Part shown: positions 1 to 64,000 of the stretch, one piece after another
Position numbering within the stretch: the first letter of the stretch is position 1
Layout of the letters: each line of letters begins with the position of its first letter
Origin: a virus
DNA length: 64,000 nucleotides
Virus record (IMG/VR): IMGVR_UViG_3300025012_000049
Location: 32,304-96,303 of that record
Direction: 5' to 3' (one strand)
The notes under the pieces: model-generated
Seen by the model: only the letters and a program-made list of their open reading frames with translations
Told to the model about the DNA's origin: nothing
Databases searched by the model: none
Translations under genes and position numbers: made by a program

Positions 1-2190
1 TATGGAGAAGAATTATGGTGTAATTATGGTTATTACAGTAACGAGCTAATTTGTTGGTCAAGTTCTGGTTCTATTATTTATGATTTTACTAGAAATCCAA
101 CAGGTATTTCCTATAATATATTTAATGATTATGTAAAATACCAAGATAAGATTTATTTTACCTTTGCCTATAAGGGTGACACGGGGTATGAAAATCAGAA
201 GGGTTTAGGTATATTCGACCCTGCAACTGAGACTTCACGATTTGTTATTCCCAGCTATAAAACAGCAGATGATTATGGTTTTTATAAAATGACCCTTAAT
301 GAAGATTTAGGGGAAATATATATTGGTACAAATGTAGATGGTATTGTCATATTCAACATCATTACGGAGCAATTTACTCGTTTAAGTAATGAGGAAATTA
401 CAGGAATCACACCAAATAATACAGATAATTTTTATGGTAATGGTGGTGGTCCTGTATATGATTCAGCAAATGATCGTTTTTTCACTTGTTCTTATAATTA
501 TCGTGCAGTGGTTTCTTTTTTAAGAGAAGGAAAATTTAAACAGACACTATATAAACTTGGAACTAAAACAACTGGATGGGCTTTTTCTGCTGATGCACAA
601 TTAATCAATGGTTCTACAGCTCTTAATGCTTGGCTTAACATGGATGAAGGTAACAAAGTATGGTGTTTTTGGCAGAAAGATACCAATAATTTCACTGACC
701 ATTTTCTTGCTTGGGATGTTATTGAACCATTTTTTGATATAACCAATTATGTAGTAACCAGCAGAGATATTGAATTAAGAAGAACTGTTGATGGAAAACC
801 CAATGAGTTAAGTTTTGCTTTGTCTCATGGTCATTTATTTGATCCAAGTAACCAGTTATCTATTTTTTCCTCTTATGCTAGGAAAGGTCGTAAATTAACT
901 TTTGAAGCAGGAGAAATGATTGGTGGTGTAGCCTATTATCAAAATCAAGGTACATTTTTTATAATTGAAACAAGTATAGAATATTCGGTAAATGTTTATC
1001 CTGAAATAACTATACGGGCAGAAGATAAAAGATATTTGTGGAGTGAAGATAATCAAACAGCAATAGGATATGTTGAAGAAACACCAGAAAATATCTTGAA
1101 TGATTTTTTAACAGGTGAAATAATTGGTTTACTTACTGAAGAGGTAAGTATTCCAACAATGCAGGGAAGTATTTCTATTGATGCACAATGGGCTGAAGTA
1201 GATGCTGTAGAAATCATTAATACTATTGCTAAACGCTTTGGTTATTTCCCAAAAATAACTGTGGATGATATTTTTACTCTAGGTTTAATTTCAGATAGTG
1301 CAAGTGTAGTTCATACATACACAGATAAAAAAGCAATTATGAAATATACACCGGATGATAATTATTCATCGTTTATTAATCGTATAATTGTTACCGGAGA
1401 AGAAAAAGAAGAGATAGATGTACTTTTTGCAGAAGAAAGAGTAGCTACTTTAAATGGTACTGCTGGTTGGTGGGGTCATAAAAAGACTTATGATATTTAC
1501 TATTCAGATGATGGTAGTCGCAGGGTAAGGTATCCACGATTGGTAAAGTTGGAAACTACCTCAAGTATCATGTTTGAGTTGGCTGGTTCTGTTGATGAAT
1601 CCATTAATTATATAGACCCCAATGATAAATATTGTACTGTAAAGATTGATTGTCCAGATTTAATTCCATATTTTGCAGCAGCTTTAGGTATTATTGTTGG
1701 TAGTTATTGGATACCAGATCTTGATGTTAGTATTGGTCCAAACCCAACACTACCTATTGGTCGATACATTGGTGATGGTGGTATTTTCCTAGCTTTGAAT
1801 ATATTAGGTTCAATGGTTAATTATCAATATGAAATTTGGGGTGTTCCTGTAGGCAATATCCGTAGATCAGTACAATATACAGAAAATGATGAATTATTAC
1901 AGCAAGAAATTGGCAGAATAATAAGAGATATGATTGAAGGATTTGCTTGTTATACTGTAGCTGATTGCCGTTTTGTTGCTGAATTTGAAATGATGATACA
2001 AAAATTACAAAGAAAAAGGGTTACTTTTTCCAAGATAGCTCATCTACAGGATGAAGAGGGGGATACAATACAAGTACCACACCCTTATACAAATTTACCA
2101 ATTAAGTTGTTTATTAGCGATATAAAAAGAAAATGGAAATTTGGGGAAAACGGTTATTGTATTGATGATATAGAGGGTTGGAGAATTTAA
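1..2190 (+). CDS. Baseplate/tail hub-like protein (5' partial)
   Basis: The frame is open from base 1 with no stop, so the gene starts upstream; the ATG at 289 is internal. The first 240 or so residues look like beta-propeller blades (repeated short strands, YIGTNVDG, CSYNYRAVV). The rest resembles tail-hub proteins of long-tailed phages: a strand-rich region with GHLFDPSNQ and RKGRKLTFEAGE, followed by segments typical of baseplate proteins that join tail tube to spike. The next gene starts 2 bases after the stop, so the two are probably co-expressed. The structural role rests on pattern and context rather than a catalytic motif. Confidence 0.6.
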   Translation, partial: YGEELWCNYGYYSNELICWSSSGSIIYDFTRNPTGISYNIFNDYVKYQDKIYFTFAYKGDTGYENQKGLGIFDPATETSRFVIPSYKTADDYGFYKMTLNEDLGEIYIGTNVDGIVIFNIITEQFTRLSNEEITGITPNNTDNFYGNGGGPVYDSANDRFFTCSYNYRAVVSFLREGKFKQTLYKLGTKTTGWAFSADAQLINGSTALNAWLNMDEGNKVWCFWQKDTNNFTDHFLAWDVIEPFFDITNYVVTSRDIELRRTVDGKPNELSFALSHGHLFDPSNQLSIFSSYARKGRKLTFEAGEMIGGVAYYQNQGTFFIIETSIEYSVNVYPEITIRAEDKRYLWSEDNQTAIGYVEETPENILNDFLTGEIIGLLTEEVSIPTMQGSISIDAQWAEVDAVEIINTIAKRFGYFPKITVDDIFTLGLISDSASVVHTYTDKKAIMKYTPDDNYSSFINRIIVTGEEKEEIDVLFAEERVATLNGTAGWWGHKKTYDIYYSDDGSRRVRYPRLVKLETTSSIMFELAGSVDESINYIDPNDKYCTVKIDCPDLIPYFAAALGIIVGSYWIPDLDVSIGPNPTLPIGRYIGDGGIFLALNILGSMVNYQYEIWGVPVGNIRRSVQYTENDELLQQEIGRIIRDMIEGFACYTVADCRFVAEFEMMIQKLQRKRVTFSKIAHLQDEEGDTIQVPHPYTNLPIKLFISDIKRKWKFGENGYCIDDIEGWRI

Positions 2191-2192
2191 TC

Positions 2193-3266
2193 ATGGGCTT
2201 ATTTAATAATAAGAGACTTATACGAAAAAATGCGTTATCTGTTTCCAAATCAAGACAAGAAACCAGAGATGCTATTATATGGGAGGTACTACCAACACAA
2301 CGTTTATGCAAAATAAAAATACAAGGATCAACTAATTTTCTTTATGCGAGATATCCACAAAATTGGGAATCAACCCCACAATACTTAAAAGCTGGTAATG
2401 CGGTAAGAATTGTGCATCGTGGAGGGAATAGAAATATTCTGGAAATAGTGGGGCATGGTAGAAATATACCCACATTTCCAGATTCAACAGACGTAATAGT
2501 TCCAATTGGTTCAAATAATGCAGTGTTAAGTGGTTTGGATATTTATGCTATAAGTGGTGTGATGAGGGTGGAGGTCTATAATGGAACATACAGAATAAAT
2601 GATGTAACTTACAGTGTTGGTGGTTTACTGCTTGGTAATGATTATAATACAATGGTTTTGGGTGATAATGTTATTTTAGGCGAATCTGTTGGGGTGTTTA
2701 CATTTACTGCACCATCGGCAGGTTATTGGCGCTATGATATGCTTGTAATTGGCGCTGATGGAACAATAGATAAAGTTGTTGGTACACAAACAATTAGTGA
2801 TCCAGCAATGCCAGCAACCCCAAGTAGCCATATAAAAATAGGTCATGTTTTGTTGTATGGTGGGATGACAGAAATAACTCAGGCTTATATTAATAAAATG
2901 TGGGAAGTATCTGTGCCTACATCAATGTTGGTTTCTCCGGTTTACTCAGAAATGGATTGGTTGGATAATCCGTTAAATATTACAGTTACAATCAAAGATC
3001 AAAATGGGATAAATCTTTCTGGTAATTGGAATATAAGTGTATCATTTGATGTTGGTAACGGATATTTTGATAATAATCCTGACTTTACAAATGGTATAAA
3101 AAGTACAGGGGGAACAGCTTCAGTAACATTTGCTTATTACAGATTAAATGATTTAATAGGTGAAACAGATGTTTCTCCACAAATAAGATTTAGTTTAAAT
3201 GGATATCCATTTAACATAGTTGTTGTAGTTATGTTATATGATTCTTTAGGCGAGTATATGTTATAG
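2193..3266 (+). CDS. Baseplate/spike-like structural protein
   Basis: 357 residues. ATG 2193 was chosen because GGAG lies 9 bases upstream; an in-frame TTG at 2178 overlaps the previous gene and has no such site. The N-terminal third has an OB-fold-like pattern (IIWEVLPTQRLCKIKIQGS) as in gp5/gpV-type spike proteins. The middle is a Gly/Ser/Thr-rich strand region and the C-terminus looks like an Ig-like domain (LNITVTIKDQNG). It probably sits under the hub protein encoded just upstream. No enzyme motif is visible. Confidence 0.5.
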   Translation: MGLFNNKRLIRKNALSVSKSRQETRDAIIWEVLPTQRLCKIKIQGSTNFLYARYPQNWESTPQYLKAGNAVRIVHRGGNRNILEIVGHGRNIPTFPDSTDVIVPIGSNNAVLSGLDIYAISGVMRVEVYNGTYRINDVTYSVGGLLLGNDYNTMVLGDNVILGESVGVFTFTAPSAGYWRYDMLVIGADGTIDKVVGTQTISDPAMPATPSSHIKIGHVLLYGGMTEITQAYINKMWEVSVPTSMLVSPVYSEMDWLDNPLNITVTIKDQNGINLSGNWNISVSFDVGNGYFDNNPDFTNGIKSTGGTASVTFAYYRLNDLIGETDVSPQIRFSLNGYPFNIVVVVMLYDSLGEYML

Positions 3267-3280
3267 AAAGGAAAATTAAA

Positions 3281-3514
3281 ATGACAGATAGAGAACTGTT
3301 GGAGTTTATTTTGACAAAAGTTATAAATATTGAACAACAATTAACAGAAAGCAAAGCAGAACAAGAACGATACAAACAAAAATCCATAAGAATAAGGCAA
3401 CGAGCAAAATTGCAAATGGAGGCACAAATGAGCCATATGCCTCCAGCAATAAGACAAATAATGCAAGCAGCAATTCCTACAAATATAGATGATGAAGATG
3501 AAGGAGAAAACTAA
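3281..3514 (+). CDS. Small coiled-coil protein in the tail operon
   Basis: 77 residues, hydrophilic, with a probable helix/coiled coil over residues 8-45 (many Q, E, K) and an acidic tail (DDEDEGEN). An AGAAAGGAAA ribosome site lies upstream, and its stop overlaps the ATG of the next gene. A chaperone or linker role is possible, but nothing specific is recognised. Confidence 0.6.
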   Translation: MTDRELLEFILTKVINIEQQLTESKAEQERYKQKSIRIRQRAKLQMEAQMSHMPPAIRQIMQAAIPTNIDDEDEGEN

Positions 3515-4284
3515 TGTATAATTTTATTACTGCTTTGGTTGAGGGAACAACAAGATTTAATAAAGTGGATATGGAGGCACAAACCAAAGACTTAGATAAA
3601 GCTATTACTTATAAACATAATTTTCTTTTTCATTGTGATGGGGATATTACTTGGTCAAGCGGTACACTCACTTGGTCAGATAAAATGAGGATTATTTTCA
3701 TATCTGATGCCGGGAATGCTATTGCTAATGAAATCGCTGCTGGTAATATTGCTTTAGCGGATAACGAATATGCTTATGTTGATTTAAATGAAACCAACAA
3801 TAGTGTATTGACCGTTTCCAAAACCACCATTACTACCGGGGCCGCTGCTGGATATATTGGTGTTGGTCGAGTAGTATTAGGTTATCGAAATACCGCCAGT
3901 GATAATTTTTATCCAGTTGCTATTAAGAAAAAGTTTGAAACGGCTTTAACCGGGATTGGTTTGGAATTAACTGGTTATTCTGAAACAGAGGTTGGACCTG
4001 TTGATGCCTCTGGCGGAACGGCTAATATTGATTATGCAGCAGGAAATGTGCAGAGAGTCACTATTGGCGATGGTGTGGATGCAGCACTGACCTTTACCAA
4101 CTTACCTACAGGAAAAAGTTGTTCGGCAACACTACGATTAGAAATGGCAGGAGCAGTGCCAACAACCATTACATTACAAGGGACAACCATTGATACTACC
4201 GGAGTAACTGCCACGGGAGAAATTCTCGTAGAAGCTATTCGGATTAGTACGGATTGGTATATGGCGGTGCATCATGCCTCTTAG
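3514..4284 (+). CDS. Tail fibre/baseplate-like protein
   Basis: 256 residues; the ATG overlaps the preceding stop. The N-terminus looks like a virion attachment segment, followed by Thr/Gly/Ala-rich strand repeats common in fibre shafts (TTITTGAAAGYIGVGRVVLG, then a VQRVTIGDG/TTITLQG jelly-roll-like end). Base composition from about 3640 to 4260 is visibly richer in GC than the neighbours, which suggests module exchange. A receptor-binding or fibre role is inferred. Confidence 0.5.
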   Translation: MYNFITALVEGTTRFNKVDMEAQTKDLDKAITYKHNFLFHCDGDITWSSGTLTWSDKMRIIFISDAGNAIANEIAAGNIALADNEYAYVDLNETNNSVLTVSKTTITTGAAAGYIGVGRVVLGYRNTASDNFYPVAIKKKFETALTGIGLELTGYSETEVGPVDASGGTANIDYAAGNVQRVTIGDGVDAALTFTNLPTGKSCSATLRLEMAGAVPTTITLQGTTIDTTGVTATGEILVEAIRISTDWYMAVHHAS

Positions 4285-4942
4285 TCATCGTGGAAGAATG
4301 ATGGGTGGTGGAGAATTATCGCCACCAACACCACCAGAAGATGTCGTTTTTGATTATACAACTTTTACTGAGGTTGATCCTAATAGTAGATATACTGTTG
4401 GTGTTGCCAGCATAGCTTTTGCAGCATTACCTAGAAATGAATCTTCCTATATTTACAAAGATATGGGTGTTAATTATTATTCAGGTAACTTTAAATTTGA
4501 CTTTGATTATATAGCTACAGCATATGGTTCTGCTGGTCATGCTGAACCGTGGGCTTTAGCTAATGCGGTAAATAATGTTTATACACTGAGAACTTCAGGT
4601 GAATCATTGTTGCAATGCTCTGCTTATATATTCAGTGGTGCGATTCGTTTTGAAGTATATGAAATAATTGGCACAGTGGTTAGGTCGTCTGGTAATTATC
4701 AAGGTACATGGAATAGTCAATACTATTTAACAGTTGAGCGGGATGAAAGTATTGGTACTTATGGAAGATTGTATCTTAGGGTTTATTCTGATGCAGCACG
4801 CACTACACTGTTATCAGAGGTCTATCTTGATTTAACTGCAAAATTGGATTTTAGATATTTATATGGGATTAGTTCAATTAATACGGGGGAAACAGATTGG
4901 TTAACTGGTTCTGTTTCTAATCTTACACAAGTAAATACATGA
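4274..4942 (+). CDS. Putative tail-tip lectin-like protein
   Basis: 222 residues, overlapping the previous gene by 11 bases. A Gly/Pro-rich N-terminus (GGGELSPPTPPED) looks like a flexible linker. The body is all strand (YSGNFKFDFDY, NSQYYLTVERDE, YGRLYLRVYSD), reminiscent of concanavalin-like/jelly-roll glycan-binding domains on phage tips. Function is inferred from this pattern and from its place at the end of the tail block, just before the glycosyltransferases. Confidence 0.45.
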   Translation: MPLSHRGRMMGGGELSPPTPPEDVVFDYTTFTEVDPNSRYTVGVASIAFAALPRNESSYIYKDMGVNYYSGNFKFDFDYIATAYGSAGHAEPWALANAVNNVYTLRTSGESLLQCSAYIFSGAIRFEVYEIIGTVVRSSGNYQGTWNSQYYLTVERDESIGTYGRLYLRVYSDAARTTLLSEVYLDLTAKLDFRYLYGISSINTGETDWLTGSVSNLTQVNT

Positions 4943-5847
4943 TAAACAATATGAAAAAACTAATATTTAGAAATAAACGAGCAATAGGTGACAATTTAAT
5001 ATTTACCACCACAATTAGAGAATTACATAAACAATATCCACAACAACATCAAACAGGAATAGCAACATATTACCCCGAAGTTTATTATAATAATCAATTT
5101 ATTACCTTGTTTGATTTATATGATAAACACCAAAATATACCAATAATTGATATTGATTACGGAGATAATTTTCAGCATAGAAAAACTTCGGGAAAACATT
5201 TTGCAGAATTTTACATCAATGAAGTAAACAAAAAACTAAATTTAAACATTGAATTAACCGATTGTAGACCACACTTAACTATTACTGTAGAAGAAATAAC
5301 TAAAGCTAAAGAAATATTGGAAAAACAAAACATACCAGAAAAGTTTTGGTTATTATCACCAGCCATTAAACAAGATATACCGTTAAAAAATTATTCCGCA
5401 AAACGTTGGCAGGAATTTTGTAATCTGGCTAAAGAAAATAATATTAATATTGTGCAAACCGGAGATAGCACAGCACTTAATCCTTGTTTAAAAAATATAA
5501 TTTCTCTGGTTGGAAAATTAAATCTCAGAGAGTATTTTGCTGTTGCTTTATTATCAAGAGGAATGATTGGGCATGTGTCTTTACAAACTCATTTGGCGGC
5601 AGCTTTAAATAAACCCTGTATCACTGTTGCCGGTTCCAGAGAAGGAAATCACCTATATAGTTATCCAAAACAACATTATCTTCATTCTATTGGTTTCCTT
5701 GAATGCTGTAAAGAAACTGCTTGTTGGAAAAAAACCATTCAAGATTGTGAAAATTATGATTACCAAAAAGGTATTAGCGGTTGTATGCAATTAATTAACC
5801 CAAAACAAATTGTAGATATTGTTTTAAAGTATGAAGGAAGATACTAA
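4939..5847 (+). CDS. GT9-like (heptosyltransferase-type) glycosyltransferase
   Basis: 302 residues. The start overlaps the upstream stop (ATGA); a second ATG at 4951 is also possible. It has the GT9 architecture: an N-terminal AIGDNLIFTTTIREL segment like the GD.(L/I)(L/M) nucleotide-sugar start, a central WLLSPAIKQ and QTGDSTALN, and a C-terminal REYFAVALLSRGMIGHVSLQTHLAAAL donor-site segment. The family moves ADP-heptose or similar sugars onto LPS core. In a phage this could alter host receptors or decorate virions. A cysteine pair near the end (ECCKETACW) is unusual. Confidence 0.75.
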   Translation: MINNMKKLIFRNKRAIGDNLIFTTTIRELHKQYPQQHQTGIATYYPEVYYNNQFITLFDLYDKHQNIPIIDIDYGDNFQHRKTSGKHFAEFYINEVNKKLNLNIELTDCRPHLTITVEEITKAKEILEKQNIPEKFWLLSPAIKQDIPLKNYSAKRWQEFCNLAKENNINIVQTGDSTALNPCLKNIISLVGKLNLREYFAVALLSRGMIGHVSLQTHLAAALNKPCITVAGSREGNHLYSYPKQHYLHSIGFLECCKETACWKKTIQDCENYDYQKGISGCMQLINPKQIVDIVLKYEGRY

Positions 5848-5909
5848 TATTTTGGTTGGCAAAAGAAAAGATAACATGATAATATTACTTGAATTTAATA
5901 GAGGCAGAA

Positions 5910-6716
5910 ATGAGGTTAATAGACAGGTTAAAGAATGAACAACGTAGTCTTTTATCTTTCAGGCATGGTCTAGGTGATATAATTCAGTTTTTTCCCATAT
6001 ATAAAGAGATTTGCAGAATAACTGGTAAACGAATTGATTTAGGTGTAGAAAATAAACGGCAATTTCAACTATTATTTCCTAATGTGGTTTCAATTGACAA
6101 AATGAGGGATGATGTTAAATCACGTTATTCCTTTATTCATCGAGTTGCTTATAGGGAACCACAAGGAGAGTTATCTAAACCCTACGAATGTGCAATCAAT
6201 GAATTTGGTTTAAAAGATTTTGTATGGGAACCATACCAATTTAAAACAGAATTAAATAATGAAAACAGTAAACAGATAGGTATTAATTTTTTTGGAATTA
6301 CGGGCAGTAATAAAGAATCTAAGTTTTGTTCTTTGACAACCGCATATAGTATTTGGGAAGAGATTCAACAAGCTGGTTATAATCCTTTTGAGTTGTATCA
6401 GAGAGTTGGTTTTATCACTGACTACTATCGTGAAGGGTTACAAGTACCTGACGAATTCCCACTTGCTGATAATGTCAACTCTCTGCGTTTTCAAAAACCC
6501 GATCTTGGGTTGATTATAAATGAAATAAAAAAAAGTAGAAAGGTCATTTCCACTGATTCAGGAATCCTTTATTTAGCTATCATGTTGCTAGGAAAGGAGA
6601 ATGTTATTGGTTTAGAAAATGAAAAGAAAATCAGTAAATATTTGCCCATTGAAATTATCAAGGTTAATATTAAATGTTATAAACGAGGTACAATTTATAA
6701 TTTATTAAAATATTAA
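5910..6716 (+). CDS. Second GT9-like glycosyltransferase
   Basis: 268 residues from ATG 5910, which follows GAGG; an in-frame TTG at 5889 is less likely. RHGLGDIIQFFPIY matches the N-terminal GDhh..hP motif of heptosyltransferase-like enzymes, and STDSGILYLAIMLLG matches the C-terminal donor-site segment. It is shorter and more divergent than its neighbour and its middle is poorly conserved, so activity is less sure. The two genes form a pair between tail tip and lysis genes. Confidence 0.6.
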   Translation: MRLIDRLKNEQRSLLSFRHGLGDIIQFFPIYKEICRITGKRIDLGVENKRQFQLLFPNVVSIDKMRDDVKSRYSFIHRVAYREPQGELSKPYECAINEFGLKDFVWEPYQFKTELNNENSKQIGINFFGITGSNKESKFCSLTTAYSIWEEIQQAGYNPFELYQRVGFITDYYREGLQVPDEFPLADNVNSLRFQKPDLGLIINEIKKSRKVISTDSGILYLAIMLLGKENVIGLENEKKISKYLPIEIIKVNIKCYKRGTIYNLLKY

Positions 6717-6726
6717 GGAGGTTAGA

Positions 6727-6777
6727 ATGAAACATGATTTTCATTGTGGTGGAGGGATTGTGTCATGGACGTGGTAA
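6727..6777 (+). CDS. 16-codon leader-like ORF
   Basis: ATG 6727 follows a strong AAGGAGG site and encodes a 16-residue peptide (MKHDFHCGGGIVSWTW). It overlaps, in another frame, the start of the next gene (ATG 6765). Ribosomes terminating at 6777 would be close to that start, so it may couple translation. It could also be a remnant. Confidence 0.3.
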   Translation: MKHDFHCGGGIVSWTW

Positions 6778-7175
6778 AAGAATGGTTATCTAATCCAATA
6801 CTATTTGCTTTGGCCGCTTTATTTTTTTATATGGGTAAGAAACTATTTGACCATATGTTTGATTATCTAATAAAGAAAACCAAAACAGAATATGTAACCG
6901 CTGAAGATTTTGAAAAATATATAGAAAAAACTAAGGAAGCCTTTGAAAGTTATATCAAAGAATCTAAAAAAGATTTTGAAAAAACTTGCAAAGAAAATAT
7001 GGATGCTTGTTCTCTTCATCGACATGAATCAATTGCATGGCTAGAACCAACTATGAAAAAGATGATTAAACAAAATGTGGAGATAAAAAAAATAATGCAC
7101 TTGTTTGGTACAAAAATAGGTGTAGATGAATCCGTGCTGGCTAAATTGATAAATGGTGACTCTGAGGATTTTTAA
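6765..7175 (+). CDS. Membrane-anchored coiled-coil protein
   Basis: 136 residues. ATG 6765 follows GGAGGG. One transmembrane segment at about residues 9-25 (PILFALAALFFYMG) is followed by a Lys/Glu-rich helical region (YIEKTKEAFESYIKESKKDFEKT). This layout, just upstream of lysis genes, resembles XhlA-like accessory lysis proteins or spanin-like proteins, but the family is not recognised. Confidence 0.6.
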   Translation: MDVVKEWLSNPILFALAALFFYMGKKLFDHMFDYLIKKTKTEYVTAEDFEKYIEKTKEAFESYIKESKKDFEKTCKENMDACSLHRHESIAWLEPTMKKMIKQNVEIKKIMHLFGTKIGVDESVLAKLINGDSEDF

Positions 7176-7195
7176 TATAATCAATGGAGATATAA

Positions 7196-7360
7196 ATGTC
7201 TGACACCAAGGAATATGATTGTTTTAAAAATACTAAGAAACACTGCATAAATTCACCAAGCGGTTTTTGTTCCAACAGAGGTCATCTCGATAAATGTATC
7301 CATCAACAAGGCTGTATTGTTCCAGAAAGACCTTTTGAACAGAAGATTATTAAGAAATAA
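7196..7360 (+). CDS. Cys-rich small protein
   Basis: 54 residues, preceded by GGAGATATAA. Five cysteines and two histidines (CFKNTKKHC, GFCSNRGHLDKC, QQGC) suggest a metal site or disulfides. It lies in the lysis operon and its stop is followed directly by the AAAGGAGG site of the next gene. No family recognised. Confidence 0.6.
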   Translation: MSDTKEYDCFKNTKKHCINSPSGFCSNRGHLDKCIHQQGCIVPERPFEQKIIKK

Positions 7361-7371
7361 AGGAGGTATTT

Positions 7372-7605
7372 ATGGAGGGTATTATTACCAATATTGAACA
7401 ATACATGAATCATGTTTTTGTTATCCTTACTATTTTATTTATTATCTCAGAAGGACTGGCACAAATTCCATCTATAAAAGCCAATAGTGTCTTTCAAGCA
7501 TTATCCAACATTATAAAAAACCTTTATGGTTTGTTTGGTAAAAAACAATTGGTAGTAAAAGAAAAGGAAATAAAGCAGGAGGGAGAGAATGTCACAAATA
7601 CTTGA
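7372..7605 (+). CDS. Small membrane protein, holin candidate
   Basis: 77 residues with a strong AAAGGAGG site. One clear hydrophobic helix at residues 14-30 (HVFVILTILFIISEGLAQI) is followed by SIKANSVFQALSNIIKNL, a pattern seen in small proteins of phage lysis cassettes, and a charged tail. It sits upstream of the endolysin. Holin function is inferred from size and place only. Confidence 0.5.
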   Translation: MEGIITNIEQYMNHVFVILTILFIISEGLAQIPSIKANSVFQALSNIIKNLYGLFGKKQLVVKEKEIKQEGENVTNT

Positions 7606-7825
7606 GGAACGTTTACATAAAGCTATATCCCTAGCTAAAAGTAAAGGCATAAAGGTTATTAACTGTTCACGATTTTTCTTTGAGTATTACTATCCTCATG
7701 AACGTATGGATGCTAATAGTCGGGAACGATTTTATTATTTACAAGTATTTGACAAACTAAATTCTATGGGTGTATTAAAAGAAGATGGGATGGTATGGAG
7801 AGTGTTTTTAAATGAACAGAAATAA
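7589..7825 (+). CDS. Conserved-looking small cytosolic protein
   Basis: 78 residues, overlapping the previous gene by 17 bases, with a GGAGGGAG site inside that gene. Rich in aromatic and basic residues (SRFFFEYYYPHERMD, RERFYYLQVFDKL). No signal peptide or membrane segment; function unknown. It is the last gene before the terminator at 7834. Confidence 0.55.
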   Translation: MSQILEERLHKAISLAKSKGIKVINCSRFFFEYYYPHERMDANSRERFYYLQVFDKLNSMGVLKEDGMVWRVFLNEQK

Positions 7826-7833
7826 TACATACT

Positions 7834-7870
7834 AAAAGAGCCTATCAGAATTAGCTGATAGGCTCTTTTG
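7834..7870 (+). terminator. Rho-independent terminator
   Basis: A perfect 15-bp stem (7834-7848 with 7855-7869), loop AATTAG, flanked by A4 and T4, so it could work in both directions. It separates the structural/membrane genes from the endolysin, which must then be read through or have its own promoter. Confidence 0.9.
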
Positions 7871-7896
7871 TTTATCTACAATTTAAGGAGTTAATT

Positions 7897-8478
7897 ATGT
7901 CAGATTTTGAAGATAGCTATAAGAAACTGATTGGTCATGAGGGAGAATATAGTCATGACCCCAATGATAATGGTGGAGAAACGTATAAAGGTATATCAAG
8001 GGTACACCATCCTGATTGGGAAGGTTGGAAAATTATTGATGAAGCAAAAAACAAACCAAATTTTCCAATTAATTTAAGGAGTAATCAAGAATTGGAAAAT
8101 TTGGTTATGGTGTTTTATAAACAATATTATTGGGATAAAATAAAATTGGATAATATAAATTCCCCAAAAATAAAATATGAATTGTTTGAAATTGGGGTAA
8201 ATATGGGTTTAGGTATTGCTGTTAAATTTTTACAAGAATCTATAAATTTACTGAATAGAAACAAAAAGAATTATACTAATATAGAGGTTGATGGTAATAT
8301 TGGTACAGATACCTTGTTAAAAACTCAGAAACTACTAGATATAGGTGATGAACATATCTTGTTTAATTTAATAAACATGTTGCAAGGAGAACGTTATATA
8401 GAAATTTGTCGTAGAAATGAAACCCAAGAAACATTTATCCGTGGATGGTTAAATAGAATTGATATAGTTAAAAATTAA
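7897..8478 (+). CDS. Endolysin, GH108 N-acetylmuramidase with PG-binding domain
   Basis: 193 residues, AAGGAG upstream. The N-terminal domain carries the GH108 signature EGEYSHDPNDNGGETYKGIS with the catalytic Glu near residue 15, as in secretion-activator/TtsA-type muramidases and many endolysins of Gram-negative phages. The C-terminal half has the family's associated peptidoglycan-binding segment (GLGIAVKFLQESIN, VDGNIGTDTLLKTQ). No signal peptide, so a holin is needed. Its last 11 bases overlap the end of the convergent primase gene. Confidence 0.9.
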   Translation: MSDFEDSYKKLIGHEGEYSHDPNDNGGETYKGISRVHHPDWEGWKIIDEAKNKPNFPINLRSNQELENLVMVFYKQYYWDKIKLDNINSPKIKYELFEIGVNMGLGIAVKFLQESINLLNRNKKNYTNIEVDGNIGTDTLLKTQKLLDIGDEHILFNLINMLQGERYIEICRRNETQETFIRGWLNRIDIVKN

Positions 8479-10567
8479 TTTGTTTTTTAAATATTTGTTT
8501 TAATTGTTTGAATGTAAGGCTATTTGGGTCAGCCTCTTTACCATTTACATCTGGCAAAATAATAAAATCAACATCCATTGGAAAAGTATCTTTATATTTT
8601 TTATAGTCAAACCATGCTTTAGAATCTAGTATAAATATAACCTGTTTAGGATTTTTTTCAATCAATAATTTTATCTGGTTTCTGGATAATGATTTAACAA
8701 ATCCCGTGGTAACAGAAAATTTATCAGGGTAATAATGTTTAACAAAACTTTTTAAATGTAAAGCATCCAAATAACCTTCAGTTACTAATACAGGTTTACT
8801 TTCAATAATATCATCTTCCCATAAAAGATAATGTGCCAAGTTTGGTGGGATATGATATTTTTTAAAAGTAATAAATCGCCATTGATAACTGACAAGTTTA
8901 CCACCAACATAAACAGGGAAAACAATCTTATTTGTATGCTGTTTTATTCCTATTCTGAGGTCATGTTTGACTATATCCCAAGGTTTGATCCGCCTTTCCT
9001 TGAGAAAGGCTTTTAATAGAGGATTTCTTGAAATAATACCTTGGGTAATAGGTCTATTTTCAGGGAGTTCATCCGTTCCTCGATAACTATATTCCTTTTC
9101 TTTCTTATTACCACCATAAAGTATTTGTTTTACTCGATCTTCTAAATCCATTTCTTGATTATCTGATAAGGATATTAAATATTTCGCAGCACCAATAATG
9201 GAGGTGTTTTTTAATAAGGCAACAGTATTTAAAGGACCATAATTACATTTACAAATAAAACAGGTGATGTTTAAAGAATCTTTATTTAAAGCAGCGTGAA
9301 ATCGAGAATCAGCACAATTCTTAACAACAGAACCATTTGCAGTGTATGTATGGTCATTTTCAATGGTTAAATTATAGACAAATGTATTTACATTTCTTAA
9401 TAATTTTGTTTTTTTCAATTTACCATACCACTCACCATTTATAAAACGTATATTTTTATGTTTTTTAGCACTCCGATGTTTTGGGTTGTACCCAATAGTA
9501 ACACAAGGTTTTCTTACTATACCATCTGCACCTGTTCTATAATTAGTAAATGTGTTTATAGAGGTTGGAAAACCAAGCCGCCTCAACAATATAGATGTTT
9601 GTAATGCTAAATGAAAACTGGTTGTAGTTAATGTTTTATGTCCTGTTTTTGTGGTACAACCATCACCGTCAAACAAACCCTTTAAAAATTTCCGAATAGA
9701 ATAAACATTTGAATTATATAAAATTTCATCAGGTACAATTTTATTTGTTGAGCCTCTTCCACACTTTATGAAATTTGGAACTTGTTTTACATCATTTAAA
9801 TCTACAAACATACCAAGGTCATTTTTTTTATTATATTTTTTTCCTTTTTTATAAAAATTTATAATTTTGTCTGCTATATTTTTTTTTGTTGTTTGATTCA
9901 AAGAAAAGGAAATTGTTCGTAAATTTTTTCCCCCACCAATTGAGCCTTCTGCACAATAAAGACCTAGAAAATAGGCATTATCAACTATTTTATTAAATTT
10001 TGTTTTTATATCGGGAAGTTTTACCCATAAATTGTTTTTGTTAAATGCGTTGTTTGAAAAATCCCCAGCTTTGATTTTATTAAATAACCAAGTTTGGTGT
10101 GTTCTTGTTGTACTGCCTTGTGATTTTTTTTCTACATAACCATAAATATGTTTACCATTAATAATTTCAGCACAGTATATTTCATGATTTTTTGTACATT
10201 TGGTTGGCTTCACCATACCATACGCAAAATACTCTATTAAATTTTCTCTTTCTATTTTTCTTTTCCAAAATTTTAAAATTTTATTAAAATGACCATTTTT
10301 GGACAACACACCACCATTATATGATTCTAAATTTTCAATTGGAATCATGCCATTTTCAGTAAGGATTAAAGTATCACCAGTAAAACAATTAGGGCATGGA
10401 GAGATACCAATAAAACCTTTGGAACTAGAAATATTTTTACCTTCCAAAGAATATTCTAAATTACTATTATCCAATAATTCAAAAATATCTATTTTTTCTA
10501 AACCCTGTTGTATTCTATAATCATTAAAATCAATATCATGATGTTTTTCTTTATTATATTTCTTCAT
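8468..10567 (-). CDS. DnaG-type primase with an in-frame LAGLIDADG intein
   Basis: 699-residue precursor; the mature primase is about 342 residues. The extein carries a zinc ribbon: CPN before the intein and CADSRFHAAL...CFIC after it rejoin as CPxC(A)...H...CxxC, the DnaG pattern. The C-terminal part has a TOPRIM-like domain (LVTEGYLDALHL, VIFILDS). It would lay RNA primers with the DnaB-like helicase at 13733. The intein lies at residues 61-417. The gene overlaps the helicase gene upstream by 4 bases (ATGA). Confidence 0.85.
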   Translation of the reverse strand: MKKYNKEKHHDIDFNDYRIQQGLEKIDIFELLDNSNLEYSLEGKNISSSKGFIGISPCPNCFTGDTLILTENGMIPIENLESYNGGVLSKNGHFNKILKFWKRKIERENLIEYFAYGMVKPTKCTKNHEIYCAEIINGKHIYGYVEKKSQGSTTRTHQTWLFNKIKAGDFSNNAFNKNNLWVKLPDIKTKFNKIVDNAYFLGLYCAEGSIGGGKNLRTISFSLNQTTKKNIADKIINFYKKGKKYNKKNDLGMFVDLNDVKQVPNFIKCGRGSTNKIVPDEILYNSNVYSIRKFLKGLFDGDGCTTKTGHKTLTTTSFHLALQTSILLRRLGFPTSINTFTNYRTGADGIVRKPCVTIGYNPKHRSAKKHKNIRFINGEWYGKLKKTKLLRNVNTFVYNLTIENDHTYTANGSVVKNCADSRFHAALNKDSLNITCFICKCNYGPLNTVALLKNTSIIGAAKYLISLSDNQEMDLEDRVKQILYGGNKKEKEYSYRGTDELPENRPITQGIISRNPLLKAFLKERRIKPWDIVKHDLRIGIKQHTNKIVFPVYVGGKLVSYQWRFITFKKYHIPPNLAHYLLWEDDIIESKPVLVTEGYLDALHLKSFVKHYYPDKFSVTTGFVKSLSRNQIKLLIEKNPKQVIFILDSKAWFDYKKYKDTFPMDVDFIILPDVNGKEADPNSLTFKQLKQIFKKQINF
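9317..10387 (-). other. Intein (357 aa) in the primase zinc finger
   Basis: Starts with Cys1 in CFTGDTLIL (block A) and ends HTYTANGSVVKN followed by Cys+1 (blocks F/G), so the splice residues needed are present. Two LAGLIDADG helices are visible (AYFLGLYCAEGSI and FLKGLFDGDGC), so it is a full homing intein. The penultimate residue is Lys rather than the usual His, which some functional inteins tolerate. Confidence 0.9.
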
Positions 10568-11967
10568 AGGAGTAATCTTTTCTTAAACCACCCTTTTTCT
10601 TTATATAATTCTATTCTTTTTTTAGAATATTCAAGGAAGTAACTATGATATTTTTGTTTGCCAATAACTGTATCATAGGAATCAATAATTATAGCTTTAT
10701 CTTTCCCTTCTGAGACACGCCTTGCTCGACCAATGGATTGTAGAATGGATATTTCTGATTTTCTTGCTGAACCAAGTACCAAACAATCCAAGGATACAAT
10801 ATTTGTTCCAGTTTTAAAAATTCCGGTAGCTATGACTAATTTTATTTTTTTATCTTCCAATGTTTCTTTTATCTGTTCATTTATTTTGGAATGTTTTCTA
10901 CCGTGTGCTATTTTATTCTTAATCCCCATTTTTGCTGCTAAATAACCCACTTGTTCCGCCTGACTGATTTCATCCACTAAGAATAAAACTGTTTTGCCTT
11001 TATTAATAGCTAAATATTTTGCTGCTTTCAATAATTTAATGTTTCTTTTTTCTGATAAACAAATGTCATTTCTAAAGACTCCATGATAGTTTTTACCTTG
11101 TGGTTCCTTACATAAAAAATTAACCATATAAACATCACAAGAAACAACTCTTGATTTAACAACATCATCTTCCAATTCTTTTAGAGAGGAACCAATATTT
11201 CCAGTCATTTCTAAAAATGCCTGTTTATTATTTTCATATTTTTGAGTGGTGGCCGTCAAACCATAACGATAATGAACATTGGTCAATTGTTTGGAAATCT
11301 TCGACAGAGAACTTGAAGCAGCATGAACTTCATCAGCCAGCCATAAATTACAAATTTTATTATATTTTCGTAAATCGTATTTAGCAACACTTTGATATAA
11401 ACCAATGGTGATATGGGATATATCACAATGACCATCCCCTACCCTGCCAATTTCAATATCAGGAAACCATTTACAAAAGTCTTTATAGAATTGATTAAAG
11501 ATAGTTTTATTTATGGTGGTTATTAGAGCTATTGGAAAATTCAATTTAGCAATAATACCAGCAGCTATGGCAGACTTACCACTAGCTGTTGGGGCTATAA
11601 AAATACCACGTTTATTTTTTCTAGTGCTATCAATAACTTTAATCTGATAATCTTCAAAGGTTATACCATTAAGTTTTGGGTTTTTTATTGTTTTTAAAGT
11701 TTTATCAATTTCCTGTATAACTGTTTCATAACCAAGTCCATCAAGTTTTTCTAAGATAAAATCAATTAGACCATAAGGGAACTTGTTATTACGGCGATCT
11801 AAAAGAGAAAAAGTAACCTTTTCTGGTCTTGGTTTATATTTTAACTTTATTATTTTCTCATAGGATAAAGCTTCCCATACATCCATAATTTGTTCTTCTG
11901 TGCCAATAACTTTACCATAATGACCATCAATTTGTTTCAGGGTGATTGTTTTCATATTATTTAGCAT
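10564..11967 (-). CDS. SF2 DNA helicase (UvsW/RapA-like)
   Basis: 467 residues. Motif I APTASGKS near residue 125, motif II LADEVHA (DEVH), motif III YGLTATTQ and motif VI QSIGRARR show a complete superfamily 2 helicase with two RecA folds. The roughly 100-residue N-terminal extension has no motif. In phages such enzymes unwind R-loops or branched DNA during recombination-dependent replication. The start ATG overlaps the upstream stop (ATGCTAA). Confidence 0.88.
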   Translation of the reverse strand: MLNNMKTITLKQIDGHYGKVIGTEEQIMDVWEALSYEKIIKLKYKPRPEKVTFSLLDRRNNKFPYGLIDFILEKLDGLGYETVIQEIDKTLKTIKNPKLNGITFEDYQIKVIDSTRKNKRGIFIAPTASGKSAIAAGIIAKLNFPIALITTINKTIFNQFYKDFCKWFPDIEIGRVGDGHCDISHITIGLYQSVAKYDLRKYNKICNLWLADEVHAASSSLSKISKQLTNVHYRYGLTATTQKYENNKQAFLEMTGNIGSSLKELEDDVVKSRVVSCDVYMVNFLCKEPQGKNYHGVFRNDICLSEKRNIKLLKAAKYLAINKGKTVLFLVDEISQAEQVGYLAAKMGIKNKIAHGRKHSKINEQIKETLEDKKIKLVIATGIFKTGTNIVSLDCLVLGSARKSEISILQSIGRARRVSEGKDKAIIIDSYDTVIGKQKYHSYFLEYSKKRIELYKEKGWFKKRLLL

Positions 11968-12128
11968 TCATGTATGTCGGTACTACCACAAGTACAACAT
12001 TCTAAATCATAATCACCAGCAAAGTATTTAATAGTTTTAAATCCATGCAAATTACCACACTCATTACAGATATATTTTGGCTTTCTATGTTTTTTATCTT
12101 TGTTTTTTTCAACATTAACATCAAACAT
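11961..12128 (-). CDS. Zinc-ribbon mini-protein
   Basis: 55 residues from ATG 12128, with AAAGG 10 bases upstream; a longer frame from 12158 would overlap the preceding gene. CNEC and CCTC (YICNECGNLHG...LECCTCGSTDIHEC) form a probable zinc ribbon. The helicase start lies inside its stop, so it may be a helicase partner. Confidence 0.6.
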   Translation of the reverse strand: MFDVNVEKNKDKKHRKPKYICNECGNLHGFKTIKYFAGDYDLECCTCGSTDIHEC

Positions 12129-12132
12129 ACAA

Positions 12133-12327
12133 TTAATACCTTTCAAAGAGTTCTTCAAGTTTATTCAATTGGTTTACAGTCAGCTTAAAACCTTTATAAA
12201 AACGGGTTTTAATATCATAAATAAAATCTACTGACCAATCACTATCAATAAACCCCCTATCACATTGTTCTACCAATTTATCAATCATCAGTTTTGTTCT
12301 AGGATTCAATTCAAGTATTGTTTTCAT
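12133..12327 (-). CDS. Hypothetical protein
   Basis: 64 residues from ATG 12327 (AGGAGAAA upstream; a GTG directly precedes the ATG). Predicted helical (TKLMIDKLVEQCDRG, LTVNQLNKLEELFERY). No family recognised. Confidence 0.6.
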   Translation of the reverse strand: MKTILELNPRTKLMIDKLVEQCDRGFIDSDWSVDFIYDIKTRFYKGFKLTVNQLNKLEELFERY

Positions 12328-12344
12328 CACTTTCTCCTATTATA

Positions 12345-12812
12345 TTATTTCAAAATAAAACCAGTACCAGAACTACCAAAACCACCTTTACCACGATCTG
12401 TTGCTTCTGGAAATAATTCATCCAAAGAATTAACAATTTTTATTGGTGAACATAAGATAGGCATAAGAATAAACTGAATAACTTTTTCCCCAGCATAAAC
12501 CATAACTTTTTCATCAGAGGTATTAAACAAACAGATACCTATTTCCCCCATATAACCACTGTCAACTACCCCACCAATATATTTCAGACCTTTCTTTGTA
12601 CCAACACCTGATTTATCTTCAGCTTTTAACATATATCCATGAGGTATTCTTGCATGTATCCCTGAAGGAATCATGTGGCGTTGATGCGGAAAAAAACCAA
12701 TAGGATTAACAAAATTAGGCACAAAAAAATCAAGACCAGCATCGTGTTCAAAAACACGTTCAGGGCTTCTTACACATTTTGATTTGTATATCAGTAATGG
12801 TAGATAAGACAT
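12345..12812 (-). CDS. dut: dUTPase
   Basis: 155 residues, normal for the trimeric dUTPase family. All five motifs are readable: HDAGLDFFVP, EDKSGVGTKKG, GVVDSGYMGEIGI, KVIQFILMP and RGKGGFGSSGTG. It converts dUTP to dUMP and PPi, feeding the ThyX at 19884 and keeping uracil out of DNA; the UDG domain at 43768 would remove what escapes. Confidence 0.95.
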   Translation of the reverse strand: MSYLPLLIYKSKCVRSPERVFEHDAGLDFFVPNFVNPIGFFPHQRHMIPSGIHARIPHGYMLKAEDKSGVGTKKGLKYIGGVVDSGYMGEIGICLFNTSDEKVMVYAGEKVIQFILMPILCSPIKIVNSLDELFPEATDRGKGGFGSSGTGFILK

Positions 12813-12813
12813 T

Positions 12814-13071
12814 TTAACATACCCCTGATTTATTATTATAATAAATAGATTTTTTAAGATTACTTACAGAGTATGGTTCAATTTTATCCAATTTTTTCCA
12901 ACCTTTTTTTAACATAGGGTCAGTCGGAAAGACAGATTTAGTATTAAATACCAACCAATCTTTTAAATAAACAAACCCATCTTCTTCAAGCTTATGAATA
13001 ACAATTTTCAAATTACCTTTTTCTAAAACATCACCAATATTCCAGCTTTTTTTCAATTGTTTTTTAGTCAT
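12814..13071 (-). CDS. Hypothetical protein
   Basis: 85 residues, one base from dut. Alternating polar and hydrophobic residues (WNIGDVLEKGNLKIVIHKLEEDGFVYLKDW is the core, positions 10-40) suggest a small beta barrel. Basic C-terminus. Unknown function. Confidence 0.6.
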   Translation of the reverse strand: MTKKQLKKSWNIGDVLEKGNLKIVIHKLEEDGFVYLKDWLVFNTKSVFPTDPMLKKGWKKLDKIEPYSVSNLKKSIYYNNKSGVC

Positions 13072-13079
13072 GATGATTT

Positions 13080-13382
13080 CTACAGAAAAATTATTTGTTT
13101 GTTTAGGGATATAGCATAATGTAATTCTTTCTTTGTAGATTCACCAATATATCCATTTACATTTAAAATCAAAACTTCATCTGCCAATTCTATTTTCTTT
13201 AGATGTAATTCATCTAACATTTTCTTTATTGGTCCGTTCATATCTATATTTTCTTGGTGCCCAAATAAACCAACAGATAAAACAATTTTACCTTTGAGTG
13301 TTTCTTCTTTTTGTGCATTTATAAATGCTTCAGGAAAACGTGTAGAGCCACACAAACAGATTATAGTTGGAAAGCCAGTCAT
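13080..13382 (-). CDS. Nucleoside 2-deoxyribosyltransferase-like protein
   Basis: 100 residues. LCGSTRF near residue 10 and ADEVLILNVNGYIGESTKKELHYA near the end match the small Rossmann fold of the nucleoside deoxyribosyltransferase/RCL-like family, where the second motif holds the catalytic Glu (GEST). Members cleave the N-glycosidic bond of deoxynucleosides or dNMPs. It lies near dut and may act in nucleotide salvage or in destroying host nucleotides. Its ATG overlaps the upstream stop. Confidence 0.65.
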   Translation of the reverse strand: MTGFPTIICLCGSTRFPEAFINAQKEETLKGKIVLSVGLFGHQENIDMNGPIKKMLDELHLKKIELADEVLILNVNGYIGESTKKELHYAISLNKQIIFL

Positions 13383-13720
13383 GATGATTTTCCTTTCAGT
13401 TGTCGATAAATAATTAAAATTTCATTATTACTCATTTTTTCAAAATGGCTTCTAGGAATAATACTTTTACCATCATTTGTAATGTAATCAATCATCTTGG
13501 ATATAACCTCCTTAGAACGTTTAAAGTTATTAAAATGGATAATATCACCAGATAATATATTTTCAATGGTTGCTTTTCTTTGTTTGACAATATTATGATG
13601 TTTTCCGGTTTTACAGATTAAACATACAGGTGGTTTTTTTTCTATATAATATTGGTCAAAGAAACCACATAAAGAGGTTTGGTCAATCATTTGACATTGT
13701 GCGCATATGAATTCTGGCAT
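13379..13720 (-). CDS. Putative zinc-binding protein
   Basis: 113 residues. The N-terminus has CAQC and CLIC pairs (FICAQCQMIDQTSLCGFF; PPVCLICKTGKHH), likely one zinc site. The C-terminal half is helical and charged. It lies between the replicative helicase and the nucleotide enzymes; role unknown. Confidence 0.6.
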   Translation of the reverse strand: MPEFICAQCQMIDQTSLCGFFDQYYIEKKPPVCLICKTGKHHNIVKQRKATIENILSGDIIHFNNFKRSKEVISKMIDYITNDGKSIIPRSHFEKMSNNEILIIYRQLKGKSS

Positions 13721-13732
13721 AATATTCCCTTT

Positions 13733-15166
13733 TTAATAACTTTCAACTTTGCTTTCATCTTCTACATCTTCATAATCATCACAAGGCATAGAATCTAAAG
13801 CTATTTGACCAATGGTTAAATCTCGGATAATACGAATTGTCCAATGCTGTTTTCCATGACGGAAATTAGCACAATATAAACGATAGCTATTTTCTTTTTC
13901 TTCTTTTTTAGTCTGGCACATAGTTAGTATTAAATCTGAATTAAATATTGTATCAATATCATCAGCAATCATATGGGAATGAAAGACCTTTGCCATTAAA
14001 GCTTTTCTGTTACCCTGCATTGCAGTAATACCAATTATATTTCTTTTACCACATATCTCTTTAAGACCAAGGCAATTTTCACCAATCCTATCTTTTTTTG
14101 ATTGTCCTGATGATGTTTCACGCATAAGCCCTAAATAATCAACTACCAATACATCAGCAATAAAACCATCATTTAGCTCTGCTTCATTTAAAACTCGCTC
14201 AATATCCATATAATTCATACGACCACGGTTGAAAGCAATAACTTTCAAAGAACCACCACCAATTTTCTTTATACGTTTACGGTTTTTTTCAACCTCATTA
14301 ATATCATAAATGGATTTTACGTTATCGTTCACCTTTGCCCATTTTCCACGTTTATATTCCATTGTTTCCTGTGTACTATCAGTATCTTTTGATGACATAA
14401 AGCCGGTTATTTGGTCTAATCTACCATCAATAATTTCTTTATTCATCTCCAATGAAACAAATAAAACATTTAATCCCTGTAAAAGTGCAGAAACAGATAA
14501 CTCTAACAAAGCCCAACTTTTACCAACCTTTGTTCCTGCAAGGATTGTGATAAGCCAAGGAGGATTAAAACCACCAACAAACTTATCAAGTTCTTCTATT
14601 TTTGTTTTCATTTTGTATTTTGTTTCATTTAATCTTTTAAAGATATAACTTTTATCTGAAAAATAATCATAATACTCTTCTTGTTCTTCTATTTCAGATT
14701 TTTTCATTGCTGCAAGTATAGTCATTTTTGCATCATCATATTTTTTACGTTTAATTAGAGAAGCAAATTCAACACTAGCTTCCTCCAAATAAAAATGACG
14801 TAAAGCATCAGATAATCTGGAAAGAATATATTCATGATTTGAACCAGTAATACTTTTTAGTGTTTTTATTAAAGCCATGCACTGATCATATAATTCTTCA
14901 GACATGGTTTTTTCATGTTCTTTAAATAAATCATAAAAATTATCTTTGGGACTTATTTTAAAATCATAATAAAAATCATACAACATTTTCATGATGTATT
15001 TTTTTTCTCTTGATTTAAAAGTATCCAAGGGGATAATCTTAACTACTTTACCTAAAAAATCATCATTTTTTATGCAATGGAAAATAACTTGGTTCCAATA
15101 TCTATTATTAAAATTCTCGTTTAGAAAATCTATTTTTGAACTTTGGTCATCATCATATTCAGGCAT
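13733..15166 (-). CDS. DnaB-type replicative helicase
   Basis: 477 residues with an N-terminal helical domain (about residues 1-170) and a RecA-like motor. Walker A is AGTKVGKSWAL near residue 212, then the DnaB-style VLFVSLEMN, Walker B DVLVVDYLGLM, and a final arginine/loop segment (ANFRHGKQHW). This is the SF4 family that unwinds the fork 5'-3'. It pairs with the primase at 8468, here as a separate gene. Acidic C-terminal tail (DDYEDVEDESK). Confidence 0.88.
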   Translation of the reverse strand: MPEYDDDQSSKIDFLNENFNNRYWNQVIFHCIKNDDFLGKVVKIIPLDTFKSREKKYIMKMLYDFYYDFKISPKDNFYDLFKEHEKTMSEELYDQCMALIKTLKSITGSNHEYILSRLSDALRHFYLEEASVEFASLIKRKKYDDAKMTILAAMKKSEIEEQEEYYDYFSDKSYIFKRLNETKYKMKTKIEELDKFVGGFNPPWLITILAGTKVGKSWALLELSVSALLQGLNVLFVSLEMNKEIIDGRLDQITGFMSSKDTDSTQETMEYKRGKWAKVNDNVKSIYDINEVEKNRKRIKKIGGGSLKVIAFNRGRMNYMDIERVLNEAELNDGFIADVLVVDYLGLMRETSSGQSKKDRIGENCLGLKEICGKRNIIGITAMQGNRKALMAKVFHSHMIADDIDTIFNSDLILTMCQTKKEEKENSYRLYCANFRHGKQHWTIRIIRDLTIGQIALDSMPCDDYEDVEDESKVESY

Positions 15167-15201
15167 TATAATACCCTCAATTTATTTTTACATATTAGTT
15201 T

Positions 15202-16095
15202 TCAGGAAATGCTGAAGTATTTTTCAAATTCCCAAAGATTATCAAGAAATTGTCTGAATCCATTTTTCTGACAGAATTTAATAAAACCATCTGGTTCCAT
15301 ATCACTTTGCTTAAATTTAAACTTATAATTTTTTAAAGAGGGATGGGGTAAAGAAACTGCTGTTAAATATCTTTCTATTATTTTCCAATTTTCTTCAATT
15401 TTCTCCTTTTGCTTTTGTGAAATTGAATCATTTAAATATTTAATTGCCGTCTTTTCACCAATGCCTTCTATTGGTTTCAAATTGTCAGAGGTGCAGCCTC
15501 CAATTGCTTTCACCATATTCCAATCAGTAGGTTCCAACTGATGTTCTTTTCTAAACCATTTGTCAGTTCTTTTTTGTTTTTTATCAACATCATAAAGTGA
15601 CACATTTTCTTTTAGGCACTGAAACAGGTCTTCATCCTTTGACACAATATAAATTTCTTCATCGTTTTCAAAATAACAATATAGAGCAATCAAATCATCA
15701 GCTTCATACCCCTCTAAAAAGTTACCATAAAATCCCACTTCATTGCAGTAATTAACTAGATTATGGTATTCCTCCTTGAACTGTTTATTTAGTTCAATTT
15801 CATAATCTGTGAGTTTTTTATTTTGTTTTTTACTTTTATATTCTGGAAATTGTTCTCTTCTTACTGACTTTTCACCAATGTCCCAAGTAATAACACACTT
15901 ATTTGTTTCTAGTTTTTTAGCACATGAAAGTAATGTGTTAAAAAATGTATAATACATTGTTGTGTTTACTGAATTATATGATAAATCAATGTTACTGGTG
16001 TATTTTGACCTGTATGCCAAGAATTTTCCGTCTACTAAAAGAGTTTTTGTTTTTTCTTTTCTTTTGGGTATTTTTTTAAGATTTAGTTTTTTCAT
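15202..16095 (-). CDS. 5'-3' exonuclease / flap nuclease (T4 RNase H-like)
   Basis: 297 residues. LLVDGKFLAYRS, a central EGYEADDLIAL (acidic metal cluster), IVSKDEDLFQCL and the helix-hairpin-helix IEGIGEKTAIKYL define the FEN1/T4 RNase H fold. It would remove RNA primers and 5' flaps, which the separate polymerase lacks a domain for. The start has GAGGAG 4 bases upstream. The N-terminus (MKKLNLKK) carries the basic tag seen on many proteins here. Confidence 0.9.
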   Translation of the reverse strand: MKKLNLKKIPKRKEKTKTLLVDGKFLAYRSKYTSNIDLSYNSVNTTMYYTFFNTLLSCAKKLETNKCVITWDIGEKSVRREQFPEYKSKKQNKKLTDYEIELNKQFKEEYHNLVNYCNEVGFYGNFLEGYEADDLIALYCYFENDEEIYIVSKDEDLFQCLKENVSLYDVDKKQKRTDKWFRKEHQLEPTDWNMVKAIGGCTSDNLKPIEGIGEKTAIKYLNDSISQKQKEKIEENWKIIERYLTAVSLPHPSLKNYKFKFKQSDMEPDGFIKFCQKNGFRQFLDNLWEFEKYFSIS

Positions 16096-16798
16096 TTGTC
16101 TCCTCTTCAGTCAAAAATCTAAATATCCAGCCTTTATATGTTTTTATTTTTCCAAGGATATAAGCACTTATTAAATTTTGTGATAGACCGTGCTTTTTAG
16201 CAAAATCAGTTTGATTATTGCTTATATATTTTACCCCTTCTGGTGAAGTAGCTTCAAACCATTTATTTTTTCTGGTATTTTTATTTTACTCACTCCGAGG
16301 AATCCAACAACAATTCTCTTTACAGTAGTTGCCGTTTATATCTTTTCTTTCAATAGTTATTGGATTGTTTTTTGATAATACATCTCTATATGTTTGTTTT
16401 ATAGCAATTAAATAAGACATATACATATCTTTTTTGAATTCCAAAAAATCTCCCCACCTTGGGTCATAGGTTATACCCCTTCCACCATAGTCATTGAAAG
16501 ATTTACAGTTTATATCATTGCATCTTTGTCTTATTCCTTTCCACAAAATATAAAATTTAGATTTTCCTGACCTTTTAGCGAACCCATGTTTTGTGTTTAC
16601 TTCTTTTATTCTTTCTATTGTATAACAACCACAACTTTTTGCTTTACCTGTTTTTAGGGTTGCTGCTGTTACCTTTACTTTGTTCCCACAATCACACTCA
16701 CATAACCATACATTTTGTCTATATTTATTTTTACCAATAATCATTTTAGCGGTTAACCTTGTAAATTTTTTATCAGTTAAGTCCAGAGGCATAGCCAT
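16076..16798 (-). pseudogene. HNH-like homing endonuclease interrupted by an ochre codon
   Basis: The intact 170-residue part (16286-16798) has the FTRLTA...CDCGN...SCGC N-terminal zinc segment and the nuclease signature DYGGRGI...RW..F..F...ITIERKDINGNYCKENCCW. After TAA at 16286-16288 the same frame continues (KNTRKNKWFEATSPEG...GWIFRFLTEE) and matches the full-length relative at 35001-35717 to its end. That copy has Gln two residues before KNTR, so CAA to TAA is the simplest history. The lost part is the C-terminal DNA-binding domain. The final codons supply the GAGGAG site for the exonuclease gene. Confidence 0.85.
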
Positions 16799-16799
16799 T

Positions 16800-16859
16800 T
16801 TATGTTTTCCTTTTCAATTGATGCCTTTTTGTTTTCTTTTTTAGCACCATACGTTTCAT
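16800..16859 (-). CDS. 19-codon basic mini-ORF
   Basis: ATG 16859 overlaps the stop of the gene before it (ATGA), with AAGGAAG upstream. The 19-residue product (MKRMVLKKKTKRHQLKRKT) is almost all Lys/Arg and resembles the N-terminal tags of the neighbouring exonuclease and of the protein at 23541. It may be a relic of an N-terminus separated from its gene by the homing endonuclease. Confidence 0.3.
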   Translation of the reverse strand: MKRMVLKKKTKRHQLKRKT

Positions 16860-17368
16860 GTTTTCTTCCTTAGTTTTATTCTTTTTACGTTTTTACCTTT
16901 TGATTTTAAAGTTAAACGTTTTGTTGTTTTTACTTCGGTTGTTTTTCTCTTCAATACAGGCTTTCTACTAACTACATGGAAAGAACCAGTACCAGTTTGC
17001 ATCAATTGTTTATAGGCTTTGAGAAAATGATTATGTGTTTCTGGATTAAGTTCTAATTCTTTTATAGCTTTTTCTGATGGGTAGAAAAAATCATCTGTGC
17101 AACGTTCTTTGTTTTCAACATCAATGAAATATCTTTTTATTTTCCACTTATCAATACGAATAAAAAACTCTTTGGTTTTTTCTTCTATTTTTAATAATGG
17201 AAAATGATCTCTTATCCAAGGACCAACAGAACTAAGATTGCTTTTGTTTTTGGCTTGCTGATAACTGCTTCCATGCACCCTTAACAACGCTTCTTGTTGT
17301 TCCAATCTTTCAGGGGTCATCAATTGTTTGCGTAAAATAGAACGTTTAAATTTATTGACCATTTTCAT
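16856..17368 (-). CDS. Basic protein with double C-terminal tag
   Basis: 170 residues, highly Lys/Arg rich. N-terminal helices (LMTPERLEQQEALLRVHG), a mixed middle, and a C-terminus with two copies of the basic motif (KRLTLKSK and KRIKLRKK). Probably binds nucleic acid or a replisome partner. The start (17368 or 17362) lies inside the end of the upstream gene. No family recognised. Confidence 0.6.
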   Translation of the reverse strand: MKMVNKFKRSILRKQLMTPERLEQQEALLRVHGSSYQQAKNKSNLSSVGPWIRDHFPLLKIEEKTKEFFIRIDKWKIKRYFIDVENKERCTDDFFYPSEKAIKELELNPETHNHFLKAYKQLMQTGTGSFHVVSRKPVLKRKTTEVKTTKRLTLKSKGKNVKRIKLRKKT

Positions 17369-17936
17369 TATCCATTTTCAAAGAAAAAATTTCATGACTA
17401 ATATCTTTGTAATTATCAATAATCAAGGCCCATGCAGCTACAGATACCCAATCATTGTCATTTATAGCACTATCCAACATGGCTAAACATTGGTCTTTAG
17501 ACAACATATGATTATCTACATCATTTACATCATGATGTTTAATAAATTTTTTCTGCATATCAAAACAGAATTTTTTAAAGTATTTAAAAATAATTTCCAA
17601 ACGACAAGTTTTGATATTTTTGTTGTTTTTATATTGTTTGTCTTCCTCAGTAAAATCCCTAGTCTGAATAATAAAACCTAACTGATCTTCTCTTTCAAGG
17701 TATTTGCTATTAGCAAAATCTCGAAACATGGACATTTTAAATTTGTCCAAAGTACCGAAAACTGTTCCTTCAGGGTCATTATCTTGTTGCATCAACAGTT
17801 CCGTTTTTTCAATATCATCATAATATTTTAGAGTTAATGCCAAACCCAAAGGATGAAAAAAGGTACGGTTAACTTCATGTAAAACTCCATTGGAAATTAA
17901 CAAATCTTTTAACGCTTCATTTTGCAAGTAGTTCAT
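17352..17936 (-). CDS. Hypothetical protein
   Basis: 194 residues from ATG 17936, chosen because AAAAGGAG lies 8 bases upstream; a GTG at 17942 is too close to that site. The N-terminus (MNYLQNEALKDLLISNGVLHEVNRTFFHPLGLAL) looks like a conserved phage protein of unknown role; the middle holds a Lys-rich helical stretch. Overlaps genes on both sides. Confidence 0.65.
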   Translation of the reverse strand: MNYLQNEALKDLLISNGVLHEVNRTFFHPLGLALTLKYYDDIEKTELLMQQDNDPEGTVFGTLDKFKMSMFRDFANSKYLEREDQLGFIIQTRDFTEEDKQYKNNKNIKTCRLEIIFKYFKKFCFDMQKKFIKHHDVNDVDNHMLSKDQCLAMLDSAINDNDWVSVAAWALIIDNYKDISHEIFSLKMDNENGQ

Positions 17937-18216
17937 TGTCACTGCTCCTTTTGAGTTTTTTGCGTTTGATTTTGAACATGGAATAATCCATACGTCTACA
18001 GTAATCTTTAACCATTTTACTTTTTAAACTTACTACATCTAAATCTTTTAATTTTTTATTTTTTACATTATGTATATTATTTCCTTGTGGGCAGTTAAAA
18101 CAAAATATCAAGGATTCACAATAGGCTATGGTTGTTTCCGATTGGTTTTTAGCTTTTTCCTGTCTGTTTAAACAACATTCGGTGGTAAGTGTTGTTCTAA
18201 ACCTTTCGCAGTACAT
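17917..18216 (-). CDS. Cys-rich basic protein
   Basis: 99 residues with scattered cysteines (C3, CC at 14-15, C33, C39, C42) in the N-terminal half, a possible metal site, and a strongly basic end (MFKIKRKKLKRSS). It overlaps the next gene by 20 bases. Function unknown. Confidence 0.55.
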   Translation of the reverse strand: MYCERFRTTLTTECCLNRQEKAKNQSETTIAYCESLIFCFNCPQGNNIHNVKNKKLKDLDVVSLKSKMVKDYCRRMDYSMFKIKRKKLKRSSDNELLAK

Positions 18217-18240
18217 TACTCTACCCCCTTGGATAGAATT

Positions 18241-19014
18241 CTATTTTTTACTTCTATTATATTTTAATAATTCAGGAAGGAAAACCATATCTTCTTTGAG
18301 GGCATTTCCGGTAGAACAGATAGGACAATTATTGTTTTCTTCAGTTGTGAAGATATTAGAAAAACAAGCAATACAACGTTTGTATTTATTGATGGGCATT
18401 TTTCCTTTAAAGACAATCCCGTATTGCGGGCCTGTTCGATTAATATTAAGACTATGTGTGATTTCATCGGCTAAGTGATCCGGAGTCACACCAAAATATT
18501 TGTAATCACGCAAACCAGCACCAAATAGAAACTTTGAAACCAATTCACTACATACCAATCTATTCCAATGAATGATATGGGATAGATTAAATAAATGAAG
18601 AGCTAAACGATGAAAAGGATACCATTGACCTATATGTTCTTTGATTTTTTCCATACCTAAATCAAAGGATTTGTTAGTCATACCAACAAGACGACCAATT
18701 AAAACATTATCTCCCTCATATTTAGTAATAAAATTATCTTTTGATACTGTATAAGAGGCTTCAAGTATTTCAATGTCATTAATAAAAAAACCAGAATGAG
18801 AAAACTCAGATTTACGGTCAACGCTATACATGGTTGATACAGCATTAATCATTTTGCCTAGCATCATTGGGTTAGTGGATAGAAAAATATCACCGCGTTT
18901 AAACTTATTAAATAGAGGATGATGTTCAATTCCAAAAACTACTTCAGGTCTGTCCAAAATGATGTTACTGGCTTTTTCGTATTTTCCGGGCTTTACTAAG
19001 GGAAGGTTTTTCAT
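18241..19014 (-). CDS. Permuted NlpC/P60 (papain-fold) hydrolase-like protein
   Basis: 257 residues from ATG 19014, which has AAGGAG 7 bases upstream; the 19044 ATG has none. KRGDIFLSTNP near residue 40 and SEFSHSGFFI with the candidate His, plus a later VCSELVSKFL with the candidate Cys, follow the circularly permuted YiiX/YebB-type NlpC/P60 pattern. The C-terminus has a CxxC...CPIC zinc ribbon. It may cut amide bonds in cell-wall or lipid-linked substrates. The first 50 bases overlap the Rad50 C-half gene. Confidence 0.65.
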   Translation of the reverse strand: MKNLPLVKPGKYEKASNIILDRPEVVFGIEHHPLFNKFKRGDIFLSTNPMMLGKMINAVSTMYSVDRKSEFSHSGFFINDIEILEASYTVSKDNFITKYEGDNVLIGRLVGMTNKSFDLGMEKIKEHIGQWYPFHRLALHLFNLSHIIHWNRLVCSELVSKFLFGAGLRDYKYFGVTPDHLADEITHSLNINRTGPQYGIVFKGKMPINKYKRCIACFSNIFTTEENNNCPICSTGNALKEDMVFLPELLKYNRSKK

Positions 19015-19600
19015 TGACACACTCCTTGGAAATTTCAATGACATTATCAGCTATCTCAATTAGTTCCGGTATATGCGTAACCATAATCAATTGTATATTT
19101 AATTCTTTTATCAGTTTTTTCAACATATCTGCTACAGCAGGTAAATGTTCTTTACTGACATTTTTCAACATAGGTTCATCAGCAATTAATATAGGTGGTG
19201 ACTTTTCTAGTATTAACACTAACACATGCAAAGCTAATGCTGCAACATCAATTATACCCCCACCCATTGTATCGGAACGTGGTTCAAGTAATAATCCATT
19301 TTTATTAACATAGAAATGACATTCAGGTTGATCCCGTTTCATTTCAAAGACAATTTTGAAACTATATTCTTCTCCAAAGATACTTTGTAAAGCTAATGTA
19401 ATGGTTTCCTCCATATAACCAATGACATTTTGCTGGGATTGTTGTCCAACATCAATAACTAATCTTTGTATTTTTTCTAAATTTGAAATGGTTTCTTTTA
19501 CTATTTCAATTTTATCCTTGTTACTTTTATAATTGTTGATTGTTAGATTTAATTCGGTATTTTTGCTTTCTAGTATTTTTATAGCTTTATCTAAATTCAT
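18965..19600 (-). CDS. Rad50/SbcC C-terminal half
   Basis: 211 residues. A short coiled coil (residues 5-60) leads to the ATPase lobe: ABC-type signature DTMGGGIIDVAALALHV, Walker B PPILIADEP and the H-loop IMVTHIPELIEIAD. There is no Walker A; that is on the separate protein at 21842. The two must assemble to form the ATPase with the Mre11-like nuclease at 20903, processing DNA ends for recombination. It overlaps the coiled-coil gene upstream by 4 bases. Confidence 0.85.
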   Translation of the reverse strand: MNLDKAIKILESKNTELNLTINNYKSNKDKIEIVKETISNLEKIQRLVIDVGQQSQQNVIGYMEETITLALQSIFGEEYSFKIVFEMKRDQPECHFYVNKNGLLLEPRSDTMGGGIIDVAALALHVLVLILEKSPPILIADEPMLKNVSKEHLPAVADMLKKLIKELNIQLIMVTHIPELIEIADNVIEISKECVNEKPSLSKARKIRKSQ

Positions 19601-19863
19601 TCCATAAGTCCTTCCTTTCTCATATCAGCAAGCATTTTTTCCGTTCTTTTGGTTATATCTTTTTCTAATATTTCTATTTCCTCTTCTAGTTCCTCCAATA
19701 GTTTTTCAGCATCCTCCAAGGTTTTACATTCATAATCTTCATTTAGTTTTTTCATAAGATGTTTTTTTTCAGCTTCAGACTCCCTTTGTTTTTCTTTTAA
19801 TTGTTCTAACTGATCTTTAATACTCTCTAAACGTTTTCGTTCCTTGACTACATTGATAGCCAT
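19597..19863 (-). CDS. Coiled-coil protein between the Rad50 halves
   Basis: 88 residues, nearly all predicted coiled coil (QLEQLKEKQRESEAEKKHL, AEKLLEELEEEIEILEKDI), overlapping the Rad50 C-half by ATGA. It could supply part of the missing Rad50 arm or a partner for it. No catalytic motif. Confidence 0.6.
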   Translation of the reverse strand: MAINVVKERKRLESIKDQLEQLKEKQRESEAEKKHLMKKLNEDYECKTLEDAEKLLEELEEEIEILEKDITKRTEKMLADMRKEGLME

Positions 19864-19883
19864 AAAATACCTTTCTCCTTATA

Positions 19884-20600
19884 TTAAATAAACAAATCGT
19901 CAAAGAATACTGGATAACGTAATTTAAATTCTTTAAGTAATGGAAGCATGACCTCCACCATTTGTGGATGGGGTTTACCTGTAGTACCCAATGCCCTTTG
20001 TTGCATTATCAAACGCCACTCCCTAAGATTTGCTGTAATACGAATTTTAGTAGCTAAAGAATTAGGAAGGACAGAACGAGCTTCTTGTGCTGTTGCTCCC
20101 ATATTCAGCAACAACATATAGAAGTATTCTGCATAAAGACAAGCAATAAACCATGCGTCAAATTTAGACATTTTCAACATTGTTTCAGATGAAACAAGTT
20201 CCCATTTATTTTTTGAATCATTATAAATAGGAATAGGCAAGTCTACTGCTTTGGTAGGCAGGTCTTCTCTGTTAAAGAAGATGGGGGAAATTACTTTTAT
20301 TTCATTGCCAAATTTATCTTTATTGTATGAGCAGAATCTTGTACTTTCATGGGAAAAAGAACAAATTCTATGACGGACTTGCTCATGTGAAATTCCTCGA
20401 TCATTAATAAAGTCAACAGAAATAATACAATGTTCAAGTGGTGTGTAGTGACCTAGTTTCATTTTGGTTCTGATAAATTCTTCACTATCTCCTTTCGGTT
20501 CTGAAGCATAACAAATACGATAAGCACTTTCAATAATATGTAGCATCTCCTGATAAGACAAAGCTTGTACAATTTCAAATGAAGGATTTAATACTTGCAT
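19884..20600 (-). CDS. thyX: Flavin-dependent thymidylate synthase ThyX
   Basis: 238 residues. The ThyX motif is clear (EQVRHRICSFSHESTRF, RHR followed by Ser), as are the substrate-binding end LPNSLATKIRITANLREW and the N-terminal PLEHCIISVDF. It converts dUMP to dTMP with methylene-THF, NADPH and FAD, using dUMP from the dUTPase at 12345. It sits between recombination genes. Confidence 0.95.
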   Translation of the reverse strand: MQVLNPSFEIVQALSYQEMLHIIESAYRICYASEPKGDSEEFIRTKMKLGHYTPLEHCIISVDFINDRGISHEQVRHRICSFSHESTRFCSYNKDKFGNEIKVISPIFFNREDLPTKAVDLPIPIYNDSKNKWELVSSETMLKMSKFDAWFIACLYAEYFYMLLLNMGATAQEARSVLPNSLATKIRITANLREWRLIMQQRALGTTGKPHPQMVEVMLPLLKEFKLRYPVFFDDLFI

Positions 20601-20642
20601 TGTGACTAAATCTCCCTTAATTAAAATAAAGTTTATTGTTTG

Positions 20643-20906
20643 TTACTCAGCTTTTTTTACTTCCTCTAATTTAGTAATAACGTGAATCATTTGCCGTTCA
20701 AAGTTTTTAAAGTTTTTATTAGGTACGCTAAATGGCCCCAATTTAAAAGTAATTAAATCAAGATGTCCCTCAAGAATAGCTTGTTCCTGTTTCTCATATA
20801 TAATAAGGAAGAAGATATGTCTCTTGTGAACATATGTCACAATATCTTTGTTATTATTACTAGAATGTAAGGTATAATCTTTTTCAATCATCTGTTTAAA
20901 TGTCAT
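20643..20906 (-). CDS. Hypothetical protein
   Basis: 87 residues; its ATG overlaps the nuclease stop (ATGA). Mixed alpha/beta pattern with HIFFLIIYEKQEQ and a helical end (FERQMIHVITKLEEVKK). Unknown role, but coupled to the Mre11-like gene. Confidence 0.55.
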   Translation of the reverse strand: MTFKQMIEKDYTLHSSNNNKDIVTYVHKRHIFFLIIYEKQEQAILEGHLDLITFKLGPFSVPNKNFKNFERQMIHVITKLEEVKKAE

Positions 20907-21823
20907 TTATTTTTCCTTTCTTCAACCTTTGCTAAGATATTTATTAGTAATTCTTTTAATTCATTATCTAAATCATCATCAAGCAACAGCCTGTTTAATT
21001 CTTCCATAAAGGTTGAACTATATTTTCCACTTTGTTTAGATATAGCTTCGATGAATTTCTTTACATTTTCTGAATTATTCTCCTTATTAGCAAGATGCTT
21101 GGAAGATAAAACTTCTGTGAAAGGTTTAGCCGATTTTAAAGGAAATCTTTGAAAAATTCCAGATTTTAAATTTATTAAACAGATGGATGGATTTACTTTA
21201 TCTTCAACATTAATACGAGATACTGGACCGGCATTGATAACCCTTGTATCTTTATATTTAAAACTATAAGGAATGTGCCAATGACCACATAAAATTATCT
21301 CATATTGTTTAGACCAAGAACCAACAACATTAGCAAAAGATATATCATTAGCAATCCAATAATTTGATTGTTCTTGTTCTTTACTAATTACAGCTTTATG
21401 GGATAAAAGAAGTTTAGATTTGTTATTTGTAATTTCTTGATCCCAATCTTGATAATCCCAAGATATACCATAATCATTTTTAAATTCAGAGATATGTTTA
21501 ATGTTGGGGTTATTTTGTAATAACACTCCAAGAGAGGTTTGCTTCCATAGATTTAGCGAATGATAAAGTAAATCATGATTACCAAAAACACAATAAAGAG
21601 GGTTATTTAATTCATTAAGTATTTCTCCAAAACGATTGACAATGGAATTAGCAACAACTGAGACATGAAATAAATCACCACAAGAAATAATAGGGGTATT
21701 TTTATCATTAGCAAATTTGACTATTTCTTCCCACTTATCCCATTGGGTTTCAGTCAAATCATCTAAACGCGCTATTGGGTTTTTTCCGGTAAGGTGTGCA
21801 TCGCCTGCAAAGGTAATTAACAT
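20903..21823 (-). CDS. SbcD/Mre11-like nuclease
   Basis: 306 residues. Calcineurin-type metallophosphoesterase motifs in order: GDAH (residues 7-10), CGDLF, GNHD, LSHKA and CGHWH. These bind two Mn2+ ions for 3'-5' exonuclease and endonuclease action on DNA ends. The C-terminal 70 residues are helical and charged, the expected Rad50-binding tail. Partners are the split Rad50 genes at 18965 and 21842. Confidence 0.9.
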   Translation of the reverse strand: MLITFAGDAHLTGKNPIARLDDLTETQWDKWEEIVKFANDKNTPIISCGDLFHVSVVANSIVNRFGEILNELNNPLYCVFGNHDLLYHSLNLWKQTSLGVLLQNNPNIKHISEFKNDYGISWDYQDWDQEITNNKSKLLLSHKAVISKEQEQSNYWIANDISFANVVGSWSKQYEIILCGHWHIPYSFKYKDTRVINAGPVSRINVEDKVNPSICLINLKSGIFQRFPLKSAKPFTEVLSSKHLANKENNSENVKKFIEAISKQSGKYSSTFMEELNRLLLDDDLDNELKELLINILAKVEERKNK

Positions 21824-21841
21824 AATTAATCCTGAAACAAA

Positions 21842-22876
21842 TTAAAGTAATGGGCATTCACAACACATACCCATATTTTTTACCACTTCCTTTTTTTCTT
21901 TTTCTTTGTCTACCAAATCACTTTTTGTTTTGTTTAATTCACTGTTTAAATGTTTAAGTGCTACTGAGGTTTGTTGGACTTCATTATAGGCTGTTACTTG
22001 TTCATTTAAGGCAGGAAGCAATTTTAGAATTTGCTTTGTTTCAGATAGATAAGATTCAAGAATTGTTGCTGGAATGTTCTCAGTGTCTTTCAACTTATCC
22101 AATATGTCAACAAGATTTTGCTGCTGCTGAATATTTTCTTCAAAAGTCTTTATAAATTGCAGGGTTTCCTTTATATATGACAGGTATTGTTCAATATCAC
22201 ATTTGCTTTTTTGTGTGTCCAATTTTTTTACTTTGGAAACTATTTCTTGTATGTCTGATATTTGTTCTTGTAATTCTTCTAATTGATTTTGTTTTCCTTT
22301 AGTATTTCTAGCTTGTAGTAATAAACTAACAACTGGTCTAAGTTCTTTTATTTTCCTTTTGTTATCATAGTTGTTTTCTTGCAAGCGTTTTAATTCAGAT
22401 TTACTGTCTGATAATCTGGCTTTTATTTCTTTTATAATCTCTTCCTGTTCTTCCAGACCTGTTGATACTCCCAACTGTTTTGCGGCATTTCCAGAGGTAT
22501 TTAAAATCAGAAAATGACCATCTAATTGTTTATGCCAGTTGATGGTTTTTAAAGGAAACAGTTTACGGATAGGTTGAGGAACGTCTTTATTGAAAGCTTT
22601 GAATAATTCTCCATTTAAATAATATTTTTTCTTTTTACGTTTAATAATGTTACCTTGGAAATCTTCAACAATTATTTCCATAGGTTGTTTGGAATTATGT
22701 TTATGAAATATTTTATCTGCTCCCCTTGGTAAGTTTTCAAGAATTAAATAAAGTGCTCTAACAATAGCTGATTTACCTTGATCGGTTTCACCAATGATAG
22801 CATTAATACCTTTGGTGAAATTTAATTGTTTTTCTTTGTGTTTCTGAAAGTTTTTAACAATCAGTTTTTTTAACAT
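21842..22876 (-). CDS. Rad50/SbcC N-terminal half ending at a zinc hook
   Basis: 344 residues. KNFQKHKEKQLNF and Walker A GETDQGKSAIVRAL start the ATPase lobe, a Q-loop-like TINWHKQLDGHFLIL follows near residue 115, then about 170 residues of coiled coil. The protein ends 4-9 residues after a CxxC (MCCECPLL), which matches the Rad50 zinc hook, so the polypeptide stops at the apex of the arm. The returning arm and Walker B are in the gene at 18965. Confidence 0.85.
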   Translation of the reverse strand: MLKKLIVKNFQKHKEKQLNFTKGINAIIGETDQGKSAIVRALYLILENLPRGADKIFHKHNSKQPMEIIVEDFQGNIIKRKKKKYYLNGELFKAFNKDVPQPIRKLFPLKTINWHKQLDGHFLILNTSGNAAKQLGVSTGLEEQEEIIKEIKARLSDSKSELKRLQENNYDNKRKIKELRPVVSLLLQARNTKGKQNQLEELQEQISDIQEIVSKVKKLDTQKSKCDIEQYLSYIKETLQFIKTFEENIQQQQNLVDILDKLKDTENIPATILESYLSETKQILKLLPALNEQVTAYNEVQQTSVALKHLNSELNKTKSDLVDKEKEKKEVVKNMGMCCECPLL

Positions 22877-22887
22877 TTGTATTCTCT

Positions 22888-23091
22888 TTAATTTTTAAAG
22901 TATTTTTGAATAATATCATCAATTATTTCATTAACAATATTTGTTTTATCAATTATGAATTGTTGTTGTGATAAATTATTAGCAAAAAGAAGAAGAAATA
23001 AAGCTATTGCTGCTTCAATACTTGTTGTATAACCAAACCAAATAAAAGATGGTACACCTACAATTAATGCCACAATATCTCTTGCTTTCAT
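22888..23091 (-). CDS. Two-TM small membrane protein
   Basis: 67 residues from ATG 23091, overlapping the previous stop (ATGA). Two hydrophobic segments (IVALIVGVPSFIWFGY and AAIALFLLLFANNL) and a polar tail. Function unknown. Confidence 0.6.
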   Translation of the reverse strand: MKARDIVALIVGVPSFIWFGYTTSIEAAIALFLLLFANNLSQQQFIIDKTNIVNEIIDDIIQKYFKN

Positions 23092-23288
23092 TTTTCCCTT
23101 TCTTTTTCCCAAATAGGCCACCATACATAATATTTAGTTGCCCAATGTAATCCTTCCATACAACCTTTACAACCACTAGCATTCTGTCTTCTACGCTCTG
23201 CACAACGTTTCAAAGGGAAATTTGGTTTTCCTTTATTTACTTTATAATTTATTTTTTCTATATCTGGACAAACTATTTCATTTTTCAT
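23088..23288 (-). CDS. Cys/Lys-rich small protein
   Basis: 66 residues, coupled at both ends by ATGA overlaps. Cysteines at 7, 28, 40 and 43 (CPDIEK; RCAERRRQNASGCKGCMEG) could form a metal or Fe-S site, followed by a Trp-rich stretch. No family recognised. Confidence 0.55.
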   Translation of the reverse strand: MKNEIVCPDIEKINYKVNKGKPNFPLKRCAERRRQNASGCKGCMEGLHWATKYYVWWPIWEKEREK

Positions 23289-23539
23289 TTGTGTAAAGAA
23301 ATAACTTTAGAATCAAACTCTTCTTTTTGTTTATTTTCAAAATGTTGTATTGCATCAGCTTCAGGTTTACCACACTCTAAACATACCAAACCAATTACTT
23401 TAAGAACACCTTCACTACCATCAGGACTTTGTAATTTAGAAACAAACTTCAATCTGGTAATTTGTGAAAATAAAATAGAACCACACGGGCAAGAAATATC
23501 TTTCAAATTATTTACATCGAATTGCATTTTTTGATTCAT
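23285..23539 (-). CDS. Zinc-ribbon protein
   Basis: 84 residues. CPCG near residue 17 and CLECGK near residue 53 form a probable zinc ribbon like those in single-strand-binding or transcription accessory proteins. AAGGAG upstream. Unknown target. Confidence 0.6.
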   Translation of the reverse strand: MNQKMQFDVNNLKDISCPCGSILFSQITRLKFVSKLQSPDGSEGVLKVIGLVCLECGKPEADAIQHFENKQKEEFDSKVISLHK

Positions 23540-23540
23540 G

Positions 23541-23897
23541 TTACTTTCTCCTTAGTTTAATTTTATTATTTTTCTTTATCATCCAATATGGGTATAACAC
23601 TTTAAATTTAAACCATTCTCCAACTGTAATAAGATGTTGTAAATAAACTGCTGAAGGAAGTTGAGTCTCTCCAAATTCTGAAAATATAGTTATTTTAAGT
23701 TTAAAATCATTAGGTGGCATCCTTTCTTTATAATGATATTTTTTATTGTTTTCTAGTGGTGGTAATTTTTTGAACTGTTCATCATAAAACAATAATCGTT
23801 TATCGAGAAAATTATGAAAAGCATCTGCACCTTTATATTTTTCTTTTTTAAATAATTTAATCCTTTTTGGTTTTTTCTTCAGTATCAATTTTTTCAT
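23541..23897 (-). CDS. Hypothetical protein with N-terminal basic tag
   Basis: 118 residues. Starts MKKLILKKKPKRIKLFKK, two copies of the [KR][LI]xL[KR] motif, then an unrecognised domain (FHNFLDKRLLFYDEQF) and a basic end. The first 41 bases overlap the previous gene. Probably nucleic-acid or replisome associated. Confidence 0.55.
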   Translation of the reverse strand: MKKLILKKKPKRIKLFKKEKYKGADAFHNFLDKRLLFYDEQFKKLPPLENNKKYHYKERMPPNDFKLKITIFSEFGETQLPSAVYLQHLITVGEWFKFKVLYPYWMIKKNNKIKLRRK

Positions 23898-24351
23898 ATT
23901 CTTCTTCTTTTTTATATTTTAGCCATGCTTTATAGAAAATTGTTTCAAATAACAAACTACTGAAAGGAATATAATTCTCATTGAAACCATCAGTAATTTG
24001 TTTAATTTTAGTAAAGGTGGAAATACTACCTGTTTCTAAATAACAATCTGGATAAAGCTCCACATGAAAATAACCTAGTTTTTCCGAAAACACTTCTATA
24101 TCAGTTTTATATATGTCTTGCCAAGGAAGAACTGTTACCAATTCTTTTTTTCTTTTATTAATAATTACTTTAACAATTTGGGTATCAGACAAATGAACAT
24201 AAGCCATTGTTCTTGTTTCAGTTAATTTTTTGAAATATTGAATTTTCTTAGTATCCTGAATAGCTTTTATAATTTCTTTTTTAGAAGCAATATCAGGATG
24301 GATTCTTTCCAGATAACGTTGATTAGCATGATTGTTTTTAAATATATTCAT
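23857..24351 (-). CDS. Hypothetical protein
   Basis: 164 residues. The N-terminal half (FKNNHANQRYLERIHPDI, TRTMAYVHLSDTQIVKVIINKRKKELVTVLP) resembles small RNase/toxin-like folds with His and Arg, but no family can be named safely. The acidic/basic C-terminus overlaps the next gene. Confidence 0.55.
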   Translation of the reverse strand: MNIFKNNHANQRYLERIHPDIASKKEIIKAIQDTKKIQYFKKLTETRTMAYVHLSDTQIVKVIINKRKKELVTVLPWQDIYKTDIEVFSEKLGYFHVELYPDCYLETGSISTFTKIKQITDGFNENYIPFSSLLFETIFYKAWLKYKKEEEYEKIDTEEKTKKD

Positions 24352-24353
24352 GA

Positions 24354-24551
24354 TTATTTTTCCAATTCAAAAATGGCTAGACCATCTTCTTCATATCTAG
24401 TACGATAGAAAATTTTAATTTTATTATCTAAACAAAATAATCTGATTGCATCAATACCTTTTTGCACAGGTAGAATTGTATCTGCAAAGCCTTCTTCCCG
24501 CACAATTATTCTTTCTCGATTTATCTTTTTTTCTTCTGAGAATATAGACAT
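24354..24551 (-). CDS. Hypothetical protein
   Basis: 65 residues, compact alpha/beta pattern (GIDAIRLFCLDNKIKIFYRTRYEEDG). Two bases separate it from the next gene. Unknown. Confidence 0.5.
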   Translation of the reverse strand: MSIFSEEKKINRERIIVREEGFADTILPVQKGIDAIRLFCLDNKIKIFYRTRYEEDGLAIFELEK

Positions 24552-24556
24552 TTTAT

Positions 24557-24754
24557 TTAGTCCTTTTGAATTATTTCCACGATCATCTTATATTTATTAG
24601 TGTCACCCAAAATATTTGGCTCTATTGTTCTGATTGACCAATTAGTTTTACCATATTTTACATCCAGATAATTTTCAACATTACGTCTATTTAAAATAGT
24701 TGGTTCATACTCAATATCTAATATTTTTACATTTTTTTCAGAAAGTATTTTCAT
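24557..24754 (-). CDS. Hypothetical protein
   Basis: 65 residues (LDIEYEPTILNRRNVENYL, TNWSIRTIEPNI). Probably a small alpha/beta protein; unknown role. Confidence 0.5.
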   Translation of the reverse strand: MKILSEKNVKILDIEYEPTILNRRNVENYLDVKYGKTNWSIRTIEPNILGDTNKYKMIVEIIQKD

Positions 24755-24757
24755 AGG

Positions 24758-25249
24758 TTATTCCTTGTCGAGTTCGCGGAGAGCGTTAATTAATTGTAAA
24801 TCGTACCAATCATCATCATTTAAAGTTACAGCTATCGGTTTTACTGCTTCAACCACCCTCTCGTACTTGACAAGAAGGGCTTCGGCTTTCTCAGATCGTT
24901 TGTTTGCAGAAATAACATTACTGTTATCGCTATTCCCCTGTACCCATATCATTGCATTTAAACTGACAATTTTCTCGCTCGCTTCTGCCAATTCGGTTTC
25001 AAGACTGGCAATAATTGTAGATAGGTCAATAATGTGCATTTGTAGTGTATCTGTTTCAGCTTGTTTAAGCATATCAGATTGCTGTGATCTCACTAATTGA
25101 GACTCTGCAAGTTCAGCACGGAGTTGGTCGATGACACAGTGTGGGCATTTAGTTGGGTTTCTAGCATTATCAACGCTGTCAATGAACCGCCAGTTGTGTT
25201 TTTTACACTGCCTAAATAGGCTGTATTTTTTCACGTCTTCCTCTGTCAT
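24758..25249 (-). CDS. Coiled-coil accessory phage protein of foreign composition
   Basis: 163 residues from ATG 25249; the frame is open to 25393 but that part overlaps the upstream gene. A CKKH...CPHC zinc-like pair leads to a long coiled coil (LRAELAESQLVRSQ, LETELAEASEKIVSL) and the ending WYDLQLINALRELDKE, typical of variable ead/Ea22-like accessory genes in enterobacterial phages. Base composition is clearly richer in GC than the genes around it. Confidence 0.55.
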   Translation of the reverse strand: MTEEDVKKYSLFRQCKKHNWRFIDSVDNARNPTKCPHCVIDQLRAELAESQLVRSQQSDMLKQAETDTLQMHIIDLSTIIASLETELAEASEKIVSLNAMIWVQGNSDNSNVISANKRSEKAEALLVKYERVVEAVKPIAVTLNDDDWYDLQLINALRELDKE

Positions 25250-25263
25250 AACTCTCTTTCTTT

Positions 25264-25482
25264 CTATGTGTTCTGATGATTTATTAATCCACGAATATAA
25301 TTTATTGTGAACCAAATGGATACAGCAAACATTCCCCATAGTTTTTCTGACCAAGTTGAATATAGCCAAAAAGGTTGCCCACATAAACCGCAAATAAAGC
25401 CAAGTTTATGACGTTTACCAGCGAATGCCCATATAGAAGCACCAGACAAAATGAGAATTATTACTTGTGAAATATCTACCAT
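25264..25482 (-). CDS. Conserved phage membrane protein
   Basis: 72 residues from ATG 25482 (AAGGA upstream). Two membrane segments (VIILILSGASIWAFAG and LWGMFAVSIWFTINYIRGL) around LGFICGLCGQPFWLYSTW, a pattern met in small accessory proteins of many phages. Function unknown. Confidence 0.6.
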   Translation of the reverse strand: MVDISQVIILILSGASIWAFAGKRHKLGFICGLCGQPFWLYSTWSEKLWGMFAVSIWFTINYIRGLINHQNT

Positions 25483-25486
25483 TATT

Positions 25487-25663
25487 TCAATCCTTATCAT
25501 CATTAAATATTGATATCACTCCACAAATAATCAAAATTATAAAAATAGTTGTACCTGTTATTATACCTACAAAACCCAAAGCTGAAGGATGTTTAAAATT
25601 TATAAGATCATAAAAGAAAGCATAAACCCATGCAAAAATTAAAGCATTAATAATTTGTTTCAT
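25487..25663 (-). CDS. 58-residue two-TM membrane protein
   Basis: GAGG upstream and tight spacing to both neighbours. Two hydrophobic segments (IINALIFAWVYAFFYDL and ALGFVGIITGTTIFIILII). The stop lies 4 bases before the next start. Function unknown. Confidence 0.6.
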   Translation of the reverse strand: MKQIINALIFAWVYAFFYDLINFKHPSALGFVGIITGTTIFIILIICGVISIFNDDKD

Positions 25664-26349
25664 TTTACACCTCGATTTCTTTTATAAACAGTTCTTTTTA
25701 AATTAAAAACTATAAAAGGACATTGATAAATACCATTATCCATTTCTACTGTTTTTATTTTTCCCTTAGTCCACTCAAAAAATTTATAAAGGTTACAAAC
25801 ACTGATAGAAGGAAAACACATATTTTTTGAACAAAAATTCAATGTTAAAAATTCAAAATCAGGATAACCACATTTTCTAATAATGGTATTGAAAATATCA
25901 GAATATAAGGAAATACATGGTTGTTTGTTATTTCTTCTAAAGATTAACATGGGTTCTTTAGAAGCTGCTAGAGCGTCTTTTTCACTTTGTTCCCAAAATT
26001 GATAAAACATAGGCTTACCTTGGTTAGAATCAACCATATCCAAAATATCCCAATTGGTTATTTTAATAACTTCCTTACCATCATGTTTTTTAGCTTTAGA
26101 TTTGGCTTTCTTAGCGTAACCTGTTTTTAGTTCTATAGAAAAGAAATCAGTTAATGGTTTTCCAAGGGGTGACTCGGCTTTAATATCACCAAAGTCATCT
26201 ATTTGAACATCTTTATTTCCCTTTCTTCGCATAGTGGCTCTAGCACCACTTGCAGATGTGCGCCAGAAAGTTGACTCCTCTTTATCTTCTGTGAACCATA
26301 AAGATAATTGTTTACTTATTGACCCTTCAAAGTTTGCTCCTTTTGCCAT
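25660..26349 (-). CDS. PD-(D/E)xK nuclease, possible Holliday-junction resolvase
   Basis: 229 residues. GANFEGSISKQLSLWF at the start, FWRTSASGARATMR, then GDIKAESPLGKPLTDFFSIELKTG, which fits the motif D...(E)xK with ELK as the catalytic core. This layout is shared by archaeal Hjc/VRR-type phage nucleases. It would resolve branched DNA made by RecA-driven recombination. The C-terminal third has cysteines (C139, C167, C172) of unknown use. Confidence 0.65.
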   Translation of the reverse strand: MAKGANFEGSISKQLSLWFTEDKEESTFWRTSASGARATMRRKGNKDVQIDDFGDIKAESPLGKPLTDFFSIELKTGYAKKAKSKAKKHDGKEVIKITNWDILDMVDSNQGKPMFYQFWEQSEKDALAASKEPMLIFRRNNKQPCISLYSDIFNTIIRKCGYPDFEFLTLNFCSKNMCFPSISVCNLYKFFEWTKGKIKTVEMDNGIYQCPFIVFNLKRTVYKRNRGVK

Positions 26350-26550
26350 TTATTCCTCCTCCACATTTTTAAGATAACCAAATTCAATACATATATTTCC
26401 AAAAGATAAGCTTATAGAATTTGAATATTTACTAATGGATACAAAGAGTGTTGGCAATAAAAAAATAGTATCTTCCATCTCCTCACTACAGTTGTCAAAA
26501 GCTGTTCTTTGGAAACTTACAAAGATGATATCAAAAATATAAAATTGCAT
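26350..26550 (-). CDS. Hypothetical protein
   Basis: 66 residues, AAAGG upstream, abutting the nuclease start. Strand-rich (QFYIFDIIFVSFQRTAF, SISLSFGNICIEFGYL). Unknown. Confidence 0.45.
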   Translation of the reverse strand: MQFYIFDIIFVSFQRTAFDNCSEEMEDTIFLLPTLFVSISKYSNSISLSFGNICIEFGYLKNVEEE

Positions 26551-26564
26551 TTTAAATACCTTTA

Positions 26565-27104
26565 TTATTTAATAAATACAGCTTTACCATTTTCAATAAT
26601 TTGACGTTCTGGACAAAATTCATCTATGGCTTTGGTAGCACCATCTAAACAACCATAATCATTAAAGTACATAATTCCACCAATTGTTAAAAAAGGAATT
26701 AAAATTTGAATACAGTTTTTAATACTTTCATATTGGTCACAATCAATATGTGCAAAAGAAATATCAGGAAGAAAAATATCTTTAATTGTTTCTGGAAAAA
26801 ACCCTTTAAATATTCTAGCTTCAGGAACCAATGATTTTACAGTTTCATAAGAACAATCGGAAAAATCACCCACATTATGAAGATCAATTCCTTCAGTTTT
26901 TTCAGGCATACCTTCAAAGGTATCAAATAGCCATAATTCAGTTTTCCTTTCTTTTGTTATCTCATTTAAATAATAAGCTGTTCCACCTTTATAAACACCT
27001 ACTTCAACAAATATACCATTATTAGGCGTTTGTTTGGCATATTTTAAAAGTATGGAAACATTTTCTGGTGATACTAAAGTCATTATCTCATTTGGATTTA
27101 ACAT
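26565..27104 (-). CDS. TylF/MycF-type O-methyltransferase-like protein
   Basis: 179 residues from ATG 27104 (AAGGAAAA upstream); a longer frame to 27209 overlaps another gene. FVEVGVYKGGTAYYLNEI is the SAM-binding motif, LWLFDTFEGMPE and FAHIDCDQYESIKNCI match the TylF/macrocin-O-methyltransferase family and its metal site, and GGIMYFNDYG follows. Substrate unknown; a sugar or lipid modification alongside the GT9 genes is possible. Confidence 0.75.
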   Translation of the reverse strand: MLNPNEIMTLVSPENVSILLKYAKQTPNNGIFVEVGVYKGGTAYYLNEITKERKTELWLFDTFEGMPEKTEGIDLHNVGDFSDCSYETVKSLVPEARIFKGFFPETIKDIFLPDISFAHIDCDQYESIKNCIQILIPFLTIGGIMYFNDYGCLDGATKAIDEFCPERQIIENGKAVFIK

Positions 27105-27423
27105 GCAGTTTTCCTTGATGATAGATTGACCAACGAATATCATGTTTATATTCAAAACCATAAACAAAATCTCTGGCTTTTTCTGGCGATTCAAAAACAA
27201 TAAATCCAAATTCTGAATTAGATCCCAACATATATATTTTAAAATTATCTCGTTTCAAAATATTCAATGCCGGTATTTTATCAAAGGCATCTTTAGCATC
27301 AAACAAAACCAATACGGTTATATGGTTATAAAAATAAAGACACCACAATGCCACCAAGTTTTCCAATGAATAAAATTGATAATTGCCACATTCACTGGAT
27401 TTCAATTTTATTTTTGGCATCAT
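27088..27423 (-). CDS. Hypothetical protein
   Basis: 111 residues. Alternating pattern with ITVLVLFDAKDAFDKIPALNI and SEFGFIVFESPEKARDFVYG, like a small RRM-like or ferredoxin-like fold. Coupled at both ends to neighbours. Unknown. Confidence 0.5.
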   Translation of the reverse strand: MMPKIKLKSSECGNYQFYSLENLVALWCLYFYNHITVLVLFDAKDAFDKIPALNILKRDNFKIYMLGSNSEFGFIVFESPEKARDFVYGFEYKHDIRWSIYHQGKLHVKSK

Positions 27424-27737
27424 TCATCCTCTGATTCTATATAGAATCTATCATCGTCAATTTTATAAATTTCCTGACCATCTCTAGTAATATAGGGTCT
27501 ACCATTGGTTTCCAGATTAAGCAATTCCTCAGCTAATACAGGTTCATCATTGGGGAGAATAATACCATTATCCTTGTCTACATTGGAATAATAAAAAGAA
27601 TCTTTCTCAGTGTAAATAACTAAATCTTCAGCTTTAGCAGAATTGCTAAAATAAAGAATTATAAAAAGCAATACTAGACCAAGTAAAGTAGTTAGCTGCA
27701 AAGCTGTAATCATACTTTTAATAATTTTTTCTTTCAT
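27420..27737 (-). CDS. Membrane-anchored or exported protein
   Basis: 105 residues. Lys-rich start and a strong hydrophobic segment (residues 12-31) ending FSNSAKAED, which looks like a signal peptide with an A-x-A-like cleavage site or an anchor. The rest is acidic and outside the membrane. ATGA overlap with the next gene. Confidence 0.6.
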   Translation of the reverse strand: MKEKIIKSMITALQLTTLLGLVLLFIILYFSNSAKAEDLVIYTEKDSFYYSNVDKDNGIILPNDEPVLAEELLNLETNGRPYITRDGQEIYKIDDDRFYIESEDE

Positions 27738-28012
27738 AGACTTTCTCCTTTTTTAGAGAGAGTATATAAATCGTAATATTCAACATACCTGTTAAAGTCT
27801 TTATCTTTAGAAGTTACTTTTTCTAAGGCACCAACACTGATAAGATTATTGATTGAGTTTTTATTAATACGAATAGCGGTTCCTTTTATTTCATCAATAA
27901 TAACCCACATGAAAGTAAAACGATCCTGTTTCAAATACCATCCTTTTTTCAATTTATCAATTAAATTCCTTTGAGTTTCAGATAGCATATAAGGTTTGAT
28001 TGTTTTATTCAT
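27734..28012 (-). CDS. Hypothetical protein
   Basis: 92 residues, helix-turn-helix-like pattern (LSETQRNLIDKLKKGWYLKQ, KNSINNLISVGALEKV), so a small regulator is possible. It is directly after recA. No firm family. Confidence 0.5.
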   Translation of the reverse strand: MNKTIKPYMLSETQRNLIDKLKKGWYLKQDRFTFMWVIIDEIKGTAIRINKNSINNLISVGALEKVTSKDKDFNRYVEYYDLYTLSKKGESL

Positions 28013-28014
28013 AA

Positions 28015-29169
28015 TTAGTCATCCCACCTGTTTTTTCTTTCTGGTTTAATGGCTTGTTCTATTTCATTCCAATCTTTCTCTACAGCATCAACCAATGCCT
28101 CATATTCATCTTTATCATTTTCAATCAGCTCAATATATTCTTCTCGTTTATAATTTTCATCATTCCATTTAATAATTTTTACTTCTGGACCAAACAAATA
28201 ATCAACCATTGAACCAATATTATCCAAACCATAATCAAATAAGATACAGAATTCAGCATCACGATATGGTTTGGCACATTTATTACGTTTAAATGTAGCT
28301 TCAACCCTAACACCGTAAACTCTTTCCTGTGACCTAAATGTTTTGCTTAATTTCTTTTTGGTTCTTAACCAAGGAACTTGGTGAGTATAAAAGTCCAAAG
28401 CTTTTCCACCAGTTCTTTTATATTTATCACCAAACTTAACACCAATGTTTTCCCTGATTTGTGAAATAGCAAATATGGTTGCATCTTTACCTTGCTGCAA
28501 TTCACAAAGGTGATTGAAGAAACCGCCTGAAAAATATTTAGCTTTTTCTGTACCATAAGCATCTTCTTCATCTTTGTCTTTTTTTAACGATTGTACATTA
28601 CGTTCTTTTTGGGCGGAAGAAATTGTAGCGTCAATTGAATCCCACGCATATAATAAACATTCTCCATCTTTAAGGTTTTGAATTCTCCTTTGAATGTTTC
28701 TTCCTCCTGCTTCACAAGTTGGTGAAGAAATCCATTCAACTGCATCAACAAAATCCTTACCATACATTTCTTCAATTGGAAAATCCATCACTCCTTCTGC
28801 ATTGTCATAAACCATAAGCAGTTTTTTAACTTTTGGAAATGCATACGAAGGAATATCACCAAACTTTTTAAGAGTGTAAAAGGCATTAGCAAAGGCTTCC
28901 AATGTTAATAGTGTTTTCCCTGAACTACCATCACCAACTGGATTGATAATTCTACCCCTTGCCCAACCACCTCTACGACCTTTTTGAGATGCAGCAAGGT
29001 TAAGAATAACTGAACCTGTATTCAAATAATCAATACGCTTGTTTTCTTCTTTTGGTTCTTCTGTAAGAGTTTTCCTTAGAGATTTCTTTTTTACTGTTCT
29101 AACTTCAGCAGTAGCTAAAGTAGTTTTAGCTTTATCAGATTTTAAATTAAGGCGTCCCATTGTTTTCAT
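28015..29169 (-). CDS. RecA/UvsX-like recombinase
   Basis: 384 residues. Walker A GDGSSGKTLLTLEAF near residue 70, Walker B-like LLYAWDSIDA, the loop/ATP-cap region (ATIFAISQIRENIGVKFG, RTGGKALDFYTHQVPWLR) and a helical acidic C-terminus. It forms filaments on ssDNA for strand exchange with the SSB upstream and the nuclease/helicase genes. The N-terminus GRLNLKS fits the basic tag; ATG 29169 or 29160 may be used, as the AAGGAG site is 3 or 12 bases away. Confidence 0.88.
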   Translation of the reverse strand: MKTMGRLNLKSDKAKTTLATAEVRTVKKKSLRKTLTEEPKEENKRIDYLNTGSVILNLAASQKGRRGGWARGRIINPVGDGSSGKTLLTLEAFANAFYTLKKFGDIPSYAFPKVKKLLMVYDNAEGVMDFPIEEMYGKDFVDAVEWISSPTCEAGGRNIQRRIQNLKDGECLLYAWDSIDATISSAQKERNVQSLKKDKDEEDAYGTEKAKYFSGGFFNHLCELQQGKDATIFAISQIRENIGVKFGDKYKRTGGKALDFYTHQVPWLRTKKKLSKTFRSQERVYGVRVEATFKRNKCAKPYRDAEFCILFDYGLDNIGSMVDYLFGPEVKIIKWNDENYKREEYIELIENDKDEYEALVDAVEKDWNEIEQAIKPERKNRWDD

Positions 29170-29176
29170 TTTCTCC

Positions 29177-29395
29177 TTATTGGATTACACGTTTTTGAAT
29201 ATCATAAACTTCACCATTAAAAATCATACCTTTTAATTGAATACTATCAGACATTTTTTTATCGTATCGTTTTTCAAAAACTACCATACCACAAAAAAAA
29301 CCAATTAGAAAAACTATCAAAGTCCACAAGCCATAAGTATGAAATTTATTACTTAGACCGGTTGTGAATTTCCTTACATCGTTTTGGATTTCCAT
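29177..29395 (-). CDS. Single-TM membrane protein
   Basis: 72 residues with one transmembrane helix (LWTLIVFLIGFFCGMVVF, residues 23-40) and short polar ends. GGAAGAGGAA upstream. Unknown role, next to the anchored transglycosylase gene. Confidence 0.6.
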   Translation of the reverse strand: MEIQNDVRKFTTGLSNKFHTYGLWTLIVFLIGFFCGMVVFEKRYDKKMSDSIQLKGMIFNGEVYDIQKRVIQ

Positions 29396-29423
29396 TTTCC
29401 TCTTCCTTTCTTTCCCTAGTTGT

Positions 29424-29954
29424 CTATAGGCTTCTGTATAATTGAATAACGTGTTCCGCTTGTTTCTTAGCCAAAGGATTATTGCCGCCCTTATACAAAG
29501 CTAAAGCTAAACGTATATCGCCTTTGGCATAACCTATTTTTTCCTCTAAAATTTTACAACCAATTAATATATCAACATCTTCCCATTGTTTGGTGGCTAT
29601 CGGGGTTTGCATTAAACCTTTATAGCCTTTTTCTGATACAGCTTTCTTATCAAAGTCTGATTCAGTTCTAATCAATGCTGCAATCAATTTTGGATCAATT
29701 TTGATTTTATCTGCTCCTTCTAAAATTGCTGTGGTTATCTTATCAACAGATTTATTGGCACAACCTAGCTTTAATAACGTGTCTTTTATTTCTTGAAACC
29801 TTGGATCATTTACTGATTTTTCTACAATAACAAAAGGTAAAGGCATTTTTTCCTCAATATGTCTAAATTTAATAAACACATTGAAAGACAAAACAAAGAT
29901 AATCAGCAGTTTAAAGACAACAGATAAAAAGTGTAGAACAATGATTTTTTTCAA
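29424..29954 (-). CDS. Membrane-anchored lytic transglycosylase
   Basis: 176 residues. An N-terminal hydrophobic helix (VVFKLLIIFVLSFNVFI) anchors or exports it. IAALIRTESDFDKKAVSEKGYKGLMQ is the SLT/GH23 motif with the catalytic Glu, and ALALYKGGNN is the usual later motif. It cuts glycan strands of peptidoglycan. Placed among replication genes rather than in the lysis operon, so it may serve early or as an accessory lysis factor. Confidence 0.8.
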   Translation of the reverse strand: MKKIIVLHFLSVVFKLLIIFVLSFNVFIKFRHIEEKMPLPFVIVEKSVNDPRFQEIKDTLLKLGCANKSVDKITTAILEGADKIKIDPKLIAALIRTESDFDKKAVSEKGYKGLMQTPIATKQWEDVDILIGCKILEEKIGYAKGDIRLALALYKGGNNPLAKKQAEHVIQLYRSL

Positions 29955-29974
29955 ATCATATTCTCCTTTTTATA

Positions 29975-30021
29975 AATAAACAGGTATGGTTTTATTATTG
30001 CATTATCCATACCTGTTTATT
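29975..30021 (-). terminator. Hairpin after the SSB gene
   Basis: A perfect 15-bp stem (29975-29989 with 30007-30021), 17-base loop, directly downstream of the SSB gene. The following T-rich run is weak (TTATTTATAAAA), so it may only attenuate or stabilise the mRNA end. Confidence 0.6.
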
Positions 30022-30038
30022 CTTATTTTAATTACACA

Positions 30039-31199
30039 TTAGAATGGCAAATCATCTTCTTCAATTTCACCTTCGACGATTTTAGAATACAAATCATCAA
30101 CAATAGCTTCAACTGCTTCTTCCCGTTCTTTTATTTCAAGGGCTTCTTCATAATCATTTTCTTTACACCATTTTTTAAACTTGAAGTCTTTCATTTCTGT
30201 CAAATCTTCTTCTAACTCTTCAAGTTTAGCTACCATATCTTCATCAATATCTTTGTTCTTTTTCTTTTTATCTTTTCCTTTAGCCGGTTTTTCATCTTCT
30301 TCATCTTCTTCATCTTCTTCTTGTTTCTTATTCTTTTTGCTTTTACTTGGTTTTTCGTCTTCCTCTTCATTATCCATAGCAGTCATCATGGATACTTTAA
30401 CCTCTTCAGAGGTAGGAATGTGCAGAAACATTTCCAGAGGATGTTTATAATTGCCTTCCTCAGCAGCAGAAATGATTTCATCCAATTGTTCAAGAATTTC
30501 ATCAGGAATGGGTTCTTCTCGATCCAAAAGAGCAAATCCTTTATATTCAGGAAAATCACCCTTGTTCTTTTGAATCATTTCAAAATTAATAGTTCTGCCT
30601 TCTCCGTCTTCTTCAACATCAGAAATATCCAAAGTAGTTTTTTTACGTTTATCTCTGACAAGGATTTGAATTTCAGCATGTGCTTTGGTTTTAGGTGCTG
30701 CCCAAATACTCAATTGATATTCGGGGTCTTCATTTTCTGCTAATTCAGCAGTACGATCCCACATAAGCCAGATAGCCCGATCAGTGGGGTACAAAGCTTT
30801 AATTTCTTCGGTGGGTTTAGTTCCTTTAGGGTGTTCCCGATACATCTTTTGTTGTTCTTCACAACGATAACATTTTTTACCGTTATATCGTTGCAAGCAA
30901 ACAAACTGGTCAAAGGAAGCACCAACACTATAATGTATAGAGCATTCAAAAACATAAGGTGTATCTGCATCATAAGACGCCGGAAGGATTTCAATGTAAT
31001 TATCACCAATATGAGGACGAAATTCTTTTACATTGAATTTTTCCAGTATTTCCTGATTGAAGCAGGATTTACCACCACCACCAGCTTTACTTTTTTCTTC
31101 CCTTTCATTATACATTTTTTCAAGTATTGTCGTGTCCCGTTTTTTAAATTTGCTCCTTAATCCACCAGACTTTTTACCAAGTGATTTTTTCAGTGCCAT
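30039..31199 (-). CDS. gp32-like single-strand DNA-binding protein
   Basis: 386 residues. A basic N-terminus (KKSLGKKSGGLRSKFKKRD) is followed by an OB-type core with the gp32 zinc pattern: H..., then C-x8-C-x2-C in CLQRYNGKKCYRC. A long acidic/Lys linker (about 270-320) leads to a helical domain and a terminus EEDDLPF that resembles the DDIPF tail of bacterial SSB. It would coat ssDNA and organise replication proteins. It shares the linker motif DEKPAKGK with the protein at 45953. Confidence 0.8.
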   Translation of the reverse strand: MALKKSLGKKSGGLRSKFKKRDTTILEKMYNEREEKSKAGGGGKSCFNQEILEKFNVKEFRPHIGDNYIEILPASYDADTPYVFECSIHYSVGASFDQFVCLQRYNGKKCYRCEEQQKMYREHPKGTKPTEEIKALYPTDRAIWLMWDRTAELAENEDPEYQLSIWAAPKTKAHAEIQILVRDKRKKTTLDISDVEEDGEGRTINFEMIQKNKGDFPEYKGFALLDREEPIPDEILEQLDEIISAAEEGNYKHPLEMFLHIPTSEEVKVSMMTAMDNEEEDEKPSKSKKNKKQEEDEEDEEDEKPAKGKDKKKKNKDIDEDMVAKLEELEEDLTEMKDFKFKKWCKENDYEEALEIKEREEAVEAIVDDLYSKIVEGEIEEDDLPF

Positions 31200-31227
31200 T
31201 GTTTTACTTTCCTTTCAGTTGGTTGTT

Positions 31228-31734
31228 TTATTCCTCTGAATCATCCAGAGAAAGTGGTTTTTTACGTTTTTTAACAACATATGTTTCTGAAGTATAATAA
31301 TTATTCAACCACAATTCTGTAAGTGTTTTTATCATCCTTCCCCGTTCTTGAATAGTATTTAAAAGAATAGATAGTTGTTCTTCCTTGGTTTTAGCAAACA
31401 GATAAGAAGAAAACGCTCGTTTATATTCTGGCTGTGTTTTTGTCTCTTTGTAGACCACTGTGTCTGTTACTTTATCTAATTTGTATTTTTTGGGGTTTTT
31501 TCTTATTTCCTTGGCTAAATCAGACTCAATAACTTCTAATCTATTCTTAGCAGCTAGGGATAATTCTCTGGCTCTAGGTAATAAATTGGAAATCTTCTCC
31601 ATAAGTGTAACCTGTTTGGTGGCTTCTTCTTCTAATTTAAACTTATCAATTGGTAGATTATTTAAAATATAATCCAGTATTCCTGATTTATCTTCCTCCT
31701 TCCTTTCCTCTTTTTGTAAATTCATTCGTTTCAT
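31228..31734 (-). CDS. Hypothetical helical protein
   Basis: 168 residues; a basic start (MKRMNLQK) and mainly helical body (KISNLLPRARELSLAAKNRLEVIE). Next to SSB, so a recombination or replication accessory is plausible. No family recognised. Confidence 0.6.
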   Translation of the reverse strand: MKRMNLQKEERKEEDKSGILDYILNNLPIDKFKLEEEATKQVTLMEKISNLLPRARELSLAAKNRLEVIESDLAKEIRKNPKKYKLDKVTDTVVYKETKTQPEYKRAFSSYLFAKTKEEQLSILLNTIQERGRMIKTLTELWLNNYYTSETYVVKKRKKPLSLDDSEE

Positions 31735-31737
31735 AGT

Positions 31738-31962
31738 TTATCCTCGGTTCATATAATTGATAAGAAACTTAGCTGATAATATAGGCCAAATAACAGGGGT
31801 GGTGATGGCTGTTATTATCAGAAAAATAAAATGATAGGTCTTTATTTGTCTTTCTTGTTTTATTTTCCAATGAATAAACTTCAATAAGAAAAACCAAAAA
31901 TAAATGGTGAAGAAAATATAAACACACAAAGTATAATTTTTAATCATATCTACAATATCCAT
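31738..31962 (-). CDS. Two-TM membrane protein
   Basis: 74 residues with two hydrophobic stretches (LCVYIFFTIYFWFFLLKF and FIFLIITAITTPVIWPIL). Unknown. Confidence 0.6.
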   Translation of the reverse strand: MDIVDMIKNYTLCVYIFFTIYFWFFLLKFIHWKIKQERQIKTYHFIFLIITAITTPVIWPILSAKFLINYMNRG

Positions 31963-31963
31963 G

Positions 31964-32197
31964 CTACTTATCCTCCTTTAAAAGATTATTTATTTTATTT
32001 GTGGAAGAATATATAATGTCTTGTTTTTGTAATGTTTTACATTTGGTTTCTGTTGTAACTGCCATTTCCATGATAATTAGAATAAGTTCTTCCCTAGTAA
32101 AATCTTCAAGGTTTATACCATAAAATGTACCTACTTTTCCTTTATGTGTTTCTGCAAGGTCATCCATTAAATCCTGTAGATCTTCTTTTGTTATCAT
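31964..32197 (-). CDS. Hypothetical protein
   Basis: 77 residues, helical, acidic/polar (EDLQDLMDDLAETHKG; EELILIIMEMAVTTETK). Unknown. Confidence 0.55.
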   Translation of the reverse strand: MITKEDLQDLMDDLAETHKGKVGTFYGINLEDFTREELILIIMEMAVTTETKCKTLQKQDIIYSSTNKINNLLKEDK

Positions 32198-32209
32198 AAT
32201 TTTATCTTT

Positions 32210-33163
32210 CTAAAAAGAAAATTTACGTCTGACTTTTTCCGTGGAAGCATCCAATTCTTTTTTAATCTCCCCCAATTGTTTATTAATGGTTTTAGTCAAT
32301 GCTTCATCATCTCTTAAATCTTTGGGAGTAACCCCTTTTACCACATTTTTTGCTTTGGTAATCAATGATTCCAATTCACTATCGTTAAATACGTTTTTAT
32401 TTTGGAACTCGTTGAAAAATTCCGTAACTTTATCAATAGAAGAAGCTCTTAGACGTTTTTCTTCACCATCTAATTTACCGGAAAGAGTATTAGTTAAATG
32501 AGTAACAATTTCTGCAAATCCTTCTCGCAAAGCTAATACCGCTTCCTTTTTAGCTTGTTGCATTAGGTCATTAAACCTTTTGGTTTCCTCTTCTCTAATT
32601 TCTTTGGTGATGCTGGATGGAACAGTCATTTCAAAGAAACGCCAATAGATACCAAACCGTTCTCTGATGTTTCTTGGATAATCAGCTTCATTGAATATTT
32701 CTTCATCCATATCAGCTTTAGCTTCACCAATAAATTCATCATATTGATTAGCAAACTCTTCAATTTTTACTTTCATTTCATCAAAGATACTAATTAAACC
32801 TGTATTTATTTTTTCAACAGTGCCTAGAGGAATAAAATAAATACCTTTAATTGGAAAGGGAAGAGCAACAGAGGTAATTAATTTTCTTGCTTCAGTAATA
32901 CAGAATTGAATATCTTCCAATTTTTTACGGTTGATAAGATTTTTATTGGCTTTCAACCAGCCATTTTCAAAATCTTTACCATATTTTTTAGCTTTATCTT
33001 TGGGGATTCTTTTAACTGCTTGCCAACAATGGGTTTCAAATTGAAGAAGGGTGCCTAGATTGAAAATATTGATTTCATTTGATTTACCAGTAGAAATTTT
33101 AGGTTTGCTTTTTTTATTTAATTTTAACCTGATTATTTTATTACTACTCTTACCCGTTTTCAT
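32210..33163 (-). CDS. Helical protein with basic N-terminal tag
   Basis: 317 residues from ATG 33163 (GGAGG upstream); a TTG 12 bases earlier is rejected. N-terminal IIRLKLNKKSKPKI is the recurrent tag, then a mainly alpha-helical protein with VALPFPIKGIYFIPLGTVEKI in the middle and probable coiled coil after (MQQAKKEAVLALREGFAEIV). Similar in outline to DUF3150-like phage proteins, but this is only a resemblance. Confidence 0.55.
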   Translation of the reverse strand: MKTGKSSNKIIRLKLNKKSKPKISTGKSNEINIFNLGTLLQFETHCWQAVKRIPKDKAKKYGKDFENGWLKANKNLINRKKLEDIQFCITEARKLITSVALPFPIKGIYFIPLGTVEKINTGLISIFDEMKVKIEEFANQYDEFIGEAKADMDEEIFNEADYPRNIRERFGIYWRFFEMTVPSSITKEIREEETKRFNDLMQQAKKEAVLALREGFAEIVTHLTNTLSGKLDGEEKRLRASSIDKVTEFFNEFQNKNVFNDSELESLITKAKNVVKGVTPKDLRDDEALTKTINKQLGEIKKELDASTEKVRRKFSF

Positions 33164-33227
33164 TTTTACCTCCAATCTTTGTAAGAAGGGGAATTTTCAT
33201 TGTAACTACTTAGTGGTTTTTCGTCAA

Positions 33228-33719
33228 TCAAAATGTAAATTTCCTATTTAGCAATCTAACATGTTTAATTATTTCTTTTTGTTCCTTATCTATGACACTA
33301 CCATTTATTTCTTTGGTAAAATCACCAAGAATACCGCAGAAAACAAAACTATATTGATGAAGGTTATCATAAATACCATATTCCATATTACTAAAAAAAC
33401 CACAAACATTGTCAAATGATTTATCTTTAAAAACCAGATAACCTATTTCAGTTTGTAACTCTGATAACCAATTAAAACCAGTTAGAGAATGGAAAAAAGT
33501 AATCATTTTAATTTCTATAGATGAAGGTGATATTATGTGATTATCTATAGTTTTGACATTTGTTATGGCAGAAATAGACTCACATACTTCTTTTATAGTA
33601 ATAATTTTATTTTTGTTTGGGTAATGTATTTTTGCAGGAAACAAAAATGTATTGGCTGTTTTTGCATCGACTATTAAATCTTTTGTTTTAATATCTTCAA
33701 TATTATATTCATCAGTCAA
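33228..33719 (-). CDS. Hypothetical protein
   Basis: 163 residues, mixed alpha/beta; ends LLNRKFTF, like the RRKFSF end of the preceding gene. Overlaps the upstream gene by 8 bases. Unknown. Confidence 0.55.
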   Translation of the reverse strand: MTDEYNIEDIKTKDLIVDAKTANTFLFPAKIHYPNKNKIITIKEVCESISAITNVKTIDNHIISPSSIEIKMITFFHSLTGFNWLSELQTEIGYLVFKDKSFDNVCGFFSNMEYGIYDNLHQYSFVFCGILGDFTKEINGSVIDKEQKEIIKHVRLLNRKFTF

Positions 33720-34353
33720 AATGTATTCTCCTTGTCAGTATTCTATTCTTTTTCCTTTCCTCTTCTTCCTGCTTGGTTTTTTCCAATAATTGTTTTTCTT
33801 TTAAGGTATGATAATACATATACAAATCGCCAGATATATTTTTTCCAATAAATTCAAAAGAATAATCCCCCTCATTTATACTTTCTATTTTTCCTTCTAA
33901 AGTAAAGGTTTTATTTTTGTTTGTGTTGTTTTTATCAGCAATCGTAAAACCAAGACGACCTTTTGCATATCTCAAAGAAGGTATTTTAAAATGGTCATTA
34001 TTATGTTCTATTGATACATTTATTTTTATTTGGTTTGTTACAATACTTTGTTTTATATCAGTTATTGTGCAATTTCTAAGAAAAACTCTATCTGAAGCAT
34101 ATGCTGGATTATTTTGAAATTTATAATTATTTTGAAATTTATGAAATACTGTTTCAACAATAGGTATAGTGATATCAACTTTTTTGTTTTTTCTTTGTTT
34201 AAATTTTTCTTTTATTTTCTGAATATCTTTTTGCTCTTTTGTTTCAGTTGTTGCAATATATGTAGTAGTTATTTTTGGAATCCCATAAATATCAAAAAGA
34301 GCATTTTCTAAATCATTGTCATCATCGTCATCAAAAGGATTTTGGACACTCAT
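33712..34353 (-). CDS. Hypothetical protein
   Basis: 213 residues. Acidic N-terminus (FDDDDDNDLENALFDIYG), basic linker, then a strand-rich domain (RNCTITDIKQSIVTNQIKI, LGFTIADKNN). Possibly a binding domain with flexible arm. Upstream of the DUF2997 partner in the AAA module. Confidence 0.5.
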   Translation of the reverse strand: MSVQNPFDDDDDNDLENALFDIYGIPKITTTYIATTETKEQKDIQKIKEKFKQRKNKKVDITIPIVETVFHKFQNNYKFQNNPAYASDRVFLRNCTITDIKQSIVTNQIKINVSIEHNNDHFKIPSLRYAKGRLGFTIADKNNTNKNKTFTLEGKIESINEGDYSFEFIGKNISGDLYMYYHTLKEKQLLEKTKQEEEERKKNRILTRRIHFD

Positions 34354-34359
34354 AATTGA

Positions 34360-34551
34360 TTACCTCTTAATAGTTACACCAGTTCCGATTTTCTCAGTTT
34401 CATAATATTCTGGTTTATGTTTTTTATTGGTGACTTTACCTAGTGCTTCTTCAATTTTCTTGGTTGCTTGTTCACAACTTATCCCTTTAAAATTTTGACC
34501 TTCAATTTGGATTTCTCCTTTTGGAGAAATTGTTATAATAATTTCCGGCAT
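34360..34551 (-). CDS. DUF2997 protein
   Basis: 63 residues, the usual length. Starts EIIITISPKGEIQIEGQNF, then GISCEQATKKIEEALG and KPEYYET, the DUF2997 pattern. The family is commonly neighbour to DUF1257 (Ycf35) and AAA ATPase genes, as here at 35720 and 37158. Biochemical role unknown. Confidence 0.8.
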   Translation of the reverse strand: MPEIIITISPKGEIQIEGQNFKGISCEQATKKIEEALGKVTNKKHKPEYYETEKIGTGVTIKR

Positions 34552-34568
34552 ATTATTCTCCCTTTTGT

Positions 34569-34754
34569 CTATATATTTTCTTTAAAATATTTTGTTTTGT
34601 TCCCTTTGGTCGTTTCCATTGTTACTTCAAATGTGCCTGTTCCGCCTCTATCATCATTTATTTCAACACATAAAATTGATTCTGCTTTCAAATGTGTTTG
34701 TTCAAAATATTTAATTTGAGCTACAAACAATTGAGCTAAATCTTTTTTAGTCAT
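34569..34754 (-). CDS. Hypothetical protein
   Basis: 61 residues; helix then hairpin (AQLFVAQIKYFEQTHL, GGTGTFEVTMETTKG). Lies inside the AAA/DUF1257 module. Unknown. Confidence 0.5.
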   Translation of the reverse strand: MTKKDLAQLFVAQIKYFEQTHLKAESILCVEINDDRGGTGTFEVTMETTKGNKTKYFKENI

Positions 34755-34771
34755 ATCACTTTATCCTTTCT

Positions 34772-35026
34772 TTATGAGAATAATTCCTGATTAAAGAATT
34801 CAATTTCAGCATTGATAGCATCTTCCCTTTTAACAAATGCCATAGGAAGACAGCAACCAGTATAAATGCCGTGTAGAATTGTGACAACCCATTTTTGAAT
34901 ATTTGCATTAAACTCAACTTCACTAACACGTTTTATTTCTTTTTTGCCTTCAAACTCAGAAAGAAAATCTGAGTACAAAGAATGAATTGTTCCATCTGGT
35001 TTAATTATTAGGTTTATTTCTTTCAT
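34772..35026 (-). CDS. Small protein resembling the DUF2997 start
   Basis: 84 residues. KEINLIIKPDGTIHSLYSD recalls the strand-turn-strand start of DUF2997, with an unrelated C-terminus (two Cys at GCC). Its ribosome site GGAGAAA lies within the last codons of the homing endonuclease upstream. Confidence 0.5.
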   Translation of the reverse strand: MKEINLIIKPDGTIHSLYSDFLSEFEGKKEIKRVSEVEFNANIQKWVVTILHGIYTGCCLPMAFVKREDAINAEIEFFNQELFS

Positions 35027-35717
35027 TTTTAAATTTCTCCAATATATCCTCTTCTGTTAGATATCTAAAAACCCAGCCTTTATGTTGTTTATATTTCCCC
35101 AATAAACAATTGTTCAAACTTTTTCTGTTTAGTTTGTGTTCTTTAGAAAAATCAGATTGGTTTTTACTTTTGTATTTTTTTCCATTTGGAGAAAATGCTA
35201 TAAACCATTTATTTCTCCTTGTATTTTTTCCCTGTAGATTTTTTGGTATAAAAACACAATTAACAAAAGTGTAGTTATTATTACTATCTTTTCTTTCAAG
35301 GGTCAGGTAGTTTTTTTCTGTTATTTCTTTTCTATATACCTTTTTGGCATGAATATACTTAAAATACATATCTTTTTTAAACTCTAAAAAATCATTCCAT
35401 CTAGGATCATGAATTATACCTCTACCACCATAAAAAGGATAATCAAGGGTGTTTTTATTATTACATCTTCTTCGCATGGAAGACCAGTATTTATAAAGAA
35501 TATGTTTTGTTTCCCCATGCTTTTTGCTTAAATTTCCTCTGATTTCGCGTGTAAGACAACCACATGATTTTGTATGTCCATTTAACAAAGCATAAATTCT
35601 TACTGAACTTATTTTATTATTGTCACAAACACATACGCAGAGAAAATTATATGTTTTTGTTTTGTCTTTTTTTATTACTGTTAATCTCCCAAATTTCTTC
35701 CCTATAATATCATTCAT
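35001..35717 (-). CDS. HNH-like homing endonuclease (intact)
   Basis: 238 residues in three parts: an N-terminal zinc-like segment (GRLTVIKK...CVCVCDNN...SCGC), the nuclease core (RRRCNN...FYGGRGI..DPRW.DFLEFKKDMYF...LTLERKDSNNNYTFVNC) and a C-terminal DNA-binding domain (KWFIAFSPNGKKYKS...HKGWVFRYL) like NUMOD-type repeats. It is inserted between DUF1257 and the next gene of the module, and its end overlaps that gene by 26 bases. A relative with a stop is at 16076. Confidence 0.75.
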   Translation of the reverse strand: MNDIIGKKFGRLTVIKKDKTKTYNFLCVCVCDNNKISSVRIYALLNGHTKSCGCLTREIRGNLSKKHGETKHILYKYWSSMRRRCNNKNTLDYPFYGGRGIIHDPRWNDFLEFKKDMYFKYIHAKKVYRKEITEKNYLTLERKDSNNNYTFVNCVFIPKNLQGKNTRRNKWFIAFSPNGKKYKSKNQSDFSKEHKLNRKSLNNCLLGKYKQHKGWVFRYLTEEDILEKFKNERNKPNN

Positions 35718-35719
35718 TT

Positions 35720-36106
35720 TTAATTTACCATTATTTTTAATTCAATAACTCCGTTTTCTTTTGTTTTTTCTGTAAAAATATATCCTTGCATTTTTGCCAC
35801 ATTTTTTGCAACTTCAACAGCATAAGTTTGTTTTAGTTTATTTGCATTTTCACCTAATACTTTTGATAAACCTCCAGAAGAATATGAGTCCCATTGAAGT
35901 ACATAATCATTATTCTCACCCTTAATTATGCCTAGATCAAAGGAACAATTAGGGAAAGAAGCAGCATGGAGGCATTTCCCTTTTCTTCCTGCATAATAAC
36001 TAAATTCAGTTTTATTTTTATGAAATGTGCCACCTAATTTTTTAACTGCTTTTTCCAAACAAGGAAGATTATTAACTTCAAGATTTATTTTACTGATATG
36101 ACTCAT
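35720..36106 (-). CDS. DUF1257 (Ycf35-like) protein
   Basis: 128 residues. MSHISKINLEVNNLPCLEKAVKKLG at residues 1-25 and the later LQWDSYSSGGLSKVLGENANKLKQ...AVEVAKNVAKMQGY are the DUF1257 pattern seen in cyanobacterial Ycf35 and many phages. Function unknown; neighbours are the AAA ATPase and DUF2997. Confidence 0.8.
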   Translation of the reverse strand: MSHISKINLEVNNLPCLEKAVKKLGGTFHKNKTEFSYYAGRKGKCLHAASFPNCSFDLGIIKGENNDYVLQWDSYSSGGLSKVLGENANKLKQTYAVEVAKNVAKMQGYIFTEKTKENGVIELKIMVN

Positions 36107-36108
36107 GA

Positions 36109-36391
36109 TTACACCTCTTTCTTTTTAAGTTCAAATTCTTCTACTTTTCTATTAAGTAGTTCCCATAATTCATTACTTGCATCATTATTTTCTGTATCAA
36201 AAAAAGCTTTCCATAGTTCTTTATCTTCTTGCTTAATAAAAGAATCTAAATCTTCTTTAAAAGGTTCAAAACTTGAATTAAATCTAAGCCACAACTCAAC
36301 CAAGTCTAATTCATTCTCTACATTAATAGTAATAGCAAAAGGTTTAAATTTGGTTTTTTTTTTCAACCACTTTGATTTCTTTCACTTTCAT
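36109..36391 (-). pseudogene. Duplicate small gene broken (or slipping) at A10
   Basis: ATG 36391 has AAAGGAT upstream and reads MKVKEIKVVEKK, matching the paralogue at 36407, but hits TAA a few codons after a run of ten A (36354-36363 on the minus strand). In the +1/-1 frame the protein continues (KFKPFAITINVENELDLVELW) to 36109, again like the paralogue. Nine A would restore the frame. It is either a true frameshift, transcriptional/ribosomal slippage on the A run, or a sequencing error. Confidence 0.7.
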
Positions 36392-36406
36392 TTTATTTAT
36401 CCTTTC

Positions 36407-36688
36407 TTATTCATCTTCTTCGTCACCATAATTATCCATCTCATATTCTATAACTTTTTTGTTTAAAATATCCCAAATCTCTTTTGGTCCTTTATTCATT
36501 TTTGAAACCTTAAAAGACTCAGCATACTCAAGTTTAAATTTATCATCTATAGCACGAAAAAGTGTGTCTTTTTCTTGGTTAAATAAAGCCCAAAGCTCTA
36601 CTAAATCTAGTTCTTTTTCAATATCAATATTAATAGCAAAAGGTTTAAATTTTTTCTCTTCAATAATTTCTATCTTTTTCACTTTCAT
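36407..36688 (-). CDS. Small acidic protein, paralogue of the broken gene next door
   Basis: 93 residues. KKFKPFAINIDIEKELDLVELWALF and a later IWDILNKKVIEYEM match the neighbour at 36109. AAAGGATAAATAAA before both ATGs is the same, showing tandem duplication including the leader. Unknown function within the AAA module. Confidence 0.65.
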   Translation of the reverse strand: MKVKKIEIIEEKKFKPFAINIDIEKELDLVELWALFNQEKDTLFRAIDDKFKLEYAESFKVSKMNKGPKEIWDILNKKVIEYEMDNYGDEEDE

Positions 36689-36693
36689 TTTAT

Positions 36694-36936
36694 TTATCCT
36701 TTCTTATCTTCAAATCGTAGGAAAACAACATCAATTAACTTCTTGCCAAGATACAAACCCAAAGGAATAAATAAACTATTTGCCAAGGGATTTTCCCAAA
36801 TGGATTTATCCACCACTACATAATGTTTATTTAACCCTTCTATTGCTTTAGTATTTATCCAGAAATTAAATAAAAGCCAACTACCAATAACTACTACAAT
36901 CAAAAAAGAATAAAACAAATATCTAGTATACTTCAT
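36694..36936 (-). CDS. Two-TM membrane protein
   Basis: 80 residues from ATG 36936. A first TM (YLFYSFLIVVVIGSWLLFNF) and a weaker second segment (ANSLFIPLGLYLGKKLI). Starts inside the upstream gene. Unknown. Confidence 0.5.
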   Translation of the reverse strand: MKYTRYLFYSFLIVVVIGSWLLFNFWINTKAIEGLNKHYVVVDKSIWENPLANSLFIPLGLYLGKKLIDVVFLRFEDKKG

Positions 36937-37144
36937 AATTATCAACCATATCTTTATTAACAGCTTCTCGAAGATTGGCTAATACCATTCGATCATGTAA
37001 AGTATCTTCCATAGCATAACGTTTAATATGCTCACATTGAATCTTTTTACAAAGCAATGTATTAGGGCTGATTTCACCATCCTCACTTAAACATAACCCT
37101 TGTGCATTTATTTGACATTCATAAACTACACATTTGATTTTCAT
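36923..37144 (-). CDS. Cys-rich small protein
   Basis: 73 residues with C5, C10, C18, C32 and C37 (KIKCVVYECQINAQGLCLSED; LCKKIQCEH), a likely metal site. Second part helical. Unknown. Confidence 0.6.
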   Translation of the reverse strand: MKIKCVVYECQINAQGLCLSEDGEISPNTLLCKKIQCEHIKRYAMEDTLHDRMVLANLREAVNKDMVDNYEVY

Positions 37145-37157
37145 TTTATTTCTCCTT

Positions 37158-38957
37158 TCAATTCAATTTAAGTTTCCTACCCCCAACAGCCTTGTTATCG
37201 GTTTTAGGTTTCAATTGAATCTTTTTCCTAATTGCACCATCTTTACTACTAGCAGCACGGAACTGTTTAGCTTTCTTTCTGATTTCATCCATATCATCTT
37301 TTCGGAAATCTGCCAATAAAGGAATATTATTCATAGCAGTTTCCAAATCATCGAAATGAGAATCTTTAGCCAATTGTTCAATTTCTGCACCTGTCCATTG
37401 TTCCTCAGCTAATTCTTTACAGAATTCTTCATTTACTGGTAGTTTTGCATGATAACGTCTATTCATAATTTCAAGGATAAATTTAATTTCATTGGCATTA
37501 GGAGTATCTACAAACCATAGAGAATCCCACCTACCTGAACGCATAAATTCAACAGGTAATTTTGATAAATCATTTGCCGTGGCTACAATAATACCGTCTG
37601 ATGTACGATCATTCAACCATGTAAGAATTGTACCAAATAAACCTTGACTAACTCCTGAATCAAGATTTTGTCCTCCTGCTCCTGCAAGCGCTTTATCCAC
37701 CTCCAAATGTTACGGAATAACCGTTTCCGTTATTCCTCTTATAGTTTCCTATAAGTTCAGACTATATCTTTAATTACCTTTTATTTCGGCAATTACTCCC
37801 CATTTCGGATTCACTTGAATCCTACTCCGTATGGATAGTCGTTGAACCTTCACCATTTTAAAGGTGCTTGGCTGCTGATTGCCCAATCCAATCAATTCTC
37901 AAACATTCACGCTTACTGTTTCCAGTTACGTTGTAGTTTGATTGGCTCTAAGGGGTTTCCAGCAATTAAGGGAGTTTTAGATCGACAAGGTTGCTTTTTT
38001 ATCGATCAGAATGATTGCCTTGCCGAACGCATCAATTGTTTTACAAGCTAATCTTACATTTTTTTCTGTCTCCCCAACAATACCACCTTTCATTGCTCCA
38101 ATGTCTAATTGAATAAGCGGCCAATCAAAAATTGATGCTAAGCATTTAGCAGAAAGTGACTTACCCGTCCCGCTTAATCCGGCAAGAAGTAATGAACGCA
38201 ATTTTGGTTTATTACTACCATCAACAAAAGCTTCCTTTCTTTTGAAGACATATTCTTTCAATTTATCCAAACCACCAAGATTTTCAATTGGTTCAGGATT
38301 CATAAAATCCATAAATCCAGTGGATTTTATAATTTGTCGTTTCCTGTCAAGAATAGATTTAATATCAAATCGTTTATATTCAATCAATGACAGGGATAAA
38401 GCATTTTCAATTTCTTCATTGGATAATCCAAGACAGGCAGAAATAACTTCATCAGAATAGGAAAAATCAAATTGATCTTTTACCTTTTCATAATTTTCAG
38501 ATTGTTTAAAATCTTCTTCTGCTGATTTAGAAATGGTACTGACAATCAGTTTTACTTCTTCCTTATCAGGTAAATTAAATTGAATAATAGGAATAAGTTC
38601 TTTAAGAACAGTTGGAATTTTATTAGGGGTATGACCGACAATTACCAAACAAACTTGATTAGCTTTACACAATTCATAATTATTCAGGAACATTTGAATA
38701 ATTGTAGGATTTTCTAAAAAGAAATCATAATTTTCCAGAATGATTGCTTTTTGTTGTAATTCAGTTGCTTTCTGAAGAATAGATAGTTGGTCAGCATCTT
38801 CTGATTGACTATCAATGGTTAAACCTGAAACCATATTCCATTCAATTTTTTCAAATGGTGGTTTTACCGTAATGGATTTAACTGCACGTTTAATTTCTAA
38901 TGCTTCTACATATAGTGCAGCATATCCAGCGGAAAGATATTTACTAATATCTGACAT
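37158..38957 (-). CDS. Ycf46-like AAA+ ATPase, two exons around a group I intron
   Basis: Exon 1 is 38957-38001 (319 codons), exon 2 is 37703-37158 (181 codons plus stop); join gives 500 residues in frame. The N-terminal 210 residues are a degenerate ATPase-like domain as in Ycf46 (GYAALYVEALEIKRAV, ILENYDFFLENP). The AAA+ motor has Walker A AGLSGTGKS, Walker B AIILID|EVD across the exon junction, sensor 1 IIVATAN, and RSGRWD. It ends GRKLKLN, the recurrent tag. Without splicing the product stops after ILID with a short intron-encoded tail. Confidence 0.9.
37704..38000 (-). ncRNA. Group I intron (297 nt, no ORF)
   Basis: All core elements are readable on the minus strand. The exon end GATCGAT pairs with GTCGATC (37986-37980) as P1 with the required U.G at the splice site; AATTGCTGGAAACCCC (P4 side) and AATCAGCAGCCAAG (P6/J) follow; the 3' half has CGACTATCC and AAGATATAGTC (P7/P3 segments) and P9 hairpins; the last base is G at 37704. 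Splicing restores GAT|GAG. It is small and has no endonuclease. Confidence 0.92.
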
Positions 38958-38977
38958 TTTGTTTCTCCTTTCTTTGA

Positions 38978-39172
38978 TTAAGAGTCTTTTCTATGATTAT
39001 AATATGTTTCCAAGTTGTATAATCTCCTACGTATTTCATTTTTAAACAAATTAAATTCATCACCAAAATAAAGTAAACTATCAAGCAAATTGCGATAGAA
39101 TTTAATAGCTTCATCTAATTCACTATCAGATAGTATACCGTCATTAATTTTCTCCATTAATTCTCTTGTCAT
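38978..39172 (-). CDS. Hypothetical protein
   Basis: 64 residues from ATG 39172, which follows AAAGGAGAAATAAA. Helical and charged (DSELDEAIKFYRNLLDSLLYFG). Unknown. Confidence 0.6.
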   Translation of the reverse strand: MTRELMEKINDGILSDSELDEAIKFYRNLLDSLLYFGDEFNLFKNEIRRRLYNLETYYNHRKDS

Positions 39173-39192
39173 TTTATTTCTCCTTTCTTTGG

Positions 39193-39429
39193 TTAAAAGT
39201 CTTTCGGATAAATCCAAATCATATTACTTGCTCTTGGTTCAATAGTAATTGAATCACCACCAGAAATTTCAATCACATCCTTTTTATCCCTTTGCAATAA
39301 CATTACACTTATTTTTTTTCTATTATTTTCTTTATCAAACACAAAATGGATATTAGTTCTTTCTGCCAAAAATATTTTGTCACTTTTCAAATCCCAAGGA
39401 GAAGTAAGATAAATATTGCTTTCTTCCAT
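39193..39429 (-). CDS. Hypothetical protein
   Basis: 78 residues; strand-rich (NIHFVFDKENNRKKISVMLLQ, DVIEISGGDSITIEPRASN). The first 43 bases overlap the previous gene. Unknown. Confidence 0.55.
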   Translation of the reverse strand: MEESNIYLTSPWDLKSDKIFLAERTNIHFVFDKENNRKKISVMLLQRDKKDVIEISGGDSITIEPRASNMIWIYPKDF

Positions 39430-39548
39430 TTCACCCCTATAAAATTTAATTTTTTTTCCAATACAGTTATTTTATTATTTAATTTTTCCAACTCCTCCCG
39501 CACCCATTTAGGTAATTTATTAATATCTTCATTTGCTTTTCTACTCAT
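39387..39548 (-). CDS. Small protein with coiled coil and TM end
   Basis: 53 residues from ATG 39548 (AAAGGAG upstream). LPKWVREELEKLNNKITVLEKKLN is a coiled coil and the end WKKAIFILLLLGI is hydrophobic. Unknown. Confidence 0.5.
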   Translation of the reverse strand: MSRKANEDINKLPKWVREELEKLNNKITVLEKKLNFIGVKWKKAIFILLLLGI

Positions 39549-39549
39549 T

Positions 39550-39834
39550 TTATTTCTCCTTTCTTTGGTAATTAAAATCAATAATATGTCTTTTTCCTTT
39601 TGGGTAGATAAAACGCATAATAAAAATACCCTTTCCCTTTTCAACAAGATTATCTAATTTTCTACATTGTTTAATAGCTGATTTAAAAGTTTTACAATTT
39701 CTATGTGAAGAATAACCTTTGTGGTTTTCTTCACCATATTTGGGATCATCCATAAGTAACCATTTTTTATATTTATGACAATACATTACAGAATCAAAAC
39801 AACCAACTAAATAACGTATATTTTTTCCTTTCAT
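39550..39834 (-). CDS. Hypothetical protein
   Basis: 94 residues, basic, with Cys/His scattered (GCFDSVMYCHKYKKW, HRNCKTFKSAIKQCRKL). Possibly a compact nucleic-acid-binding fold. Unknown. Confidence 0.55.
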   Translation of the reverse strand: MKGKNIRYLVGCFDSVMYCHKYKKWLLMDDPKYGEENHKGYSSHRNCKTFKSAIKQCRKLDNLVEKGKGIFIMRFIYPKGKRHIIDFNYQRKEK

Positions 39835-39838
39835 ATTT

Positions 39839-40036
39839 TTATTTCTCCTTTCTGCCAGCGTAAAAACCAGCCATAAAGATATATTCCAATTGTTTGTTTT
39901 TATCCATGATGTTTAAATGATCTTTATTCATTTTAAAGAAATATTCTTTAGCTTTAAATCCTTGTTGATAATCATCCAATGTCAAATTTTCCTCTTTATA
40001 TTTTATTTTTAAATTATACCTTTTGAATTTATTCAT
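39839..40036 (-). CDS. Hypothetical protein
   Basis: 65 residues; overlaps the polymerase stop by ATGA. Basic and helical (DDYQQGFKAKEYFFKMNKDHL, FMAGFYAGRKEK). Unknown, but translationally coupled to the polymerase. Confidence 0.5.
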   Translation of the reverse strand: MNKFKRYNLKIKYKEENLTLDDYQQGFKAKEYFFKMNKDHLNIMDKNKQLEYIFMAGFYAGRKEK

Positions 40037-42258
40037 ACATATTTAAACTCCCAATCTTTTAATTGATATGGTTTATCTTCTTTATCTTTTTTACCAGCTA
40101 ATATTTTAGCAATTAAACCAGTATCCATTCCCATTACCTCAGTAAAACCATGTAAGAATTTCTCTTTGAATACTTCTTCACTAGGTATATGTCTTGCTTC
40201 AAATAATTTATTTTCCAATTTTAAATCCAGCCAATTACTATCTGACAGCTCCCATTCTGCTTCCAACTTAACCTTTCCTAACCATTTAAACATGGGTTTG
40301 ATAGTCATACAACCTTCAACCAAATCCATGACTTGTTCAGCTTCATTTTTAAAGATATTGAAATAACCAGAGTCATGAATCTGACCAACAACTTTACTTC
40401 TCAAATCTAATTCTCGCATTTTGTTTTCTGTTTCAATCAAGGAATGTAGCAGCAAATGAAATGAGGTTGATTGTATTGGAAAATTAATAATCTCATTACG
40501 TTTCATTGGATAACGTCTTCTGAAGCCCAATGGATTTTCCACATAACCTAAATCATAATAACTATCAACAATCCATTTTTGCCATTCTTCCACACCACTA
40601 TAACGTTTATAAAAAACTTTTTGGCATTCAGTAATGTGTTGTTCTGAATAATCCTTAAAGAAATCACTCCAAGATTTATCAAATCCTTTTACCTGTTTGG
40701 CTTTTTGAAAAGCTTTCTTTACATATTCTACATAGAAATCAGATTTCCTGAATTCCTCTGCCATGGAAATTGAACTGGCACCAAACAAATTAGCAAAAGT
40801 AAAATTATTCTTGGCAAGAAATCTTTCATCCTTATGGGTTGCTTTTATTTCATCGACTGATTTGTTAATACCAAAAATAACTCCTGCCCAATGGGAATGT
40901 TGGTCATAACCATTATTTAAATCTTCAATTAATTGGTCGTCTTCTGATATAGCGGCAGCTACTTTAACTTCAGCACCAACATAATCGACCTCTCCAAGCA
41001 TCCCCTCTTGGAGATTTAATTGATAATTCCCACATTGATACTGTTTATAAAATTCAATTCTGGTAAAAATTTTTCTGATATTATGCCAAGGAACACCATT
41101 AATAATATCACCATGTTTTGGTATGGTGTTATGTACCACAATATTGTTTGCTACAAAAGAGTGTGAATCTTCAATTGTTAAATCAAAAGTCTCACACTCA
41201 CCGGCAGGAATAATACTTACAATTTCTTTTTCTTCAAACGCTTGTAAGTTGGCCGATACATTTTCATTAATGCTTCCCTCATTGATAAACCAATTGATAG
41301 ACGGTAATGAAATCTCCCTGTTGATATGCCATACTCTCTTGCCCAATCTGCCAATGATTGTGTTTTTCCTAAATAAGTTAAAAGTCTTTTTACTCTTCGA
41401 TTGTCTGCTTGCATTTTTGGGGTTGCCCAACAACAATTCTTTGGTGAATAATTGCCATTTACATTTATTCGTTCTATTGACCAACCCTTTTCTGGTTTTT
41501 CTCCCATATCTTTTAGAAAAAATCTGAATTTGTGCCATCTTGTGCAAACTTTTATTCCTCTTCCCCCGTATCGTGGATAATCTTTGCTTGTTTTGCTGTT
41601 GCATCTGTTTTTCATTGCTGCCCAACTGTAATAAGTTGGGCTTGTATAATTCTTTGTTCTGTGACCTAAACTCATAACAAATATCTCCTTTAAGTAATTG
41701 GTCTGTACGAACCCATCCACGTTTTGTTAGATATGGATGATTTTCCGTACTTGTTACCATATTACCACTTTCAGAAGATACGGCAAACACCTTTTTTATT
41801 CCATTACGATACACACCAATAATTTTTTTCCAAGAACCATCATGAGTAAGAACTTCAAATTGTTCATTATTTTCATATCTTTTTACAATTTCCTCAATTG
41901 CAATATTTCCTTTATTTGTTAATACTAATACACCCCCTTTAAGGCATTGGAAGAGAGTAGCAGAACTTCTATATGTACGAGTAGAATGCAACCAAAAATC
42001 AGTATGAAAGAAAATATCTGATTCATTAGCAATAAGTCTACGAAAACCTTTCACATAGGTATTCTTGGCTTTTTTCAATTTTCTTGCATTAATCAATAAT
42101 TTACAAAACTCAACATTTTCCTTTTCTGCGTAATGTAACAATACATCTTCTGCTACCGAATAATTACCCTTATCATTTTTCCCTTTAGTTGGTTTCAATT
42201 CAAGAAATTCAAAGAGAAATTGCTGCATTTGTACAGGGCTGGCAATATTGAAAATCAT
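40033..42258 (-). CDS. Family A DNA polymerase, polymerase half, with intein
   Basis: 741-residue precursor, mature about 468. The start FNIASPVQMQQFLFEFL is the point where Pol I palms reach NixSPkQL, so the exonuclease domain is missing; it is encoded at 43768. Polymerase motifs: TRTYRSSATLFQ|TIPKHGD (the LQNIP-like site, split by the intein), motif A DYVGAEVKVAAA, O-helix RFLAKNNFTFANLFGA, motif C QIHDSGYF (HDS where most have HDE). Intein at residues 105-377. Confidence 0.88.
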   Translation of the reverse strand: MIFNIASPVQMQQFLFEFLELKPTKGKNDKGNYSVAEDVLLHYAEKENVEFCKLLINARKLKKAKNTYVKGFRRLIANESDIFFHTDFWLHSTRTYRSSATLFQCLKGGVLVLTNKGNIAIEEIVKRYENNEQFEVLTHDGSWKKIIGVYRNGIKKVFAVSSESGNMVTSTENHPYLTKRGWVRTDQLLKGDICYEFRSQNKELYKPNLLQLGSNEKQMQQQNKQRLSTIRGKRNKSLHKMAQIQIFSKRYGRKTRKGLVNRTNKCKWQLFTKELLLGNPKNASRQSKSKKTFNLFRKNTIIGRLGKRVWHINREISLPSINWFINEGSINENVSANLQAFEEKEIVSIIPAGECETFDLTIEDSHSFVANNIVVHNTIPKHGDIINGVPWHNIRKIFTRIEFYKQYQCGNYQLNLQEGMLGEVDYVGAEVKVAAAISEDDQLIEDLNNGYDQHSHWAGVIFGINKSVDEIKATHKDERFLAKNNFTFANLFGASSISMAEEFRKSDFYVEYVKKAFQKAKQVKGFDKSWSDFFKDYSEQHITECQKVFYKRYSGVEEWQKWIVDSYYDLGYVENPLGFRRRYPMKRNEIINFPIQSTSFHLLLHSLIETENKMRELDLRSKVVGQIHDSGYFNIFKNEAEQVMDLVEGCMTIKPMFKWLGKVKLEAEWELSDSNWLDLKLENKLFEARHIPSEEVFKEKFLHGFTEVMGMDTGLIAKILAGKKDKEDKPYQLKDWEFKYV
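41128..41946 (-). other. Intein (273 aa) in DNA polymerase
   Basis: Starts Cys1 in CLKGGVLVLT, block B-like STENHPYLT, and ends DSHSFVANNIVVHN followed by Thr+1; the His-Asn pair and Thr nucleophile are correct for splicing. Residues about 195-337 have no intein motif, are highly basic, and are the second frame of the endonuclease gene at 41217. The frame stays open throughout. Confidence 0.88.
41217..41675 (-). CDS. HNH-like homing endonuclease nested in the intein, other frame
   Basis: 152 residues from ATG 41675, with AAAGGAG 9 bases upstream (encoded by the intein's LLKGDICYE). Its signature matches the free-standing genes here: SWAAMKNRCNS...YGGRGIKVC.RWHKF...FLKDMGEKP...SIERINVNGNYSPKNCCWATPKMQADNRR. 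A C-terminal helix-turn-helix (QSLADWAREYGISTGRFHYRL) likely binds DNA. It lies in a different frame from the intein and ends within it. It lacks the N-terminal zinc segment. Confidence 0.8.
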   Translation of the reverse strand: MSLGHRTKNYTSPTYYSWAAMKNRCNSKTSKDYPRYGGRGIKVCTRWHKFRFFLKDMGEKPEKGWSIERINVNGNYSPKNCCWATPKMQADNRRVKRLLTYLGKTQSLADWAREYGISTGRFHYRLSIGLSMREALMKMYRPTYKRLKKKKL

Positions 42259-42614
42259 GATGATACACCCAATCTTTTAACAATTTTATTTTCAAAAACA
42301 GTATATTTAAAACCAAATAATGTATCCTCTATTGAATAAGTCCAACACATGCCATCATACTCTGGTTCTTCCATTATTTCATAAATCAAATCAGAATTTG
42401 GCATGTTATGTATTTTAATAATATCTCCTTTTTTAAATTCAGGTTCCGTTTTTTTCCAGTTTTTATCTTCTTGAAAATGAATATTATCAATTAATCCATT
42501 TTTATTATCTCTACATTGACATGGTTCAAAAGTTATTTTAATTTCTTGTGTTTTATTTTCAACACTATATTTTAATTCTTGTAAGCAAAAAGGGCATTCA
42601 ACTATCAGTCTCAT
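42255..42614 (-). CDS. Zinc-finger protein with SH3-like body
   Basis: 119 residues. CPFC near residue 7 and CQC near 32 suggest a zinc site; FKKGDIIKIHNMPNSDLIYEI and MCWTYSIEDTLFGFKYTVFE look like a small barrel. It overlaps the polymerase start by ATGA, within the insertion that divides the polymerase gene. Confidence 0.55.
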   Translation of the reverse strand: MRLIVECPFCLQELKYSVENKTQEIKITFEPCQCRDNKNGLIDNIHFQEDKNWKKTEPEFKKGDIIKIHNMPNSDLIYEIMEEPEYDGMCWTYSIEDTLFGFKYTVFENKIVKRLGVSS

Positions 42615-42615
42615 G

Positions 42616-43593
42616 TTATTTACTCCTTAAAGAAATACGTTTTGGTTTAGTTCTTTTCAATTTGTATCTTTTTGGTAATGTTGATGGAATTTCTAAATAA
42701 TCAAGAACTTTTTGTATTCCAAGATTCTCCATACAATATTTATGTAATTGTGGGTGTATTTTTCTCATTATATGAAATCTATTAATTTTTTCCATATGAA
42801 TGCCAAACATACAAAACATACAGCCAGTTCTTCCAATTCCTTTTTTATAAATATCTGCATAAGGTAAATTATTTGTATGGATGTATTTCCAAATGTCTTT
42901 TTCTGTAAAAATAGACAATGGTTTACTTTGTGGTTTGTTTAGTGTGAAACTATTGCATCCATATTCTTTCCATTGACCCAAACGAACACCACTATCATCG
43001 GTCATTGTCCCTATATATGGTTTTCTATTTGTTTGTTTTTCATATATATATATAGGTTTCTTTTTTATCCAGTCACAACAGTATTCACTTATTTTAAATG
43101 GTGCTATTAATAGTTTATGCCACTTATCAGACAACTTAGCTCTCTGTTTATATACACCTTTATTCCATCCAGTTAAATGATATTTGCTAATATTTGAATT
43201 GGGATTGTGTCTTATTTTCCTTATTCTTAAAGAAACTTCTTTACTTATTACTGGATAACCATATTCTTCAATTACTTGTTTGAAATTCTTTTTAGGTTTA
43301 ACCCACATAACATTATCAAATGTTTTAACAAACTCTCTGATTTCAGGCCATTCAAGACCAGTATCAGAAAATACAGCAGGAACATCTGGATAAATTTGTC
43401 TAACCAAATGCAATAAAACTGTTGAATCTTTTCCACCAGAAAAAGAAACATATACATTTCCATTCCAATATTCATACCACTCTTTGATTTTCTCTTGTGC
43501 ATAAAGTACCTTTGTTTCTAATGATAAAGATTGTAAAAGTTTTAAATCTTGGTATGTTCTTTTTTGTTTTCTTTTTAGTTTGTGTTTTATCAT
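42616..43593 (-). CDS. PAPS reductase-family PP-loop protein
   Basis: 325 residues. SFSGGKDSTVLLHL near residue 52 is the PP-loop ATP site; DTGLEWPEIREFV and PVISKEVSLRIRKI follow the PAPS reductase/DndC pattern, with cysteines in CCDW and GRTGCMFCMFG near the end that could ligate Fe-S. Possible roles are nucleotide or DNA sulfur modification or tRNA thiolation. It lies between the two polymerase genes. Ends PKRISLRSK, encoded by DNA identical to the end of the UDG-exonuclease gene. Confidence 0.75.
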   Translation of the reverse strand: MIKHKLKRKQKRTYQDLKLLQSLSLETKVLYAQEKIKEWYEYWNGNVYVSFSGGKDSTVLLHLVRQIYPDVPAVFSDTGLEWPEIREFVKTFDNVMWVKPKKNFKQVIEEYGYPVISKEVSLRIRKIRHNPNSNISKYHLTGWNKGVYKQRAKLSDKWHKLLIAPFKISEYCCDWIKKKPIYIYEKQTNRKPYIGTMTDDSGVRLGQWKEYGCNSFTLNKPQSKPLSIFTEKDIWKYIHTNNLPYADIYKKGIGRTGCMFCMFGIHMEKINRFHIMRKIHPQLHKYCMENLGIQKVLDYLEIPSTLPKRYKLKRTKPKRISLRSK

Positions 43594-43766
43594 ACAATTA
43601 TATCTTCTACTCTTAAAATATCACAAGTATCAAAGGTTAAATTGTACCCTTTAATTGTTCTTACATATAAATTATCTTCATTTCCATCCAACAGCAACTC
43701 ACAAATAAACTCATCATTATTATTCATGATTACTTTAAATTTTAATTGTTCCATAAGTTTTTCCAT
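43590..43766 (-). CDS. Hypothetical 58-residue protein
   Basis: AGGAGA upstream, ATGA overlap with the next gene. Strand-rich (LKFKVIMNNNDEFICELLLDG, VRTIKGYNLTFDTCDI). Unknown; likely an SH3-like fold partner of the PP-loop gene. Confidence 0.65.
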   Translation of the reverse strand: MEKLMEQLKFKVIMNNNDEFICELLLDGNEDNLYVRTIKGYNLTFDTCDILRVEDIIV

Positions 43767-43767
43767 C

Positions 43768-45390
43768 TTATCTTCTCCTTAAAGAAATACGTTTTGGTTT
43801 TTCAAAACATAAAGATTGTAAATCTTTTTCCTCTTTCTTCTTTTTAGTCTTTCCTGTTTTGTTCTCAAGGTATTTGTTAAACTCAATAACTTCAGGCATT
43901 GATTCAATTTCTGCTTCAATTCGTTCTATTTCTTTATCCAGAAACTTTTCAAATTCATTCAATTCCTGTTCACCAATATTGATTCCCCTTTGGGTCATAT
44001 CAGCAAACAACATATGACCATCATATAAGAATTCATAATTTTCCTTGGCTTTGGGATATATATCAAATAAGTCTTTTCGAAACAATAAAAAATTATTAAA
44101 TGTAGTGATAACGTCTAAAGCATTGTATTGAATCATATCTTCTTTTGGTGCTTCTCGAATCTTATTTACTTTTTCAAAGGTATAGTTACCAACATCATCA
44201 TTATCTTCCTCTTCTGAATCATTATCTTCTTTATCAATGGATTTTTTACTGGTTTCCAAATATTTCTTAATAGTCTCATTATATGGTGGAATTCCAAACC
44301 TTACCAAGTTCTGAAAATCCAAGGAAGTACAACCTTCCCGCTCATCAATAACATGGGTTGCCAACATGGTACAAAACATATTTTCAATTCTTTTAATTTT
44401 AAAAATAAACCGACTGGCTAAATCTTCAAATTTACTATTTTGAATAACTTTACAAATATTTTTATTGGTTAGTAATTTCTGCATTTGCAAATGAAACCAT
44501 ATTTCTATTTTCTTATCCTTCTTCCAAAAATCCTCATGGAATACCCATGCACTTTGCTTATTAGCAAAGGCAATATAGATTATTTCAAAGTAATGGTCAT
44601 AAGGAAACAGATTAGTGGTTTCATAGTCTAAAGCAATCTCTTTACATTGGTTCCATAAATTAAATAATTGCTTGGCTTCTTTTACTGTTTTAACTTCGGT
44701 AATAGTTATACCTTCAAGTATTTTCCGTTCCTGCAATATTTTTTTGACTTCGGTACGTTTGTAGGCAATTTTATTCCAAAACTTAAAAATTCTTTCCAAG
44801 TCACGTTTGTAAGTATGTTGATAATAATAATTCAATTCATCAATACCGTTTTTCTTACTATACATTTCCCGATTGTAAGGATCATAAACTGGAAATACCA
44901 AACAATTATATTCATAATTAGGTATAATTCTATTTCTAAGTTTGGAAATGGCATATTTATTTTTCAGGTTGAATAAATATTTAAATGCCATTTCACCACA
45001 ACAAATAATCAATTTAGGTTTTAACTCTTTAAGACGTGCATCCAAAATACTTTGACAGCATTTAAAATGTGTATCCGAGGTTTTCTTTTTGGAAGGATTA
45101 TAGCAAGAGACAGCATGAAGCATTGCCGATTGTTTGGCTAGATTGATACCAAATTTAATAGCAATACTTCTGAGAATTTTAGATCGTGAATCAGCAAATG
45201 GTTTGCCTTTTTCATCATCTTCTTTGGATACCTTTTGGCCCAATATAATTAATCCATCATATTGTGGTCCTTGATATATTTCCAATACTGGATTATCAAT
45301 CTTATTATTTTTCAAACCACATTTATTACAATCAAATTTTGAATTGTTAGTTTTTTTATTTAATGATGGTATTGGAAAATAAAAAGACAT
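43768..45390 (-). CDS. Family 4 UDG fused to DNA polymerase 3'-5' exonuclease
   Basis: 540 residues. Residues 20-200 form a family-4 uracil-DNA glycosylase with Fe-S cysteines spaced as expected (C21xxC24, C96, C112), LIILGQKVS and GKPFADSRSKIL. Residues 225-480 are the Pol I exonuclease: exo I ALDYET, exo II IQNSKFED, exo III YNALDV. It continues to the start of the thumb and stops exactly where the polymerase gene at 42258 begins. Ends PKRISLRRR, whose codons also provide the ribosome site of the next gene. Confidence 0.85.
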   Translation of the reverse strand: MSFYFPIPSLNKKTNNSKFDCNKCGLKNNKIDNPVLEIYQGPQYDGLIILGQKVSKEDDEKGKPFADSRSKILRSIAIKFGINLAKQSAMLHAVSCYNPSKKKTSDTHFKCCQSILDARLKELKPKLIICCGEMAFKYLFNLKNKYAISKLRNRIIPNYEYNCLVFPVYDPYNREMYSKKNGIDELNYYYQHTYKRDLERIFKFWNKIAYKRTEVKKILQERKILEGITITEVKTVKEAKQLFNLWNQCKEIALDYETTNLFPYDHYFEIIYIAFANKQSAWVFHEDFWKKDKKIEIWFHLQMQKLLTNKNICKVIQNSKFEDLASRFIFKIKRIENMFCTMLATHVIDEREGCTSLDFQNLVRFGIPPYNETIKKYLETSKKSIDKEDNDSEEEDNDDVGNYTFEKVNKIREAPKEDMIQYNALDVITTFNNFLLFRKDLFDIYPKAKENYEFLYDGHMLFADMTQRGINIGEQELNEFEKFLDKEIERIEAEIESMPEVIEFNKYLENKTGKTKKKKEEKDLQSLCFEKPKRISLRRR

Positions 45391-45414
45391 TATATTAATT
45401 CCTTAGTTAATTAA

Positions 45415-45501
45415 TGGTGGGAGCGGCGGATCACGATCCCGCAATCCTCAAGGGCGACGGCTTTTAAGGCCGTAGTGTATTTCCAGTTCCACCACGCTCC
45501 C
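45415..45501 (-). tRNA. tRNA-Leu (UAA)
   Basis: An 87-nt cloverleaf with a 7-bp acceptor stem, long class II variable arm, anticodon loop CTTAAAA (anticodon TAA) in stem ACGGC/GCCGT, T-arm and encoded CCA. It reads UUA/UUG, the commonest leucine codons in this AT-rich sequence. Confidence 0.9.
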
Positions 45502-45515
45502 ATATTTATTTAAAT

Positions 45516-45728
45516 TTAATCAAGGCAAGGTTTAAAGCCAATAATTCTTGGTTCCTGATTTTCTCTTATTTCTTTTAAATTAACCTTGGTAACTCCCACC
45601 GCTTTTATTTCATCATTATCAATACATTCAATTAGATCAGCCACAATCATTTTAGCTCTAATTCTAGCATCAACATCATCAACGGCAATAACGGGAATAT
45701 AAACCTGCAACATATAATTCTTATCCAT
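45516..45728 (-). CDS. Hypothetical protein between tRNAs
   Basis: 70 residues with a mixed pattern (LQVYIPVIAVDDVDARIRAKMIVADLI). Probably a ferredoxin-like small fold. Unknown. Confidence 0.55.
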   Translation of the reverse strand: MDKNYMLQVYIPVIAVDDVDARIRAKMIVADLIECIDNDEIKAVGVTKVNLKEIRENQEPRIIGFKPCLD

Positions 45729-45749
45729 TTATATTCATCCTTTATTTAA

Positions 45750-45825
45750 TGGTGGACCTGACAGGACTTGAACCTGTAACAATTCCGTTATGAGCGGAGA
45801 GATCTGCCAGTTGATCTACAGGTCC
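45750..45825 (-). tRNA. tRNA with CAT anticodon (Met or Ile2)
   Basis: 76 nt. Acceptor GGACCTG/CAGGTCC, D arm GATC...GATC, anticodon loop CTCATAA, T arm ACAGG TTCAAGT CCTGT, encoded CCA. It reads AUG unless C34 is lysidine-modified. The anticodon stem has one C-A mismatch at the top. It lacks the G-C triplets of an initiator tRNA. Confidence 0.88.
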
Positions 45826-45835
45826 ATTATAATAA

Positions 45836-45867
45836 GGGGGTTTATATCTTGGGCAATATAAACCCCC
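45836..45867 (-). terminator. Terminator-like hairpin after the acidic protein gene
   Basis: A perfect 12-bp G/C-capped stem (GGGGGTTTATAT) with an 8-base loop, followed on the minus strand by TTATTATAAT. It lies between the acidic protein gene and the tRNAs, so it may also mark a processing site. Confidence 0.65.
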
Positions 45868-45952
45868 ATTCTCCCTTTCTTTTCCGATTTATGTCGTAGT
45901 TAATTTATCGACCCATATATTTAATAACTCCTTTCAATTTATTTAATAGGAA

Positions 45953-47521
45953 TTATTCTCCCATAGCAGCTTCAACTACAGCTACCATTTGTTTAACCAG
46001 TTTCTTAATTTCAAATTTATTCTTACCACGTTCCGTAAGAATTGGTGTAACAGCCTTTACAATATCACTTTCATCTTCTCCGGCCTCAACCATTTCTTCG
46101 ACAATTTGGAAAAGAGATTTAGATTCTTCACCTTTATCAATCCCCTTGGCTTTTTCCTTCTTACCTTTCTCTTCCTTGCCTTTTTTCTTGGATTCCTTGG
46201 GAAGTACGGCCAAAATCTTTTCAGCCATTTTATCAACCGATTTCTTTTCCAGAATACCCAATTTAATATTGAGTACAGCACACATTTCTTTTAGGGTTTC
46301 TTTATCTTCTGCTTCAACAGCATCATTAACTGCTTCCTCAGTAATATCCAATTCAGCAGTTTCTTCTACTTCCTCTTCAGCTTCTTCTGCTTCACTGGAC
46401 TCCAAACGATCCAACATTTCTTTTTTCAGTTTCTTAACATCTTCCCGATAAGGTGATTTACCACGACCAGAGCGGAAAGAAATACCTTTAAACAATTCAG
46501 GATTATCTTCCTTAACTGAATCGGCAACTTCTTTCAAACTCTCTGCATCATCAGCTTCATTGATTGCTTCAATCAATTCAGCATAATCATTTTCTTCTTC
46601 TTTGGCCTTTTTCCCTTTTCCTTTTGACACTTCTTTTTCAACTTTTTCCTTTTTGCCCTTAGCTGGTTTTTCTTCCTCAACTTCTTTAGCTTTTTTACCC
46701 TTAACCTTGTCTACAATTTTCTTAGCACTTTTTTCAATTACTTCTTTTGCTTCCATTTGTCCTTCTTCATACTCATCAATTGCTGCAAGCATGGCTTTTT
46801 TCAATTTCTTTACCAATTTAGTATCAGTATCAATTTCACTGAAGATTTCTTCATAATCTTCATCTTGTGCCAATTCAACCAATTCATCAATTTCTGTAGC
46901 TTCATCAATAGCTTCACGCAATTCGGAAAAATCAGCTTCTTCCTTTTCTTCTTCCTTTTCTTCTTCCTTTTCAGCTTTACCTTTTTTACCTTTAGCCGGT
47001 TTTTCATCTTCTTCAATTGCATCAGCTTCATCAAACAATTCATCAGGAAGATCATCATACCATTCCGTAAATTCATCCGAATAAGCTTTTTCAGCATCAA
47101 TATTCTTCAGAATTTCCAGAGTCAATTCATCTTCATCCAAATTTTTGATTTTCTTTGCATCAAGACCAACTTCCTTAGCGAATTCCTTGAGTTGTTTCAG
47201 TTCCATGATTAATTCTCCTGTATTAATTTTGTAGGCTAGAAATAATTTATTCGCAACCTCAATCTCTTCCTTGGTAGCAATTGCGAGTTTGCTACTAAGC
47301 ACTATCTTGACCAATTCAAAATACTGAACAGCCTTAACGCATCGCAAAACCTCCTTTCGTAAATATTTATGCTGCATCCCATGTAGAATACCTTTTTCCT
47401 TATTGGTAAGGCCAAAGTCAGCCATACCCATATTAATCCATTTATACCGTCGCCACCGTTGCGCAAGGGTATATAAATAAACTTTCCAAACAGGTAGTTT
47501 TACTTTATGGTGTTTTTTCAT
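45953..47521 (-). CDS. Acidic, Lys/Glu low-complexity multi-domain protein
   Basis: 522 residues. The first 105 residues are an ordinary basic helical domain; codon 106 (ATG 47206) has its own AGGAGAAT site, so a shorter 417-residue form is likely. Two related repeats (ADFSELREAIDEA...KKLKKAMLAAI and NDYAELIEAINEA...KKLKKEMLDRL) are joined by linkers such as DEKPAKGKKGK, also found in the SSB. A third helical unit closes it. Probably a binding scaffold for DNA proteins; no enzyme motif. Confidence 0.65.
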   Translation of the reverse strand: MKKHHKVKLPVWKVYLYTLAQRWRRYKWINMGMADFGLTNKEKGILHGMQHKYLRKEVLRCVKAVQYFELVKIVLSSKLAIATKEEIEVANKLFLAYKINTGELIMELKQLKEFAKEVGLDAKKIKNLDEDELTLEILKNIDAEKAYSDEFTEWYDDLPDELFDEADAIEEDEKPAKGKKGKAEKEEEKEEEKEEADFSELREAIDEATEIDELVELAQDEDYEEIFSEIDTDTKLVKKLKKAMLAAIDEYEEGQMEAKEVIEKSAKKIVDKVKGKKAKEVEEEKPAKGKKEKVEKEVSKGKGKKAKEEENDYAELIEAINEADDAESLKEVADSVKEDNPELFKGISFRSGRGKSPYREDVKKLKKEMLDRLESSEAEEAEEEVEETAELDITEEAVNDAVEAEDKETLKEMCAVLNIKLGILEKKSVDKMAEKILAVLPKESKKKGKEEKGKKEKAKGIDKGEESKSLFQIVEEMVEAGEDESDIVKAVTPILTERGKNKFEIKKLVKQMVAVVEAAMGE

Positions 47522-47761
47522 TTAAACTTTGAGTTTTTTTAAAATTTGTTCTTCAATTATTTTTCTAGATAATTTCATCACAACATCATAGATTTCTTCA
47601 TCATCTTCAATTGCATTTCTAACAATATTTTCAATTGCTTTTGTGAAATTTTTAACTTCAATATCATCAATTGCTTGTATTAGTTTTTCTTTTAATTTGT
47701 TCTGAATTTCTGGATCATCTTTAAAAATAATAAATAGACTCTCCTCAACACTTTTGCTCAT
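47522..47761 (-). CDS. Hypothetical protein
   Basis: 79 residues, helical and acidic (DPEIQNKLKEKLIQAIDDIE), ending ILKKLKV. AAGGAG upstream and tight with neighbours. Unknown. Confidence 0.6.
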   Translation of the reverse strand: MSKSVEESLFIIFKDDPEIQNKLKEKLIQAIDDIEVKNFTKAIENIVRNAIEDDEEIYDVVMKLSRKIIEEQILKKLKV

Positions 47762-48366
47762 GATTTATTCTCCTTTCTTTGTTTAAATCTATCAAAACCT
47801 CTATTCCATTCAAGTACTAAATCACCAGCAGAATATTTATTAGGCAAACCTTTTAAACCTGTTTGATATGCTTCTTCTAAAGCTTTATCGGTAAATTTTG
47901 GTGGTGTGTTTCTCCTTTTTAAATTTAATCTCATTTTATTTGGTTTTGGATGATAACCTTCAATACCAATATGGGGATATTTTGTAGCTGGTATTTTAGC
48001 AGCTATTTCCTGTACTTTCTTTTTTCCTAAATATTGTTCACAAATCTTCTTCCATGAAATATTGGTTCTTTTAAAAATCCATTTCCAACACCATGAAAAC
48101 GTTTTACCTTGGTCAATTAATTCAAGATATTCTTTCTCCCTTCTGTCAATAACCTCATTGACTTCTTTCAGTTGTTGCTCTAATTGTTTTCTTTGTTCAA
48201 ACAGTTCAAGGAATTGCCGATGCTCAGGATTTAATTTTTGATATTCTGCTTTAGAAATGTGTTTGACGGTTCCTTCAGGGTAAGGATTGAATTTCAATGA
48301 AATCTCCTTTCCATTCTGGATTTTTGGAGTGAAGCAGCTTGTAGGGAATTTTATATTACTCCCCAT
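47758..48366 (-). CDS. Hypothetical protein with internal basic motif
   Basis: 202 residues; coiled coil about residues 50-80 (EQRKQLEQQLKEVNEV), KMRLNLKRR near 160 (recurrent tag). ATG 48366 sits inside the spacer of a sigma70-like promoter (48353-48381); TTG 48297, with AAAGGAG 6 bases before it, is an alternative start giving 179 residues that suits that promoter better. Unknown function. Confidence 0.55.
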   Translation of the reverse strand: MGSNIKFPTSCFTPKIQNGKEISLKFNPYPEGTVKHISKAEYQKLNPEHRQFLELFEQRKQLEQQLKEVNEVIDRREKEYLELIDQGKTFSWCWKWIFKRTNISWKKICEQYLGKKKVQEIAAKIPATKYPHIGIEGYHPKPNKMRLNLKRRNTPPKFTDKALEEAYQTGLKGLPNKYSAGDLVLEWNRGFDRFKQRKENKS

Positions 48367-48381
48367 TTACAACCTTGTCAA
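48353..48381 (-). promoter_or_regulatory. Sigma70-like promoter
   Basis: -35 TTGACA (48381-48376), 17-bp spacer, -10 TAATAT (48358-48353). Close to consensus and at a gene boundary. It would drive 48297/48366 down to 47522 and possibly further. Confidence 0.6.
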
Positions 48382-48451
48382 GAACTTTTAAAACGTTGAT
48401 TTTACACAGGTTTTTAGAAAAGTAAGAAAACAAACAATGCAAAATAGGTTT

Positions 48452-48883
48452 TTATTGCCAATTTTCAGGATCATCCAGTGCGTTATCTGATTTAGTAAAT
48501 TCACTTTTTACTTTTTGAGAACCCCATATTCTTTTATACTCTTCTTCTGTAGGAATACCATCAGCAAAATATTCGTAGTCAGAAAAAATCTTTATATCAA
48601 TTTTTTGTTGTCTTTTTTTATACATTTTATTCAGTGTATAAGCCCACATAACTGCTTTAGCTGGATTATCAATAATCAGAGAAATAAAAGCAATCAAATG
48701 GTCTGTAACAGGTGTTTGAAAATGTTGTAGACGTTTCTTCAATACTTGAAAAAGAAAAGAATTAACAATATCTTCATGTATATCTTTAGCTCCTTCATTT
48801 AAACACAAAAGAATAAATATTCTGGATTCTATTTCCGTCATTTCCCTTTTCTTGGTTTGAAATAGATAATCAATGGTTTTCAT
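48452..48883 (-). CDS. Hypothetical protein
   Basis: 143 residues, mostly helical (TEIESRIFILLCLNEGAKDI, LIAFISLIIDNPAKAVMWAYTL). ATGA overlap with the upstream zinc protein. Unknown. Confidence 0.55.
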   Translation of the reverse strand: MKTIDYLFQTKKREMTEIESRIFILLCLNEGAKDIHEDIVNSFLFQVLKKRLQHFQTPVTDHLIAFISLIIDNPAKAVMWAYTLNKMYKKRQQKIDIKIFSDYEYFADGIPTEEEYKRIWGSQKVKSEFTKSDNALDDPENWQ

Positions 48884-49053
48884 TTTTTAGATTCCTTCCA
48901 TTTACGTTTAAGTATTTGTTCAGTAGCAAAACTACCAAATTTAAAAACATGATCTCCTGTCAATTGATTTTCAGGACAAATGAAATAATATAAACCAAAA
49001 TGGTTTACCATTTTCAATCTTTTAAAACAAAAAGGACATATATATTCTTCCAT
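48880..49053 (-). CDS. 57-residue zinc-finger protein
   Basis: CPFC at residues 6-9, with a His and a second CPE near residue 26 (KMVNHFGLYYFICPEN). AAAGG upstream; stop overlaps the next start. Likely zinc binding; unknown target. Confidence 0.6.
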   Translation of the reverse strand: MEEYICPFCFKRLKMVNHFGLYYFICPENQLTGDHVFKFGSFATEQILKRKWKESKK

Positions 49054-49055
49054 TT

Positions 49056-49505
49056 TTAAAGCCTTTCTGAACGGATAGCAAAGGGAAAGAAACCACGTTC
49101 ATCAACAATAATTTGCCCTTGTTTATTAACAGACAGTTTAGCGTGCTTATCTTGTGCTTCTTTCAGTGTGTTGTGTTCTGATATAATTTCATAATTTCTG
49201 CCATCAAATTCCCTTGTTACAAAATATTTAGAATGTTGTGAAAATCTAGGAAGAAAACAATTTTCCAATTTGATTGTTTGTCTATTCAAATTTCTTTTAA
49301 TACCAAAAATGTCATGGGTAAAATCAAACACACTGGCATTTAGCAAATCAATCAATCGAAGCGGAATAATATTGGTATGAACACAAGCAATATCCATAAC
49401 AATATCCAGTTTATCTTTTTTATATTCCTTATACATTTTAATAAAACGATCAACAATTTGTACAATCAATTCATGGTCTTGTTTATTCACATTAATTTCC
49501 AACAT
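49056..49505 (-). CDS. Hypothetical protein
   Basis: 149 residues: an N-terminal helical domain (HELIVQIVDRFIKMYKEYKK) and a C-terminal strand domain with YFVTREFDGRNYEIISEH. Unknown. Confidence 0.55.
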   Translation of the reverse strand: MLEINVNKQDHELIVQIVDRFIKMYKEYKKDKLDIVMDIACVHTNIIPLRLIDLLNASVFDFTHDIFGIKRNLNRQTIKLENCFLPRFSQHSKYFVTREFDGRNYEIISEHNTLKEAQDKHAKLSVNKQGQIIVDERGFFPFAIRSERL

Positions 49506-49508
49506 GAT

Positions 49509-49694
49509 TTATTCTCCTTTCCGTTTTACTTCCTTGATTTCAAAATCTTTAATTTTCTCAACCTTTAACAATTGATTATAAATTTTAAATCTTGCATTCA
49601 ATTGGTTTGTAGCTTTAACAATTCTGTTTTGTTTTTTCTTCTTTACAAGAATGGAAACAATAAAAGAATATTCCCTTTCTTCTGATTCATCCAT
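49509..49694 (-). CDS. Small basic protein
   Basis: 61 residues, Lys-rich (VKKKKQNRIVKATNQLNARFKI). AAGGAG-like site upstream; overlaps the previous gene. Unknown. Confidence 0.5.
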   Translation of the reverse strand: MDESEEREYSFIVSILVKKKKQNRIVKATNQLNARFKIYNQLLKVEKIKDFEIKEVKRKGE

Positions 49695-50118
49695 TTAATT
49701 TACTCCTTTCTTTAGTTTGTTTACAGTGGCAGATTTGAGAGTTATCACCATAATTAACACCATGCCACCAATAACCATTAAATACAAACCAAACATCTGT
49801 TCTAGTTCCAGCTATATTATGTTTACCAATTTTTACTTTTCTAATTGGAATCCGTAATGTTCCCGGCCAATTGATTACAAGATACTTTAAAAAATCATCT
49901 TTATAAGTTACAAGATAAAGTACAATCTTTTTATTATCTATCATCCTTTGTCTATCATTTTCCCCACAACAAGAATAACAAATCAATTCATTACTATTGT
50001 TTAAAGCATATCCCGTTCCTCCATTTTTCTGTAGTTCAATAATATGATGACATTGTTTACATTGAAAATGAGTATATGTTGAATAATTATCAGGATCATA
50101 TTTAACCATTGTTTTCAT
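49687..50118 (-). CDS. Zinc-ribbon protein
   Basis: 143 residues. CKQCHHIIELQKNG and CYSCCGEN form a zinc ribbon; the C-terminal half has aromatic residues (DVWFVFNGYWWHGVNYG) and a CHC end. Unknown. Confidence 0.55.
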   Translation of the reverse strand: MKTMVKYDPDNYSTYTHFQCKQCHHIIELQKNGGTGYALNNSNELICYSCCGENDRQRMIDNKKIVLYLVTYKDDFLKYLVINWPGTLRIPIRKVKIGKHNIAGTRTDVWFVFNGYWWHGVNYGDNSQICHCKQTKERSKLNG

Positions 50119-50120
50119 AA

Positions 50121-50315
50121 TTATTTCCTTTCAGTTGTTTCACCTTGTTCTTCAATAACTCTCATAATGGTTCTAGCTAAACCAATAGGGGTTTTATCAC
50201 CTCCAATTGTGTTGTAACGTCTTTTCTTATTTCTTTTCAATTGTAATTCTTCTACAATAGATTGACCAATTTGTTCTAGTTCATTATCTGTATAATCAGT
50301 AGAATGTTTCCTCAT
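50121..50315 (-). CDS. Hypothetical protein
   Basis: 64 residues, helical and basic (DNELEQIGQSIVEELQLKRNK). Unknown. Confidence 0.5.
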   Translation of the reverse strand: MRKHSTDYTDNELEQIGQSIVEELQLKRNKKRRYNTIGGDKTPIGLARTIMRVIEEQGETTERK

Positions 50316-50319
50316 GTTA

Positions 50320-50565
50320 TTATTCCTTTCCTATTTCTCGTGAATAATAATATAATGGGGAATAATTAAACCCTGTTGGCTGTATATCATGTTTAATTCC
50401 ATAACGCCAATCAACTGCATTTGGATTATCATGACTAACTGAATTGAATGAAGAATCACAAGCCTCAATAATAACAACCGTGCCTTTTCCGTGAGGTGTT
50501 ATTACTCTATCATTAATTTCATATTCTTTTTTATTATCAATCCACCAACCCATTTCTCTTTTCAT
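50320..50565 (-). CDS. Hypothetical protein
   Basis: 81 residues with INDRVITPHGKGTVVIIEA, which resembles a KOW/SH3-like turn, and an aromatic end (NYSPLYYYSREIG). Unknown. Confidence 0.5.
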   Translation of the reverse strand: MKREMGWWIDNKKEYEINDRVITPHGKGTVVIIEACDSSFNSVSHDNPNAVDWRYGIKHDIQPTGFNYSPLYYYSREIGKE

Positions 50566-50569
50566 ATTA

Positions 50570-50791
50570 TTATTCCTTTCCTATTTTATTAATATAATCC
50601 ATAGCCTCTTCTCTAGTATAAAAACCACCAGCAGATAATTCTTCACTTGGTTTATATTTATCATCTTCCAATTGTAAAATAGTAACTCCATATATTTTGC
50701 TTGATCTATTCAATATTCCTTCACCTCTTGATAATTCATAAAGATATTTATCATTGTCAATTGAACCATAATCAATTATTACAGGAGTCAT
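50570..50791 (-). CDS. Hypothetical protein
   Basis: 73 residues; ATG overlaps the stop of the 20-codon ORF before it. Contains KIYGVTILQLEDDKY and a final FYTREEAMDYINKIG helix. Unknown. Confidence 0.55.
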   Translation of the reverse strand: MTPVIIDYGSIDNDKYLYELSRGEGILNRSSKIYGVTILQLEDDKYKPSEELSAGGFYTREEAMDYINKIGKE

Positions 50792-50850
50792 AAAATTATG
50801 TTTGCCATTGTATGTTTTAAAAATATTTTTTCTATTTTATTTTTCTCCAT
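50788..50850 (-). CDS. 20-codon leader-like ORF
   Basis: ATG 50850 follows AAGGAGAATTAAA, the standard ribosome site of this operon, and the stop overlaps the next ATG (ATGA). The peptide (MEKNKIEKIFLKHTMANIIL) looks like a start-up ORF for translational coupling. Confidence 0.4.
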   Translation of the reverse strand: MEKNKIEKIFLKHTMANIIL

Positions 50851-50851
50851 T

Positions 50852-51937
50852 TTAATTCTCCTTTTCTGTTTTATATTCCCCAATAACAAACACCTTTCTG
50901 CACCTTACTTTGGTAATATCATTAGGATAAACCACAAAATCATCAACATGTACCTTACATTTTAAAAGTTTTCCTTTATTATATTTTAATGCCATCTCAG
51001 GTTTTGGTGAGAGATGCAAACCACCTCCACATTGTCTATTTTTATCCTCATCAAAATCAGGACAAATAATTTCTTCACCAACATTATATTTAATTTTGCC
51101 AGTATAAAAATCACAATTTGTTTCGGGGTTTACGGATTTAAACAAAAGAATATGTTCACTATCAACCATAGGATAAATATCAATAAATGAATCTTTTGTG
51201 TGTTTAAATTGTCTTTGTTTGATTACTTGTACTGATTTATCTTTAATTATTGTTGGCTTACAATCAAAACAAATAATAACTGAATTGTGTTTAGCAGTTA
51301 TTTTGCTTTTGTTTGAATAACACCTTGCAATTGCTGTTTCAAAAAGAGTTGTTTGGGAATTCCCCCACATTACATTTACTTGGGAATTATCCAGCATTTC
51401 ATTTACTTGGGAATTCCCCCACATTTCATTTACTTGGGAATTCCCCCACATTTCATTTACTTGGGAATTCCCCCACATTTCATTTACTTGGGAATTATTC
51501 CGCATTACATTTACTTGGGAATTCTCCCGCATTACATTTACTTGGGAATTCTCCCGCATTACATTTACTTGGGAATTCCCCCACATTTCATTTACTTGGG
51601 AATTATCCAGCATTTCATTTACTTGGGAATTACCCCACATTACATTTACTTGGGAATTACCCCACATTACATTTACTTGGGAATTATCCCGCATTTCATT
51701 TACTTGGGAATTATTCCGCATTACATTTACTTGGGAATTATTCCGCATTACATTTACTTGGGAATTCCCCCACATTATATTTACTGTTGTTTTGTTAACC
51801 AGTATAACAATACTGTTTTCTCTGTGAGAAAATAAATTAATTTGTTCACTAGCATCAATAATAATTTTAGTTGTTTTTTTGAATACTTTTGGTAATTTAT
51901 CCAGTTGTTTTTGATTTTTAACAATGATCTCTTTCAT
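50852..51937 (-). CDS. Protein with 16 tandem 9-residue NSQVN repeats
   Basis: 361 residues. A helical/strand N-terminal cap (about 50 residues), 16 units of consensus NSQVN(V/E)M(W/R/L)x, and a C-terminal domain with Cys/His residues (CGGGLHLSPKPEMAL, VRCRKVFVIGEY). Nine-residue repeats with one small polar stretch per unit suggest a right-handed solenoid. Encoded by near-identical 27-bp DNA repeats, so copy number can change easily. Role unknown; mimicry of nucleic acid or surface binding are options. Confidence 0.65.
   Translation of the reverse strand: MKEIIVKNQKQLDKLPKVFKKTTKIIIDASEQINLFSHRENSIVILVNKTTVNIMWGNSQVNVMRNNSQVNVMRNNSQVNEMRDNSQVNVMWGNSQVNVMWGNSQVNEMLDNSQVNEMWGNSQVNVMRENSQVNVMRENSQVNVMRNNSQVNEMWGNSQVNEMWGNSQVNEMWGNSQVNEMLDNSQVNVMWGNSQTTLFETAIARCYSNKSKITAKHNSVIICFDCKPTIIKDKSVQVIKQRQFKHTKDSFIDIYPMVDSEHILLFKSVNPETNCDFYTGKIKYNVGEEIICPDFDEDKNRQCGGGLHLSPKPEMALKYNKGKLLKCKVHVDDFVVYPNDITKVRCRKVFVIGEYKTEKEN
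51354..51785 (-). repeat. 16 x 27-bp tandem repeat inside a gene
   Basis: 432 bases, exactly 16 units of 27, all starting (plus strand) with TTGGGAATT. As 27 is a multiple of 3, other frames also stay open, which explains long false ORFs on the plus strand. Units differ mostly at a few sites, indicating recent expansion or gene conversion. Confidence 0.95.
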
Positions 51938-51960
51938 TTTATTTCTCCTTAAAGTTTTAT

Positions 51961-52284
51961 TTATCTAACTACTGAATAATCACCTTTAGAAATACGTTCA
52001 AAGATTAAATCAATAGCCTGTTCTGGTACTGGCAATAGTTCCTTGGCTTTCTCTTTCAGTTTAAACATTTCAAAGGCTGAGAATAAATGACTATCACAAG
52101 TTAAAACTACACTGGCTTTCTTTTGTTTATTTAATAGGGTTTTATTATACTCAGCAAAAACATCAATTGGAAATGGACGGAAATTTTTCAACGGTGATAG
52201 TTTAAATTTAATTTGATCTTTTCTAGGGAACTCCACTACAACGGAAGTATAACCATATTTCGTTTTAAATTTAAATGTTATCAT
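51961..52284 (-). CDS. Hypothetical protein
   Basis: 107 residues; strand start (TFKFKTKYGYTSVVVEF) and helical end. Unknown. Confidence 0.55.
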   Translation of the reverse strand: MITFKFKTKYGYTSVVVEFPRKDQIKFKLSPLKNFRPFPIDVFAEYNKTLLNKQKKASVVLTCDSHLFSAFEMFKLKEKAKELLPVPEQAIDLIFERISKGDYSVVR

Positions 52285-52311
52285 GATAAATCTCCTTTCC
52301 TTGGTTAATTG

Positions 52312-52461
52312 TTATTTTTTAAATGCATCCATTAAATCAAATACAATCGCATAAATTGTTACAACCAAAAAACAAAACACAAACATATTTTCATTTATTG
52401 GTTCAATCGATTGTGTTCTACTGGCATACACAAAAATACCAAAAAGAATTATAAATCGCAT
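52312..52461 (-). CDS. 49-residue membrane protein
   Basis: AAAGGAG upstream. Two hydrophobic stretches (FIILFGIFVYA and FVFCFLVVTIYAIVFDL). Unknown. Confidence 0.6.
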   Translation of the reverse strand: MRFIILFGIFVYASRTQSIEPINENMFVFCFLVVTIYAIVFDLMDAFKK

Positions 52462-52481
52462 TTTAATACTCCTTTCTTTAG

Positions 52482-52754
52482 TTATTTAACTAATTTAAGG
52501 TTGCTTTTTTTTGTGCCGATTCTCCATGTATTATTCTTATGAATTGGATTACCTTGAAATAAATTGTCTTTAATAAAATCAACACAAACAAATGTACAGT
52601 TATTTCCTGTTACATAAGGTACTTCAATTGCACCAACAATTCCAATTTCTCCCGGTTCAGTAATACATTTAGGATTTCCGGCATATCCTGAATAATATGC
52701 CTCTACAGGAGTTTTAACAGTAACTTTGTCACCTACTTTAAAATTTATTTTCAT
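52482..52754 (-). CDS. Hypothetical beta protein
   Basis: 90 residues; KVGDKVTVKTPVEAYY and GEIGIVGAIEVPYV suggest an SH3-like barrel. Preceded by the recurrent element at 52771. Unknown. Confidence 0.55.
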   Translation of the reverse strand: MKINFKVGDKVTVKTPVEAYYSGYAGNPKCITEPGEIGIVGAIEVPYVTGNNCTFVCVDFIKDNLFQGNPIHKNNTWRIGTKKSNLKLVK

Positions 52755-52802
52755 TTAAATTCTCCTTTCAAATTCTGGAGTCAATTCACTTGTTATGATT
52801 AA

Positions 52803-53102
52803 TTAGAATACTTCATGGTCGTTTGTCCATTGCCTTTGTGTACCATGATCCATATCCATAATAAACACCCGTTGCTTGCCATTAGCATGTTTCCAAGGGA
52901 TATTTTTTGGATTATTCAGAATATCTTTTAAATTAAATCGCCTGACCGCGTTTCCAAAGTTATTCAATTCAACGGCACCAATTACTTTCCATTTAACACT
53001 TGGTACATTCATATTTATTTCTGGTCGAGTGATACAGCCATCATCATGCAAATCCATATATTCAGTTTTATTGGTTGTAAATGCAATTGTACGTTTAATC
53101 AT
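52803..53102 (-). CDS. Hypothetical protein
   Basis: 99 residues, strand-rich (IAFTTNKTEYMDLHDDG, WKVIGAVELNNFGNAV). ATGA overlap with the upstream gene. Unknown. Confidence 0.5.
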   Translation of the reverse strand: MIKRTIAFTTNKTEYMDLHDDGCITRPEINMNVPSVKWKVIGAVELNNFGNAVRRFNLKDILNNPKNIPWKHANGKQRVFIMDMDHGTQRQWTNDHEVF

Positions 53103-53410
53103 TTTAAATACTCCTGTTTAAAGTTATAAATAATCTTATTCAATTTACCTTTACATTCCAATTCTGCATTAGTACCAACTGATTGTAAATAAATAAGAAT
53201 TGCTTTTTCAATATAATTACATTGCCCATTATCCGATGAAATGATATTCAGCAAATTATTTTTATCCGTGAAATAATCTACCTGTTTACCATTTTCAAAT
53301 CGTGAGCGGCAAAGGTGATTAGTAAAATGCTTTTCAAATATAATTGAACAGCTATTATAAATAAGCTTTACTTGAAATGACTCAAATAGTATTTCAAAGT
53401 AGTTTTTCAT
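53099..53410 (-). CDS. Hypothetical protein
   Basis: 103 residues (YFEILFESFQVKLIYNSCSII). Unknown. Confidence 0.5.
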   Translation of the reverse strand: MKNYFEILFESFQVKLIYNSCSIIFEKHFTNHLCRSRFENGKQVDYFTDKNNLLNIISSDNGQCNYIEKAILIYLQSVGTNAELECKGKLNKIIYNFKQEYLK

Positions 53411-53442
53411 TTTTGGCTTTCCTTTCCCTGTTAGGGTGTTAT

Positions 53443-53949
53443 TTAAACTCTTTCACCAATAAATAACAAATCAGAAAGCATACTTTGAATATCATAATGA
53501 AACAATTCTTCCAAATAATCACGTAACATATGTTTTTTATTTAAATATTGTGAATTACTTCCATATTTATCAATAAAATGCAGACTAAATTCCAGTGGAT
53601 TCTTTTTGGAAATAATTAAAGTAAAATCTGCATGTCCACAATAATATCCCTTTGAATTCATACAATGAAAAGAATTACTGCATTTAAAATACTTTCCTTT
53701 ATCTTCAATAATCCATTTACAATCAATTCCAGAGCCATGTGAAAGATTATCAAGAATAACTTTTTCGTTTAATTTAGCTTCAAAGGAAAACCTTTGATTT
53801 TCATATTGTCTGGCAAATTCCAAATCAGTATTATTCCATTGAATTGAATGACCTGCATTTCCTCTTGAATTACACCATATTTCCAATTTATCTGCATCAA
53901 AATCATAAAGCAAATGTTGACCATTACCTAGAGATTTAATATACTGCAT
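53443..53949 (-). CDS. Hypothetical protein
   Basis: 168 residues. A 5-codon ORF (MNTLK) with the standard ribosome site precedes it; ATG 53949 follows GAGAAT. Strand-rich centre (FSFEAKLNEKVILDNL) with Cys/His (CMNSKGYYCGHADFTL). Unknown. Confidence 0.5.
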   Translation of the reverse strand: MQYIKSLGNGQHLLYDFDADKLEIWCNSRGNAGHSIQWNNTDLEFARQYENQRFSFEAKLNEKVILDNLSHGSGIDCKWIIEDKGKYFKCSNSFHCMNSKGYYCGHADFTLIISKKNPLEFSLHFIDKYGSNSQYLNKKHMLRDYLEELFHYDIQSMLSDLLFIGERV

Positions 53950-53974
53950 ATTCTCTTATTTAAGAGTATTCATT

Positions 53975-54193
53975 TTAATTCTCCTTTGGTTTAATAAACA
54001 AGGTTTTAAATGGTGTTATATCATGAATATTTCTATATAATTCAATACGACAAATATGTTTTTTAAAGTGTTCAGGAATACCATATTTGATTAGATTACG
54101 TTCTGTTTTATATTCTCCTGTAATCATCCTATTATTCATTCCAACCTCATCAAAAGAGTCGTCTTTATTTTGCTTGGTAATAATAGCTTTCAT
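53975..54193 (-). CDS. Hypothetical protein
   Basis: 72 residues from ATG 54193 (AAAGGAGAATTAAA before it). KITKQNKDDSFDEVG-like start, later ITGEYKTERNLIKYGIP. Unknown. Confidence 0.5.
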   Translation of the reverse strand: MKAIITKQNKDDSFDEVGMNNRMITGEYKTERNLIKYGIPEHFKKHICRIELYRNIHDITPFKTLFIKPKEN

Positions 54194-54238
54194 TTTAATT
54201 CTCCTTTCCAATTATGTATTCTGGATTTAATCAGCTTG

Positions 54239-55120
54239 TTACTTTTCAATAAATCCCGTACCATTACACAATTCACAGCTAGTAGAATTTACATGAACAT
54301 AACGTTGACCACTCCCACGACAAATACTACACAATTCATTTCCATTTTGATATTGTTCAATTGTTTCAATAAATCTGTCTTTCAATTTATCAATATCAAT
54401 ATACCAATTTCCACCAGCTTCAACATATCCATATTCATTTTCTTTTTCACAACAAAAACGATAGATTTCCCAAAGAGTATCATCATCCAATTCATCAGCA
54501 AATTCTCTTAAAGTCTTTTCTTCAATTGGATAATAACGAATCATCTGCCCGTTATTACAGTTTGGACAAATTGGATAATCCCCTAAATCAATAATCAATT
54601 CCCTTGCAATTCCTTCCCAAAAACAGTTCATGCATTTACATTCCCTATCTTTAATTTGTTCTTCTGAATACTCATCCGGCAATAATTTAATCAAATCAGA
54701 TTTAATATAACTATCCCATGCCTCATTTTCCATTTCCATTTCAATTTGTGATACCATATCATCATCCAATACACAATAATCTTCCAATTGATCCAATTCC
54801 ATTTCATTCCAGATATCTTCTCTAATCCACAATTGAATTGAACCATAACCACCATAGGTTTCAATCAATTTGGAATCAGATTCAATTGGTTGCCATGTTG
54901 CAAAACCATTTTCACTTCGATGATTATCTGATAAATAATCTCCCCTGTCAAAATCTCCCATTGACCATGATTCAATTGAATCTTTCAAGTCATTGTGTTC
55001 CTTCAAATATCTTACATTAGCACGTTCTACAGCACATGAATTATCGTAATCACCAAAAGAAAGATATTCACAAGATATATATTTAATTCCATTGACCAAT
55101 TCTTTAGTTTGTTTGTTCAT
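54239..55120 (-). CDS. Protein with DnaJ-like zinc fingers
   Basis: 293 residues from ATG 55120 (AAAAGGAG upstream). An acidic N-terminal two-thirds, one zinc ribbon (CKCMNC...CPNCNNG) and a C-terminal pair CSICRGSG and CELCNGTG, the CxxCxGxG pattern of DnaJ-type fingers. May bind unfolded proteins or RNA. Unknown. Confidence 0.6.
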   Translation of the reverse strand: MNKQTKELVNGIKYISCEYLSFGDYDNSCAVERANVRYLKEHNDLKDSIESWSMGDFDRGDYLSDNHRSENGFATWQPIESDSKLIETYGGYGSIQLWIREDIWNEMELDQLEDYCVLDDDMVSQIEMEMENEAWDSYIKSDLIKLLPDEYSEEQIKDRECKCMNCFWEGIARELIIDLGDYPICPNCNNGQMIRYYPIEEKTLREFADELDDDTLWEIYRFCCEKENEYGYVEAGGNWYIDIDKLKDRFIETIEQYQNGNELCSICRGSGQRYVHVNSTSCELCNGTGFIEK

Positions 55121-55166
55121 TTTAATTCTCCTTTTAGTTTTTGGAGTCAATCAGCTTGTTATACAA

Positions 55167-55589
55167 TTATCTACCACACTCATAATCACGTTCCCTGTCA
55201 AGCATGTTTTTTTCATATTTATTATTGGGGATTGAATTAATGTCAATCATTGCAATCCAACGAGAACCAATAATCTGATTATATTTCATAATCAACATAG
55301 CAGTATTATCAGGATAAATCATAATAGTAAAATAAATCTGATCATAATCAACTGAAATCATATGATTATTAATCAATTCAACTAATTTATCAGTTGGTTT
55401 AACATTATAAAAATAACGGCAAGGAGTTTGCGCCCTACAAACTTCCAAATAATTACCAATTGTGGCTTTTTCGCCAAATGGAATAGCTTTAAATGCCTTT
55501 GAATTTTTATCATGGGGTGCATATTCAGAAAAGAAATCTAAGAATTGACAGACTTCTTTAATCAATAGTTTTTCTATGAATAATGGCAT
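55167..55589 (-). CDS. Hypothetical protein
   Basis: 140 residues, alpha/beta (CQFLDFFSEYAPHDKNSKAF, MIYPDNTAMLIMKYNQII). Unknown. Confidence 0.55.
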   Translation of the reverse strand: MPLFIEKLLIKEVCQFLDFFSEYAPHDKNSKAFKAIPFGEKATIGNYLEVCRAQTPCRYFYNVKPTDKLVELINNHMISVDYDQIYFTIMIYPDNTAMLIMKYNQIIGSRWIAMIDINSIPNNKYEKNMLDRERDYECGR

Positions 55590-55627
55590 TTTAATTCTCC
55601 TTTATTAATTAATTATTAATTTCCTTT

Positions 55628-56134
55628 TCACTTAATCAAATTCCGCATATAAAAATCCTCACTAATAGGATATGGAATATCTTTAAATTCTCCGGCTTTA
55701 CTTTCTAGATAATCAACCATTGTATTCCAGCTTTTCACATAAATATCAATTTCCTTTTCAAAGCTTTTCAGTTTATCAATATGATCCTGAAAGCTATACC
55801 AATTATCATATTCAAATATATATTCCATTTTAAGCAGTTTATTCCCGTCATTTCGACACAATCTAATTGTAATCATGTTGTCGTAATCAATTCCATTTCC
55901 CCATATTTTCAATTCATGCTCTACATATCCCACGGCATAATAAACCGTAAAATCTTTCAATACTTCCTTGGCTTTCGTTTCAATTCGTTTACTAACAGTT
56001 TTCCCCTCAAAGGATTTAAGCACAGGAATAATCAATTGCATAACTATTACTTTTTTCTCAAGCTTGGCAATATAAGCATTAATCTTTTTTACCAATTCAA
56101 ATTTATTTACCTTTTTTCCGGTTATCGGATACAT
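55628..56134 (-). CDS. Hypothetical protein
   Basis: 168 residues. N-terminal coiled coil (FELVKKINAYIAKLEKKVIVMQ), strand core (DYDNMITIRLCRNDGNKLLKMEY), helical end. Unknown. Confidence 0.55.
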   Translation of the reverse strand: MYPITGKKVNKFELVKKINAYIAKLEKKVIVMQLIIPVLKSFEGKTVSKRIETKAKEVLKDFTVYYAVGYVEHELKIWGNGIDYDNMITIRLCRNDGNKLLKMEYIFEYDNWYSFQDHIDKLKSFEKEIDIYVKSWNTMVDYLESKAGEFKDIPYPISEDFYMRNLIK

Positions 56135-56136
56135 GA

Positions 56137-56373
56137 TTAATTCTCCTTCCCTTTGGAAAAAATGGATTCATAAACTTGTGCAATTTGCCATGCGTAATTA
56201 ATCAGACCATGCCAATTGCACCATGCTTCAAACAATTCCGCTTCTGTCATTTGATTCAACTGTTCAATTTGATTATCAAACAAAAGAAGATGGCAATTAT
56301 CAGGACAATCAAGATCAAAAACTTGATTAGCAATATCCTTCTTAATCTGTTTTGGCAATTCAGACCATTTCAT
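56137..56373 (-). CDS. Hypothetical protein, first gene of the leftward unit
   Basis: 78 residues, Trp-rich (KWSELPKQIKKDIANQVF, EAWCNWHGLINYAWQIAQ). It lies just downstream of the promoter at 56407 and is probably expressed early. Unknown. Confidence 0.6.
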   Translation of the reverse strand: MKWSELPKQIKKDIANQVFDLDCPDNCHLLLFDNQIEQLNQMTEAELFEAWCNWHGLINYAWQIAQVYESIFSKGKEN

Positions 56374-56406
56374 GATTATTCTCCTTTGTCTGGTTTATTT
56401 TCATGC

Positions 56407-56436
56407 AACATGCATCTTTATTTCATAGCTTGTCAA
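56407..56436 (-). promoter_or_regulatory. Leftward promoter (TTGACA-18-CATGTT)
   Basis: -35 TTGACA at 56436-56431, 18-bp spacer, -10 CATGTT at 56412-56407. The same boxes, spacing and GCATGTTG context occur at 56833-56862, which supports both. Confidence 0.55.
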
Positions 56437-56600
56437 GTAAAATCTATAAACAGTTGAAAAAGCTAATTTTTTCTGTGATAACCTTGTAGCAAATATATTC
56501 AAAACAATTCAAAAATCAAATTGAAATTCAAATTCTGGAGTCGATTGCCTTGTTATGATTAATTATATAATGGTGCGAATACATGGATAGGTGGTGGAAT

Positions 56601-56653
56601 TAAAAAATAAAAAATTTAATTAAAAAATAATAACCTTAAATCAATTAAGGTTA
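56601..56653 (-). terminator. Terminator after the 48-codon gene
   Basis: A 9-bp perfect stem (56631-56639 with 56645-56653), then a T-rich tail on the minus strand. It ends the short transcript from the promoter at 56833. Confidence 0.7.
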
Positions 56654-56787
56654 TAGTCGATTAATGAATAATTGATAGGAGCAAACAATAAAACAGCGAT
56701 TAATAATTTAAACCTGGGTATGCTATTAATAATCATGCAACGAATCCAGGCGAAAACATTAATAATCATATTACTATATTTTGACAT
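56641..56787 (-). CDS. 48-residue membrane protein in its own transcription unit
   Basis: ATG 56787 follows a strong AAAGGAGG site. Two weak hydrophobic stretches (MIINVFAWIRCMIINSI, LLIAVLLFAPINYSL). It has its own promoter and terminator, which suggests a distinct early role such as host takeover or superinfection exclusion; this is inference. Confidence 0.6.
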   Translation of the reverse strand: MSKYSNMIINVFAWIRCMIINSIPRFKLLIAVLLFAPINYSLIDYNLN

Positions 56788-56832
56788 TATTAAGCCTCCT
56801 TTACAGGTAAAATCCTTGAAAAACACCTTCTA

Positions 56833-56862
56833 CAACATGCCACGCCATTTTAAAGTCTGTCA
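56833..56862 (-). promoter_or_regulatory. Leftward promoter (TTGACA-18-CATGTT)
   Basis: -35 TTGACA at 56862-56857, 18-bp spacer, -10 CATGTT at 56838-56833, upstream of the 48-codon gene. Twin of the promoter at 56407. The rest of 56863-57138 is AT-rich and non-coding, a possible origin or control region. Confidence 0.55.
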
Positions 56863-57138
56863 AGGATCTTTAAACTATTGAAATCATTACATTTTTACAT
56901 ATATAACTGAAATAGTATAAAAATAAATAATCAATAAAAACAATAGTTTATAAATCCGGTTTAAACACTATAAAAAAACGTCTGAACTTATAACTATAAA
57001 AAAAATGACTTATTACATAATGATAAAATCATCTAAAACTATCAGGATAAAATTAGATGCTATGAAACCGGATAAAACCCCGAAAAAATGACCGGCGGAA
57101 AAAAATGAAAAATCTTACGGAAAAATGTATTTTTTCGT

Positions 57139-57168
57139 TTGACATTAGCCATATTGCCATTATATATA
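57139..57168 (+). promoter_or_regulatory. Rightward sigma70-like promoter
   Basis: -35 TTGACA (57139-57144) and TATATA (57163-57168 with an 18-bp spacer, or 57161-57166 with 16). It would transcribe the structured leader and the genes from 57323. Confidence 0.65.
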
Positions 57169-57196
57169 ACACGTACCTAATTTTTTCCGCTCCTTG

Positions 57197-57306
57197 ATCC
57201 TTGACAATTGAATATCTGCCTAGCTTGACGGGTTTTGGGTTTTGCCTGAAATTACGCTAGGCAGAGCTAATAACGGAAAACAGCCTGTTATTAGTCAAGG
57301 GATAAA
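57197..57306 (+). promoter_or_regulatory. Structured leader: three-way-junction RNA
   Basis: Helix 1 pairs ATCCTTGAC (57197-57205) with GTCAAGG (57294-57300). Inside are two hairpins: GCCTAGC/GCTAGGC (57218-57224, 57256-57262) and CTAATAAC/GTTATTAG (57267-57274, 57287-57294). It ends 16 bases before the next ATG. The 3' strand can instead pair with 57553-57571. Confidence 0.6.
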
Positions 57307-57322
57307 GCAAAGGAGATTGACA

Positions 57323-57535
57323 ATGAAAAAACAATTTGCAGAAATGAATCAAATTGAAAAACACATACATAATGCAAAAGAGCTTATGACAATGAATAAA
57401 AATGCAATTGAAATCTTGCTGTCCAATAATAGCTACAGAATGCCCCAAATAATCCTCGAAATGGAAAATGAAAAACAAGCGGCATGGATAGGAGAACTTG
57501 AAAACATGCTAGAAGAAGGAAAAACCGAAATATAA
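57323..57535 (+). CDS. Small helical protein flanked by an inverted repeat
   Basis: 70 residues from ATG 57323 (AAAGGAGATTGACA before it); a longer frame to 57242 lacks a site. Mostly helical with acidic end (EKHIHNAKELMTMNKNAIEIL). Sits between the arms of the 19-bp inverted repeat. Unknown. Confidence 0.6.
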   Translation: MKKQFAEMNQIEKHIHNAKELMTMNKNAIEILLSNNSYRMPQIILEMENEKQAAWIGELENMLEEGKTEI

Positions 57536-57552
57536 CAAAAAACATATAACTA

Positions 57553-57571
57553 TTTATCCCTTGGCTAATAG
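57553..57571 (+). repeat. Downstream arm of a 19-bp inverted repeat around a gene
   Basis: TTTATCCCTTGGCTAATAG is the reverse complement, 17 of 19, of 57288-57306 in the leader. The arms enclose the 70-codon gene. Confidence 0.7.
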
Positions 57572-57606
57572 CAGGACAATATAAAAATGAAAGGGGGTGA
57601 AAACTT

Positions 57607-57714
57607 ATGAAAACTATTTTTGTTATGTCAGTTTTTCCTATCCTGATTTATGGTCTAATCATGATTTACATTATTCCGGTTTTTGAACAGGTAGCAAAAC
57701 ACCTGATCCCGTGA
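57607..57714 (+). CDS. 35-residue membrane peptide
   Basis: GGGGGTGA site upstream. One TM (TIFVMSVFPILIYGLIMIYI). Too small for family recognition; possible host-membrane or lysis-timing factor. Confidence 0.5.
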   Translation: MKTIFVMSVFPILIYGLIMIYIIPVFEQVAKHLIP

Positions 57715-57772
57715 TTATCCTTTAATAGGATAATCAAAACATTAACCATTAACTAAACAAAGGAGTTAAATT

Positions 57773-58555
57773 ATGAATCCGAAAGCTAACAAATTCGCCA
57801 GTAAAAAAACTGCTTCTGTCAATGCAATTCCGGCCACAAATAACGGTTTCCGTGAAATTGCAGAAAAATCAATTAAGGAATGTCTTACAGTTGAATTGAA
57901 ACCGCTATTTGATTCCTTGCTCCACCTGTCCAAAAAACTGCAATCGACACAGGAGCAACTGCACAATCTCCATGCAATCATGATGCAGGACAACAATGGG
58001 CAATTGATTGCCAAGCTTGACCAATTGCTGAATAAAACCAATTCAGTTAAACCGGCTGAAACTGGCGAACAGGAAAAAACGGATAACAACAATAAATCCC
58101 CGCTGGAAATCATGAATAAACATTTTTCCGGTAACATCCCTGATGATGCAGCATTTAACAGATTTTTTGCATCGGCTGATTTTACCAGCCCTGAAACACT
58201 GGCCGAATCGTTTGCAGATTACAACCGTAAGGCGGAAAAGCTGCTTTGTGCAAGGAGATCCAATAAAGAGTTTCTGGCTTCAGCTTGGCAGACACATGTT
58301 GATTTAAACGGCAATGCAAAACCGGCTATTAAAGAAGTTCCGGCAACCTCTCCGGTTAAATCCCTTACAACATGGTCAAAAGAGCTTGGCACGGATAAAG
58401 GCACATTGCAGGAATTTGCGGATTTTATCAAAAATCAAGGGTTTATTGCAGACGATGATTCCAGCCTGTTAATCGATGATTGTGAAAATATCGAATGCTC
58501 TGATGAACTGGAAGATTTTATGGCATGGTTAAAAGCATCTTTACATGTTAAATAA
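57773..58555 (+). CDS. Hypothetical protein of higher GC
   Basis: 260 residues, AAAGGAG upstream. N-terminal helical region (EIAEKSIKECLTVELKPLF), Asn/Gln linker, C-terminal domain rich in Asp/Ser ending WLKASLHVK. Richer in GC than its neighbours. No family recognised. Confidence 0.6.
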   Translation: MNPKANKFASKKTASVNAIPATNNGFREIAEKSIKECLTVELKPLFDSLLHLSKKLQSTQEQLHNLHAIMMQDNNGQLIAKLDQLLNKTNSVKPAETGEQEKTDNNNKSPLEIMNKHFSGNIPDDAAFNRFFASADFTSPETLAESFADYNRKAEKLLCARRSNKEFLASAWQTHVDLNGNAKPAIKEVPATSPVKSLTTWSKELGTDKGTLQEFADFIKNQGFIADDDSSLLIDDCENIECSDELEDFMAWLKASLHVK

Positions 58556-58655
58556 TTGATTTATAGATTGCCTGATATATTAGTTTTATCAGGCAATCAA
58601 TTAAACCAGTTATTGCAGAGCAAACAAAAACCACTAACAAAGGAGGATAAATAAA

Positions 58656-58946
58656 ATGAATAAATACCAGTTGAAAAAACAGAGTGCTGAACAGGTAAAC
58701 AAATATCAACAAATGAAATTACAACGGAAAGGAGAAGATGATAAAACAATTGATTTAACCGATGAAATAAAACCGGAAATGGAAAAAGGTTTAAAACCCA
58801 TTATTCACAAATCCATTAAACAACAATTCAATGATGATTCAAATCAATGTCTTTATGGTTTAGTCCAATTGCTATTAGATAAACAACTTATTACTAATGA
58901 TGAGTATTTAAAATACTGTTTACACATTCAGTCAGTCAAAAAATAA
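58656..58946 (+). CDS. Hypothetical protein
   Basis: 96 residues with AAAGGAGG upstream; basic N-terminus and helical end (YGLVQLLLDKQLITNDEYLKY). Unknown. Confidence 0.6.
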   Translation: MNKYQLKKQSAEQVNKYQQMKLQRKGEDDKTIDLTDEIKPEMEKGLKPIIHKSIKQQFNDDSNQCLYGLVQLLLDKQLITNDEYLKYCLHIQSVKK

Positions 58947-58969
58947 ACCGGAAGGAGAATAAATATAGA

Positions 58970-59137
58970 ATGATGCAAGGTGAACATGCAAAGAATAAAA
59001 CCGATAAAGTATATCTGTTTATCGGAAACAATGGAGCAGTGAGATATAATGTTAATAGTTTAAATGCAGCTAATAGCATTGGCTATACTGATAGAGCAAA
59101 ACAAAGGTTAGAATTATTTGAAAGGGAGAATAAATAA
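58970..59137 (+). CDS. Hypothetical 55-residue protein
   Basis: GGAG 12 bases upstream. Compact pattern (KVYLFIGNNGAVRYNVNSLNA). Unknown. Confidence 0.5.
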   Translation: MMQGEHAKNKTDKVYLFIGNNGAVRYNVNSLNAANSIGYTDRAKQRLELFERENK

Positions 59138-59225
59138 AAAACTAATTACAGAACTGTTTAACTGTCACCTCCTTCACATTTCCACTTTATCCAAATCCTA
59201 TTAATTACAGCAAAGGAGAATAACA

Positions 59226-59393
59226 ATGGAATACTACAGATATCTGTCAATTTGCTGGGTAATAACTTTTTTATTGGTTTTATTTTTTCCAAATTACCCT
59301 GATGAGGATTCAGGGAATATAACAAGGCGTTTATTTAGCACAATGAGTTTGATTTATTTATCCCTGCTGGTTTTTGAGCGGTTTATAAAATGA
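59226..59393 (+). CDS. 55-residue two-TM protein
   Basis: AAAGGAG upstream. TM segments ICWVITFLLVLFF and MSLIYLSLLVFERFI. Stop overlaps the next ATG (ATGA). Confidence 0.55.
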   Translation: MEYYRYLSICWVITFLLVLFFPNYPDEDSGNITRRLFSTMSLIYLSLLVFERFIK

Positions 59394-59509
59394 ATAAATA
59401 TAACCGGCTATATATGGCTAATAGTAATAATAAAGATTCTGTATTGATCTATTCTGTATATGGTTTATTTTCTATCCTGTTTATTACCGGATTAGTATTA
59501 TTCATTTAA
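59390..59509 (+). CDS. 39-residue membrane peptide
   Basis: Coupled by ATGA to the gene before. One TM (YSVYGLFSILFITGLVLFI). Unknown. Confidence 0.5.
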   Translation: MNKYNRLYMANSNNKDSVLIYSVYGLFSILFITGLVLFI

Positions 59510-59512
59510 CAA

Positions 59513-59578
59513 TGCATTCAATACATATAGATTTATTCCCCTTTACAGGCAGAAATAAATCTATATGTATTGAATGCA
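59513..59578. repeat. 25-bp perfect inverted repeat (hairpin)
   Basis: Arms 59513-59537 and 59554-59578 are exact reverse complements over 25 bases, with a 16-base loop. There is no T-run. It follows the 39-codon gene and is not a typical terminator. Confidence 0.9.
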
Positions 59579-59606
59579 CCGATATTTAAGTATTAATATT
59601 GGTGCA
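59575..59606. repeat. Second hairpin, abutting the first
   Basis: Stem of 12 bp with one G.T (59575-59586 with 59595-59606), sharing TGCA with the large hairpin. The two cannot fully form at once, so it may be a switch. Confidence 0.75.
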
Positions 59607-59642
59607 ATTTATAAAGTAGTTAAATAAAGGAGGTGATAAAGT

Positions 59643-59807
59643 ATGAAAATATTAGTTGGAGATAAAATCTATAAATCAGTATTGGAATTGATCGAAGAAG
59701 ATAAACGAGAACAACAAAGAAGGGAATCAATTGATAATGCTTATGCAGTGCTTTGTTTTTGCATGGTTGGTAACGAGTATCATCATAAGCATTGCAAGAG
59801 GTATTAG
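59643..59807 (+). CDS. Hypothetical 54-residue protein
   Basis: AAAGGAGGTGAT upstream. Helical (YKSVLELIEEDKREQQRRESI) then a Cys/His-rich end (CFCMVGNEYHHKHCKRY) that may bind metal. Last gene of this group. Confidence 0.6.
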   Translation: MKILVGDKIYKSVLELIEEDKREQQRRESIDNAYAVLCFCMVGNEYHHKHCKRY

Positions 59808-59829
59808 ATTATTGGTTGATAGTTATCTG

Positions 59830-59861
59830 ATCCCCTGACCATATCGGCCAAGGGATTTTTT
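59830..59861 (+). terminator. Terminator
   Basis: Imperfect 11-bp stem (59830-59840 with 59846-59856, two mismatches), loop, then T6. It closes the plus-strand group. From 59862 to 60326 no gene is convincing; the stretch holds the repeats listed below. Confidence 0.75.
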
Positions 59862-60033
59862 ATTGTTTGCTGATTATCCGGTTTATTCTGGGATAGGTTT
59901 ATATCGGTTTTATCTGTCTAATTGGTTCACTATGTGATTATTCATATTCTGGTAATGCTCTGATATTAGTTTGATCTGAAAAGGGCGTATAGGTCAAATT
60001 TGTTTGTTTTAGAATATAATTCATTTTCCAATA

Positions 60034-60102
60034 TTAATCGGATAGCCTGGGTTTAATCTGATTGTATTAGTTATTAATCGGACTGTATATTATTTAATCA
60101 GA
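60034..60102. repeat. Four iterons, about 20-bp period
   Basis: TTAATCNGA at 60034, 60053, 60074 and 60094 (spacing 19, 21, 20). All are in the same direction, near two helical turns apart, the usual layout for sites bound by one protein. Confidence 0.6.
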
Positions 60103-60170
60103 TACTCCCACCAATTGATTTTTTTAATAAATTGTATGCTAAGAGGTAGCGTAATAAAATTTTTACTATT

Positions 60171-60200
60171 TTTAGATTTATATTTAAGTATAGATATTTA
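60171..60200. repeat. 30-bp direct repeat, copy 1
   Basis: Matches 60296-60325 at 27 of 30 bases. Copy 2 ends at the stop of the radical SAM gene. Confidence 0.8.
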
Positions 60201-60230
60201 GTAAATATACAAACAAAGATAGTGTAATAA

Positions 60231-60270
60231 ATATCTATGATTATTTTAAAATATGAACAATCATAGATAT
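60231..60270. repeat. 12-bp hairpin between the direct repeats
   Basis: Perfect arms 60231-60242 and 60259-60270 with a 16-base loop, the same loop length as the 25-bp hairpin at 59513. Confidence 0.8.
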
Positions 60271-60295
60271 GACCTCCGTAAATTTTTTTATATGT

Positions 60296-60325
60296 TTTAG
60301 ATTTGTATTTAAGTATAGGCATTTA
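60296..60325. repeat. 30-bp direct repeat, copy 2
   Basis: See 60171. The repeat pair brackets the hairpin at 60231. Confidence 0.8.
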
Positions 60326-60326
60326 A

Positions 60327-61313
60327 TTATTTTTTAAAATACCAAAATTTTAAAATTTTTTTTCTAGTTTTTTTATTTTTTATTCTTAGATAAACTACTT
60401 GTTCAAATGTTTTAGTTTTAAATATATGTGGTTGATTACACCATGCAGCTAGGCAAGAATAAAAAGAACTATTTATTGATTTATAACAATTACTATCTCT
60501 CATTATATATGGGAGAATATTATTTTGTTTGAGATAAAATATCCTTTGCTTTATATTTTCTATTGTATCTTTTTTGTTTATATAAACACACATTTTTATT
60601 TTCCAATTTTTTGAAATATATTTTTTTAAAATGGGTATTTTTTCTTTTATAATTGGAAATAAATTTATGTTGTCAAATGCAAAAATGTATTCTCCTATAT
60701 ATTTTAACTGGGAGAGTTTTTTGGCTTTTTCTTCAGTAAGATACCTTATATCTAAACCAGCATTAAATTTAACTTTGTATTTTTTTTGGATCATTATATC
60801 CAAAATATTTAAACTATCTTCAAAAGCTAAAAAATTATTATCTAAAAAATTAATTTGTTTGTGTTGTATTCTTTTTTCCCAATCATAGTATTTTTGTATG
60901 TTTCCTTCTTTTTTAGGAACAATACAAAAATAACATTTGTTAGGGCATCCTCTAGTTATAAAAATATAAGAAAACTTTGAATCTGGATAAATAGAATAAT
61001 CTTCTATTAATTGGTCTATATCTTGTGGTAATTTGATTATAAGATTATGTCCTGTACCTCCAACTAGTGTGGGTTGTTTTTTAAATATTATTCTATTTTT
61101 ATTTTGTGCAAAAATAACAGAAACAAAGGTTAAATCATATTTTGTATTATCTATAACTTTATGTTTTTTATGTGGGTAGGCATTAAAACCAATTTTTAAA
61201 AAAACAGCTTGAGGATATTTTGTTTTTAATTTCATCAGAGCAATGTTAGGAATTTTGGAATCAACATCAACCAATAAAACTTTTAATTGTTTTTTTAAAA
61301 TTATCCTTTGCAT
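60327..61313 (-). CDS. Radical SAM enzyme with cobalamin-like N-terminal domain
   Basis: 328 residues. CxxxCxxC is in RGCPNKCYFCIVPKKEG near residue 125 and ligates the 4Fe-4S cluster. The N-terminal KVLLVDVDSKIPNIALM and GGTGHNL look like the B12-type domain of radical SAM methyltransferase-like enzymes, without the usual cobalamin His motif visible. The C-terminus has two more Cys (CLAAWCNQPH). Alone on its strand; substrate unknown, a host or phage RNA/protein/DNA base are options. Confidence 0.75.
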   Translation of the reverse strand: MQRIILKKQLKVLLVDVDSKIPNIALMKLKTKYPQAVFLKIGFNAYPHKKHKVIDNTKYDLTFVSVIFAQNKNRIIFKKQPTLVGGTGHNLIIKLPQDIDQLIEDYSIYPDSKFSYIFITRGCPNKCYFCIVPKKEGNIQKYYDWEKRIQHKQINFLDNNFLAFEDSLNILDIMIQKKYKVKFNAGLDIRYLTEEKAKKLSQLKYIGEYIFAFDNINLFPIIKEKIPILKKYISKNWKIKMCVYINKKDTIENIKQRIFYLKQNNILPYIMRDSNCYKSINSSFYSCLAAWCNQPHIFKTKTFEQVVYLRIKNKKTRKKILKFWYFKK

Positions 61314-61349
61314 AGTTCCTCCAAATATACTTTTATTTATAAAAATGAT

Positions 61350-61367
61350 ATCATTATATATAATGAT
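61350..61367. promoter_or_regulatory. 18-bp perfect palindrome between divergent genes
   Basis: ATCATTATA/TATAATGAT, preceded by ATGATATCAT. It lies in the 159-bp gap between the radical SAM and nuclease genes, as an operator would. It also holds TATAAT on both strands. Confidence 0.55.
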
Positions 61368-61472
61368 TGTCGATCAAAAAATTTTAGTAAGTTTAGAAAA
61401 AAGGAGTAATTATAGATAAAAAGAGGCTTCCAAATTTCCTTTATATGGGCTTTTCTAGGAAAGGGGTAGGTT

Positions 61473-62033
61473 ATGACATGGGTTAAGAGAATTGTATTTT
61501 GGTTTGTTTTGATGATTGGTATAAGTTTTAATTGTTATGGTTATGATCGGGAAAAAGATTTTGGAGGATGGATTGATTTGGATGGGGATGGGCAAAATAC
61601 CAGAGAGGAAGTTTTAGAAAGAGATAGTTTGGTAGGAGTAGAAAAAGATACTTATGGAAATATTAGTTGGGGAATATGGTTTTGTCCTTATTCTGGTTTA
61701 TTTTTTGATAATCCAAAAATGTTGGATATAGATCATTTTGTACCTTTGGCTGAAGTTTATGAATCTGGTGGGGATGAATGGGAAAAGAATAAAAAAATAA
61801 ATTATGCAAATTATCTTTTAGATAAACAACATCTGGTAGTCACTTGGAAAAAATATAATCGAAGTAAAGGTAGTAAAGATATTGGGGAATGGTTGCCTTT
61901 GATATATGTGGAAGAATATATTTATTTGTGGTGGAAAATCAAAAATGATTGGAATTTATGTTTTGATAAAAAAGAAATAGAAAAATTAAAGGGATATGAT
62001 ATTATAGAAGAAAACTTATGTAAGGAGAGATAA
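61473..62033 (+). CDS. Exported HNH nuclease (DUF1524 / GmrSD C-terminal type)
   Basis: 186 residues. A signal peptide (WVKRIVFWFVLMIGISFNCYG) precedes the family's DLDGDGQNTREEVLERD calcium-like loop, W.CPYSG, and the HNH core LDIDHFVPLAEVYESGGDEW...NYANYLL...NRSKGSKDIGEWLP. Such nucleases are secreted by bacteria and cut DNA outside the cytoplasm. In a phage it could destroy periplasmic or external DNA, including rival phage genomes. GGGGTAGG upstream. Confidence 0.8.
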   Translation: MTWVKRIVFWFVLMIGISFNCYGYDREKDFGGWIDLDGDGQNTREEVLERDSLVGVEKDTYGNISWGIWFCPYSGLFFDNPKMLDIDHFVPLAEVYESGGDEWEKNKKINYANYLLDKQHLVVTWKKYNRSKGSKDIGEWLPLIYVEEYIYLWWKIKNDWNLCFDKKEIEKLKGYDIIEENLCKER

Positions 62034-62034
62034 A

Positions 62035-62697
62035 ATGAATATATGTGAGGAAAAAGAAATCTGTTTAAATGTTCCAGTTATTTATCAGGAAAAACCTACC
62101 AGAAATAAAGGTGGGGATTGTTTTGCTTATGCTTTTATGGCTGGATTACATTATTTTTATCCAGAGAATAAAATAAATCTGGATGATTTATGGGAATGTT
62201 TCATGGGAGAATCGGTAGGAGGAAAGCCTTGTTTATGTAATAGTTGGAATTATTATAATAGAACTTTTTTGAAATTAAATAGTAAAGGCTATATGTTGGA
62301 ATTTTTATCAGGTATTGTTTTACCTGATTATTCTGAAACAAATATTTGGAGTTATGATTTCTATCGTTTTAATAATCATAAAGGATTTTTTAATAAAGTT
62401 TATGATTTATTAGATAATGGTTGGTTATTATTATTCAGTATTGATAATGATGGGAATGGATCTTATAAATTAGATAGTGATGGTAAATTGTGTAAAAATA
62501 GTATTAATCATTTGGTTTTAGTCGATGGAATTAAATCTCAATGGGATGATGTTGAGAACATGGATGGATGCAGGAGTTTTGTATATTATGTGCATGTGGT
62601 ATGTTCTACGAAGGGTGGTTATTGGATAAAATTAAGTGATTTCATTGATAAACATGGGGCGGCTGCATGGTGGCAATTTAGAGGTTATATTCCTTAA
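62035..62697 (+). CDS. Papain-like cysteine-protease-fold protein
   Basis: 220 residues, one base after the nuclease stop, so co-expressed. NKGGDCFAYAFMAGLHYF gives a candidate nucleophile Cys on a helix, INHLVLVDGI a candidate His on a strand, as in papain-like families; a third residue is not clear. The rest is rich in Trp/Tyr. No signal peptide. It may process or regulate the exported nuclease, or bind it; this is inference. Confidence 0.5.
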   Translation: MNICEEKEICLNVPVIYQEKPTRNKGGDCFAYAFMAGLHYFYPENKINLDDLWECFMGESVGGKPCLCNSWNYYNRTFLKLNSKGYMLEFLSGIVLPDYSETNIWSYDFYRFNNHKGFFNKVYDLLDNGWLLLFSIDNDGNGSYKLDSDGKLCKNSINHLVLVDGIKSQWDDVENMDGCRSFVYYVHVVCSTKGGYWIKLSDFIDKHGAAAWWQFRGYIP

Positions 62698-62873
62698 TTT
62701 TACTGATATATTCATTATTATTTAAGAATATTCAAATATTTTAAAGGTATTGATTGTAATTTACAAATAAATTATACTTAATATGATTGGTAATTTATGG
62801 AAAGGAGGTTTTAAAGTTGTTATTGTAGTATTGGTCTATTTTTTAACATATAAACCTAAAAAGGAGATGTATT

Positions 62874-63242
62874 ATGAAAAAACTTATTTTTACTGTTTTG
62901 TTTCTTGGTATGGCTATTCCTGCTTTTGCTTTAAATCCTTTGCCTAAATTGGGCAGAGATATCATTCCTCTATTTAATGGCACCAATGATGATTATGCTG
63001 TGGTTAAAACCTTGACTGCTGCTTCTCAGAATGTGTTTGCTAGTGCCTTGACTCAAGATGAAGTTGTCAGGTTTTGGGCAGAGGAGGATTTTTCCTATAG
63101 TGTGGCAGCTTCTCCTACGGCAGTTGTGGCTACCAGTCACCGTATTCCTGCATTTACCGTTATTTACATGGTTATTCATAAAGATAATAATATGGCGATT
63201 ATTGGTACGGGTAGCAGTATGAAATTTTATCTTAGCAAATAA
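62874..63242 (+). CDS. Protein with signal peptide and virion-decoration-like body
   Basis: 122 residues. MKKLIFTVLFLGMAIPAFA is a clear signal peptide with an A-F-A cleavage site. The mature part (VVRFWAEEDFSYSVAASPTAVVATSHRIPAFTVIYMVI...IIGTGSSMKFYLSK) resembles small beta-sandwich virion proteins of tailed phages, which normally lack signal peptides. AAAAGGAG upstream. Confidence 0.6.
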   Translation: MKKLIFTVLFLGMAIPAFALNPLPKLGRDIIPLFNGTNDDYAVVKTLTAASQNVFASALTQDEVVRFWAEEDFSYSVAASPTAVVATSHRIPAFTVIYMVIHKDNNMAIIGTGSSMKFYLSK

Positions 63243-63269
63243 TTAGTTTAATAATAGTAGGGAGGTATT

Positions 63270-64000
63270 ATGAAATTAAAAAGATTTTTACATGGTATAG
63301 TTATTGTTCCCTTAATTGCTGTATTAACCTGTACTCAAGCCTTTGGTTTATCTTTTCTTGATTTAGATGGTTTAAATCAATTTTCTGGTGGTGTAAATGG
63401 TGGTGTAAAAACTATCTATACTTTAAAATTAGGTTTAAATACTGCACAAACTAATCCCCTGACCGCGCTGACCGGCACCAACGCCACGCAGGTAGCAACG
63501 TCGGCAGTGGTCGTCTCCACGGAAGCCGGGGTGCTGGAGACGATAGCGGCTGGGTATCCGGCGATCCCTGGCGGTAATTACGAAGGCAGCGGAACGTGGT
63601 CAATCACCAACACCGGAGCCACCGCCGCGCTGCTCTCCTCCGGCCTGACCCGTTACAGCGGAAGTACCTACGGGCCGGGCAATCTGGGCGTGCTGGCAGA
63701 ACCGGCGGCGACGAACCGGTGCTTGCAGTCGCAGGAGTTTGACACGACGTGGGCTGTTTATGAGTCAGCAATAGATGACCAAACCACAGATACTACAGCG
63801 CCAGACGGTACGGCTACTGCGGATAAAATTACAGCCACGGTAAACTCAAGTAGTTCTCAAGTCTACCAGGTGATTACGTTAGCAAACACAACGAGATATA
63901 CTTGGAGTGTTTTTGCGAAAAAAGGGACGACTAATTTCATCGCTGTAAATTCAGCGAATGGAGGGAATTTATTCACTTATTTTGACTTAAGCACTGGTGC
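63270..64000 (+). CDS. Adhesin/tail-fibre-like protein with signal peptide (3' partial)
   Basis: At least 243 codons, open to the window end, GGGAGG before ATG 63270. A signal-like N-terminus (FLHGIVIVPLIAVLTCTQAFG) and AT-rich codons to about residue 60, then abruptly GC-rich codons from 63450 to about 63740, then intermediate. The later part (QSQEFDTTWAVYES...TAPDGTATADKI, YQVITLANTTRYTWSVFAKKG) is a glycan-binding-like domain common in fibre genes. A recent recombination junction is likely near 63450. Confidence 0.65.
   Translation, partial: MKLKRFLHGIVIVPLIAVLTCTQAFGLSFLDLDGLNQFSGGVNGGVKTIYTLKLGLNTAQTNPLTALTGTNATQVATSAVVVSTEAGVLETIAAGYPAIPGGNYEGSGTWSITNTGATAALLSSGLTRYSGSTYGPGNLGVLAEPAATNRCLQSQEFDTTWAVYESAIDDQTTDTTAPDGTATADKITATVNSSSSQVYQVITLANTTRYTWSVFAKKGTTNFIAVNSANGGNLFTYFDLSTG

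Follow-up and report, generated by a model that had tools for sequence, protein, structure and literature searches.

Does a phage gene for an AAA+ ATPase that is divided between two open reading frames (ORFs) inside its Walker B motif encode two fragments, or a single enzyme restored by splicing? The window examined here, a 64,000-nucleotide stretch, covers positions 32304-96303 of a 96,303-base IMG/VR virus record (IMGVR_UViG_3300025012_000049). Judged by the anatomy of the locus, a self-splicing group I intron of subgroup-IA type without an ORF almost certainly interrupts this gene between the Walker B Asp and Glu codons.

Gene structure and the restored ATPase

The features of the gene and its intron are collected in Table 1. 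Exon 1 ends in ATTCTGATCGAT (I-L-I-D; ...ATT CTG ATC GAT), and exon 2 opens with GAGGTGGAT (E-V-D), where GAG GTG GAT AAA reads E V D K. Rejoining the exons in a script keeps the frame and gives a product of 500 aa; the predicted ligated exons read ...CUGAUCGAU-GAGGUGGAU, with CTGATCGATGAGGTGGATAAAG as the predicted spliced junction. The preliminary description of this locus had given a 297-nt intron, the gene span 37158-38957, an ILID|EVD split and a 500-residue join, and every one of its numbers is right by sequence reading and in-script splicing.

Joining restores one ATPase. The PF00004 (AAA) score rises to 72.6 bits for the joined protein vs 37.8 for exon 1 alone, and exon 2 alone has no match. 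The two halves abut at positions 371|372 of PHROG 8638, a family of unknown function that the joined protein matches with 294 bits. Walker A (GLSGTGKS), Walker B (ILIDE), sensor 1 (ATAND) and the arginine finger (RSGR) stand in one chain only after joining, and profile comparison identifies VCP/Cdc48-type ATPases as the solved relatives. The D|E position and the AAA ATPase product had both been proposed from the letters alone; the Pfam and PHROG scores and a gapless alignment across the junction agree with them. The intron lies between D319 and E320, the two Walker B acids with established roles in Mg binding and in catalysis, respectively. A cut between these two residues is an extreme case of insertion inside a catalytic motif, and automatic annotation of such genomes would report two broken ATPases.

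Only three ORFs of at least 60 aa touch the intron: the exon-1 read-through, the exon-2 ORF and an opposite-strand ORF of 69 aa with a TTG start, which also extends into exon 1 and looks like chance. The exon-2 ORF begins at a TTG in the last bases of the intron, the only codon from which exon 2 could start separately. Within the 297 nt there is no ORF of at least 60 aa, and a homing endonuclease ORF is absent.

Table 1. Coordinates of the ATPase gene, its intron and the intron helices, with examples of proteins that carry a basic terminal peptide (window positions)
Feature	Position	Strand	Details
Exon 1 of AAA+ ATPase gene	38001..38957	-	319 codons, Walker A to Asp of Walker B; ORF 37977..38957; PF00004 37.8 bits alone; PHROG 8638 positions 143-371
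Group I intron, no ORF	37704..38000	-	297 nt; omega-G at 37704; RF00028, fold z-score, covariation with 12 other viral introns
Exon 2	37158..37703	-	181 codons + stop, catalytic Glu of Walker B to C-terminal RKLKLN; PHROG 8638 positions 372-494, abutting exon 1
P1	38001..38007 with 37980-37986	-	Exon strand GAUCGAU with guide GUCGAUC; 7/7 bp, U.G at 5' splice site; sequence and MFE helix
Internal guide	37980..37991	-	37980-37986 = P1 with 5' exon; 37987-37991 = P10 with 3' exon
In-frame stop UAA	37977..37979	-	Directly 3' of guide; from ORF end
P3	37969-37975 with 37795-37801	-	Encloses P4-P6 domain; span 37795..37975
P4	37959-37964/37873-37878	-	Fold
P5	37952-37954/37882-37884	-	Fold; extended P5 = 37938-37945/37888-37895
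P6	37870-37872/37846-37848 and 37863-37866/37851-37854	-	Fold
P7	37836-37840 with 37760-37764	-	GACUA with UAGUC; invariant in 13 introns
P7.1	37833-37835/37826-37828	-	UCC/GGA
P7.2	37817-37822/37807-37812	-	GGAUUC/GAAUCC
P8	37788-37794/37772-37778	-	Fold
P9	37749-37755 with 37738-37744	-	GAAA loop; 6/7 pairs covary
P9.1	37729-37736 with 37714-37721	-	MFE fold
Proteins with basic terminal peptide, examples	43768-45390; 42616-43593; 37158-37703; 16856-17368		Window; L376/L377 in G005

Identity and fold of the intron

The intervening RNA matches the Rfam covariance model RF00028 over its whole length (model positions 1-253 of 253) with 89.2 bits (E 1.8e-21; gathering score 50), and across all 96 kb of the record it is the only group I intron that this search finds. 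Its minimum free energy (MFE) has a z-score of -5.73, and none of 100 dinucleotide shuffles is as stable. The MFE structure includes P1, P3, P4, P5 with a long extension, P6, P7.1, P7.2, P8, P9 and P9.1; P7 was placed over it as a pseudoknot. The perfect P1 proposed earlier (GATCGAT with GTCGATC, U.G at the splice site) holds at every position and is extended by two further A-U pairs within the intron (37999-38000 with 37987-37988). For P10, ACCUU (37987-37991) can form five of five pairs, one of them G.U, with the 3' exon sequence GAGGU (37699-37703), and the intron ends ...CATTTG|GAGGTG with its omega-G as the terminal base.

Extra hairpins between P7 and P3 are typical of subgroup IA, as in T4 and related phages. 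The window intron has this mark, P7.1 and P7.2, between positions 37835 and 37807, and by this feature of its modelled fold the hairpins point to a subgroup-IA type.

Covariation was assessed across related introns. A core pattern search of viral contigs returned 120 similar stretches; the alignment holds the window intron and 12 of these pattern-found stretches that match it by BLAST, with pairs counted on the window intron's structure. In these 13 introns 95.3% of 598 cells are paired vs 32-41% in slid controls, a contrast partly biased because the structure derives from one row of the alignment; that bias does not explain the compensatory changes, which occur in 29 of 46 pairs. Double-change cells number 118, where shuffles lead one to expect 34.6, and none of 500 shuffles reached any of five covariation measures. 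P5, its extension, P6 and P9 covary, P7 is invariant, the P4-P6 domain is supported, and P3 and P8 are seen in the fold only. Model score, fold stability and covariation thus uphold the group I identity given in the preliminary description.

Homologues with an empty site

An alignment-based search of viral contigs found relatives (L089-L096) that are 41-47% identical to the joined protein along its full or almost full length. The aligned members run through the site as (L/M)DEIEK in one unbroken frame, with no gap at the D|E junction. Homologues are contiguous through (I/M/L)DE(I/V/L)(E/D)K and have no insert, and the ATPase is likewise uninterrupted in seven named phages with more distant homologues. 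The preliminary description had named the 297 bases occurring as coding sequence in relatives as a result that would speak against an intron; these relatives do not carry them so. A search of viral contigs with the single spliced protein as query returned no relatives, and a self-composed AAA-domain consensus retrieved distant ATPases only and was not used as evidence. In all 80 bacterial and archaeal relatives listed, where match length was compared with residues covered, the match span is too short for a 297-nt insert.

The best-covered relative, G005 (89 kb), has more than 20 genes collinear with the window; its ATPase gene lies within the collinear replication region and has no intron. An RF00028 search of 64 virus records, 61 of them reached via ATPase loci, finds no intron in the ATPase gene. 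The three records with confident introns are exactly the three reached through intron loci, and two more matches fall below the cut-off, away from the ATPase gene.

The intron in the ATPase gene is seen in one virus only, a metagenomic assembly, and a single record of this kind could hold an assembly chimera or a sequencing artefact. That explanation is scarcely credible, the least probable of those considered, because the guide, P10 and the reading frame all match this one exon junction, a precise fit not expected of a chimera.

Predicted splicing pathway

We infer splicing and its dependence on guanosine from the anatomy of the intron. The intron RNA would first fold; exogenous guanosine bound at P7 would then attack after U38001, held by the U.G pair in P1; the freed 5' exon would attack after omega-G 37704, with P10 aligning the 3' exon. 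The joined mRNA would encode the complete 500-residue ATPase, so intron removal would be needed for a working enzyme. Translation of unspliced RNA is predicted to end after ...ILID-KKATLSI, ahead of the catalytic core, and would yield only a 326-residue piece without the catalytic Glu and all that lies beyond it. The stop codon directly after the guide would keep ribosomes off the catalytic core. Some phage group I introns are spliced in infected cells but have not been shown to self-splice in vitro (PMC11878797); strict autonomy of the window intron is therefore not guaranteed.

A decayed ribozyme would leave the same layout: it would no longer splice, and two ATPase fragments would be made, whether or not they could assemble. 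Such decay is very improbable. It would be compatible with the missing ORF and with the in-frame TTG directly upstream of exon 2, at the intron end, but all core helices, P1, P10 and omega-G are intact, and the exons are undecayed, the joined protein keeping the residues conserved in the 41-47% identical relatives. Exon 2 also has no credible start site, and a cut inside the catalytic motif means that the fragments would be inactive.

An active intron might also serve as a control, delaying or conditioning ATPase production, for example through the GTP level or translation. The complete enzyme requires splicing, the stop codon that follows P1 so closely would tie folding to where the ribosome stands, and PMC11878797 puts forward a similar hypothesis, of 'molecular-on-switches', for introns in the replication genes of phages. 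Control is nevertheless unlikely: no regulatory element, alternative fold or conserved arrangement was found at this locus, relatives do without the intron, and the data are accounted for just as well if it persists as a near-neutral element. A step less likely again is the specific form, a functional switch in which Walker B splicing would respond to guanosine level or translation and time the active ATPase of the replication module. The delayed or controlled expression suggested in the preliminary description is speculation; nothing here favours control over near-neutral persistence.

Related introns and known systems

The nearest intron found is in another virus record (L197, IMGVR_UViG_3300044985_000073), 86% identical over 134 nt of core; the best intron of that record scores 94.9 bits with RF00028. 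It differs in its peripheral loops and in its host gene, named by eye as a tail-sheath-like structural protein gene, not an ATPase. The similarity of introns in such different genes indicates that introns of this type move between unrelated genes. In two further records (L253, L264), going by rough P1 calls, introns appear to interrupt the (N)xDFDG motif of a gene identified by eye as RNA polymerase. At about 2243-2510 of L204, a group I intron without an ORF lies in a phage P-loop NTPase gene (AESGSGKST), after ...RVKAKTIGK; it is short and of the same type as the window intron, but its gene belongs to another ATPase family (Sak4/AAA_24-like by eye) and it sits well past Walker B. A pattern of guide plus P3/P4, meant to detect introns at comparable sites, gave no matches. 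A crude P1 finder applied to the pattern-matched intron loci placed introns next to Walker B in L175, L204, L215 and L236. In L204, however, reading of the locus showed that this P1 was mistaken and that the intron sits farther downstream, so no Walker B hot spot is claimed.

Among known systems, the comparison is with the group IA introns of T4, Twort- and SPO1-like phages (td, nrdB, DNA polymerase, terminase, RNR), including those of Bastillevirinae (PMC11878797). They share with the window intron the P3-P9 core, the P7.1/P7.2 region, the guide and the U.G at the splice site, as well as insertion in a conserved motif, a nucleic-acid-metabolism gene as target and a phage host. The window intron differs in having no endonuclease ORF, and neither a PHROG 8638 AAA+ gene nor Walker B D|E is among the sites named in the available text of PMC11878797. 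In Bacillus anthracis and its relatives, the recA intron (cited in PMC3984707) is also a group I intron in the gene of an ATP-dependent protein, but that gene is bacterial and of another ATPase family. Searches of an open-access library returned no report of a phage AAA+ ATPase gene, or of a Walker B motif, that hosts a group I intron. Elements of this kind are familiar, but the host gene and the insertion point seem to be new, adding an AAA+ family of the phage replication module (PHROG 8638) to the known hosts of group I introns.

Arrival and persistence

Lateral transfer out of a different phage gene is the most likely origin of the intron, which would persist because its site, in an indispensable motif, tolerates exact loss alone. 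Introns are known to favour the most conserved motifs, where nothing short of exact loss restores the gene (PMC2988022). The guide pairs at 6-7 of 7 positions with the ordinary GAC|GAG Walker B coding sequence of two homologues (L097, L144), which makes the motif itself a possible landing site.

Introns without ORFs can be moved by trans-acting endonucleases (PMC3984707). The window intron might have been mobilised in this way (collaborative or 'trans' homing) by an HNH endonuclease that the phage encodes as a separate gene, for example the one at 35001-35717. The proposal is doubtful, if less so than a regulatory role. The intron itself has no ORF, the record holds several HNH genes (35001-35717, 16286-16798), G005 has no matching HNH gene in the neighbourhood of its intronless ATPase gene, and T4-like phages provide a precedent (PMC2988022, PMC3984707). 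The gene at 35001-35717, however, lies about 1.4 kb downstream of the ATPase gene and not beside the insertion site.

Other elements of the genome

With two inteins and several HNH genes in the same genome, this virus is a good place to study the crowding of such elements in replication genes. One intein (PF14890) is carried by a family-A DNA polymerase ORF at 40033-42258 (minus strand), and a LAGLIDADG intein (PF14528) by a primase-like gene at 8468-10567 (minus strand; named by eye and context). The G005 polymerase and primase have neither.

Between the splicing blocks of the polymerase intein, an HNH endonuclease gene (41217-41720, minus strand; PHROG 3377, 161 bits) is nested out of frame. 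It has its own Shine-Dalgarno sequence (AAAGGAG) and an ATG at 41675, and both frames are open; none of 20,000 codon-shuffled HNH versions left the intein frame open. A second virus (L380) has the same out-of-frame arrangement and frame offset, with an HNH at 3040-3513 in a polymerase intein, inside an enclosing frame at 2634-4445. Out-of-frame HNH insertions in phage methylases, without intein splicing domains, were described in 2025 (PMC11855218); the nested gene is related to these but differs in lying within a frame that can be recognised as an intein.

Two separate proteins make up DNA polymerase I, one with UDG plus exonuclease (43768-45390, minus strand) and the polymerase protein at 40033-42258, with two genes between; G005 also has the split, with one different gene between.

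Of 46 window proteins, 6 have a basic peptide, [KR][KR][ILM]x[LIF], within their last 12 residues vs 0.18 expected, as do 8 of 46 proteins in G005 vs 0.15 expected, with the motif chosen post hoc and the expectation taken from the internal rate. Variants (KRISLRRR, KRISLRSK, RKLKLN, KRKLTF, MKKLNLKK, MGRLNLKS) stand at the C- or N-termini of unrelated replication-module proteins, and the peptide may serve to dock these proteins onto a partner that they share.

Downstream of the ATPase gene, two small conserved genes (34360-34551 and 35720-36106, minus strand) are DUF2997- and DUF1257 (Ycf35-like)-like by eye and match PHROG 23133 and 20456; in Rhizobium phage RHph_I4 a DUF1257 gene is likewise annotated near the ATPase. 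At 50852-51937 (minus strand), a protein contains many near-perfect 9-residue repeats (NSQVNEMWG/NSQVNVMRN), in a region where two frames of the opposite strand are open as well.

What the first reader, a model, noticed from the sequence alone, without database searches (positions are those of the whole stretch)
41128..41946. A homing endonuclease gene nested in an intein, in a different reading frame
The polymerase intein has intact splice blocks at both ends, but its middle 140 residues are meaningless and basic. The same bases, read in another minus frame from ATG 41675 with an AAAGGAG site, encode a 152-residue HNH-like endonuclease with full signature. The polymerase frame crosses the whole gene without a stop, which is unlikely by chance in such AT-rich DNA, so selection keeps both frames open. 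The intein's KGD codons make the ribosome site. Thus one stretch encodes an intein spacer and a free-standing homing enzyme. I do not know a described case.
Basis: partly seen in the sequence, partly recalled or inferred. Interest (0 to 1): 0.85.

Follow-up and report, generated by a model that had tools for sequence, protein, structure and literature searches.

The report
Nuclease gene hidden inside an intein
In this phage, and in many others, a DNA-cutting 'homing' gene lies in a second reading frame inside a self-splicing protein segment of the DNA polymerase, so the same bases encode a disposable protein linker and a separate enzyme; textbook inteins instead carry the enzyme in the same frame.

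Summary
Window 41128-41946 (-) is a class 1 intein in a family A DNA polymerase. A complete 152-codon phage 'HNH endonuclease' gene (ATG 41675, TAA 41217, AAAGGAG upstream) lies inside it in the +1 frame. The polymerase frame crosses the gene without a stop. The same architecture occurs at the same polymerase site in ten more distinct sequences, seven with a short nuclease gene and three with a long one. Across these, a third-position T that would create an intein-frame stop occurs 0/526 times against 24% elsewhere (P = 1.5e-52); 32 ordinary relatives show no avoidance. Synonymous sites are saturated, so selection keeps the linker open but not its sequence. AlphaFold folds the splicing domain and leaves the overlap disordered. 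Empty, mini-intein, decayed and split versions of the site exist, and intein and polymerase relationships disagree, as expected for mobility. Cultured phages (Shewanella SFCi1, Caulobacter GB2A, Salmonella SE2, APSE-1 and others) carry the same design at other polymerase sites; one common origin is rejected (AU P = 0.002). Splicing, expression and cleavage are untested. The closest published case, the ShiLan element, lacks an intein; a preprint I could not read may overlap.

The parts
40033..42258 (-). DNA polymerase family A C-terminal half with intein, 741 aa
   Evidence: Pfam DNA_pol_A 2e-39; phrog_17
41128..41946 (-). class 1 intein, 273 aa: Cys1, TxNH block, His-Asn end, +1 Thr
   Evidence: Pfam Intein_splicing; TIGR01445 and TIGR01443; boundaries fit uninterrupted FQ|T(I/V/L)PKH sites in relatives
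41659..41946 (-). N-terminal part of the splicing (Hint) domain, residues 1-96
   Evidence: AlphaFold pLDDT about 90 or more over residues 1-90; Foldseek to mini-inteins, best E 9.5e-10
41266..41658 (-). linker in the intein frame, residues 97-227, mostly predicted disordered; coincides with the folded part of the nested gene
   Evidence: pLDDT under 50 at residues 97-113 and 127-227, short helix between; identity no higher than expected from the nuclease frame
41128..41265 (-). C-terminal part of the splicing domain, residues 228-273
   Evidence: pLDDT about 86-95 over residues 231-273; GECETFDLTI..SHSFVA conserved
41217..41675 (-). nested gene for a free-standing HNH-type phage endonuclease, 152 aa, +1 frame, own ATG and TAA
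   Evidence: phrog_3377 7e-47; about 37-49% identical to its best relatives in annotated phages; 56-70% to nested relatives
41685..41691 (-). AAAGGAG ribosome-binding site for the nested gene, formed by intein codons for L-L-K-G-D
   Evidence: duplex -8.7 kcal/mol, as strong at 1.4% of nearby positions; 18 of 28 minus-strand genes here have an SD core, 10.6% of all ATG triplets do

Best explanation
A free-standing phage HNH homing gene sits inside a mini-intein of the DNA polymerase, at the place between the two splicing blocks where ordinary inteins carry an in-frame endonuclease, but out of frame. Ribosomes reading the polymerase frame cross it as a stop-free, sequence-indifferent linker, and the intein splices out to give a working polymerase. 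Other ribosomes start inside the intein at the nested ATG and make the separate endonuclease, which cuts intein-free polymerase genes so that the whole intein-plus-gene is copied in. Being out of frame lets the nuclease keep its own start and stop without truncating the polymerase; selection removes any synonymous change that would place a stop in the intein frame. Shown by sequence: both genes, both frames open, purifying selection on openness, recurrence, empty and decayed sites, incongruent relationships. Inferred: splicing, internal initiation, cleavage and homing.
For: Same architecture and frame at the same polymerase site in L006, L018, L021, L022, L023, L055, L080, L083, L085 and L093. 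Stop avoidance 0/526 vs 325/1347, P = 1.5e-52; 32 free-standing relatives 28% vs 31%. Complementary order: intein residues 97-113 and 127-227 below pLDDT 50; nuclease below 50 only at 1-9 and 140-152. Of 78 polymerase loci read at this site, 10 have the intein and 68 run through. Remnant with the nuclease core deleted (L084), mini-intein (L086), split intein (L088). The window's splicing domain is 65% identical to that of L018 and groups with it (96/94), while its polymerase is at most 28% identical to any of them: horizontal transfer. Recurrence in cultured phages at other polymerase sites in frames +1 and +2; nested nucleases are not one clade, AU P = 0.002.
Against: No expression, splicing or cleavage data. 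Pfam and PDB sequence searches and Foldseek find no HNH match for the nuclease. Ribosome-site strength varies among loci; L085 has no ATG before the core. Splicing blocks at the other polymerase sites of cultured phages are not recognised by Pfam and were identified by eye.
Confidence: 0.78

Rival explanations
1. Sequencing or assembly artefact: two frameshifts have moved an ordinary in-frame endonuclease domain out of frame.
For: Ordinary HNH inteins are in frame; an in-frame HNH-like intein even sits upstream in the same gene in L018.
Against: Eleven distinct sequences at this site share the frame, indels between the short-gene loci in the overlap are multiples of three, and the nuclease has its own start and stop.
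Confidence: 0.01
2. The nested gene is a dead passenger; only the intein frame matters.
For: A remnant lacking the nuclease core (L084) and a nuclease-free mini-intein (L086) show the intein persists without it.
Against: The nuclease is complete and 51-75% identical between loci although synonymous sites are saturated (observed 0.274, expected 0.271), so the nuclease protein is under purifying selection.
Confidence: 0.05
3. The nuclease is made by ribosomal frameshifting as a fusion to the N-terminal half of the intein, not by internal initiation.
For: Several nested genes (e.g. L023, L083) have only weak ribosome sites.
Against: The nuclease frame is closed 4-17 codons before the ATG in the ten loci with a clear ATG (frame starts, ATGs); ATG and a purine-rich site follow the block-B (K)GD codons in seven loci.
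Confidence: 0.08
4. The element does not splice; like the ShiLan element the polymerase tolerates it as a loop.
For: Published out-of-frame HNH insertions without splicing domains exist (PMC11855218).
Against: All splicing residues are invariant in seven loci (C1, T67, H70, H272, N273), the splicing domain is predicted folded and matches solved mini-inteins, and the insertion lies at a motif that I take to correspond to the conserved LQNIP of Pol I (own knowledge).
Confidence: 0.06

Closest known systems
ShiLan domain and Pacc40 insertion in phage DNA methylases (Arsenault, Gosselin and Gogarten 2025, PMC11855218)
   Same: HNH endonuclease hidden out of frame in an insertion that stays open in the host frame; disjunct distribution read as homing
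   Different: No intein or intron splicing domain, insertion thought to stay in the methylase; GTG start without a ribosome site. Here a complete class 1 intein surrounds the gene
APSE-1 DNA polymerase P45 with nested P46 (GenBank NC_000935.1)
   Same: HNH gene nested in the +1 frame of an intein-like element in a phage family A polymerase; same nuclease families
   Different: Different polymerase site and a divergent splicing domain. I found no paper in the searched library that explains the overlap
Conventional inteins with an in-frame endonuclease domain
   Same: Splicing blocks at both ends, endonuclease between them, mobile by homing
   Different: There the endonuclease is a domain of the intein polypeptide; here it is a separate gene in another frame
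Fractured genes with split inteins around a free-standing homing endonuclease (Dassa et al. 2009; from own knowledge, paper not held)
   Same: Separate endonuclease gene between two intein halves; seen here in terminase loci L012-L014
   Different: There the intein and host gene are broken in two and splice in trans; here the frame stays continuous across the nuclease gene

Membership tests
class 1 intein | Cys1, block B TxxH, terminal His-Asn, nucleophile at +1 | tested here: met
   C1, T67, N69, H70, H272, N273 invariant in seven loci; +1 Thr
class 1 intein | Hint fold | tested here: met
   Foldseek to Ssp DnaB and Mtu RecA mini-inteins, E 9.5e-10 to about 1e-8
class 1 intein | protein splicing | not testable with these tools
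   needs expression
class 1 intein | exact seam with intein-free homologues | tested here: met
   68 of 78 loci read Q|T(I/V/L)PK or similar without interruption
phage HNH endonuclease family phrog_3377/phrog_374 | profile match over most of the protein | tested here: met
   7.3e-47, residues 6-148
phage HNH endonuclease family phrog_3377/phrog_374 | recognised HNH catalytic domain | tested here: inconclusive
   no Pfam, PDB or Foldseek match; conserved Rx(D/N)VNxxYxxxNCxW block and no clear DHxD motif
homing endonuclease | cuts the intein-free site and spreads | tested here: inconclusive
   sporadic distribution and incongruent relationships; cleavage untested
ShiLan-type insertion | no splicing domain in the host frame | tested here: not met
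   intein blocks present
intein with in-frame endonuclease | endonuclease domain in the intein reading frame | tested here: not met
   nuclease is in the +1 frame
split intein / fractured gene | stop codon separating the intein halves | tested here: not met
   one 741-codon ORF

The most novel reading that the evidence does not exclude
Phage polymerase inteins have a second, general way to carry a homing endonuclease: a free-standing HNH gene captured out of frame, read by internal initiation, while the intein frame is kept only as a stop-free disordered linker. It has arisen at least twice at different polymerase sites, in two frames, and passes through capture, decay, loss and splitting.
Probability: 0.6. 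Interest if true: 0.85.

Novelty: new variant of a known kind. Interest (0 to 1): 0.74.

Why it matters
Inteins and homing genes are thought to form composite elements when an endonuclease gene invades a mini-intein, but the known products are in-frame fusions, which need the invader to lose its stop and match the frame. Out-of-frame capture needs neither: the invader keeps its start and stop and the host frame needs only to be stop-free. The series at one polymerase site (empty, mini-intein, short or long nested nuclease, decayed, split) makes the homing cycle testable with real sequences. It is also a clean natural case of overlapping genes in which each folded segment of one product faces a disordered segment of the other, and annotation pipelines mostly miss the nested gene.

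Tried and rejected
Frameshift artefact: rejected by recurrence. Constraint on the linker sequence: not detected, identity in the overlap 0.317 against 0.306 +/- 0.008 expected from the nuclease frame and stop avoidance alone, 26 of 300 null draws as high, and fourfold sites are saturated. A conserved basic linker: rejected. One origin for all nested nucleases: rejected, AU P = 0.002; one origin of those at this polymerase site alone was not rejected, P = 0.53. Direct scans with the window polymerase found no relatives. The genome-contig scan gave one partial locus, not examined. Nuclease fold search gave nothing usable, probably because the model is weak. The preprint Gosselin et al. 2025 (10.1101/2025.01.02.630785), whose title mentions non-canonical architecture of actinobacteriophage inteins, could not be read.

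Full report
Observation. The window lies in a 96,303-base IMG/VR virus record. ORF 40033-42258 (-) encodes the C-terminal half of a family A DNA polymerase interrupted by an intein at 41128-41946. Inside it, in the +1 frame, ATG 41675 to TAA 41217 encodes a 152-residue protein matching phrog_3377 and phrog_374, named HNH endonuclease, at 7e-47 and 1e-40. In a collection of annotated phages 860 records hold relatives. AAAGGAG lies nine bases before the ATG and is written by the L-K-G-D codons that end block B. In this phage 18 of 28 minus-strand genes examined have such a core, against 10.6% of all ATG triplets.

Chance. With the nuclease protein fixed and codons drawn synonymously, none of 20,000 randomisations left the intein frame open; 10-18 stops are expected and the third frame has 15.

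Relatives. The closest nuclease hit of the first scan, L006 (66% identical, 41% GC), lies in the same position of a polymerase intein with both frames open. Further scans gave L018, L021, L022, L023, L055 and L080 with the short nuclease, and L083, L085 and L093 with a longer one. L081 and L082 repeat L080, and L019 is a C-terminal fragment. All use the same seam, Q|C...HN|T(I/V/L)PK, and the same frame relation; indels among the seven first loci in the overlap are multiples of three.

Selection. In this frame a stop arises only where a nuclease codon ends in T and the next begins AA, AG or GA. Over the window and eleven relatives (one of them the decayed L084) this happens 0 times in 526 opportunities; T ends 325 of 1347 other codons (Fisher P = 1.5e-52). 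In 32 free-standing relatives the fractions are 28% and 31%, and all 48 ordinary relatives counted have stops in this frame. Fourfold sites are saturated among the nested genes (0.274 observed, 0.271 expected), so the loci are nearly independent samples at these positions. Intein-frame identity in the overlap is close to what nuclease conservation plus stop avoidance predicts (0.317 against 0.306 +/- 0.008, 26 of 300 draws as high). Linker charge runs from +25 to -15. Selection therefore keeps the linker open and nothing more that I can detect.

Structure. AlphaFold on the seven-sequence alignment gives a confident splicing domain at both ends, with residues 97-113 and 127-227 below pLDDT 50. 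Foldseek matches Ssp DnaB and Mtu RecA mini-inteins. The nuclease model is below 50 only at residues 1-9 and 140-152. Since nuclease residue n lies over intein residue about n+90, each folded stretch of one product faces a low-confidence stretch of the other. The nuclease model is only fair and matched nothing in the PDB.

Life cycle. Of 78 polymerase loci read at this seam, 10 hold the intein and 68 run through, including one with the contig length of cultured Stenotrophomonas phage DLP_5. L084 keeps the intein but has lost the nuclease core, L086 is a 161-residue mini-intein, and L088 is naturally split. The window's splicing domain is 65% identical to that of L018 and groups with L018 and L006 (96/94), yet its polymerase is at most 28% identical to theirs. 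That is the pattern of a mobile element.

Recurrence. Shewanella phage SFCi1 (KX196154) has an intein-like element at another polymerase site with a 224-codon nuclease hidden in the +1 frame. Its relatives include Caulobacter phage GB2A and APSE-1 (+1), Streptococcus phage Javan255 and Gardnerella phage AB1 (+1), and Salmonella jerseyviruses and Pseudomonas phage MR14 (+2), all open in the host frame with P(open) at or below about 0.015. Ruminococcus phage NatCom_29429 has a nuclease-free version. In APSE-1 the nested gene is annotated as P46. The splicing blocks of these elements are visible by eye but not recognised by Pfam. Nested nucleases do not form one clade (AU P = 0.002).

Known or new. 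Textbook inteins carry in-frame endonucleases (own knowledge). The nearest description found is the ShiLan element (PMC11855218): an out-of-frame HNH gene in a phage methylase insertion, without splicing domain or ribosome site. Its authors cite a preprint on non-canonical actinobacteriophage inteins that I could not read. I therefore call this a new variant of a known kind: a real intein with an out-of-frame homing gene, recurrent and under selection.

What is not shown: splicing, nuclease expression and cleavage. The nuclease has no Pfam HNH hit, so its catalytic status is open.

Noticed in passing
window 40033-45390: The polymerase is split into two genes (43768-45390 and 40033-42258) with a PAPS-reductase-like gene and small ORFs between; a 37-nt repeat (92%) encoding the gene end KPKRISLR plus the next ribosome site and ATG occurs at 42612-42648 and 43764-43800.
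   Followed up: partly
window 35001-35717 and 16286-16798; G000:C1:24782-25156: Further HNH-family genes in the same phage; the one at 16286-16798 looks truncated, with a relative of its continuation lying beyond a stop.
   Followed up: no
L006 1-1681: A split intein just upstream breaks the same polymerase gene, so this protein would need trans-splicing as well as cis-splicing of the nested-gene intein.
   Followed up: no
L018 around 2000-3834: One polymerase gene carries an in-frame intein with an HNH-like endonuclease region and, a few residues downstream, the out-of-frame type.
   Followed up: no
L012, L013, L014: Terminase large-subunit split inteins with an HNH gene between or overlapping the halves.
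   Followed up: no
L185 (Escherichia phage phi G17) 684-4106: Polymerase gene broken in two by a free-standing HNH gene without any intein.
   Followed up: no
L191 (Salmonella phage SE2) 1660-4759: Polymerase annotated as two CDSs because of a frameshift relative to phage YMFM0293; the nested nuclease is unannotated in both.
   Followed up: no
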